DNA from: Gammaproteobacteria bacterium
GTDB taxonomy: Bacteria; Pseudomonadota; Gammaproteobacteria; Steroidobacterales; JABDMI01
DNA length: 35,658 nucleotides
Assembly (NCBI GenBank): GCA_013001575.1
Contig: JABDMI010000029.1
Span: 68,792 to 104,449 of the forward strand
Direction: 5' to 3'
The position numbers and the translations under genes were made by a program. A model generated the notes under the pieces. The model made no database searches, had not been told where the DNA came from, and saw only the letters and a program-made list of their open reading frames with translations. This document shows, piece by piece, positions 1 to 35,658 of the stretch (the stretch's first letter is position 1; each line of letters begins with the position of its first letter).

Positions 1-1
1 C

Positions 2-634
2 AGCCCGATCTCGGCCAAACTGGTTGCAAATATGATGCAAGCGGCGGGAATTGATCGCTTGCTCACAATTGACCTGCACGCTGACCAGATTCAGGGCTTT
101 TTTGATATTCCGGTTGATAATGTGTATGCCTCGCGGGTTTTTATTGATGACATCAAAAAACAACATGTCAACAACATGATCGTTGTTTCGCCGGATGTTG
201 GCGGTGTGGTTCGTGCACGGGCAATCGCCAAACGGGTTAATGACTCCGACCTGGCGATCATTGATAAACGTCGGCCTAAAGCCAATGTGTCACAAGTCAT
301 GAATATTATTGGTGATGTTAAAGGCAGAACCTGTGTACTCATCGATGACATGATCGATACTGCCGGCACACTGTGTCAGGCCGCAAAAGCATTAAAAGAT
401 GAAGGCGCAATTAAAGTTGTGGCTTACATCACCCACCCGATCTTGTCTGGACCGGCTTTGGATCGTATTAATTCTTCGACTTTGGATGAGTTGGTAGTCA
501 CTGACACCATTCCCTTGTCGGTCGAGGCTCAGGCCTGTGACCGTATTCGTCAATTGAGTACGGCAGGTATTTTGGCAAAAGCCATTCGACACATGACCGA
601 TTATGGTTCAGTGATGTCTTTGTCTAAGGTATAA
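2..634 (+). CDS. prs: Ribose-phosphate pyrophosphokinase (PRPP synthetase), 3' part
   Basis: This enzyme makes phosphoribosyl pyrophosphate from ribose 5-phosphate and ATP, the precursor of nucleotides, histidine and tryptophan; it acts in the cytosol as a hexamer. The reading frame is open from the window edge (it begins [16 protein letters not shown]), so the N-terminal third, roughly 100 residues of a family length near 315, lies outside. Visible family motifs are the ATP/Mg histidine region [17 protein letters not shown], the flexible catalytic loop [19 protein letters not shown], and the PRPP-binding loop [11 protein letters not shown]. It lies upstream of rplY, as in many gammaproteobacteria. 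The call is secure; only the start is missing. Confidence 0.97.
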
Positions 635-668
635 AAGACAAGAACAAAAGTTGAAAGTAAATTTTTTC

Positions 669-697
669 GAACAATTTGTGGTCGCAACAGATTGTTC
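669..697 (+). promoter_or_regulatory. Stem-loop between prs and rplY
   Basis: Seven bases (GAACAAT, 669-675) pair with ATTGTTC (691-697), continue through one U-G pair and then TGT/ACA, giving an 11-bp stem with a 7-nt loop. No run of T follows, so it is not a standard Rho-independent terminator. It could protect the 3' end of prs mRNA, lie in the rplY leader, or be a DNA operator. The structure is seen; the role is inferred. Confidence 0.5.
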
Positions 698-762
698 AAC
701 TCACGCGTTAATTGTAAACGCATAACAACAATACCCAAGGGTATTAGCACAGGAGATTAGCC

Positions 763-1425
763 ATGGCTGATTTAGTATTAACCGCGCAACTGCGTGATGA
801 CAACGGGAAAGGAGCGAGCCGCCGCCTGCGTCGTCTAGGTTGGGTGCCGGGAATTTTGTATGGCGGTAACAAAGAGCCGCGTTCAATTGCATTAAAAGAC
901 AACGAGTTGGCGAATGCATTGAAAGTCGAGTCATTCTATTCCAACATTTTTACTATCAAAGTAGATGATGTGGAACAAGAATGTATTTTAAAAGATTTGC
1001 AACGGCATCCAGCACGCGAAGAGGCCATGCATGTTGACCTGATGCGCATTGTCGCGGGTCAGGCGATCAAAACCACAATCCAGTTGCACTTTATTGGCGA
1101 AGAACAAGCCCCCGGAGTTAAAACCGAAGGTGGTGCATTCAACCGTAATATGGTGGATGTTGAGATCACCTGTTTGCCAAAAGACTTGCCGGAATTCATT
1201 GAAGTGGATGTGTCTGGTATGCATAAAGATGAAACCCTGCATTTGACTGATCTTGTGATGCCAGAAGGTGTAGAGATCGTTGAGTTAATGCACGGTGAAG
1301 GACATGACCAGCCGGTTATTTCTATCCGTACAGCACGCGTTTCAATCGAGCCGGAAGAAGAAGTTGATGAAGCTGCTCCTGAAGAGGCCGGAGATGCTCC
1401 AGCCGAAGGTGAAGCTGACGCTTAA
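763..1425 (+). CDS. rplY: 50S ribosomal protein L25 (long, Ctc/TL5 form)
   Basis: L25 binds 5S rRNA in the large ribosomal subunit. At 220 residues this is the long two-domain form (an L25 domain in about residues 1-95, then the C-terminal beta domain seen in TL5/Ctc), not the roughly 94-residue form of E. coli. The N-terminus carries the family pattern RDDNGKGASRRLRRLGWVPGILYGG. The last 25 residues are a Glu/Ala-rich acidic tail, common in this family. The start is supported by a strong ribosome binding site, AGGAG, about 8 nt before the ATG. It sits between prs and pth, the usual order in gammaproteobacteria, and is followed by a hairpin terminator. Confidence 0.96.
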   Translation: MADLVLTAQLRDDNGKGASRRLRRLGWVPGILYGGNKEPRSIALKDNELANALKVESFYSNIFTIKVDDVEQECILKDLQRHPAREEAMHVDLMRIVAGQAIKTTIQLHFIGEEQAPGVKTEGGAFNRNMVDVEITCLPKDLPEFIEVDVSGMHKDETLHLTDLVMPEGVEIVELMHGEGHDQPVISIRTARVSIEPEEEVDEAAPEEAGDAPAEGEADA

Positions 1426-1447
1426 TTTATTCAAGTGTCGAGACAGC

Positions 1448-1483
1448 AAAGCCGTTGGAGTCACACGATTTCAGCGGCTTTTC
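1448..1483 (+). terminator. Rho-independent terminator after rplY
   Basis: AAAGCCG (1448-1454) pairs with CGGCTTT (1475-1481). The stem continues inward through Watson-Crick and G-U pairs to a 4-nt loop at 1463-1466, about 15 bp in all, and ends in TTTT. It separates rplY from pth, so pth probably has its own promoter. Confidence 0.65.
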
Positions 1484-1485
1484 TA

Positions 1486-1491
1486 TATACT
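1486..1491 (+). promoter_or_regulatory. Possible -10 element of pth
   Basis: TATACT ends 8 nt before the pth ATG, just after the rplY terminator. I see no convincing -35 box and no Shine-Dalgarno sequence. If this hexamer is used, transcription would begin almost at the start codon, giving a leaderless mRNA. Confidence 0.3.
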
Positions 1492-1499
1492 GCAATGCA

Positions 1500-2291
1500 A
1501 TGAAAAAAATTCCTGATAACAAACCAAAACTGATCGTGGGTCTCGGTAATCCGGGCGACGAGTATCGCTATACACGCCACAATGTTGGCGCCTGGTTTGT
1601 GCACGCTTTAGCGCGTAAATTCGGTGCGAGTTTTAAGGCGGACCGGAAATTTCAGGGCGAAGTGGCCGAGATCATTGTGAAAGGTCATAAGCTTCGACTC
1701 TTATTTCCGACTACCTACATGAATCTGAGCGGTCAGTCTGTTCGGGCCGTTGCGGATTATTACAATATTGAACCCGAAGAAATTCTGGTGGCACACGATG
1801 AACTGGATTTGCCCGCCGGACACATGCGACTGAAATTCAGTGGCGGGCACGGTGGTCATAATGGGTTACGTGATACCTCGCAGCACATGGGCAAGGATTA
1901 CTGGCGCTTACGTATAGGCGTGGATCATCCTGGCAATCGCAAGCAGGTGACCAATTATCTGATCCATCAAAAGACTCCGCGTGAAGACGAAGAGCAGATC
2001 CTGGTCGGAATCGAAAAAGTGATAAAGCTCCTGGATAATCTGCTTGAAGACGGTTATGAAAAAACCATGCATGTATTGCATCAAAAAGAATTAAGTCCCG
2101 AGCAGCTTGCTGAGGAAGAGCAACGGCAGGCGCGTAAAAAAGCCAAAAAGGAAGCCTGGTTGAATAGAAAGGCCGAGGCCAATCAAGAAAAAGCACGCGA
2201 CAAAAGTTCGCCCAACAAACAAATAAAAGATATTGGCAACAAAACCGCGATACAACTGGCACTGGAAAAAGCCAGGCACGAAGAAGAATAG
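1500..2291 (+). CDS. pth: Peptidyl-tRNA hydrolase with extended basic C-terminus
   Basis: Pth releases peptides from prematurely dissociated peptidyl-tRNA so that the tRNA can be reused. The core is canonical: LIVGLGNPGDEY, RHNVG with catalytic His27, NLSGQS (Asn75), HDELDLP (Asp100) and GGHNGL (Asn121). I chose ATG 1500 because family members begin a few residues before LIVGLGNPG; the in-frame ATG at 1455 lies inside the rplY terminator hairpin. The protein has 263 residues against about 190-200 for the family. The extra 65 or so residues are a charged Lys/Glu/Ala-rich tail, probably helical, with several RKKAKKEA-like stretches that could add RNA or ribosome affinity (inference). No Shine-Dalgarno sequence precedes the start. 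Confidence 0.95.
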   Translation: MKKIPDNKPKLIVGLGNPGDEYRYTRHNVGAWFVHALARKFGASFKADRKFQGEVAEIIVKGHKLRLLFPTTYMNLSGQSVRAVADYYNIEPEEILVAHDELDLPAGHMRLKFSGGHGGHNGLRDTSQHMGKDYWRLRIGVDHPGNRKQVTNYLIHQKTPREDEEQILVGIEKVIKLLDNLLEDGYEKTMHVLHQKELSPEQLAEEEQRQARKKAKKEAWLNRKAEANQEKARDKSSPNKQIKDIGNKTAIQLALEKARHEEE

Positions 2292-2313
2292 TCTTTGATT
2301 ATTATTCTTTTTT
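2284..2313 (+). terminator. Possible weak terminator after pth
   Basis: AAGAATA (2284-2290) can pair with TATTCTT (2303-2309) across the pth stop codon, followed by more T. The stem is rich in A-T, so it would be weak and pth-ychF readthrough is likely. Confidence 0.3.
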
Positions 2314-2355
2314 CTTTGCACACACAATTAACCTTAATAAATAAAGAGAAACAGC

Positions 2356-3447
2356 ATGGCAATTAAATGCGGCATTGTAGGGCTGCCCAATGTGGGAAAA
2401 TCAACCTTATTCAATGCCTTGACCCAGGCAGAGATCTCCGCGGAGAACTACCCGTTTTGTACCATCGACCCGAATGTCGGCATCGTGATGGTTCCTGACC
2501 CGCGTCTGGACGAGCTTTACAAAATTGTGAAACCACAAAAAACCTTGCCGACCACAGTCGAATTTGTGGATATTGCCGGATTGGTGGCGGGCGCTGCCAA
2601 TGGTGAAGGTCTGGGTAACAAGTTTCTTGCCAATGTGCGTGAGACAGATGCCATAGCGCACGTGGTGCGTTGTTTTGACAACGATGATGTGATCCATGTG
2701 GCCGGTAAAGTGGATCCCTTGGATGATATCGATGTGATCAATACCGAACTGGCCCTGGCAGATCTGGAATCGGTGGAGCGCCAATTACAAAAAGCGACTA
2801 AACAGGCAAAATCCCAGGATAAAGAGGCAATTCGTTTACGCGATGTTTTGCAAAAAATGCAAAACCATTTGGCAGACGGTTTGCCACTGCGCACCCTGGA
2901 TCTGAACAGCGCCGAACTGGACGTTGCCAAAGGCCTGCAATTTATTACCGACAAGCCGGTTATGTTTGTGGCCAATGTGAATGAAGATGGCTTTGAGAAT
3001 AATCCTTATCTGGATAAGGTTAGAGAGTTGGCGGAAAAAGAGAAAGCCGTTGTCGTGCCGGTTTGTGCGGCATTGGAGGCCGAGATCATTCAGCTGGATG
3101 AAGAAGAGCAGGCCGAGTTTTTGGCGGAAATGGGTATGACCGAACCGGGGCTTGATAGGGTTATACGCAAAGGCTATGAACTCTTGGGATTGCAAACTTA
3201 TTTTACTGCCGGTGAAAAGGAAGTACGCGCCTGGACCGTTAAAATTGGCGCCACGGCACCCCAAGCAGCGGGAGTTATTCACACCGACTTTGAAAAAGGC
3301 TTTATTCGTGCGGAAGTAGTGTCGTATGATGACTTTATCAAATACCAGGGTGAAACGGGTGCTAAAGATGCGGGTCGTTTTCGTCTGGAAGGCAAAGACT
3401 ATATTGTGCAGGAAGGCGATGTGATGCACTTCCGGTTTAATGTTTAA
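2356..3447 (+). CDS. ychF: Ribosome-associated ATPase YchF
   Basis: YchF (eukaryotic OLA1) is an Obg-related P-loop protein that prefers ATP over GTP, binds ribosomes and modulates translation and oxidative stress responses. The length of 363 residues is exactly typical. Motifs: P-loop GLPNVGKST at the N-terminus; a switch II region [27 protein letters not shown] where GTPases would have NKxD, consistent with ATP specificity; a coiled-coil insertion near residues 135-180; and a C-terminal TGS domain ([18 protein letters not shown] onward). It follows pth, the standard neighbour. Confidence 0.97.
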
Positions 3448-3497
3448 GGTCTTAGCGATATTTATTCAATTATTCAATAAATTATTAGAGCAATTCA

Positions 3498-4556
3498 ATG
3501 TTTGAAAATATAACCGATATTCTTTTATCTGCACTTATCGTGGTAGTCGTGATCGGCGGGATCTATTTTATTAATAAACGCATGATGTCGCGCTATGCCG
3601 ATCGCCAGGGTATGGAATTCCGGCGTCAAATGATCATGCTGGGCGTTAGCCTGTTTGGATTGATGTTGATTTTGGTGAGTTTGCCGATTATTTCGAATGA
3701 ACTTCGCGGGCAACTGCTGGGATTGGTGGGTATATTACTTTCTGCTGCAATCGCTTTATCGGCCACAACATTTGTCGGAAATATCATGGCCGGCATCATG
3801 TTACGCACGATCGAAGGCATCACCATTGGCGATTTCGTACGAGTTAGCGATCATTTTGGCCGCATTACCGAAATGGATTTGTTGCATGTGGAGATTCAGA
3901 CCGAAGATAGAAATTTAACCACCATGCCCAATATGCATTTGGTCACCAACCCGGTCAATGTATTGCGAAAATCGGGGACTATAATCGGCATAGAAGTTGG
4001 TCTCGGCTATGACACCCACAGAGTGGTGATTGAAAAGCATTTGTTACAAGCGGCGGAAGATACCGGCTTGACCGACCCCTTTGTGCAAATAAAGAATCTC
4101 GGCGACTTTGCGGTCACTTATCGTATTGCAGGAATTTTGCCTGATCTCAAAACTTACATTGCCTCGCATTCCAGTCTTAAGCGTAATGTTCTTGATCAGT
4201 TACATGAAAACGGTATCGAGATCATGTCGCCTGCTTTCATCAACACCAAACAACTCAATCTTAAAACCCAGACTATTCCGGCTAAACCCAGTAAAGCTGA
4301 TCACCCGACTACGGAAGCGGTGACCCCGGATAACATCATTTTTGATAAAGCGGAAAGAGCCGAATTGCATAATGACTTTGTCAATCGCCTTGCAATGACA
4401 CAGGAAGAGTTGAAAAATGTTGAAGGTGAGATCGCCGCATTAAGTGCGGAAGATGATGCCAGCACATTGAATATGAAGAAATCCAATCTTGAAGCACGTG
4501 TCGATCAATTATCCAAATATATCAACAAGTTAGAAGACAGAATGTCCGAGCAATAA
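3498..4556 (+). CDS. MscS-family mechanosensitive channel protein
   Basis: Small-conductance mechanosensitive channels relieve pressure on osmotic downshock. The 352-residue protein has three hydrophobic helices at about residues 6-25, 45-66 and 70-108; the third is the small-residue pore helix (LSAAIALSATTFVGNIMAGIML). A beta domain follows, with IEGITIGDFVRV and the NPVNVLRKSG region. The C-terminal 50 or so residues are charged and predicted coiled coil, not usual in short MscS proteins. It starts 50 nt after ychF with a weak AGAG ribosome site. The family is clear; which ortholog it is, and whether it gates on tension, cannot be read from sequence. Confidence 0.88.
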   Translation: MFENITDILLSALIVVVVIGGIYFINKRMMSRYADRQGMEFRRQMIMLGVSLFGLMLILVSLPIISNELRGQLLGLVGILLSAAIALSATTFVGNIMAGIMLRTIEGITIGDFVRVSDHFGRITEMDLLHVEIQTEDRNLTTMPNMHLVTNPVNVLRKSGTIIGIEVGLGYDTHRVVIEKHLLQAAEDTGLTDPFVQIKNLGDFAVTYRIAGILPDLKTYIASHSSLKRNVLDQLHENGIEIMSPAFINTKQLNLKTQTIPAKPSKADHPTTEAVTPDNIIFDKAERAELHNDFVNRLAMTQEELKNVEGEIAALSAEDDASTLNMKKSNLEARVDQLSKYINKLEDRMSEQ

Positions 4557-4596
4557 AGTCGATTAGTAAGCCCGCGGCAGATTCTTGATGGCTTGC

Positions 4597-4625
4597 TTGA
4601 CACTCGCGAAGCAAAACAGGAAAAT
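4597..4625 (+). promoter_or_regulatory. Candidate promoter of the tRNA gene
   Basis: A perfect -35 TTGACA (4597-4602) is followed after 17 nt by GAAAAT (4620-4625), a 4/6 match to the -10 consensus. Transcription would begin about 55 nt before the mature tRNA. The -35 box overlaps a small inverted repeat, TTGCTT/AAGCAA. Confidence 0.4.
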
Positions 4626-4688
4626 GCCGCAGCTCAAATGGCAATCTTTACTCGATTCCGAGTCAGCCAGTGAACAGAAAACACTTAT

Positions 4689-4765
4689 GGTGATGTAGCT
4701 CAGTTGGTTAGAGCGTGGGACTCATAACCCCAAGGTCGGTGGTTCGATTCCACCCATCACCACCA
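4689..4765 (+). tRNA. tRNA-Met (CAU), elongator
   Basis: A complete 77-nt cloverleaf: acceptor GGTGATG pairs with CATCACC, D stem GCTC/GAGC, anticodon loop CTCATAA, variable loop AGGTC, T stem GGTGG/CCACC with loop TTCGATT, discriminator A and an encoded CCA. G1-C72 is paired, so it is not the initiator tRNA. The acceptor lacks the C4-G69/C5-G68 pairs used by TilS to recognise tRNA-Ile2, which favours elongator Met. The anticodon stem ends in an A31-C39 mismatch beside the loop. Confidence 0.93.
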
Positions 4766-4798
4766 GATTCCTCAAGTTAAAATAATGCTAATGCACAG

Positions 4799-4826
4799 AC
4801 AATCCGACCATATCGGATTGTTTGCC
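4799..4826 (+). terminator. Hairpin terminator after tRNA-Met
   Basis: A perfect 9-bp stem, ACAATCCGA (4799-4807) with TCGGATTGT (4813-4821), closes a 5-nt loop, 33 nt after the tRNA. Only a short T run follows, so termination may be partial. Confidence 0.6.
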
Positions 4827-4903
4827 GTCTATGCAGAAATACTTTTTTGCCGGCACTTGCTAGCCACTACATATTGCTGGCACCAAAGCACTTATCACTA
4901 TAG

Positions 4904-5107
4904 TTAAGATTTATCCTTGACGAACATTGCGGCAACCAGACTAACGATGCCAAGTACGATGGTGATATAGGCATTGCGATTTTCTTGCGACTCGACCGCA
5001 AGTGGACCGACTTCAACAGCGGTTTCTGGTGTGATCATCATATAACCGCCATAGGCTAGCAATGCCACACCAACAATTATCAGTATTGTTTTGATCGTTT
5101 TGTTCAT
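4904..5107 (-). CDS. Small two-helix membrane protein, unknown function
   Basis: This 67-residue protein has two hydrophobic segments, residues 7-26 (ILIIVGVALLAYGGYMMI) and about 46-62 (AYITIVLGIVSLVAAMFV), joined by a short acidic loop, and ends in a charged tail. The general shape resembles small inner-membrane proteins such as DUF3185, but I cannot assign it to a family. A good ribosome site (GGGAGA, 7 nt spacing) precedes the ATG, supporting a real gene. It is a single-gene unit on the minus strand, facing away from the dehydrogenase gene. I propose no function. Confidence 0.75.
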   Translation of the reverse strand: MNKTIKTILIIVGVALLAYGGYMMITPETAVEVGPLAVESQENRNAYITIVLGIVSLVAAMFVKDKS

Positions 5108-5191
5108 GACAGTTTCTCCCGGATCTTTAATTTCTTAGATTTGAATCTCTAGAATAATAGATTGATCTAATTTTGTCATAATTATTCCGGT

Positions 5192-5255
5192 TGGCAGTGG
5201 CAAGTAGAGAATAGGTTACTGCTTGATTATGGGTAAATACTCACATTGCCAGCCA
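5192..5255. repeat. Long-range inverted repeat in divergent spacer
   Basis: TGGC-AG-TGGCAA (5192-5203) can pair with TTGCCA-GCCA (5246-5255): ten pairs with a 2-nt bulge, loop about 42 nt. It lies between the small membrane protein and the dehydrogenase. It could be a pair of operator half-sites or an RNA fold; nothing in the sequence decides. Confidence 0.3.
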
Positions 5256-5265
5256 GGATTCACGA

Positions 5266-5285
5266 TCTGATTCCGCTAAATCAGA
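5266..5285. repeat. Inverted repeat upstream of the dehydrogenase gene
   Basis: TCTGATT (5266-5272) and AATCAGA (5279-5285) form a perfect 7-bp inverted repeat with a 6-nt spacer. No T run follows, so an operator for a dimeric regulator is more likely than a terminator (inference). The rest of the 5108-5370 spacer shows no gene. Confidence 0.4.
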
Positions 5286-5370
5286 CTAAAGTGCAAGTGC
5301 AATCATGGCGAGTTTGTATAATGCAGGGAATTACCTGGCAACAGAATTCAATTACAAGGCAATCCCAATT

Positions 5371-6177
5371 ATGAACTTAAAAGACAAACTCGTTTTAATC
5401 ACTGGCGCATCAGCCGGTATTGGCACAGCACTGGCACACCAATACGCTAAATATGGCGCCAATTTTGTTTTGGTGGCGCGTCGCAAGGAGCGTCTGCAAG
5501 AGCTTGCCGCTGCTCTCAAGGACAAATACGGAGCTGAATCTTTATGTATCAGCGCTGACCTCGCCGAACCGGATGCGCCACAAGCCATTCTGGATCAGGT
5601 TTCAGCGGCGGGTAAAAACGTGGATATTCTGATCAACAATGCGGGCTACGGGGTGCCGGGTAAATATTTATCCGTGGATTGGAAAACCCATGCCGACTTT
5701 AACCAGGTGATGATCACCGCCGTTATGCATTTAACTTATCTGTTTTTACCGCATATGGTGGAGCAAGGTTATGGGCGTATTATCAATATCGCGTCACTTG
5801 CCGGTTTCATGCCGGGCACCGAGGGACACACTTGTTATGCGGCCGTCAAACACTGGATGATCCCCTTCACCGAGTCTCTGCATTTTGAATACGGACATAA
5901 AGGCATTCACGCAACCGCGGTTTGTCCAGGTTTTACCTACAGTGAATTTCATGACATCACCGGTACCCGAGAACAAGTGAATAAAATGTCAAAGCGTATG
6001 TGGATGACAGCCGATGAAGTTGCCGAACAGGCATTGGATGCCAGTGAAGCCGGGAAAGTTGTATTGATCAATGGCAAACTGAATAATGTGATCGCCGGGG
6101 CGATAAAACTGATGCCCAAACGCTTGCAGTATTATGTCATGAGTAAACAGTCGAAAAATTTCAGGAAAACCGATTAA
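5371..6177 (+). CDS. Short-chain dehydrogenase/reductase (SDR)
   Basis: A classical SDR, an NAD(P)-dependent oxidoreductase of unknown substrate. It shows the cofactor motif TGASAGIGTAL near the N-terminus, NNAGYG, catalytic Ser in NIASLAGFM and the YAAVK catalytic pair. The basic residues after the second strand (ARRKERL) suggest NADPH rather than NADH. I place the start at ATG 5371, giving 268 residues, because SDRs begin a few residues before the first strand (LVLITGAS); an in-frame ATG at 5305 would add 22 residues. The C-terminus carries a basic segment (LMPKRLQYYVMSK) that may touch the membrane. It is followed after 18 nt by the VOC gene, probably co-transcribed. Confidence 0.88.
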   Translation: MNLKDKLVLITGASAGIGTALAHQYAKYGANFVLVARRKERLQELAAALKDKYGAESLCISADLAEPDAPQAILDQVSAAGKNVDILINNAGYGVPGKYLSVDWKTHADFNQVMITAVMHLTYLFLPHMVEQGYGRIINIASLAGFMPGTEGHTCYAAVKHWMIPFTESLHFEYGHKGIHATAVCPGFTYSEFHDITGTREQVNKMSKRMWMTADEVAEQALDASEAGKVVLINGKLNNVIAGAIKLMPKRLQYYVMSKQSKNFRKTD

Positions 6178-6195
6178 GGTCATTGCGAGAAATCT

Positions 6196-6594
6196 ATGTC
6201 GAAAATAAAGCGCGTAACCGGGATCGGTGGGATTTTTATCAAGCCTCGCAGCGCGTCGCAAGCGGACATGCTGGAATTCTATCGTGACCGACTCGGTATT
6301 GAACTGCAGTGGGACAATGGAATTTCTTTTGATTGGTCTAACGACATGCAAGGCCGCGATGGCCAAACCATCTGGAGTGTTTTTTCCAAGGATTCAGATT
6401 ATTTCGAACCCGGCAGCGCAAGCTTTATGGTGAATTACCGGGTTGCGGATCTGGATGCCTTAATGCTTGAACTGGAAAAAGAAGGTGTGAAAATTGATCC
6501 CAAACGCGACAACAGTGAATACGGAAAATTTGCCTGGGTGTATGACCCTGATGGCAACAAGCTTGAATTATGGGAGCCGCCTTCTACTGACTGA
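6196..6594 (+). CDS. VOC-superfamily (glyoxalase/bleomycin-resistance fold) protein
   Basis: The 132-residue protein has the paired beta-alpha-beta-beta-beta modules of the vicinal oxygen chelate fold. The first module begins at GIGGIFIKPRSASQADMLEFYRD, and the second ends with the typical WVYDPDGNKLELWEPP, where the Glu is the usual metal ligand. Members bind a divalent metal and act as lyases, dioxygenases or drug-binding proteins; the substrate here is not predictable. It lies 18 nt after the SDR gene and ends 17 nt from aceK, which converges from the minus strand. Confidence 0.85.
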   Translation: MSKIKRVTGIGGIFIKPRSASQADMLEFYRDRLGIELQWDNGISFDWSNDMQGRDGQTIWSVFSKDSDYFEPGSASFMVNYRVADLDALMLELEKEGVKIDPKRDNSEYGKFAWVYDPDGNKLELWEPPSTD

Positions 6595-6611
6595 TGGGTG
6601 CAATGACAAGT

Positions 6612-8363
6612 CTATGACAAGCGTTCTGTGGCCAAGGCATTGCGATAGGGCAAGAACTCGATCAATGCGTCTTCTTCATGTTTGGCCTGTAACTCTTTCC
6701 AAAATTCAAAATCCAACACATCGGCATGATGTTGCATAAACACTTCCAGCGAGCGGCCTTCCAGGCCCAGAAACTCCGTGAACTGCTCCGGGAAAACGTC
6801 GTTGTCAGCCACATAGAACCAGGCGTCCGACGCCATCTGTTGTTCGTAACTCCGGGCTTTGGGAAATTTGCGAAAATTGCACTCTTGCAATAAACACAAC
6901 TCATCGTAATCGTAAAAGATAACCCGTCGATTACTGGTTACGCCAAAATTCTTCAGTAACAGATCGCCCGGAAAGATATTATTCGCAGCCAAGTCTTTTA
7001 TGGATTGCCCAAAGTCAACGATCACATCTTCAGCGGTTTCGTCATCGCATTGCTGCAAATACAAGTTCAGAGGTTGCATGCGGCGTTCAATGTATGAATG
7101 TTTGATAAGCAAATATTCATTTTGTATTTCAACCGAATTACCACAGGTTTTGAGTAATTCATCCAGTAATTTTTGTTCAAATCTGTCCAGCTTGAATCGT
7201 AAATGGCGGAACTCCTGAGCATCAACCAAGCGGCCGGCGCGATCTTTTTTGAAAACCAGTTGATAGCGTTGCATCACTTCTTTACGCGTGCTGGTTTTGG
7301 GATAACCAAATTTGTCACGAATGACCTTGAAAACAACATCGTATGAGGGCAGGGTAAACACCGCCATCACCAGACCCGCATCACCCGGTGCAATAATAAA
7401 CTGGTCTTTGGCTGTTTCCATGTGTTGCATTAAGTCACGATAGCGTTCGGTTTTGCCTTGTTTAGCACGACCAAGCACTGTGAAAAGCTCGGCCACCGGT
7501 TTATGGGGCAACAGCTCGTGCAAATAATCCACCATTTCCGAAACCGTTTCCAGATCCACATGAAAATACGAGCGCGTGTAACCAAACAGGATGCTGAAAT
7601 CCCGCTGGGTTTGAACCACCGCATCCACCTTGATACCGGTTTCAATATTCTTTAGCGCGATCGCAAATGGCACAGCCGTAGAATTAAAAACAATCTTGCC
7701 GACCAGATAGGCACGGGTGTTTTGGTAGAACACGGCTTGAATAATTTCGACGTGATGCAGTTCCCGTTCCGGATACGGGTCAAGGTTGTACTTTTTTACC
7801 TGATCTGATAAAAACTCGGCACTGTGCAATTTATCAATGTAATTTGCTTTAAACGCGTAGTTGTCCAGAACCTCGGCAAACAAGGATTGCAGATCGTTCT
7901 CATAGCGATAGCAAATACTAGGTACATTGTGTTGCACATTTTTAATCGGATCGAGGTCCAGAGCCACGAATTCCACTTGCGGGTTTGTGCCTTCGGTTTT
8001 GAACAGCCGACGCGTGATCGAATTGTAATAGGTTTTGGTAAACTCCTGTTCCTGGTACTCGCTGATCTCATGCACATAAGCGGATTTGATTTGCGCCCAA
8101 ACTGACGGGTCACTGGCGTGCCTGCCGAGTTCTTCACGCATTTCCTCAACCAGACGCCAGACCCATTCATCATAGAGTTCGATGCGCTTGGCCTGGTCGC
8201 GTTGGCTGGCGTACCAGTTTTGTGACTCAAAGCGGGCTTTAGCGCGCAGTGTGACGCTACGAAAATCCTGGTTGTAACCTAAAAAGCCGTTAAAGATCTC
8301 ACGCGCACAGTGTTGCATCAAGTTTGCATCCGGCTTGACGGTATTTAGGCCTGTATCATTCAT
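6612..8363 (-). CDS. aceK: Isocitrate dehydrogenase kinase/phosphatase
   Basis: AceK phosphorylates and dephosphorylates isocitrate dehydrogenase, directing carbon between the TCA cycle and the glyoxylate shunt. The 583-residue product matches the family length (E. coli 578). Recognisable elements are the N-terminal regulatory part (ARFESQNWYASQRDQ, RIELYDEWV), the nucleotide loop APGDAGLVMAVFTLPSYD with VVFKVIRDKFGYPK around residues 322-345, and GDLLLKNFGVTSNRRVIFYDYDE. I chose ATG 8363, which overlaps the upstream kinase by 8 nt; a longer frame continues to 8477 but only inside that gene. It is the last gene of a six-gene minus-strand unit. No isocitrate lyase or malate synthase gene is adjacent, unlike the E. 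coli aceBAK operon. Confidence 0.95.
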   Translation of the reverse strand: MNDTGLNTVKPDANLMQHCAREIFNGFLGYNQDFRSVTLRAKARFESQNWYASQRDQAKRIELYDEWVWRLVEEMREELGRHASDPSVWAQIKSAYVHEISEYQEQEFTKTYYNSITRRLFKTEGTNPQVEFVALDLDPIKNVQHNVPSICYRYENDLQSLFAEVLDNYAFKANYIDKLHSAEFLSDQVKKYNLDPYPERELHHVEIIQAVFYQNTRAYLVGKIVFNSTAVPFAIALKNIETGIKVDAVVQTQRDFSILFGYTRSYFHVDLETVSEMVDYLHELLPHKPVAELFTVLGRAKQGKTERYRDLMQHMETAKDQFIIAPGDAGLVMAVFTLPSYDVVFKVIRDKFGYPKTSTRKEVMQRYQLVFKKDRAGRLVDAQEFRHLRFKLDRFEQKLLDELLKTCGNSVEIQNEYLLIKHSYIERRMQPLNLYLQQCDDETAEDVIVDFGQSIKDLAANNIFPGDLLLKNFGVTSNRRVIFYDYDELCLLQECNFRKFPKARSYEQQMASDAWFYVADNDVFPEQFTEFLGLEGRSLEVFMQHHADVLDFEFWKELQAKHEEDALIEFLPYRNALATERLS

Positions 8364-9033
8364 TGCGATCGTAGGCACCTTCGCGGTCCTGCCATTTGAA
8401 AATCTTACGCGTAATAAACAAATACGCCCGCTTGCCGGTTTGTTTCCAGATACGGCTGGCAATTCCGGGTGTGGCAACCATGGCTTGTTCCCTGGCGCTC
8501 ATGTGTTCAGGACAAAATCCACGTTTGTGTTTGAGTAAATAACGGATATCTTCGCGCGCACAATAACGAAACCATTTGCTGCGTTTTTTAAAATGTCTAG
8601 CCAATTGAAAATCGACCAAGGCCGGTTTGCCAGCCGGGGTGACCAGCCAATTGGTTTCCTTGGCGAGGTCGTTGTGGGCAATTTTATGCAAATGCAAAGT
8701 GCGCAACAGGGCGAGGGCGTCTGAAAAATACGCCGCATGAGTAGGCTTGGCAATATGCATTGGTTCACCCTCTTGCCAGGAGCGCAACAATAGGCCTTTG
8801 TTCCAGTGTAGTAATTCAGGAATGTAGCCAGGCAGGTCGAGATGCTTTAATGCCCTGGCTTCACGATGCGCTAGATAGCGTGCTATCCAGCGTGTCCACC
8901 ATCGGGCTTTATTGGTATTTCTGCACACCAGCCACTGTTGGCTTGTGAGATCAAATTCCTTGCTAATCGTACCAAACAGGTCTGCCTTGAGTAATTGTTG
9001 GCGCGCAGGATCGAGGTTGAATGAGTCAAGCAT
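8356..9033 (-). CDS. InaA/Kdo-kinase-like small protein kinase
   Basis: A 225-residue protein with a reduced kinase fold. The catalytic loop is HNDLAKETNWL (HxDxxxxN pattern) and the metal motif is VDFQLA, with Gln replacing the Gly of DFG. The N-terminal lobe has a long basic/aromatic segment (ARWWTRWIARYLAHREARAL) ending in the Glu that could act as the helix-C partner. This pattern resembles the lipopolysaccharide kinase (InaA/WaaP/KdkA) and RIO-like groups; substrates may be a lipid A-core sugar or a protein. It lies 9 nt after the LplT-PlsC gene and overlaps aceK by 8 nt, so the two kinases are translationally coupled. The exact substrate is unknown. Confidence 0.75.
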   Translation of the reverse strand: MLDSFNLDPARQQLLKADLFGTISKEFDLTSQQWLVCRNTNKARWWTRWIARYLAHREARALKHLDLPGYIPELLHWNKGLLLRSWQEGEPMHIAKPTHAAYFSDALALLRTLHLHKIAHNDLAKETNWLVTPAGKPALVDFQLARHFKKRSKWFRYCAREDIRYLLKHKRGFCPEHMSAREQAMVATPGIASRIWKQTGKRAYLFITRKIFKWQDREGAYDRNE

Positions 9034-9042
9034 GTTGAATAA

Positions 9043-10914
9043 TTATTTTTCATCACCGCGAAGCGACAATACTTTTGCTTTAAGTATTTCTGCGGTTACC
9101 TCATTTGCAGGAATGGGGTCATCTGCGATCAACGTAATCCTGGACCAAAAGCGCCGTGGGAAACTTTGCATGGCCGAGCCATATTTACGACTGAAAAAGC
9201 TTCCCCATAAACCGCGCAAGGCCATAGGGACAACCGGAACCGGATTCTTTTCCAGTATTTTTTCTATGCCTTTTTTAAACGGCAACAGTTCACCGTCGCG
9301 GGTTATCGCGCCTTCCGGGAATAATCCAATCACATGACCGGCTTCAAGTTCCTTGGCAATGGTCTGGTAGGCATTTTCGAGCATTTTCGGGTCTTCTTTG
9401 TAAGATGCGATAGGAATGGCTTTTGCGGTTTTGAATAAAAAATTCAATATCGGGTTCTGGAATATCTTGTAATACATCACAAAGCGTACCGGTCGGCGTA
9501 TTTGTCCCGCCATGATCAAGGCATCGACAAAACTGATGTGATTGGACACCACAATAGCCGCACCCTCTTTGGGGATTTTATCCAGGTCGATGGATCTAAC
9601 CCGGTAAATCGTATTCATTAGTACCCAGACAATACAGCGCAACATGAACTCGGGTACCTGGTAATAAATAAAGATTGCCACAACCGCGTTCATTATTGCC
9701 AAGACCAAAAAGAACTGACTAATGCTCAAGCCGATAACACTCAGCATCAGGATGGCCACCACCGCTGACATCACCATGAAAAAGGCATTCAGGATGTTCA
9801 GAGCCGCAATAATGCGTGAGCGTTCATGCGTTTCAGTACGATGTTGCACCATGGCGTAGAGAGGCACAATGTACAGTCCGCCTGATACCCCGATCATGAA
9901 AATATCAAAGATCATGCGTTTAGATCCGCCCAGTGCAAGGAATTCTACAAAACCAACGGTTGTGCTGTGGGTGAACCCGATGGCGGCAAAAAACAGGTCA
10001 ACTCCAAAGACTGTTAAACCGATGGAGGCAATGGGCACCAGTCCGATCTCGATCACGTCACCGGAGAGTTTTTTACACATTAACGAGCCGACACCAATGC
10101 CGATCGAGAAAAACGACAATAACAGGGCAACCACGCCTTTATCACCATATAAGGTGCCTTTGGTGAACGCATGCAACTGCACCAGATACCCCGATCCCAA
10201 AAACCAGAACCAGGCAATGCCCATCATGGCCAATATGACGGAATAATCCTTGCGCGCACGCGTGAAAATGTCGCGGGCTTCTGTCAGCGGGTTCCAGTTA
10301 AAGCGCAGTTTGGGATTGGATGCGGGAATTTCCGGGATGCGACTCGCCGACAAATATCCGCTCACGGCAATAACTACAATGCCGATAGACAGGTATTGTT
10401 TGGTTCCGGCCGCACTGTTGCCACTCACATCACTGAGTAGCACGCCAACCAGAGTGCCCAGTAAAATGCCAACATAGGTGCCCATTTCAACCAAACCGTT
10501 GCCGGCCACCAGGTCTTTTTCTTCCAGCACCTGCGGAAGCAAGCTGTATTTGAGCGGTCCAAAAAATGACGACTGGGTGCCCATTAAGAACACCAAAGCG
10601 ATCAGGACCCAGTAAATATTAAAATAAAAAGCCACGGCCGCAATAGACATCAAACACACTTCCCAGATCTTGATAAAACGTATCAAGCGTGACTTTTCGT
10701 ATTTGTCGGCGACTTGTCCGGCATACACGGAAAACAGAAAAAACGGCAGAATGAACAAGCCAGCACTCAAGTTGGTCAGGATATCGTTATCAATTTCAAA
10801 TGCGGAAAAAGCCAAAATCACCAGCAGTGCGTTTTTATACACATTGTCATTAAAAGCACCCAAAAACTGGGTGACAAAATACGGACCAAAATGCTTGTGC
10901 AAAAGTAGTTTCAT
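9043..10914 (-). CDS. LplT-like lysophospholipid transporter fused to PlsC-type acyltransferase
   Basis: Two enzymes of phospholipid recycling in one 623-residue chain. Residues 1 to about 420 are a 12-helix MFS transporter of the LplT type (opening QFLGAFNDNVYKNAL; FGPLKYSLLPQVL), which flips lysophospholipids across the inner membrane. Residues about 430-620 are a 1-acylglycerol-phosphate acyltransferase domain with NHISFVD (HX4D catalytic motif) and FPEGAITRDG. Many homologs carry a third domain, an acyl-ACP synthetase as in Aas; it is absent here and the protein ends soon after the acyltransferase fold. The gene follows psd by 44 nt, which fits phosphatidylethanolamine synthesis and repair. 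Confident in both domains; the exact acyl donor is unknown. Confidence 0.9.
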   Translation of the reverse strand: MKLLLHKHFGPYFVTQFLGAFNDNVYKNALLVILAFSAFEIDNDILTNLSAGLFILPFFLFSVYAGQVADKYEKSRLIRFIKIWEVCLMSIAAVAFYFNIYWVLIALVFLMGTQSSFFGPLKYSLLPQVLEEKDLVAGNGLVEMGTYVGILLGTLVGVLLSDVSGNSAAGTKQYLSIGIVVIAVSGYLSASRIPEIPASNPKLRFNWNPLTEARDIFTRARKDYSVILAMMGIAWFWFLGSGYLVQLHAFTKGTLYGDKGVVALLLSFFSIGIGVGSLMCKKLSGDVIEIGLVPIASIGLTVFGVDLFFAAIGFTHSTTVGFVEFLALGGSKRMIFDIFMIGVSGGLYIVPLYAMVQHRTETHERSRIIAALNILNAFFMVMSAVVAILMLSVIGLSISQFFLVLAIMNAVVAIFIYYQVPEFMLRCIVWVLMNTIYRVRSIDLDKIPKEGAAIVVSNHISFVDALIMAGQIRRPVRFVMYYKIFQNPILNFLFKTAKAIPIASYKEDPKMLENAYQTIAKELEAGHVIGLFPEGAITRDGELLPFKKGIEKILEKNPVPVVPMALRGLWGSFFSRKYGSAMQSFPRRFWSRITLIADDPIPANEVTAEILKAKVLSLRGDEK

Positions 10915-10958
10915 GTTTGTTCCATTTTTATCTGTTCTTTATGCAATTGATAGCAGGC

Positions 10959-11822
10959 TTATTCTTCTTCGTTCGCACTGCTACTAGACAATTCGGCAAT
11001 ACATTCGCCCAAGCGAACTACGTCGAGATCTTTATCAAATATCAAGTCCGGGTTATCGCTTAACAGGATCACGGTAGAGCCCATATTAAATCTCCCCATT
11101 TCCTCACCGCGTCGCAAGCTTATATTTTTATCGACATATTCTTCATCAAAAGCGGTGCGGGGTTTCGCCGGGGTGATCTCACCCGCCCAAACGGTTTCTA
11201 TGCTACCCACGAAGACCGCACCCACCAACACCATGATTAATTTACCCAGTGCGGTTTCAAATTCGCACACGACCCGCTCATTGCGGGCAAACAAGGCATC
11301 CACATTGTCGGCAGTGGTTAAATTTACACTAAATAATTTACCCGGAATATATCGCATTTTTACCAATTTGCCATCGATGGGCATATGGATACGATGGTAA
11401 TTAAAAGGGGCGAGGTAAATGGTGCTGAAATTGCCATTGGCGTAGGTCTCGGCCCAAACACTGTCACCAAGCAGGCGCCTGGCGCTGTAATGCATGCCTT
11501 TGGCTTGAATGATCTGACCATTTTCTATGCGGTCAGATTGACTCATGGCACCATCTACGGGCGAACACAGAGTTTGTTGTGCCGAATGTATCGGGCGTGC
11601 GCCATCCATCAAGGCGCGAGTGAAAAAGTCATTAAAACTTTCAAAATCCAGCTCGTCTTTATGCCCGTAGTCGAGCATGTCGATATTGTATATTTTTACA
11701 AAATTCCGTATTAAAAAATTCTTGAACCAGGCCGTACGCACCCGAGCGATCTTATGCATAGTTCGCGATAAAAAATGTTGCGGAATAATATGTTGTAAAA
11801 AAATAAAAAATTTGTTGCGCAT
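10959..11822 (-). CDS. psd: Phosphatidylserine decarboxylase proenzyme
   Basis: Psd converts phosphatidylserine to phosphatidylethanolamine at the inner membrane, using a pyruvoyl group made by self-cleavage. The 287-residue protein shows the charge-relay Asp in SPVDGAMSQ, His in YHRIHMP, and the cleavage motif MGST with predicted cleavage between Gly248 and Ser249; E. coli has LGST, so Met for Leu is a mild variant. The alpha chain after cleavage would be about 39 residues. Amphipathic N-terminal residues (FFIFLQHIIPQHFLSR) fit membrane attachment. It follows the PCu(A)C gene by 15 nt on the minus strand. Confidence 0.96.
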   Translation of the reverse strand: MRNKFFIFLQHIIPQHFLSRTMHKIARVRTAWFKNFLIRNFVKIYNIDMLDYGHKDELDFESFNDFFTRALMDGARPIHSAQQTLCSPVDGAMSQSDRIENGQIIQAKGMHYSARRLLGDSVWAETYANGNFSTIYLAPFNYHRIHMPIDGKLVKMRYIPGKLFSVNLTTADNVDALFARNERVVCEFETALGKLIMVLVGAVFVGSIETVWAGEITPAKPRTAFDEEYVDKNISLRRGEEMGRFNMGSTVILLSDNPDLIFDKDLDVVRLGECIAELSSSSANEEE

Positions 11823-11837
11823 GGGAAGCCTTATTTA

Positions 11838-12272
11838 TTATTGTGTGCGTAAGGGAATTATGAAGCGTTGTTCGTCTTGTTGTTTAAATTTAAAAACCAG
11901 TTCAATTGACTCACGTATACTAATTTGCTCGGTTGCCTGCATTAACATAACGTGTTTGCCATTGGGGGCAAAAACTACTTTGCTGTTTGCCGGAATGTGA
12001 ACTTCATGCATGTGCCGCATACGCGACATGTTATTTTCAAATGTGCTTTCATGCAGCATCGCTTGAGAAAACTGCGGACTCTTGACATTGAGCAGGACCA
12101 GATCCGTAGCCGTATTATTGTGCAAGGTGAAATAGGCCGCGTAATGCTGCTGCAGGTTATTTCGCACCGGAATATAGGCATTGTCTAATTCAATCGGATT
12201 TCGTTCACACGCCAGCAAACTCAGCAATACGTAGGCGATGAGCAAGTGTAAAAAGTTTTTATGCAGTGTCAT
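11838..12272 (-). CDS. PCu(A)C-family periplasmic copper chaperone, lipoprotein
   Basis: PCu(A)C proteins hold Cu(I) in the periplasm and deliver it to the CuA centre of cytochrome c oxidase, with SCO proteins. The 144-residue protein carries the exact spacing of the copper motif H-X10-M-X21-H-X-M: His74, Met85, His107, Met109. The N-terminus is a lipoprotein signal (LLIAYVLLSLLAC) with lipidated Cys22, so it is membrane-anchored. The gene begins 6 nt after the SCO gene, a functional pair known from many aerobes. No oxidase subunit gene is in this window. Confidence 0.92.
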   Translation of the reverse strand: MTLHKNFLHLLIAYVLLSLLACERNPIELDNAYIPVRNNLQQHYAAYFTLHNNTATDLVLLNVKSPQFSQAMLHESTFENNMSRMRHMHEVHIPANSKVVFAPNGKHVMLMQATEQISIRESIELVFKFKQQDEQRFIIPLRTQ

Positions 12273-12278
12273 GACCGA

Positions 12279-12902
12279 TCAGGGGTATTTGGTTTCTGTA
12301 ATAATGCGGTAATCATCAGCCAGCGTTTCCAGAGCATTTGGGGCGGCAAGATTTCCAGTGTATATACCGGCGTATTCTCCATCAGGATTGAGGACAAAGA
12401 CAGCAGCGGTGTGATCAACCGTATAACTGCCATCCGGCAGGGCGTTATACGCATAAGCGACCCCGAGGAAATCGGTCAGTACCTGAATTTTATGCAATTC
12501 GCCAGTAAGCCCGATAATGTTGGTTTTAAAACTCGACACATAGGCCTGCATTTTTTCCGGCGTGTCACGCATCGGATCAACACTCACCAATACAATTTGC
12601 GGATTATGTTCTGGGTTTTTGATCCTGGATTGCAAGTTTTTTAACAGGCTCAAGGTGTTGGGGCACACATCGGGACAATTAGTAAAGCCAAAAAACAGCA
12701 AGGACCATTGTCCCTCGAGAATTTCATTGCCAACATTTTGCCCCGTATGGTCAAGCAGTTGAAAATCAGGTAAGGACCTGGCTGGAGTGAAGGCCAGAGT
12801 GTGGTCACTGAGAAGATGTTGTTTTTGCTGAAGCATTATGCTCACAGCAATACCCAGAACAAAACTCGAGAAAATTAAAATAAAAATTATAAATTTACGC
12901 AT
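12279..12902 (-). CDS. SCO1/SenC-family cytochrome oxidase assembly protein
   Basis: SCO proteins are membrane-anchored thioredoxin-fold proteins that insert or reduce copper at CuA during oxidase assembly. The 207-residue protein has one N-terminal helix (residues 4-24), the copper/redox motif FTNCPDVC (Cys76, Cys80), and the later conserved His in TVDHTAAVFVLNPDG. It heads the six-gene minus-strand unit SCO-PCu(A)C-psd-LplT/PlsC-InaA kinase-aceK. The spacer to the divergent prmB (12903-13037) must hold its promoter; a TACAAT on the minus strand near 12943-12948 is a possible -10 box. Confidence 0.93.
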   Translation of the reverse strand: MRKFIIFILIFSSFVLGIAVSIMLQQKQHLLSDHTLAFTPARSLPDFQLLDHTGQNVGNEILEGQWSLLFFGFTNCPDVCPNTLSLLKNLQSRIKNPEHNPQIVLVSVDPMRDTPEKMQAYVSSFKTNIIGLTGELHKIQVLTDFLGVAYAYNALPDGSYTVDHTAAVFVLNPDGEYAGIYTGNLAAPNALETLADDYRIITETKYP

Positions 12903-13006
12903 GGATCGCTAACAAAATTAAAAATGCAAGAATTACAGCCTGCATTGTATCTCGCTTTGCCTGTGTTACCATAAACTGCATAAATAATATCCGAGCTACA
13001 GCGGGC

Positions 13007-13012
13007 TATAAT
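13007..13012 (+). promoter_or_regulatory. Probable -10 element of prmB
   Basis: A perfect TATAAT ends 25 nt before the prmB ATG. The -35 region at 17 nt spacing (ATAATA, 12984-12989) is poor, so an activator may be needed, or the match is chance. Confidence 0.4.
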
Positions 13013-13037
13013 TGCTGCCCGACACCACAAACAGACT

Positions 13038-13925
13038 ATGTCCCAGCCAAGTATTGAACAAGTGATCGATCAGGTCGCGCATTTATTTTCACAAGTCGAC
13101 CTGCATTACGGGCATGGCACGGGTAATGCTTACGATGAAGCGGCCTGGGCCGTACATCATGTGTTGAATTTGCCTTTTGATCTGGATGAACAGGCCTATC
13201 AAGAGCAAGTTAGTGCGGAAGATCATAAAATGATCCAGACCTTGATGCGTTTGCGCATCCAAAGCCGCAAGCCAATGGCCTATCTCACGCATAAAATGTG
13301 GTTTGCCGGTCTGGAATTCTATGTCGATGAACGCACACTGGTGCCGCGTTCCCCAATTGCCGAACTCATATTGAATGAATTCAGCCCATGGCTGGATATT
13401 GATGCAAGCAGTAATGTGCTGGATCTGTGCACGGGAAGCGGTTGTATCGGTCTGGCAATTGCGCATTATTTTCCGCATCTGCATGTGACCGCCACTGATC
13501 TTTCACAAGATGCTCTGGACGTGGCGGAGATCAATTGTCAAAAACTCAATTTACAAGACCGGGTGCATTTGGTGCAAGCCGACCTGTTTGATGGCTTGCC
13601 GACGGAAACTTACGACCTGATCATCAGTAATCCACCCTATGTCCCAATTGATGCCATCAGTGCATTACCCGATGAATTTCAAACTGAACCTGAAATGGGG
13701 TTAGTCTCGGGCGGAGACGGATTGTTCCATGTGCAAAAAATCTTGCAAAATGCGAGTAATTACCTGAATGACAACGGGGTATTAATTGTTGAAGTCGGAT
13801 TATCCGCGGATGCATTGAGTAGTGCCTATCCCGAGTTACCTTTCATGTGGTTTGAGTTCGAGCACGGTGGTGAGGGTGTCTTTATGCTGACCGCCAAACA
13901 ATTAAAGGCATTCGCCAAACCTTAG
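13038..13925 (+). CDS. prmB: Ribosomal protein L3 N5-glutamine methyltransferase
   Basis: PrmB methylates a glutamine of ribosomal protein L3 during assembly of the large subunit. At 295 residues it has an N-terminal helical domain, a Rossmann SAM-binding motif (VLDLCTGSGCIGLAIA) and the substrate-glutamine motif ISNPPYV (NPPY). PrmB rather than its paralog PrmC is favoured by the N-terminal sequence (SIEQVIDQVAHLF, YGHGTGNAYDEAAW), by the length, and by its position before aroC, the usual place in gammaproteobacteria. It is transcribed away from the SCO gene. Confidence 0.93.
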   Translation: MSQPSIEQVIDQVAHLFSQVDLHYGHGTGNAYDEAAWAVHHVLNLPFDLDEQAYQEQVSAEDHKMIQTLMRLRIQSRKPMAYLTHKMWFAGLEFYVDERTLVPRSPIAELILNEFSPWLDIDASSNVLDLCTGSGCIGLAIAHYFPHLHVTATDLSQDALDVAEINCQKLNLQDRVHLVQADLFDGLPTETYDLIISNPPYVPIDAISALPDEFQTEPEMGLVSGGDGLFHVQKILQNASNYLNDNGVLIVEVGLSADALSSAYPELPFMWFEFEHGGEGVFMLTAKQLKAFAKP

Positions 13926-13935
13926 CAGTGAATAG

Positions 13936-13957
13936 CTATTGTCTTGCAAGACAATAG
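13936..13957. repeat. Perfect 22-bp palindrome between prmB and aroC
   Basis: CTATTGTCTTG (13936-13946) is followed directly by its reverse complement (13947-13957) with no spacer. As RNA it forms a 9-bp hairpin with a 4-nt loop. No T run follows on either strand, so it is not a standard terminator. It lies 11 nt after the prmB stop and about 55 nt before aroC, a good place for an operator or an mRNA-stabilising hairpin. Confidence 0.55.
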
Positions 13958-13998
13958 TCCATGCGAAAATTTATTGGGATATCTTTTTCAATTTCAAC

Positions 13999-14004
13999 GA
14001 TAAT
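13999..14004 (+). promoter_or_regulatory. Possible -10 element of aroC
   Basis: GATAAT ends 8 nt before the aroC ATG. TTGGGA at 13974-13979 could be a -35 box at a long 19-nt spacing. No Shine-Dalgarno sequence lies between, so the mRNA would be leaderless if this is used. Confidence 0.3.
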
Positions 14005-14012
14005 ACGCGGCT

Positions 14013-15101
14013 ATGTCAGGAAATACATTTGGTCAATTGTTTCGTGTCACCACTTTTGGTGAAAGTCACGGCCCCGCGATGGGTGCTGTGATCGATGGCT
14101 GTCCACCGCTAATGGAATTGATGGTGGAAGACTTTACTACCGATATTGACAGGCGTCGCACCGGTAAATCACGCTTTACCAGTCAACGCCGTGAAGCCGA
14201 TCAAGTTGAGATCCTGTCCGGGGTGTTTGAAGGCAAGACTACCGGCACACCCATTGCACTACTCATCCGGAATACCGACCAGCGTTCCCGCGATTACAGC
14301 AAGATCAAGGACTTGTACCGTCCTGGTCATGCCGATTACGTCTATGACCAAAAATATGGCATTCGGGACTATCGCGGTGGCGGTCGTTCCTCGGCGCGTG
14401 AGACCGTTATGCGAGTGGCTGCCGCGGTAATTGCAAAAAAATATTTACGCGAACAATTTGGCGTCGAATTTTACGGCTATGTGTCACAACTCGGCGAATT
14501 GGAACTGGCGGCGCCAGACCCGGCCAGTGCCAATGACAATCCGTTTTTTTGTGCCGATCCCTCACGCATTAAAGATTGTGAAGAATACATGCACGCCATG
14601 ATCAAGTCGGGCGATTCTATTGGCGCAGAACTAACCGTTGTAGCCAGTAAGGTTCCAGCTGGCCTGGGTTCGCCGGTGTTTCACAAGCTCGATGCGGAAA
14701 TCGCTTCTGCCTTAATGGGAATACAAGCGGTCAAGGCGGTTGGTATTGGCGATGGTCATCGTGTGGTGTCGCAAAAAGGTACTCAACATCGTGACGAAAT
14801 GCGCGCTTCAGCCGAATCTGCACAACCCGAGTTTTTAAGTAATTCCGCAGGTGGGATCCTGGGTGGCATTTCATCTGGACAAGATATTGTGACCACATTG
14901 GCAATTAAACCAACCTCCAGTTTGCGACTCAGTGGTCAAACCGTGAACGCCCAGGGTGAGAACGCCGATGTGATCACTACCGGTCGTCATGATCCCTGTG
15001 TGGGTTTGCGCGCCGTACCTATTGCGGAAGCTATGTTGGCCCTGGTTTTGATGGATCAGGTATTAATTCAGCGTGCCCAGAATCCTGGGTGGGGTCGCTA
15101 A
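14013..15101 (+). CDS. aroC: Chorismate synthase
   Basis: AroC makes chorismate from 5-enolpyruvylshikimate 3-phosphate, the last step of the shikimate pathway, and needs reduced FMN although the reaction is redox-neutral. The 362 residues match the family. Signatures: [12 protein letters not shown] at the N-terminus, GRSSARET in the FMN-binding region, GIGDGH, and [11 protein letters not shown]. The start is fixed by homology ([20 protein letters not shown]); there is no ribosome binding site before it. Confidence 0.97.
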
Positions 15102-15168
15102 GCTCTCAGGGTGCAAAAATTTCACTTTAGTTGTAATAGAAACTTTCTTTAATTAATCACTTCAAATC

Positions 15169-15174
15169 TAAAAT
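15169..15174 (+). promoter_or_regulatory. Possible -10 element of asd
   Basis: TAAAAT lies 5 nt before the asd ATG. The region has no Shine-Dalgarno sequence and no clear -35 box, so support is weak. Confidence 0.25.
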
Positions 15175-15179
15175 ACAGT

Positions 15180-16199
15180 ATGTCAAATAAATACAATCTC
15201 GCTATTCTTGGCGCCACCGGTTTGGTGGGCGAAACCATCATGGAAATTTTGCAACAAAGAGATTTCCCTGTTAATGATTTAAGTCTTTTGGCCAGTGAGC
15301 GCTCTGCAGGCAAGCGCCTGTCTTTTGGGAAAAAGAATATCACAGTACAAAATGTCGAAGAGTTTGATTTTTCCAATACCGATATTGCCCTGTTTTCAGC
15401 AGGTGGTTCGGTCTCGGAAAAACATGCACCCCGCGCATCACAAGCCGGATGTGTTGTGATCGATAATACCTCGGCATTTCGTTATCAAGACGACATCCCG
15501 CTGGTTGTCTCCGAAGTTAATCCTGAAAAGGTCGCTGACTATAAAACCCATAACATTATTGCCAATCCGAATTGCACTACCATGCAAATGATGCCGGTCT
15601 TGAAACCGCTTTCCGATGCGGTGGGTTTGGAGCGTATGAATGTTGCTTCTTACCAAGCCGTATCAGGTGCCGGTAAATCGGCAATGCAAAAACTCTCGCA
15701 TGAGGTAGCGCAAATCATGAATGCCCGTGGCGGGGAAGGTGACCTCAGTCGCCAGCTTGCTTTTAATGCGGTGCCGGCCATTGATGTGCTGCTGGATAAT
15801 GGTTATACCAAGGAAGAGATGAAAATTGTGTGGGAGAGTCGAAAAATTCTCGGATTACCCAAGCTCAGGGTGAATGCCACGGCCGTGCGTGTACCGGTCT
15901 TTTTTGGCCACTCTATGGCGGTGAATATCGAGACCAGGGAAAAAATTAGCGCAGATAAGGCTATGAAATTGCTGGAAAAAGCGCCTGGCGTGCGAGTTGT
16001 TGATAATCGTGACCCCTTTGAATTTCCCACTGCGGTCAGTCATGCCACCAACCGCGATGAGGTCTTTGTAGGTCGCATTCGCGAGGATGTCTCGCATGAG
16101 CTGGGTCTGAATTTGTGGGTGGTTGGTGACAATATTCGCAAGGGTGCCGCTTTGAATGCTGTGCAAATCGCTGAAATATTGGTAAAAAGTCATTTATAA
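15180..16199 (+). CDS. asd: Aspartate-semialdehyde dehydrogenase
   Basis: Asd reduces aspartyl phosphate to aspartate semialdehyde with NADPH, feeding the synthesis of lysine, diaminopimelate, methionine and threonine. The 339-residue protein has the nucleotide motif GATGLVGETI, the catalytic Cys in NPNCTTMQ, and the substrate region YQAVSGAGKSAM. The short gap at LFSAGGSVS identifies the type common in Pseudomonas and Vibrio asd2-like enzymes rather than the E. coli 367-residue type. It sits directly before fimV, as in Pseudomonas. Confidence 0.96.
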   Translation: MSNKYNLAILGATGLVGETIMEILQQRDFPVNDLSLLASERSAGKRLSFGKKNITVQNVEEFDFSNTDIALFSAGGSVSEKHAPRASQAGCVVIDNTSAFRYQDDIPLVVSEVNPEKVADYKTHNIIANPNCTTMQMMPVLKPLSDAVGLERMNVASYQAVSGAGKSAMQKLSHEVAQIMNARGGEGDLSRQLAFNAVPAIDVLLDNGYTKEEMKIVWESRKILGLPKLRVNATAVRVPVFFGHSMAVNIETREKISADKAMKLLEKAPGVRVVDNRDPFEFPTAVSHATNRDEVFVGRIREDVSHELGLNLWVVGDNIRKGAALNAVQIAEILVKSHL

Positions 16200-16294
16200 G
16201 CTATAGTTAGCCCCATTACATAAAGTATTTTATTCAGCTAATCGCGCCCGCTTTTTTCAATTTCCAAGAGGGGGCCCGTAGCATAGGGATCAGT

Positions 16295-19200
16295 ATGGCA
16301 AATCGCTTAAGTTTTAAATGGTTATTGGGGCTAGCAGCCTCCTTGGTGCTCACCCCGTTGGCCTTTGGTCTGGGACTGGGTGAGATCACCATTCATTCCA
16401 ATCTTAATCAACCATTAGACGCTGAAGTACAGATCACTTCTGCAACCCGGGATGAATTGTCCAGTTTGATCTTGTCGGTGCCAGATAAAGAAGTTTTTGA
16501 TCGTTACGATGTCGAATTGATCTCGATACTTAATGACCTTCAATTTCAAGTAGTCAACAAACCGGACGGCAGTCGTGTTGTTAGAGTGACATCCAGTCGA
16601 GTTGTGCAGGATCCGTTTTTAACTTTTTTAATGGAAGCAAATTGGTCACAAGGCCGAATTCTGCGTGAATATACGGTTCTCGTAGATCCACCTTTATTTA
16701 TACCATCCCAGCAATCCTCAAGTGCAACTGAGACCACACCCTATGTTGCCCCGGCTGTAACGGGCACAGAGAGTTCTTCTGTTGCACAAGGCAACGTGCA
16801 GCGTGATGAAGTACGAGTTGGCTTACCACCACAAACCTATCCGGGTGATCGTTATCGTCAAGAAGTTGGTGGAGAGTCCGGGCAAAGTTATCAAGTTCGC
16901 CGTGGGGACACCTTGTGGGAAATTGCCAATGACATGAAGCCGGATAGTTCGTTCTCCGTTAATCAGACCATGATGGCAATTTACCGAACCAATCAAGAAG
17001 CGTTCGACGGCAACATCAACCGTTTGAAAGCGAATCGGGTATTGCGTATCCCCGATCGAGTTGCAATTAGCCGCATCACCCGCGAAATTGCCAATGAAGA
17101 GGTGCGTGCACAAACTCGATCCTGGCGTGAATCTGTAGGTCGTGGTACCAGCACCTCGCTAAGCGCCAGTAGTGGTAGCATTTCCGGTCAAGACGCAGGT
17201 TCCAGTGCAAGTTCTAACAGCGGTGCTTCACCGTTGGCTCGTGATGAAGGTGGAACTTTGGTGCTCAAGGTGCCGGATCTCAGTACTGACCAGACTCTGA
17301 GTGCGGGCAGCGGTGATGGTAATGCCAGTGGCTCAGTCGACGCCGCAGGTCAAGCACGTATTCAAGAACTTGAACAAAAAGTTGCAGAATTTGAGCGACT
17401 GCTGGCATTACAAAACAATGAAATGAACGCTCTCAAAGAGCAACTGAAACAACAATATCAAATTGGCACCACGGATACCACACTGGATGGCCTCCCGGTT
17501 GACAATACAAATACTGGTAGCGTGGATACAACAACTGGCGCAGGCACAGAAATCGCTACTGATACCGGGGCAGGCACCAGTATTCCTGATACAACGACCG
17601 GTGGCGGCGAAATCGACGCAACAATTGACACGCCCACTGAACCGGAAATTCCAGTAGTTAATGTTTCCCAACCAGAGTCTGCTTTTGATCTGGCCGGATT
17701 ACTTCAGAAAATCGCCTTTGGCCTGGGTGGCCTATTGTTAGTCGGTGGCGGTGGTTTGTTTGCTTACCGGAAAATTAAAAAAGGCCCCTCGCGGGATACA
17801 TTGTTTGTTGATGATGATCTGGATCTGGCCGCTGAAAGCATTGCTGAAAAAGTGAAAACCAAGATCAGTAGTAAATACGAAGATACTGGTCTGTCTTCCG
17901 AAATTGAAGTCGGTGAAACCTCCTTTGAAGAGGCGGGAATTGAACCACCATTAAGCCTGGATGCGCCAGATGAGCCCGAAGCTCCCACTGAACCTGTCGA
18001 TCTGGATCTAACCGGCGAACTACAGGTAACAACCACGCATACAACCCAGGAAATGGAAGCTCTGGATGGTGGCGAAAGCATTGAGAGCGACCAGGCGCTG
18101 CCGTTTGAAGATACCACCTTGGCAGATGCGAGTAGCACGAGTTTACAGCTTGATCAGAATGACCCCTTGGCTGAAACGGATTTCCATATGGCCTATGGGC
18201 TCTACGATCAGGCCGCCGAGTTAATGCAAACGGCGATTACCGAAAATGACAGTTTTGAATTCAAAGAAAAACTTCTGGAAGTTTTCTTTGTATCTGGAAA
18301 CAAAGAAGAGTTTGCCCGCTATGCGAGCGAAATAAAAAAAGAAGCTAAGGATAATCACCAGGGCTCCTGGGAAAACATAGTCATTATGGGCAAACAGCTC
18401 GCTCCTGAAAATGAATTATTCAGTGGAGATGTTGGAGCGCCCGGACTTGATGACGGACTGGATTTCAAGCTTGATGAAACCGGCTCAATTCAGGTTGATC
18501 AACTCGATATCGATCAAAGTTTATTTGGTGGCGATGCTCCTCAGGATGAAACCCCGGCAGAAGTAGATCTGGATCTTGGCGCTGCTGACGAGAGCAGCAA
18601 AGAAGAGTTCGACGATGGTGAATCTGATGATGACCTTGAGTCAGTCCTGGAAAGTGGTGAAGAATCAGCAGAAGAACATGAGTTTGCCCTGGATCTGGAC
18701 GAGCAACTTGGCTTACCTGATGCGCCCGTAGCAGGAGTGGCCGCCAGTGATGATGCCCTGGACCTGGATCTGGATCTCGACTTGCCAGATGCCCCGGTTG
18801 ACCTTGAAGAAGCAATAGAAGATTTCAGTATGGATCTTGACGCTACCTTGAGTGGAGTTGAGGGAATAAGCGAGAGTAGCGGTGAAGATACTGCAGAGTC
18901 TCCGATTGCCAGCTGGGACCCGGGTGATACCGATGCGGTAGAAGTAGCCGAGCTTGAAGACATTGATCCAACTATCATGGCTGAACTTAAAAATGATGAT
19001 CTGACCATGACCGAAGAGGTCAAGATCGCAGACATACTGGATCTGGACATTGGTTCTCCATCAAACAAAGAAGCGGCAGACGTTGATCTGGATTTTAGTG
19101 ATCTTGATCTGGGTGCGGCGGATTTGAATGAATCGGATGATGATGAATCTGAAACCACACAAGATTTTGGTTTTGATCTTGATAAGTCGGATGACATCGA

Positions 19201-19819
19201 TGTAATTGCAGATGCTCCTGACTTTGATCAAAGTGCTTCAGAAGACGCTAGTGCTGAGCATGACTTTTCAGAAGCGCTGGGATCAGTAGCAGACGAATCA
19301 ACCAAACAAATGAAGGCCAGCGATAGCCTTGACCTGATTTTAGACGATGGTCTTGAAAGTACGACGGAAGGTGCCTTGGACCTGGATCTTGAGCAAATGT
19401 TCGGTGAGTCGGGTGAAGAGGCATTTGCCGACGATACATTGCAAAGTATGTTGCCCGACGGGGTCTCGGATACTGATTCCGGTACTATGCAACTTGAGTC
19501 TATTCTGGATAAAGACAAATCAGAAGATCGATTCTCGACAGAGTTCCAGGTCGTGGATGATGACCAGCATACCGAAACCGCAACCTTGAGTGATGATGAA
19601 CTCTCAGCCATGGGTCTTAGTGATAGTGGGCCAGATATACTTGGCGGATTGGGTGATGCAGATGCGGTCGATGAAGTAGGCACAAAGCTTGATCTGGCAC
19701 GTGCATATATCGAAATGGATGATCCGGATAATGCCAAAGGTATTTTGCAGGAAGTCATTGAAGAGGGCAACGATGCCCAACGCAGTGAAGCAAAAGATAT
19801 TTTGATTACTTTAGGCTAA
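16295..19819 (+). CDS. fimV: FimV/HubP-family polar organiser protein
   Basis: FimV (HubP in Vibrio) is a large inner-membrane protein that binds peptidoglycan, marks cell poles and supports type IV pili, flagella and chemotaxis arrays. The 1174 residues read in order: signal peptide (1-26); FimV N-terminal domain (GLGEITIHSNLNQPLDAEVQ); LysM domain at about 195-253 (YQVRRGDTLWEIANDM); a coiled coil near 350-385; one membrane helix near 465-490; a long acidic cytoplasmic part with repeated Asp-Leu stretches; and a conserved C-terminal domain (LDLARAYIEMDDPDNAKGIL). A TPR-like stretch sits near residues 625-680. A good ribosome site (AGGG) precedes the start. The position after asd and before truA is classical. 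Confidence 0.94.
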   Translation: MANRLSFKWLLGLAASLVLTPLAFGLGLGEITIHSNLNQPLDAEVQITSATRDELSSLILSVPDKEVFDRYDVELISILNDLQFQVVNKPDGSRVVRVTSSRVVQDPFLTFLMEANWSQGRILREYTVLVDPPLFIPSQQSSSATETTPYVAPAVTGTESSSVAQGNVQRDEVRVGLPPQTYPGDRYRQEVGGESGQSYQVRRGDTLWEIANDMKPDSSFSVNQTMMAIYRTNQEAFDGNINRLKANRVLRIPDRVAISRITREIANEEVRAQTRSWRESVGRGTSTSLSASSGSISGQDAGSSASSNSGASPLARDEGGTLVLKVPDLSTDQTLSAGSGDGNASGSVDAAGQARIQELEQKVAEFERLLALQNNEMNALKEQLKQQYQIGTTDTTLDGLPVDNTNTGSVDTTTGAGTEIATDTGAGTSIPDTTTGGGEIDATIDTPTEPEIPVVNVSQPESAFDLAGLLQKIAFGLGGLLLVGGGGLFAYRKIKKGPSRDTLFVDDDLDLAAESIAEKVKTKISSKYEDTGLSSEIEVGETSFEEAGIEPPLSLDAPDEPEAPTEPVDLDLTGELQVTTTHTTQEMEALDGGESIESDQALPFEDTTLADASSTSLQLDQNDPLAETDFHMAYGLYDQAAELMQTAITENDSFEFKEKLLEVFFVSGNKEEFARYASEIKKEAKDNHQGSWENIVIMGKQLAPENELFSGDVGAPGLDDGLDFKLDETGSIQVDQLDIDQSLFGGDAPQDETPAEVDLDLGAADESSKEEFDDGESDDDLESVLESGEESAEEHEFALDLDEQLGLPDAPVAGVAASDDALDLDLDLDLPDAPVDLEEAIEDFSMDLDATLSGVEGISESSGEDTAESPIASWDPGDTDAVEVAELEDIDPTIMAELKNDDLTMTEEVKIADILDLDIGSPSNKEAADVDLDFSDLDLGAADLNESDDDESETTQDFGFDLDKSDDIDVIADAPDFDQSASEDASAEHDFSEALGSVADESTKQMKASDSLDLILDDGLESTTEGALDLDLEQMFGESGEEAFADDTLQSMLPDGVSDTDSGTMQLESILDKDKSEDRFSTEFQVVDDDQHTETATLSDDELSAMGLSDSGPDILGGLGDADAVDEVGTKLDLARAYIEMDDPDNAKGILQEVIEEGNDAQRSEAKDILITLG

Positions 19820-19870
19820 TTTCAAAGACAAAAATTTATATATCTGTTTCCACACGCTTTCTCATTTAAT

Positions 19871-19908
19871 AATCACGTCCATGTTAGTAATAACAGGCGT
19901 GATTTTTT
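19871..19908 (+). terminator. Rho-independent terminator after fimV
   Basis: AATCACG (19871-19877) pairs with CGTGATT (19898-19904); inside, CC/GG and TGTTA/TAACA extend the stem around a GTAA loop with two single-base bulges. It is followed by TTTTTT. A convincing terminator that separates fimV from truA. Confidence 0.85.
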
Positions 19909-19926
19909 CTGGACAAACATTTCCAA

Positions 19927-19952
19927 GCTTGTAACTATTATGCTCTACAAGC
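19927..19952. repeat. Inverted repeat upstream of truA
   Basis: GCTTGTA (19927-19933) and TACAAGC (19946-19952) form a perfect 7-bp inverted repeat with a 12-nt spacer. It overlaps the region where the truA operon promoter should be, so it may be an operator or a leader hairpin. Confidence 0.35.
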
Positions 19953-19998
19953 ATCCAGTCATTTGTAGATGCAATTATCAGTTGATAAATTAAAATCA

Positions 19999-20784
19999 AT
20001 GGAACCAGTTAAAATTGCCCTCGGCATAGAATATTTGGGTACAGATTATTTTGGCTGGCAGAGCCAGGACGGTATGCGCTGTGTGCAATCGGAAATCGAA
20101 AAAGCGCTCAGTCAGGTCGCAGACCATCCAATAAAAACAATCTGTGCCGGGCGTACCGATACAGGTGTACATGCACGTGGCCAAGTTGTGCATTTTGAGA
20201 CCACGGCAAAACGTGATGAACGAAGTTGGTTACTGGGCCTGAATACATTATTACCTGCGGATACATCGGTTTACTGGGTGCGTCAGGTGGGAAATGATTT
20301 TCATGCCCGTTTTTCAGCCGTGTCACGTACTTATCAATATCATATTTACAATAGATTGACGCGTAACGCAGTGTATCTAAATCGCGCAACCTGGATTTAT
20401 CATCCTTTAAATGCCGAGCTAATGCAGCAAGCGTCACAATTCTTGTTGGGCAAGCATGATTTTAATGCACTGCGTTCATCACAATGTCAGTCGCATAAGG
20501 CAATACGCACAATTCATTCAATTTCTGTGCAGCGCGATGATAACTGGATAATACTCAAGGTTAAAGCCAATGCTTTTTTGCATCACATGGTAAGAAATAT
20601 AGTTGGTAGTTTGCTCAAAGTTGGCAAAGGTGAATGTGAACCCGAGTGGATGCAGGCGATTTTGCATAAAAAAGATCGTACTTTAGCCGGGCCCACCGCG
20701 CCACCAGATGGCTTATATTTACACAGTGTTGAATATCCCGAGAAATTTTCGTTGCCAACGCTACCCAGCCAGGTCAGACTCTGA
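19999..20784 (+). CDS. truA: tRNA pseudouridine synthase A
   Basis: TruA isomerises uridines 38-40 of the tRNA anticodon stem. Motifs: IALGIEYLGTDYFGWQ near the N-terminus; GRTDTGVHARGQVVHFET with the catalytic Asp; HDFNALRSSQCQ; and HHMVRNIVGSLLKVGKGE. I prefer ATG 19999, giving 261 residues, because homologs start near MKIALGIEY; an in-frame ATG at 19969 would add 10 residues. No clear ribosome site decides between them. It is the first gene of the truA-accD-folC-dedD-cvpA-purF series. Confidence 0.94.
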   Translation: MEPVKIALGIEYLGTDYFGWQSQDGMRCVQSEIEKALSQVADHPIKTICAGRTDTGVHARGQVVHFETTAKRDERSWLLGLNTLLPADTSVYWVRQVGNDFHARFSAVSRTYQYHIYNRLTRNAVYLNRATWIYHPLNAELMQQASQFLLGKHDFNALRSSQCQSHKAIRTIHSISVQRDDNWIILKVKANAFLHHMVRNIVGSLLKVGKGECEPEWMQAILHKKDRTLAGPTAPPDGLYLHSVEYPEKFSLPTLPSQVRL

Positions 20785-20831
20785 TAAATTGTTATATTCA
20801 TGAGTAAAACACTATTAAAACAGGATCCTAA

Positions 20832-21734
20832 ATGAGCTGGTTCGATAAAATTATCCCCTCACGCATTAAAACCGAGAACCGGACACGCAGCGTGCCCGAA
20901 GGCTTATGGAGCAAGTGCGCACAATGTAGCTCTGTTTTATATCGCACTGAGCTGGAACGAAATCATTTTGTGTGCCCAAAATGTAATGCGCACCAACGCA
21001 TACATGCTCGCAACCGATTGGAGATTTTTCTCGACAAGGATGCAGTGGAGTTATTTGCTGAACTGGAATCAACCGACCCTTTAAAATTTCGTGACAGTAA
21101 AAAATACCGGGATCGTTTGGTTCAGGCCCAGAAAAAAACCGGCGAGAAAGACGCTTTGATCGTTATGCAGGGAACGCTTGAAAATATTCCCGTCGTTGCT
21201 TGTGCCTTTGAATTTTCATTCATGGGTGGTTCAATGGGCTCGGTTGTTGGTGAGAAATTTACCCTGGCAGCTGAAAAAGCCTTGCAAGATAAATTGCCAC
21301 TGATCTGTTTTTCTGCCAGCGGTGGAGCACGCATGCAAGAAGCATTATTTTCATTAATGCAAATGGCCAAAACCAGTGCCAGTCTGGCACGCTTGAAAGC
21401 GGCCGGTATTCCATTCATTTCTGTGATGACCGACCCAACCACTGGCGGCGTGTCGGCTAGCCTGGCGATGTTAGGGGATTTGAATTTGGCTGAACCAAAG
21501 GCACTGATTGGTTTTGCCGGCCAGCGCGTTATTAAACAAACGGTTGGTGAGGATCTGCCGGAAGGATTTCAACGCAGCGAGTTTTTACTTGAGCATGGCA
21601 TGATCGACCAGATTGTGGATCGTCGCAAAATGGCTGGACAAATAGCAAAAATTTTACGCTTGCTCTTGCAACTACCGGACGAACAAGCCGTGACTGAAGC
21701 GGCAGAAGTTACCCAAGCTGCGGGAACTGATTAA
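20832..21734 (+). CDS. accD: Acetyl-CoA carboxylase carboxyltransferase subunit beta
   Basis: AccD pairs with AccA to move carboxyl from biotin to acetyl-CoA, giving malonyl-CoA for fatty acid synthesis. It starts with the E. coli-like MSWFDKI and has the four-cysteine zinc ribbon CAQC...CPKC around residues 28-50, then the crotonase-like core with [27 protein letters not shown] and [17 protein letters not shown]. The 300-residue length is typical. AGGA lies about 7 nt before the ATG. folC follows after 6 nt. Confidence 0.97.
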
Positions 21735-21740
21735 GCTCAA

Positions 21741-23039
21741 GTGGGTGATCCAAACAACAGTCAACAACCTGAAGACTGGTTGAATTTAAATAGTAGTAGT
21801 GTTGATCATATCGACCTTGGCACCCGACGATGTCGGCAGGTATTGCAAAAGTTAGGTCTGAGTAAACCACCCTATGAGATTTTCACTGTGGCGGGCACGA
21901 ATGGTAAGGGCTCAAGTGTGGCCATGCTTGATTCAATCCTCACAGGTGCTGATTATTTGACTGGTCGTTATACCTCGCCTCATTTACAGCAATTTAACGA
22001 GCGTATAAGTATCGCCCAGAACAATAGTAGTGATGATCACATCGTCGCTGCATTTAACAAGATCCAAACGGCTGCCAATCAAGTTCAACCAACGGGTATC
22101 AAACTTACTTATTTCGAATACGCCACACTCGCCGCATTGTTATTGTTTGCCGAAGCGCAGGTCGATGTTGCCATATTAGAGGTGGGCTTGGGTGGCCGCC
22201 TGGATGCAGTTAACGCAGTAGATGCCGATGTCTCAATTATTACCTCCATCGCTCTGGATCATCAGAATTGGCTGGGTCATGATATTGCCAGTATTGCATT
22301 TGAGAAAGCCGGCGTTATGCGGCCAGATAAACCCTGTATTTTGGCGGAATCCAATATGCCGGATACGCTCCACGCTTATGCACTAAGTATTGGCGCCATT
22401 CTGATCGAAAATGGCAAAGACTACCTTTTCTCAGTAGTTTCAGGCGAGCAAGGGAACTCCTGGACTTGGTCGGATAAAACAGGCACCTTTAAATATGCTC
22501 TACCTGCTTTATCCGGAGCAATACAGATTCAAAATGCCGCGGCAGTTATCAGTGCAATACGAGCCTCTGACTTTATTAAAATTAGTGAAAATAACATTAA
22601 TCATGGACTGCAGCATGTTCGACTTACAGGCCGATGTCAGGTCAAAGAGGTTTTAAATAAAACCTGGATCCTGGATGTTGCCCATAATCCTGCGGCGCTT
22701 AAACAGCTGACACAGAATCTCGAGAGTATTGCAGCTCCCCAGAAAGTTAATATTATTTTTGGCATGCTGGAAGACAAAAATGCACAAGCCTGTATCGAGA
22801 TCCTAAAACCTTATGTTTCCAACTGGATTTTTGTAGATCTGGCCAGTTCACGCGCCCGTCCGGCAAGTGAATTGGCCCAAATTGCAACTGAATGTAATAT
22901 CGAGAAAGAATATATCAATGTATTTGCCTCAGTCAATGAAGCGTGTGACCAGGCGCAAGAGCATGCACTCCGGCATATCCTGGTGTGTGGCTCTTTTTAT
23001 ACGGTTGCTGCTGCGCTGGATTGTTTGGCAACTGCCTAA
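21741..23039 (+). CDS. folC: Dihydrofolate synthase / folylpolyglutamate synthase
   Basis: FolC adds the first glutamate to dihydropteroate and further glutamates to folates. The 432 residues include the Mur-ligase P-loop GTNGKGSSVAML, SPHLQQFNERI, EVGLGGRLDAVN, and DHQNWLGHDI, the family order. The start is a GTG, 6 nt after accD; the N-terminus is slightly longer than E. coli FolC. No clear Shine-Dalgarno sequence is seen, so translation may be coupled to accD. Gene order with accD and dedD is the standard one. Confidence 0.95.
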   Translation: MGDPNNSQQPEDWLNLNSSSVDHIDLGTRRCRQVLQKLGLSKPPYEIFTVAGTNGKGSSVAMLDSILTGADYLTGRYTSPHLQQFNERISIAQNNSSDDHIVAAFNKIQTAANQVQPTGIKLTYFEYATLAALLLFAEAQVDVAILEVGLGGRLDAVNAVDADVSIITSIALDHQNWLGHDIASIAFEKAGVMRPDKPCILAESNMPDTLHAYALSIGAILIENGKDYLFSVVSGEQGNSWTWSDKTGTFKYALPALSGAIQIQNAAAVISAIRASDFIKISENNINHGLQHVRLTGRCQVKEVLNKTWILDVAHNPAALKQLTQNLESIAAPQKVNIIFGMLEDKNAQACIEILKPYVSNWIFVDLASSRARPASELAQIATECNIEKEYINVFASVNEACDQAQEHALRHILVCGSFYTVAAALDCLATA

Positions 23040-23055
23040 GCTTAAAAAGCTCACG

Positions 23056-23061
23056 TATAAT
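23056..23061 (+). promoter_or_regulatory. Possible -10 element before dedD
   Basis: A perfect TATAAT lies in the short folC-dedD spacer, 48 nt before the dedD ATG, but no -35 box is visible at 16-18 nt. It could add an internal promoter to the operon. Confidence 0.25.
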
Positions 23062-23109
23062 GAAGAATCTGGACGCTTCCTTTTTTATTAATTATTATTA
23101 AATTGCACA

Positions 23110-23766
23110 ATGGATCAAAAGATTAAAGAACGTTTGGTTGGAATGGCGGTACTGCTTTTTATCGCGGTATTAATTATTCCATTTATTCTCGATGGTCAAC
23201 AGCCTGACACATCCGAAGATCAGAAACTGGAGTTGCCAGTTCCCGAACCGCTTACCCATAGCATGGACATGGCAGAGGGAACATTAAAACGGGTTAGCAT
23301 TCCAGTGCCTGTCAGTTCGCAAGCTACACAAGGCTCCGCGATTTCGACTTCTACCTCAACACCTGATCAAAAAACGTCGGTTCAAGACCAGTCTATGCCA
23401 AAACCCGATAAGGAAAATAGCGGGCAGTCACCAGAACTGAGCATCAGCCCTGATTTGAATGAAACCAAACAACAAAGTTTACCCGCCACTCTTACTAAAA
23501 ACGAGATTGAACGCGTTGCCGGCGATCCAGGTAGTGCATGGGTTGTGCAAACGGGAAGCTTCGGGCAACGAAATAATGCGGAAAAAGAGGTCTCCCGGCT
23601 AAAAGCCAAGGGTTTTCCGGCATTTTTGAGCCGTTATACCACTCAAGACAATAGCATCATGTACCGCGTGCGTGTGGGCCCGGAAAAAGACCGCGCAAGA
23701 GCTGAAAAGCTTATGCAAAGACTTTCTCAAGCCGGGGTTTCCGGCAAAGTCAGGGCGCATCCATAA
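23110..23766 (+). CDS. dedD: SPOR-domain cell division protein (DedD-like)
   Basis: DedD is an inner-membrane division protein whose C-terminal SPOR domain binds denuded peptidoglycan at the septum. This 218-residue protein has a short cytoplasmic N-terminus, one helix (residues about 8-27, VGMAVLLFIAVLIIPFIL), a Ser/Thr/Pro-rich periplasmic linker, and a SPOR domain from about residue 138 (AWVVQTGSFGQRNNAEKE ... YRVRVGPEKDRARAEKLM). The position between folC and cvpA is the known dedD position; sequence outside the SPOR and membrane parts is too variable to prove orthology. Confidence 0.88.
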   Translation: MDQKIKERLVGMAVLLFIAVLIIPFILDGQQPDTSEDQKLELPVPEPLTHSMDMAEGTLKRVSIPVPVSSQATQGSAISTSTSTPDQKTSVQDQSMPKPDKENSGQSPELSISPDLNETKQQSLPATLTKNEIERVAGDPGSAWVVQTGSFGQRNNAEKEVSRLKAKGFPAFLSRYTTQDNSIMYRVRVGPEKDRARAEKLMQRLSQAGVSGKVRAHP

Positions 23767-23795
23767 TCCAGGCATGTGTTCTCTCAAGAGTAAGC

Positions 23796-23818
23796 AACAA
23801 GTCCTAAAAGGATTTGTT
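23796..23818 (+). other. Stem-loop between dedD and cvpA
   Basis: AACAAGTCCT (23796-23805) pairs with AGGATTTGTT (23809-23818): ten pairs including one G-U, with a 3-nt AAA loop. No T run follows. It could be an mRNA-processing or stabilising hairpin inside the operon. Confidence 0.4.
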
Positions 23819-23904
23819 ATCATGCGACTATCTTGTCACCCACAGATGCCTGTTTTTAAGGCAAATTCAAATTCACAAACAAACAGCATTACGGTTATTA
23901 GTAA

Positions 23905-24576
23905 ATGACTTTTTTTGATTACTTTGTAATTGCGTGTCTTGGGGTATCAGCCCTCATTAGTTTGTTTCGCGGGTTTTTTAAAGAAGTGGTTTCCCTGGTT
24001 TCCTGGTTGATCGCTATTTGGGCTGCATTTACCTTTGCCGGTGCACTCGCACCAAAAATTGTTCCCTTTATCCCCTTTGTAAATGATCTGCCGGTAACAA
24101 AATCACTGATCGTGCAAAACCTTATCAGCGGCGGAGTGATATTTTTTTCAATCTTGTTGCTCGGTGCCCTGGCGAATTTCATATTGTCATTAATGGTGGA
24201 AAAAACCGGACTTACCGGCTCTGATCGATTTCTGGGAATGTTGTTCGGAGCTGCACGCGGCGCCTTGATCGTTGCATTGCTCACCATGTTTTTGGGAAGT
24301 AGCGCAACGGTACAACAAGAGATCTGGTGGCAAAATTCAAAACTAAGACCACAGGCACAAGCTGCAGCCGCCTTTTTGGAAAACATCACACCGGATAAAT
24401 ACAAAAAACATTTACCCGGGCAGGATGAAATTCCAGGTGAGAGTAAACCGGCGCCACCAGACCCGGTACAGCAAAATTCACAAGACCCGGATGCAACAAG
24501 TCCAGATCTTACTGACGAACAATCTCCAGAAGCGGATTCTGAAGCAAGCAACGAGCTGGATGCTACCCCCGAATAA
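23905..24576 (+). CDS. cvpA: CvpA family membrane protein
   Basis: CvpA is an inner-membrane protein needed for colicin V production in E. coli and for envelope robustness; its biochemical role is not settled. The 223-residue protein has four hydrophobic segments within about residues 1-125 (FDYFVIACLGVSALISLFRG; VSLVSWLIAIWAAFTF; the segment around GGVIFFSILLLGALANFILS; and GAARGALIVALLTMFL) with the family motif RGFFKEVVSLVSW. The C-terminal 70 residues are a polar Pro/Asp/Glu tail without clear fold, a common variable feature. The position just before purF is standard. Confidence 0.92.
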   Translation: MTFFDYFVIACLGVSALISLFRGFFKEVVSLVSWLIAIWAAFTFAGALAPKIVPFIPFVNDLPVTKSLIVQNLISGGVIFFSILLLGALANFILSLMVEKTGLTGSDRFLGMLFGAARGALIVALLTMFLGSSATVQQEIWWQNSKLRPQAQAAAAFLENITPDKYKKHLPGQDEIPGESKPAPPDPVQQNSQDPDATSPDLTDEQSPEADSEASNELDATPE

Positions 24577-24630
24577 ATGGATATTCCCGAATTTATCAAA
24601 TTATTATCAAGCTCTAGGCAAAATTAAATT

Positions 24631-26157
24631 ATGTGTGCAATCGTCGGATTATTTGGTCAATCAGCTGCGAATCAATCTATTTATGATGCGCTTACGGTAT
24701 TACAACACCGCGGACAGGATGCCGCCGGCATTGTTACCCTGGATGGCAAGAAATTGAATATGCGTAAAAGCAATGGACTGGTGCGCGATGTTTTCCATAC
24801 TCGCCATATGTTGCGATTACGTGGAAATATAGGCTTGGGCCATGTACGCTATCCGACCGCTGGTTGTTCCAGCTCGGAGGAAGCTCAACCCTTTTATGTG
24901 AATTCACCATTCGGAATTTGTCTTGCCCATAATGGGAATCTCACCAATGCAGAAGAATTGCGTAATGAGATCGAATCGCAAGATCATCGTCATTTGAATA
25001 CAAATTCCGACACCGAAGTATTGCTTAATGTATTTGCACATGAGCTTGACCGTTTTGGCAAGCGTTCCCTGAACGCCGAAGAGATCTTTACCGCAATTTC
25101 AAATGTGCATAAACGCTGCAAAGGTGGCTATGCGGTTATCTCCATGATACTCGGACATGGCATTGTGGCGTTTCGGGATCCCAACAGCATTCGACCACTG
25201 GTGTTTGGAAAGCGACTTGCTGATAACGGGAAACATGAATACATGATCGCCTCCGAGAGTGTGGCATTGGATTCTTTGGGTTTTGAACTAATTCGAGATG
25301 TTGGTCCGGGTGAGGGGATCTATATTGATCTGGACGGACAATTGCATATTCAATCCTGTGCACAAAAAACCTTGGCCAGTCCATGTATTTTTGAATACGT
25401 TTATCTCGCCAGACCCGATTCTGTAATCGATAATATTTCAGTGTATAAAGCACGTTTGCGGATGGGTCAAAAGCTTGGCGAGAAGATCCTGAAACTTAAG
25501 CCCGATCACGACATTGATGTGGTCATACCTATTCCAGACACCAGTCGGACCAGTGCCCTGGAGCTGGCCAATGCACTGGATGTAACTTTGCGCGAAGGTT
25601 TTATAAAAAATCGCTACATTGGCCGTACCTTTATTATGCCGGGCCAGGGCATGCGTAAACGCTCTATTCGGCGCAAGCTGAATGCTATTGATCTGGAATT
25701 CAAAGACAAAAATGTATTATTGGTCGATGACTCGATCGTACGCGGGAATACTTCGGAACAGATCATTAAAATGGCCAGAGAGTCGGGCGCTAAAAAAGTT
25801 TATTTCGCTTCGGCCGCACCGCCAGTAAGATTTCCAAACGTGTACGGTATCGACATGCCGGCAGCCACTGAATTAATTGCACACGAGCGAAGCGAAGAAG
25901 AGGTGTGTGACATGATCGGGGCCGACTGGTTGGTATACCAGGATTTGCCTGACCTGGTGGATGCGGTTTCGCATTACTCATCAGACATTTCCCAATTTGA
26001 TACCTCGTGTTTTTCGGGTGAATATATCACTGGCGACGTGACAGAAGATTACTTAAGTAACCTGGAAACCTTTCGTTCGGATGCTGCAAAATCCAAAAGA
26101 GAAATGGATGACGCAGACGAAGATGACGATGAAGTTAAAAGTTACGGATTTGGATAA
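24631..26157 (+). CDS. purF: Amidophosphoribosyltransferase
   Basis: PurF transfers ammonia from glutamine to PRPP, the first committed step of purine synthesis. The N-terminal nucleophile Cys2 is present (MCAIVGLFG, no propeptide). The glutaminase domain shows [19 protein letters not shown] and AHNGNLTNA; the phosphoribosyltransferase domain shows [13 protein letters not shown]. The 508 residues match E. coli PurF (505). The last 20 residues are very acidic. It ends the truA-purF series, and the Hpt gene starts only 32 nt later, so purF and the signalling cluster may share a transcript. Confidence 0.97.
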
Positions 26158-26189
26158 GCGTGATCTTATAAATAATCAGGGATTTCGGG

Positions 26190-26492
26190 ATGAGTGAAAA
26201 AGATCATAAAATCGAAGAACACGACGAGGTCGTAAAAAATTTATTACCCGGTTACATCCAGCGCCGAGAGCTAGAGGTTTTTCAACTAAAGCGATTGCTG
26301 GAAGACGAAGAATTTGAAAAGATCCGTATCATTGGCCATAACCTCAGAGGTTCTGGCGGATTATATAGTCTTGCCGATATAAGTCACATAGGCGGCGAAC
26401 TGGAAACCAGCGCCTTGGCCAAACAAGCTGATCAAATTGCACAACATATCGATGCCTTACAAGCTTTCCTGATTACGTATACAGGCGCATAA
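26190..26492 (+). CDS. Stand-alone Hpt (histidine phosphotransfer) protein
   Basis: The 100-residue all-helical protein carries the Hpt motif IGHNLRGSGGLYSLADIS with phospho-accepting His50, flanked by a helix rich in Leu and Glu (REVFQLKRLLE-like segment; read RELEVFQLKRLLED). Hpt proteins carry phosphate from a hybrid kinase receiver domain to a response regulator. The cluster supplies both a hybrid kinase (31795-33354) and an OmpR-type regulator (27928-28638), so it may be the middle step of their phosphorelay (inference). It follows purF by 32 nt and precedes the receiver-kinase fusion by about 140 nt. Confidence 0.85.
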   Translation: MSEKDHKIEEHDEVVKNLLPGYIQRRELEVFQLKRLLEDEEFEKIRIIGHNLRGSGGLYSLADISHIGGELETSALAKQADQIAQHIDALQAFLITYTGA

Positions 26493-26593
26493 AAATTACT
26501 CACTTCGATTCAATCTATTCTAAAAGTTAGTACTTTATATATTTGCAAGCTAACAGAATTTACCTTGGCTTTCTGGCATAATGAGCTGTTATA

Positions 26594-26599
26594 TATAAT
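26594..26599 (+). promoter_or_regulatory. Possible -10 element of the receiver-kinase gene
   Basis: A perfect TATAAT lies just before the two candidate start codons at 26602 and 26635. If used, transcription starts near 26606, which would exclude the first ATG and give a 29-nt leader for the second. No good -35 box is seen. Confidence 0.35.
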
Positions 26600-26634
26600 A
26601 AATGTTGCGCAATTCACCTGGTAATTGGCTACTT

Positions 26635-27864
26635 ATGTCCCTAAAAGCTCTCATTATTGACGATTTCAACGATTTTCGTATGTTGCTATCGCACCACATT
26701 ACAACACAGTGGCCCGACGCGGTTGTGGTTGAGCATGACCCGGTGACCCAGGGTAAGCTCCCGAACCACTTTACCGGCTCTGGCTACGATGTGGTTCTCC
26801 TGGATCATGAGCTCGGGGAAGAGAATGGTCTCGATTGGCTACGTCATTTCAAACAGCGGCCCGGATTCCCGCCAATCATATTCATGACCGCAAAAGGTGA
26901 TGAGTTGCTGGCCGTAAAAGCGATCAAGTCCGGGGCTGAAGATTACATTCCCAAGCAAAAGATCACCCACGAATTTATTGTCCAGGCGATTAAAAACGCA
27001 GTCCGCAAAGGTAAACAGGATTCAGCCCTGTTTGATAAAAACCGGGATAAGGATGACAAAGCACCGAGTGACATCGATATTCCCGGCTATCGCATCATTA
27101 AACCCTTGTCGCGTGGAATGTCGTCTTCGGTTTTATTGGCGCATAGCGATAATCTTGATAAAGAAGTAGTTCTGAAGGTATTGTTGCAAATTCCCGAGAG
27201 CCAAAATGAGTCGGCCAGTGCGTTTGAACGCTTTATACAAGAGTATGAAGTGATTACCAAACTGAATCACCCGAATATCGTAAAAATCTATTCCCACGGG
27301 GCATCGGCCGATCAAGCCTTTATCGCGATGGAATATTTTGCCCGGGGTGACCTGAAAAAACGGCTCAAAGAAGTTATGTCGGCCTCTTTGGCAATTACCT
27401 ATTTACGTCAAATGACCGAGGCAATGTGTGCGTTGCATCAAGTGGGTATATTGCACCGCGACTTAAAACCGGCCAATGTCATGGTGCGTGAAGATGACAG
27501 TATCGCCTTGATCGATTTTGGCCTGGCCAAGCAGACTCAAGTCGATATAGATCTGACATTGACGGGCGAAATTTTTGGCACACCTTACTATATGAGCCCT
27601 GAGCAAGGACATGGAGACCCGGTTGATGAACGCAGCGATCTGTATAGCCTGGGAGTAATCTTCTATGAGATGCTGATGGGTAAAAAACCCTATGTTGCGG
27701 CAACGCCTTTGGCTGTCATCTATAAACACAGCCATGCGGATATCCCCTTTTTATCTGAACGCTTATCGCGCTACCAGCAATTGATCAATTTGTTAATGGC
27801 CAAAGACCCGGCCGACCGCCTACAAACCGCTCAGGACTTGCTTGATTATTTGGACAAAATATAA
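26635..27864 (+). CDS. Response-regulator receiver domain fused to Ser/Thr protein kinase
   Basis: A phosphorelay-controlled eukaryotic-type kinase. Numbering from ATG 26635 (409 residues): receiver domain 1-120 with acidic pair Asp9/Asp10, phospho-acceptor Asp57 (VVLLDHEL), Thr85 and Lys107; a charged linker; kinase domain about 145-409. The kinase has VVLK, HRDLKPANVM, IDFGLAK and GTPYYMSPEQ, so it should be active, but its glycine-rich loop is reduced (LSRGMSSSVLLA, one Gly). No membrane helix or C-terminal sensor is present, unlike PknB-type kinases. I prefer the second ATG because receiver domains start at the first strand (LKALIIDD); ATG 26602 would add 11 residues. Input probably comes from the neighbouring histidine kinase or Hpt protein. 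Targets are unknown; the coiled-coil and OmpA-type proteins next door are candidates. Confidence 0.92.
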   Translation: MSLKALIIDDFNDFRMLLSHHITTQWPDAVVVEHDPVTQGKLPNHFTGSGYDVVLLDHELGEENGLDWLRHFKQRPGFPPIIFMTAKGDELLAVKAIKSGAEDYIPKQKITHEFIVQAIKNAVRKGKQDSALFDKNRDKDDKAPSDIDIPGYRIIKPLSRGMSSSVLLAHSDNLDKEVVLKVLLQIPESQNESASAFERFIQEYEVITKLNHPNIVKIYSHGASADQAFIAMEYFARGDLKKRLKEVMSASLAITYLRQMTEAMCALHQVGILHRDLKPANVMVREDDSIALIDFGLAKQTQVDIDLTLTGEIFGTPYYMSPEQGHGDPVDERSDLYSLGVIFYEMLMGKKPYVAATPLAVIYKHSHADIPFLSERLSRYQQLINLLMAKDPADRLQTAQDLLDYLDKI

Positions 27865-27927
27865 GAATATGAATGGTTACAAATTATGAAAATTCAACAA
27901 AATCAATAACAAGGAATCAAAAGCATA

Positions 27928-28638
27928 ATGAGAATCGCCTATTTAGAAGATGATCTGGACCAATCTGCCGTAGTGAAGAACTGGCTGGAGTCGGCCGGTC
28001 ATGTGGTTATGCATTTTTCCTCGAGCAAGGATTTTTTGAAAAGCATCGGTCGCGACAGTTATGATCTAATGATCCTGGACTGGTTACTGCCCGGCGTCAG
28101 CGGAATCGAGGTTATGACCCATGTTCGTACCACCTTGAAAACCTACACGCCAATCTTGTTCGTGACCCAAAAAGACCAGGAAAAAGATGTGGTGGAAGCA
28201 CTGGAAAAAGGTGCCGATGATTTCATGGCAAAACCGTTAAGAAAACTTGAATTGCTTGCGCGGGTTACGGCGGTTACGCGTCGGGTGCTCGGCATGAACG
28301 AAGACCAATTACCGGAAGCGAGTCCGTACGAGTTTCGCGGTGATAGCACAACCGTTGTATTAGGTGATGAAGCGATTGAACTCACGCATCGCGAATACGA
28401 TCTGGCCAGATTTTTGTTCTCGCGTGCCGGGCGGGTTGTATCTAGAGCGCATATCCTGCAATCCATTTGGGGTTTTACCACAATGGATATGAACACCCGC
28501 ACAGTTGACACCCACGTGAGTCGTTTGCGTAAAAAACTAAAGATCGGCCAGGATAACGGATGGCAGCTAAATGCAATTTATCAGCACGGCTATCGTCTTG
28601 AAAAAAACGATGATTCCGAGTTGCATGCAAAAGCGTGA
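27928..28638 (+). CDS. OmpR-family response regulator
   Basis: A 236-residue two-domain transcription factor. The receiver domain (1-115) has Asp8/Asp9, phospho-acceptor Asp51 (LMILDWLLPG), Thr80 and Lys102; the C-terminal winged helix (about 135-228) has LTHREYDLARFLF, the recognition-helix region NTRTVDTHVSRLRKKL, and the final hairpin GYRLE. No histidine kinase is directly adjacent; the hybrid kinase is four genes downstream and the Hpt protein two genes upstream. It lies between the receiver-kinase fusion and the coiled-coil gene, with short gaps. The regulated genes are unknown; the cluster itself is an obvious candidate. Confidence 0.94.
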   Translation: MRIAYLEDDLDQSAVVKNWLESAGHVVMHFSSSKDFLKSIGRDSYDLMILDWLLPGVSGIEVMTHVRTTLKTYTPILFVTQKDQEKDVVEALEKGADDFMAKPLRKLELLARVTAVTRRVLGMNEDQLPEASPYEFRGDSTTVVLGDEAIELTHREYDLARFLFSRAGRVVSRAHILQSIWGFTTMDMNTRTVDTHVSRLRKKLKIGQDNGWQLNAIYQHGYRLEKNDDSELHAKA

Positions 28639-28694
28639 CAATTTATCAGTCCACAGAATTTATATTTAAACAAAATAGTATGTAGAGGTTTGTT

Positions 28695-29261
28695 ATGAGT
28701 ACCAAGAATGCAGATAACCAGGAAGCTAAAATTTCTGACCAGTTATCCGATAATAATGTCGAGAAGATCCGTGATATTTTATTCGGCGGCAATATGCGTG
28801 ATTATGACAAGCGCTTTGCCCGTCTTGAAGATCGTTTGGTCAGTGACATTGAGAGGCTTAGCCAGGATGTTTTTAAACGCTTCGAGAATCTGGACAATTA
28901 CATTCGTAAAGAATTTGAAGATTTGTCCAATAAATTGCATGCAGAAAAAACCGAACGCAAACAGGATCGCGAAGAAGGCGTGAAAGAATTGCAAAATCTG
29001 CAAAAGCAGACAGACAACAAGTTTGCCGATACTGAGCAGCAAAATGCCGCCGAAGCCAGAACCTTACGCAGCAGTTTGCACGAACAGGGTAATGAGTTAT
29101 TGGAAATGGTACGCAACACCCGTGACGAATTAATGACAAATATCAGTAAAGAAGCACGTGAGTTACAAGACATCAAAGTTGCACGTTCTGATCTGGCCGA
29201 ATTGTTCACCGAGCTGGCTTTACGCTTGAACCGTGATTTTGACTTGCCAGACTCTGAATAG
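28695..29261 (+). CDS. Coiled-coil protein sharing a DILF motif with the next gene
   Basis: I recognise no named family. The 188-residue protein is soluble and mostly helical: residues 22-50 contain VEKIRDILFGGNMRDYDKRF followed by LEDRL; residues about 45-165 are a long charged coiled coil; the C-terminus has a separate conserved-looking element (ARSDLAELFTELALRLN). A similar N-terminal motif (IDQIKDILFSNEKRALDALT) opens the next protein, suggesting a shared docking site or a common origin. A strong GAGG ribosome site 7 nt before the ATG supports the start. A role as a scaffold or adaptor in the cluster is inference from shape and context only. Confidence 0.8.
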   Translation: MSTKNADNQEAKISDQLSDNNVEKIRDILFGGNMRDYDKRFARLEDRLVSDIERLSQDVFKRFENLDNYIRKEFEDLSNKLHAEKTERKQDREEGVKELQNLQKQTDNKFADTEQQNAAEARTLRSSLHEQGNELLEMVRNTRDELMTNISKEARELQDIKVARSDLAELFTELALRLNRDFDLPDSE

Positions 29262-29287
29262 TCCAGTCTGGTTATTTTCTTTTTTTG
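29247..29287 (+). terminator. Terminator-like hairpin over the stop codon of the coiled-coil gene
   Basis: CCAGACT (29247-29253) pairs with AGTCTGG (29265-29271), a 7-bp stem that spans the stop codon, followed by a T-rich tract (29272-29287). It has the form of a Rho-independent terminator, yet the next gene of the cluster starts 18 nt later. Partial termination could set more coiled-coil protein than OmpA-type protein. Confidence 0.65.
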
Positions 29288-29304
29288 TTTGAGTTAGTCG
29301 GGAT

Positions 29305-31218
29305 ATGTCTGTGAATCAGATCGATCAGATCAAAGATATACTGTTTAGTAATGAAAAGCGTGCCCTGGATGCGCTGACCAGACGCATTGAGAAACGTGAA
29401 AGTCGGGTTGCTGATATGGCAGATGTGTTGCCTGAATCAATCGGACGCAGTCATGCTGACGGAGATCGCTTAAACAAGGCATTACGCATGCCGGTTGAGG
29501 AATGTTTAAAAGACTCGATCAATCGTGACCCGAAAACTTTTGCCGATGCATTGTTCCCCGTCATTGGTCCGGCCATAAGAAAGTCCATTGCTGAAACATT
29601 GAAAGCGTTCAGTGAATCAATCAACCAGGCGATTGAAGAAAAAACCTCGGTAAAAAGTTTTAAATGGCGCATGCAAGCTAAAAAGGCAGGCATCCCTTAT
29701 GCCCAGTTTTTGATTCAAAAGAATCTCGAATACCAGGTGGATCACGCTTACTTGATCCAGCCAAATACCGGCTTGCTAATATCAGACGCACACCGTACTG
29801 ATGCCGTACGTAAAGACGACGATGCTATCTCGGCCATGCTCACCGCAATTCAGGATTTCGTCAAAGAATCATTTGGAGATGAACAAGAGGGCACCCTGGA
29901 GACGGCCGACATTGGAAAATATACTTTGTGGACCATGCAGGGCCCACATGCCATGCTCGCCTGTGTGATCAACGGGGTGCCGCCACGCGGGTTACGCGAT
30001 GAATTGACCGAGGTGCTTGAGCGCATTCATTTGCAATATGCCGAAGCCCTTGAATCCTACGATGGTACCCCCAACGACAAACTGAATGCGATCGAACCAC
30101 TATTGGATGACTGCTTATTGCAGCAGGCTAAAGATGGTGAAGACAGTGTTGCTAAGAAAAAAGGCATGGGCGCATTTGGAATTATTTTACTTTTGGGCCT
30201 GGCGGCTGCTCTGTGGTTCGGTTGGCAAAAATACCAGTTTCAAGATAAAGCGTCCAAATACGTTGCAGCACTGGAGCAAGAGCCTGGCATATTCATTACC
30301 TCCAGTGATATCGCCAAAGGCCGTTTGCAAATTAAGGGCCTGCGTGATGCAAGTGCGGTGAAGCCGGAACAACTGGCAGCAAGCATCGGCTTCGCAGCCG
30401 AAAAACTGGATTTGAATTTACAACCTTTTCATTCACTCGAAAAGAAAATTCAGCAGCAGCGGATCACATCGCAGATCACTCTACCCGAGGGTGTTGAACT
30501 TGAATTGAGCGACGATGGTGTAGTGATATTCTCGGGAGCGGTCAGTCCTGAATTCAAGCAAATGGCTGAAGAGAATCTGGATGGCATGCTTGGCGTTAAT
30601 CAATTGGATTTTGGAAAAATTGTTTATTCAGATGAAAAATTGTTGGAAAAAGCCAATGAATTATTAAACCCGCCTGAGTCAGTGTTCATGACAGTACAAG
30701 ACGGGACACTTAAAGTTCAGGGTGAGGCGCCATACGCCTGGAGACAGACACTTGAAAACATCGATACACAAATCGAGGGATTAAATTCTGTTGAAAAATC
30801 AGTACTGTTAGTGTCTGAAGTAAATCGTATTCAACAGGTTCATAATGCGCTTAATAATGAGAGTATTCATTTTGTGTGGCGCACACGTCTAGCTGAAGGC
30901 GAAGAGGACAAGCTGGTAAACATTTCTGCTCAACTTAAGGAATACGGTTCGCAACTTGAAGCTCTGCAACTCGAACCGGAAATTGTGTTAACCGGCTTTA
31001 CCGATAATACCGGTACCGATACGCAAAATACTGAATTGTTATTGGAACGTGCCTTGTACATCAAGGGTCGTTTAGTCGGCCTGGGGGTACGCTCAAACTG
31101 GCTCTTTGTACGCGCCGGCGAGATTTCAGGCGCACGTGGCGTGGTCAATGAAGAACAAAGGAAAGTGAGCATTACTTTGAACCTGGATAGATCCCTATTG
31201 GAAGACGTAATAAAATAA
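29305..31218 (+). CDS. Inner-membrane protein with roadblock-like cytoplasmic part and OmpA-type peptidoglycan-binding end
   Basis: The 637 residues read: an N-terminal motif (IDQIKDILF) shared with the previous protein; a helical region with DALFPVIGPAIRKSIAETLK (81-100); residues about 145-250, which look like a roadblock/longin domain (YLIQPNTGLLIS, then DDDAISAMLTAIQDFV, then YTLWTMQGPHAMLACVIN); one membrane helix (about 290-306); a periplasmic region with two beta-alpha BON-like repeats (LPEGVELELSDDGVVIFSGA; VFMTVQDGTLKVQGEAP); and a C-terminal OmpA-like domain with VLTGFTDNTG and NTELLLERALYIKGRL, keeping the Asp and Arg that bind diaminopimelate. It has no signal peptide, so the N-terminus should be cytoplasmic. 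It would connect peptidoglycan to a cytoplasmic signalling site. Domain ends and the roadblock reading are inference. Confidence 0.85.
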   Translation: MSVNQIDQIKDILFSNEKRALDALTRRIEKRESRVADMADVLPESIGRSHADGDRLNKALRMPVEECLKDSINRDPKTFADALFPVIGPAIRKSIAETLKAFSESINQAIEEKTSVKSFKWRMQAKKAGIPYAQFLIQKNLEYQVDHAYLIQPNTGLLISDAHRTDAVRKDDDAISAMLTAIQDFVKESFGDEQEGTLETADIGKYTLWTMQGPHAMLACVINGVPPRGLRDELTEVLERIHLQYAEALESYDGTPNDKLNAIEPLLDDCLLQQAKDGEDSVAKKKGMGAFGIILLLGLAAALWFGWQKYQFQDKASKYVAALEQEPGIFITSSDIAKGRLQIKGLRDASAVKPEQLAASIGFAAEKLDLNLQPFHSLEKKIQQQRITSQITLPEGVELELSDDGVVIFSGAVSPEFKQMAEENLDGMLGVNQLDFGKIVYSDEKLLEKANELLNPPESVFMTVQDGTLKVQGEAPYAWRQTLENIDTQIEGLNSVEKSVLLVSEVNRIQQVHNALNNESIHFVWRTRLAEGEEDKLVNISAQLKEYGSQLEALQLEPEIVLTGFTDNTGTDTQNTELLLERALYIKGRLVGLGVRSNWLFVRAGEISGARGVVNEEQRKVSITLNLDRSLLEDVIK

Positions 31219-31280
31219 TGTATTTGCTGAAAGCCGTTCAGTAAATAACAATAACTATAAAAAAACCGGGCCATACAACA

Positions 31281-31784
31281 ATGGAAACTATATCAAGAAA
31301 AATCTGCATGGTTGGTGATTTCGGCGTTGGTAAAACCAGCTCTGTATCCCGCTTTGTGCATAATGTTTATTCAGAAAAATACCAGACCACCATCGGTGTC
31401 AAGGTCGATACTAAAGAAGTCGATTCGGCTGATCAAAAAGTGAAAATGGTTATCTGGGATATTGCTGGCCGGAATAAATTCGGTAATGTTGAATTTACCT
31501 ATTTACGCGGTTCGGCCGGCTATTTGTTAGTAGTCGATGGCACACGCTCTATTACTCTCGATACTGCAATGGCGCTGCGCACCTCGATTGAAGCGCGTTA
31601 TGGTGAATTACCTTTTGTCATGCTTTTGAATAAAGCCGATCTCGAAGATAGTTGGCAGATCGATGACGCCACAATCGAAAATTTACGTAAAGAAGGCATA
31701 CCGATATTCATTACCAGTGCAAAAACCGGCGATCAGATCGAGCAGGCTTTTATTAAGCTCACAGAACTTTTGCAAGCATCATAG
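31281..31784 (+). CDS. Ras/Rab-like small GTPase
   Basis: A 167-residue single-domain GTPase close in pattern to eukaryotic Rab and bacterial Rab-like proteins. G1 is GDFGVGKT (12-19), switch I TTIGV (36-40, like the Rab TIGV), G3 WDIAGRNKF (59-67), G4 NKAD (117-120) and G5 SAK (146-148). Ras Gln61 is replaced by Arg64, which should lower intrinsic hydrolysis or require an unusual activator. There is no C-terminal cysteine for lipid attachment and no membrane helix, so location must come from partners. It lies 62 nt after the OmpA-type gene and 10 nt before the hybrid kinase gene. It is clearly not an Era, Obg, Der or other housekeeping GTPase. Role unknown. Confidence 0.92.
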   Translation: METISRKICMVGDFGVGKTSSVSRFVHNVYSEKYQTTIGVKVDTKEVDSADQKVKMVIWDIAGRNKFGNVEFTYLRGSAGYLLVVDGTRSITLDTAMALRTSIEARYGELPFVMLLNKADLEDSWQIDDATIENLRKEGIPIFITSAKTGDQIEQAFIKLTELLQAS

Positions 31785-31794
31785 TTAGCACAAT

Positions 31795-33354
31795 ATGAAT
31801 AAATTGCCGTCCCAACTATCTGGCGAGATATTAGCAAACCTGTTTCATGCCTATACCTTGTTCTGTGGCGAGGTAGATCCCCAGGGAAAACTGGTTCACA
31901 TGTGGGGCAATAACGAGTTTTACGGCCTGCACGACTGGCACATCGGTTTTGACCTGTTAGAAGTGGATTTTCTGCTTGGATTGCCCATTGATGAAGAATG
32001 GGTCATGCGCGACGTCAATGTTAGCCCCAACAATCATGCCGATATTTACTTTACCCCGACCTCACGCGGCAAACGCTATATTTTATTCGTTTCGACAGAA
32101 GGATCCATCGAACGTCGTCGTGAGAATCAACAACGCGGCAACGAATTGACCCTGATGGTCGAACAAAACAAGCAGTTGATCACCGAGCTCAAACAGGCCA
32201 AGTCAACACTCAGTAGTGAAAATATTTCCAAATCGGAATTTATTGCCGGCATGTCGCATGAATTCCGCACCCCGCTTACCTCAATCATGGGGTATACCGA
32301 ACTCATCAGTGAGCAACGCGGACTCACTCCGGAAACCCAGGAGCATCTGGGTGCAATAGAACGTGCCTCACAACATTTACTTTCCCTGGTCGAGAATTTA
32401 CTTGATCAATCCCAGTTCGAATCTAACCAGTTTAAATTGCAGTTAAATAATATTTCCCTGGAAGAATTACTCAACGAAGTGTCGGCGGTGATGGCGCCGC
32501 TTGCCGGGGCCAAGGCTCTGTCATTCTCGGCGAGTATTTCGGCCCGCTGTGAGCGTTTTGCGTTTATGGACAATGTTCGTGTCAGGCAAATTTTGATCAA
32601 TTTACTTGCCAATGCAATTAAATTTACTCAAGAAGGTGAGGTCTCGATCAATCTGGATGAGGAAGACGGACACTTTGTTTTCATGGTTTGCGATAGCGGC
32701 CCCGGTATTCCCGAACTCGAACAAGAGAATATATTCAAGCCGTATCAACGTTTACACGACAGCGCAAAAATTTCCGGTGCCGGATTAGGATTAAGTATCA
32801 CCCGGCAACTGGTTAGCCGTATGAGTGGCAAAATTGAACTTGAATCGACATTAGGTACAGGAAGTACTTTCATCGTTAAGTTACCAATTCGTGCGGCAGA
32901 AGAAGATTATATCTATCAAAAAACCCAGCAGATGACAGTCACGGAATTGCAAATGGCTAAAGAGATCAAAACGATCTTGCTGGCAGAAGACAATCCGGAC
33001 ATCAGTAATCTGTTAAAAATTCTTTTGCAACGCTCGGGGTTCGAAGTGACGATTGCCGAAAATGGTCATCTGGCTTTGGCTTATTCCAGAGCACGGGTTT
33101 ACGACCTGGTCATTACCGATCTGCACATGCCCATTCTGGATGGGCGGGCACTGGTCCAGTTTTTACGCAATGAAGGCTACACAAACCCGATCATTGCACT
33201 AACCGCATCGCATAAGAAGAACGAACGCGAAGAATTATTTGCCGCCGGATTTTCCGAGTTTCTAACCAAACCGATCCAAATGCCGGATCTGCTGGCAACC
33301 CTGGATCGTCTGGCACATGAAAGTGACAGTAATAGTGCAGTCTCAAGTCAATAA
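31795..33354 (+). CDS. Soluble hybrid histidine kinase with C-terminal receiver
   Basis: The 519 residues comprise an N-terminal domain of about 20-105 that looks PAS-like (FCGEVDPQGKLVHMWGNN ... GKRYILFVSTE); a coiled coil (105-145); HisKA with MSHEFRTPLTS, phospho-His155; an ATPase domain with LANAIKFT (Asn273), CDSGPGIP and GAGLGLS; and a receiver with Glu/Asp pair at 398-399, phospho-acceptor Asp442 (VITDLHMPILDG), Thr470 and Lys492. No membrane helix is present, so it senses a cytoplasmic signal or a protein partner. It starts 10 nt after the GTPase stop, so these two are probably co-translated. It is the only histidine kinase of the cluster and could feed the Hpt protein (inference). 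Confidence 0.93.
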   Translation: MNKLPSQLSGEILANLFHAYTLFCGEVDPQGKLVHMWGNNEFYGLHDWHIGFDLLEVDFLLGLPIDEEWVMRDVNVSPNNHADIYFTPTSRGKRYILFVSTEGSIERRRENQQRGNELTLMVEQNKQLITELKQAKSTLSSENISKSEFIAGMSHEFRTPLTSIMGYTELISEQRGLTPETQEHLGAIERASQHLLSLVENLLDQSQFESNQFKLQLNNISLEELLNEVSAVMAPLAGAKALSFSASISARCERFAFMDNVRVRQILINLLANAIKFTQEGEVSINLDEEDGHFVFMVCDSGPGIPELEQENIFKPYQRLHDSAKISGAGLGLSITRQLVSRMSGKIELESTLGTGSTFIVKLPIRAAEEDYIYQKTQQMTVTELQMAKEIKTILLAEDNPDISNLLKILLQRSGFEVTIAENGHLALAYSRARVYDLVITDLHMPILDGRALVQFLRNEGYTNPIIALTASHKKNEREELFAAGFSEFLTKPIQMPDLLATLDRLAHESDSNSAVSSQ

Positions 33355-34012
33355 GCTAAACCCCGATCAACACTCACAAGTTCCCGTTGCGATCAGTGAG
33401 TTCTTGCATTGCCTGACACCGGATGCCTGGTTACAAACCGCGTGTACGAAACTGCCGGAACTATTGATCGATCACGCCAATTGCGAAAAAAAAGCGGCCT
33501 CAACCGCCATCAGTCTGATGTTTCGGTATTCAGAAAAGGCGGATATCTGTTATCGCATGTCGCGTCTGGCGCGTGAAGAACTGCGTCATTACGAGCAAGT
33601 GTTGAAAATAATTCAGCAACGGAATATTCAACTTACCATTCTTAAACCCTCAAGATACGCCGGTTCCCTGATGCAGCATGTGGCATTTGAAGAACCTCAT
33701 CGCTTGCCAGAATTGTTGATTGTCGGCGGCATCATCGAGGCGCGTTCCTGTGAACGCTTTGCAGCGCTTATTCCTTACCTGGATCAGAACGACGAGAGTG
33801 AATTGGCCAAGTTCTACCGTGGATTACTGGCCTCGGAAGCGCGGCATTTTGAGCATTATCTGGAATTGGCCAAAACATACAGTGCGGATGTGTTTAGCTC
33901 TGAAGAGTTTGATCAAAAAGTCCAATTCTTGTTAGACCAGGAAGCGCAATTGATCCAGGCCGTGGATAGTGAATTCCATTTTCATAGCGGTAAGCCGGTC
34001 ATACCTGACTAG
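33317..34012 (+). CDS. miaE: tRNA 2-methylthio-N6-isopentenyladenosine-37 hydroxylase
   Basis: MiaE is a non-haem diiron monooxygenase that hydroxylates the isopentenyl side chain of modified A37 in tRNAs reading UNN codons, needing oxygen. The 231-residue protein has a ferritin-like helical bundle with iron ligands in the expected order: HANCEKKAA, REELRHYEQV, GIIEARSCERF and ASEARHFEHY, two of them EXXH-type. The start ATG overlaps the hybrid kinase by 38 nt in another frame; a GTG two codons later is an alternative. No ribosome site is seen, so translation may depend on coupling. Its substrate needs miaA and miaB, which are outside this window. Confidence 0.92.
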   Translation: MKVTVIVQSQVNKLNPDQHSQVPVAISEFLHCLTPDAWLQTACTKLPELLIDHANCEKKAASTAISLMFRYSEKADICYRMSRLAREELRHYEQVLKIIQQRNIQLTILKPSRYAGSLMQHVAFEEPHRLPELLIVGGIIEARSCERFAALIPYLDQNDESELAKFYRGLLASEARHFEHYLELAKTYSADVFSSEEFDQKVQFLLDQEAQLIQAVDSEFHFHSGKPVIPD

Positions 34013-34018
34013 TGTAAT

Positions 34019-34047
34019 TTGACATTTGCGGGATTAAATCAGAATAT
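34019..34047 (+). promoter_or_regulatory. Candidate promoter of the DUF2256 gene
   Basis: A perfect TTGACA (34019-34024) and GAATAT (34042-34047) are 17 nt apart, and the DUF2256 ATG follows 6 nt after the second box. If used, the transcript is leaderless or nearly so. Confidence 0.35.
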
Positions 34048-34053
34048 CCCTTA

Positions 34054-34260
34054 ATGCATAAAAAACCCCATCTACCGTCAAAGCTTTGTGTGGTCTGCCA
34101 GCGTCCCTTTAGTTGGCGTAAGAAATGGCGCAAGGACTGGGAAAACGTTGAGTATTGCAGTCAGCGTTGTCGCGGAAAAAAACCTCGGCCGTTAAATCCA
34201 CAAGACATCCGCAAGCAATCCGCAAGAAATCCTAAAGTAAGGCGCACGCATGAAGCTTAA
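34054..34260 (+). CDS. DUF2256 small zinc-ribbon-like protein
   Basis: A 68-residue basic protein with two cysteine pairs ([12 protein letters not shown] and YCSQRCRG), spaced as in DUF2256, a family thought to bind zinc. Function is unknown. It often occurs beside photolyase/cryptochrome genes, and here its last 11 nt overlap the photolyase start, which suggests a linked role. The C-terminus is basic and disordered ([14 protein letters not shown]), compatible with nucleic acid binding (inference). Confidence 0.85.
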
Positions 34261-35658
34261 AACCCTGCGACTCATTCTTGGCGATCAATTAAACCACCAG
34301 CACTCCTGGTTTGAAACACTGGATGATTCCGTGTGTTACGTGATGATGGAAGTACGTCAGGAAACCGATTATGTGGTCCATCACATCCAAAAAATGGTGG
34401 CATTTTTTTCAGCCATGCGCAGTTTTTCCAGCTGGCTTTCAGATAGGGGGCATGCATCAATCTATCTCACACTGGATAAGCCTGAAAACAGCCAATCGCT
34501 CACAGAAAATTTATCCAGACTGATCAAGGACAAGGGCTTCACCAGGTTTGAATATATGTACCCGGATGAATACCGCGTACAACAGCAGCTCGAAAGCTTT
34601 TGTGAAAAACTCGAGATTGAGTATTCCGTTGTGGATTCCGAACACTTTTTAATTCCGCAGGTTGCGATTGCGAATTATTTCGAAGCCGATAAATCCATGG
34701 TCATGGAGAACTTTTATCGCAAGTTACGCAGGCAATACTCTGTGTTGATGAAGGATGACAAACCCCTGGGTAACAAGTGGAATTATGACAAGGAAAATCG
34801 TAAAAAGCTGCCCAAGGGTCACACTCCGGTAAAGCCCAAGCTGTTTAGCAAAAATGTAAGCGAGATTGTGAACCTGCTACAGGACATGCACGTAAAAAGC
34901 ATGGGCAGCATTGATGCAGATAAATTTATCTGGCCAACCACGCGTAAGGAAACTCTGGCCTTGTTTAATTTTTTTCTAAAAAACTGTTTGCCGGATTTTG
35001 GCACCTATCAGGATGCCCTGGCACAAGATCACTGGAGTGTGTATCACGCGAGAATCTCATTCGGCCTCAACGTTAAACTCATCAGCCCTTTGGAAATTAT
35101 TCGCAAAACAGAACAATACTGGGAAAAACACCAGGACCAGGTGTCTCTTGCCCAGGTTGAGGGTTTTATTCGACAAATCCTGGGCTGGCGTGAATTCATG
35201 CGCGGTTTGTACTGGATCAATATGCCGGATTACGCCGTGAAGAATCATTTTAAGCACACGCGCAAACTGCCTGAATTTTTCTGGAGTGGGGATGCCGACC
35301 TCAATTGCCTGAAACAGTCGATTTCACAATCTCTGGAATACGCTTACGCCCATCACATTCAACGGCTAATGGTCACTGGCAATTACATGCTGCTTACCGA
35401 AACCGATCCCGACGCCGCCGACAACTGGTACCTGGGCATATACATAGATGCCCTGGAATGGGTGGAGATGCCAAATACCCGCGGCATGAGTCAATTCGCG
35501 GACGGGGGGCTGGTGGCGACCAAGCCGTACATCAGTTCCGCCAATTACATCAATAAAATGGGCGACTATTGCAAGCATTGTAGATTCGATCCCAAGCAAC
35601 GAGTGGGCGATGACGCTTGTCCATTCAACAGTTTGTATTGGCGCTTCCTGGACAAACA
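34250..35658 (+). CDS. Iron-sulfur bacterial cryptochrome/photolyase (PhrB/FeS-BCP type), 3' end cut
   Basis: These flavoproteins carry FAD, a lumazine antenna and a [4Fe-4S] cluster; characterised members such as Agrobacterium PhrB repair (6-4) photoproducts in light. The frame is open from ATG 34250 ([20 protein letters not shown]) to the window end, about 469 residues of a usual 500 or so. The N-terminal DUF-type antenna domain, the [10 protein letters not shown] motif and the FAD-domain motifs GWREFMRG and MVTGNYMLL are clear. Four cysteines fit the cluster: one in DADLNCLKQ and three in YCKHCRFD plus DACPFN, with the known 3 and 13 residue spacings. It overlaps DUF2256 by 11 nt. The final residues lie outside the window. 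Confidence 0.94.

Follow-up and report, generated by a model that had tools for sequence, protein, structure and literature searches.

Seven genes that read in one direction with short gaps (26190-33354), between purF (24631-26157) and miaE (about 33317-34012) in a gammaproteobacterial contig, bring together phosphorelay proteins, a receiver-Ser/Thr kinase, a Ras-like GTPase and an OmpA-type membrane protein. The question is whether they form one signalling system and, if so, which of them belong to it. The window analysed, the whole stretch of 35,658 nucleotides, comes from a draft genome of 2.25 Mb that is 96% complete. All seven open reading frames of the original prediction were recovered on the forward strand with the domains it had named, and a sequence check found every phospho-acceptor it had listed (Table 1). 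All four acceptor residues of a His-Asp-His-Asp phosphorelay are thus present in the encoded proteins. The acceptor of the receiver kinase is Asp57 when counted from the ATG at 26635 and Asp68 with the start at 26602; its kinase motifs VVLK, HRDLKPAN and DFG are intact. The Pfam match of the Hpt protein reached 23.8 bits, just under the cut-off of 24.6. Promoter and terminator signals in the cluster region showed no excess over shuffled sequence, and co-transcription is suggested by strand, short gaps and conserved order only. A defence-system search of the cluster returned only generic kinase and receiver matches.

Table 1. Features of the gene cluster, in window coordinates.
Feature	Position	Strand	Residues and basis
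Hpt phosphotransfer protein	26190..26492	+	His50; Pfam Hpt E 5e-5
Receiver-Ser/Thr kinase	26635..27864 (alternative start 26602)	+	Asp57; Pfam Response_reg+Pkinase
OmpR/PhoB-type response regulator	27928..28638	+	Asp51; Pfam Response_reg+Trans_reg_C
Coiled-coil cytoplasmic protein	28695..29261	+	Family alignment
Predicted longin-TM-OmpA protein	29305..31218	+	Pfam OmpA; AF2; Foldseek
Predicted longin/roadblock domain, OmpA protein aa 140-250	29722..30054	+	AF2 + Foldseek
Transmembrane helix, OmpA protein aa 288-306	30166..30222	+	Hydropathy
Rup-type Rab-like GTPase	31281..31784	+	Pfam Ras E 7e-32; G3 WDIAGR
Soluble hybrid histidine kinase	31795..33354	+	His155, Asp442; Pfam HisKA+HATPase_c+Response_reg

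The core of the cluster was defined as the coiled-coil protein, the TM-OmpA protein, the Ras-like GTPase and the signalling output. Presence and absence were scored in 59 genomes of the order, of which 18 (seven families) carry the core and 41 (nine families) lack it. The GTPase was found in 17 and the OmpA protein in 18 of the 59, in the same genomes and as adjacent genes; in the one genome with an OmpA protein and no GTPase match (G001), the contig ends within the OmpA gene. The Hpt protein (E<=1e-8) was present in 16/18 core-positive versus 0/41 core-negative genomes and the OmpR-type regulator (E<=1e-70) in 18/18 versus 0/41. Fisher p-values for co-occurrence with the core were 1e-12 and 2e-15, respectively, uncorrected for ancestry; as the genomes share ancestry, with seven families having the core and nine lacking it, these values are descriptive only. 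Both genes are thus inherited together with the core, which makes the unit a GTPase phosphorelay of six genes, composed of the core, the Hpt protein and one specific OmpR-type regulator.

The receiver kinase was found in 46/59 genomes, 17/18 with the core and 29/41 without. Of the four core-negative genomes inspected, three (L171, L175 and L176) have it right after purF and one (L169) between purF and miaE, all without a Rup cluster (the name is explained below). In a Woeseiaceae-type genome (G008, L173) it is again located between purF and miaE, with the Rup cluster on a different contig. This wide presence and the purF site without the cluster rule it out as a specific member of the module. 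Since it holds the purF-adjacent position in genomes that have no cluster, it is an older purF neighbour which the module flanks. The original prediction of a complete circuit was therefore borne out as a linked, conserved and co-inherited signalling set, but not for this kinase, although it may also receive phosphate from the relay. Variants of the Hpt region were also seen. A glycerate-kinase-type gene (DUF4147-MOFRL) can stand between purF and Hpt (compare L049:6331-7527), and in one lineage it is fused in frame to an Hpt domain (L051:3875-5452, also L061). In the Acidobacteria locus L127, receiver and Hpt domains are fused into the kinase, matching the separate Hpt protein of the window.

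Conservation of the gene set and its order in other genomes had been named as one check on the grouping. The order purF-Hpt-receiver kinase-OmpR-coiled coil-OmpA-GTPase-hybrid kinase-miaE was found whole or nearly whole in several families, and Woeseiaceae-type genomes carry the block Hpt-OmpR-coiled coil-OmpA-GTPase-kinase at another site, without the receiver kinase. A single-sequence scan of genome contigs with the OmpA protein gave no match. A query with the OmpA alignment led to 259 places in GTDB genomes, and the best 80 of these include relatives of Thiomargarita and Beggiatoa, Methylococcales, Chromatiaceae, Desulfobacterota, Acidobacteria, Gemmatimonadales, a Zetaproteobacterium (Ghiorsea) and cyanobacteria. 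Across the class, the whole OmpA alignment matched 333/369 genomes, but the result was swamped by generic OmpA domains, so that only the roughly 28 matches reaching the N-terminal region were counted. Six-frame search of the best 80 of the 259 places showed the GTPase gene immediately downstream of the OmpA gene at 67 of them, the coiled-coil gene upstream at 70 and the output N-terminal region downstream at 58; several of the loci that depart from this pattern are on short contigs or at contig ends. The median gap between OmpA and GTPase genes is -4 nt. In the four protein families, pairwise distances are correlated (r 0.72-0.85), whereas permutations reached at most 0.21. With the same order in relatives and the core recurring across phyla, the cluster is not a chance array. 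Some departures in layout were also observed: Thiomargarita/Parabeggiatoa loci (L097, L098, L104) have a tandem pair of OmpA-type proteins, some exceeding 1000 aa and carrying long insertions before the longin-like domain, and in some Desulfobacterota-type loci (L093, L101, L135) the GTPase gene is on the strand opposite the coiled-coil/OmpA pair.

The GTPase of the window carries the Ras-like motifs G1-G5 (GDFGVGKTS, TTIGVK, WDIAGR, NKADL and TSAKT), and its nearest solved structures are Rabs. The catalytic G3 glutamine is missing, with glutamine after DxxG in 0/72 members of the family. It is the only small Ras-type GTPase of the genome, a second PF00071 match lying inside a 616-aa open reading frame. 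The P-loop, GDF(A/G)VGKTS (31314-31340), has a Phe at the position of Ras Gly12, which should hinder an arginine finger of the Ras type.

These features lead to a group of bacterial GTPases catalogued in 2014 by Wuichet and Sogaard-Andersen without an assigned function, the Group 1 Rup systems (PMC4316618). Group 1 Rup GTPases have no G3 glutamine and are uncoupled from MglB, and their genes accompany a coiled-coil protein and a protein with a domain of unknown function, a TM segment and an OmpA domain (PMC4316618). As output they typically have a histidine kinase or a diguanylate cyclase/phosphodiesterase, and one glutamine of the output protein is invariant (PMC4316618). The Group 1 rup gene of Nostoc punctiforme is reported to be transcribed (PMC4316618). 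By motifs and gene content the core of the window matches this neighbourhood, and every feature that could be tested was found. The original prediction knew of no described system with this set; for the core, this does not hold. In text searches of a collection of openly available papers, neither later work on Rup GTPases nor work joining longin and OmpA with GTPases was found.

The OmpA protein consists of cytoplasmic helices and a predicted longin-like domain, one TM segment, BON-like repeats and an OmpA peptidoglycan-binding domain. Its TM helix is the sole membrane segment among the cluster proteins and is preceded by KKK, so the N-terminal 280 residues should be cytoplasmic. At the other end, D567, N575 and R582 of the OmpA domain are conserved; proteins of the OmpA family require such residues to bind peptidoglycan. 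AlphaFold2 modelled the whole protein with a mean pLDDT of 85.8 and a beta-beta-alpha-beta-beta-beta-alpha domain at aa 141-250, and TRAPP subunits appeared among the OmpA-type structure matches of this model. A separate model of aa 112-275, built from 84 sequences, reached a pLDDT of 85.5 and a pTM of 0.76. In a Foldseek search of the PDB with this model, the 50 matches listed all belong to longin, roadblock or adaptin types. At their head stand Mon1-Ccz1 in complex with Ypt7, the TRAPP subunit Bet5, Ragulator, TRAPP-Ypt1 and MglB, with E values from 8.5e-5 to 1.4e-3. The matches are significant but moderate, with TM of about 0.4-0.6 and 8-22% identity. By sequence, the most recurrent family was PF19036 (Fuz_longin_1), in 5/84 members with a best E of 4e-4; the OmpA protein of the window itself had no PF19036 match, and the families listed for this protein did not include Robl_LC7. 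The longin and roadblock folds are related to each other by circular permutation (PMC3521125), and we describe the cytoplasmic domain as a predicted longin/roadblock fold, claiming neither of the two.

The coiled-coil protein has the N-terminal motif NV(D/E)KIR(D/E)I(L/I)FGxx(M/I)RDY in its family alignment. A similar short motif is located near the N-terminus of the OmpA protein (KIRDILFG at 28752-28808, QIKDILFS at 29314-29352). The hhalign comparison of the two gave an E of 0.003 and a probability of 9.5%, which is no more than suggestive of a common binding motif.

From these parts we propose a Group 1 Rup GTPase system to which a phosphorelay of its own has been added, running from longin domain to GTPase, hybrid kinase, Hpt and OmpR-type regulator, a reading to which we give even chances. 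The OmpA protein would be anchored in the peptidoglycan, cross the inner membrane once and expose its longin-like domain to the cytoplasm, where this would bind the Rab-like GTPase and set its nucleotide state, as a GEF, a GAP or both; the coiled-coil protein is probably a scaffold. The GTPase, lacking the catalytic glutamine, would gate the hybrid kinase by way of the N-terminal region of this output. Phosphate would then pass from His155 to Asp442, to His50 of the Hpt protein and to Asp51 of the OmpR-type regulator, which would change transcription upon the state of the envelope or of turgor. We infer the binding of the GTPase by the longin domain, the direction of the signal and the envelope stimulus.

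For the step from GTPase to kinase, the output protein is informative. Residues 1-140 of the hybrid kinase (31795-32214) are common to other Rup outputs, and the same region heads hybrid kinases, HD-GYP proteins and class III cyclases across lineages. With exchangeable enzymes behind a constant N-terminus, it reads as one GTPase-linked input region. No family was matched when it was compared with Pfam and the PDB, and that it is PAS-like is a guess. The same region is the basis of the main rival of the proposed mechanism, in which the kinase acts on the GTPase and this region is a GAP that gives its glutamine in trans, with the GTPase, together with the OmpA protein, as the envelope effector. 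Gln112 is conserved in 57/61 output proteins and Gln113 in 58/61, which fits a GTPase family that lacks its own, and such a role was proposed for the invariant glutamine by Wuichet and Sogaard-Andersen (PMC4316618). However, the swapping of the output enzyme between clades is the pattern of a GTPase-controlled output, and a dedicated Hpt protein and OmpR-type regulator are co-inherited downstream. We consider this reversed direction rather unlikely; a GAP role of the N-terminal region and an output activity are, moreover, not mutually exclusive.

A second alternative concerns the longin-like domain, which might serve only localisation or dimerisation, the GTPase being regulated elsewhere and the whole forming a membrane- and wall-tethered signalling platform. 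The longin fold is also found in proteins without a role in GTPase regulation, such as SNAREs and adaptins, and both were among the fold matches listed. Most of the top matches listed are nevertheless subunits of GTPase regulators (Mon1-Ccz1, TRAPP, Ragulator, MglB and CPLANE), and the genetic coupling to the Rab-like GTPase is strict, which makes a mere scaffold improbable.

The original prediction had compared the cluster with the MglA/MglB/Frz polarity system. This likeness is weak by sequence and survives in the MglB-like predicted fold of the cytoplasmic domain of the OmpA protein. MglB stands at rank 6 among the fold matches listed, and a FimV-like gene is located upstream of the cluster within the window, both of which would suit a polarity or motility module. 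The G3 motifs of MglA are TVPGQ or GTPGQ (PMC4316618), whereas the Rab-like GTPase of the window has WDIAGR, of the form WDxAG without glutamine. A Robl_LC7 (roadblock) search of the whole genome gave no match, and genomes that lack the cluster have the run truA-accD-folC-cvpA-purF as well. A polarity module is thus very unlikely. A chance neighbourhood without functional linkage describes the receiver kinase in part, widespread and at purF independently as it is, but is hardly credible for the rest, given the co-occurrence of Hpt and OmpR genes with the core and an order conserved at different genomic sites.

As to what the proposed phosphorelay might sense, the neighbours in one genome group provide a hint. 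In Woeseiaceae-type loci the MscL gene follows the kinase gene (8 of the best 80 of the 259 places), and many of these loci have a multi-repeat MS_channel_1st_1 protein, DUF4332 and DUF937 upstream of the module. This flanking is seen at locus L082 (L082:13881-14297 and L082:6716-8179), with equivalents in L056, L068, L070-L073, L076, L079-L081, L086, L087 and L089. Such neighbours point to turgor or envelope tension; they come from this one group of genomes, and none is adjacent in the window.

The analysis adds three things to the catalogued system: a phosphorelay co-inherited with it, the placing of the receiver kinase outside the specific unit, and a longin/roadblock prediction for the membrane partner that stays constant. 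For Rup proteins neither a regulator nor a function had been known, and ancestral Rup GTPases have been proposed as the source stock of the eukaryotic Ras-superfamily GTPases (PMC4316618). The predicted domain makes the membrane partner a candidate Rup regulator, through which the questions of regulation and function become testable by single-protein assays, and for one clade the added Hpt and OmpR proteins supply a concrete route to an output. Prokaryotic roadblock GAPs have been discussed as the ancestors of longin domains (PMC3521125), which Asgard archaea are known to have (PMC10933270). More tentatively, and with chances somewhat short of even, many bacterial phyla may possess a Rab-like GTPase paired in an operon with a wall-bolted longin GEF/GAP, sensing the envelope and fitted with interchangeable outputs. 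If so, a Rab/longin switch exists outside eukaryotes and Asgard archaea, and its spread across bacterial phyla bears on the origin of the Rab-longin pairing.

Compared with known systems, the cluster is closest to Group 1 Rup, with which it shares the GTPase without G3 glutamine, the coiled-coil protein, the unknown domain-TM-OmpA protein, the output with an N-terminal glutamine and the absence of MglB. It differs in the added Hpt protein and OmpR-type regulator, in the longin/roadblock prediction for the unknown domain, and in that the outputs of its relatives also include HD-GYP proteins and class III cyclases. MglA/MglB(/Frz) likewise places a small GTPase beside a roadblock/longin-fold protein and two-component proteins, but the GTPase of the window is Rab-like, there is no MglB by sequence, the fold partner is fused to TM-OmpA and the cluster has no Frz-type genes. 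The actinobacterial conservons (Cvn) also unite a histidine kinase, a small GTPase and a roadblock-fold protein in one operon. There, the GTPase is of MglA type and the MglB-type roadblock protein is free, whereas the window cluster contains no free gene of this kind; its longin-like domain is anchored to the wall, and its phosphorelay is complete. With the eukaryotic longin Rab GEFs (Mon1-Ccz1, TRAPP and FUZ/CPLANE) it has the predicted fold and the Rab-like partner in common, while the window protein is bacterial, single and envelope-anchored, and its exchange activity putative.
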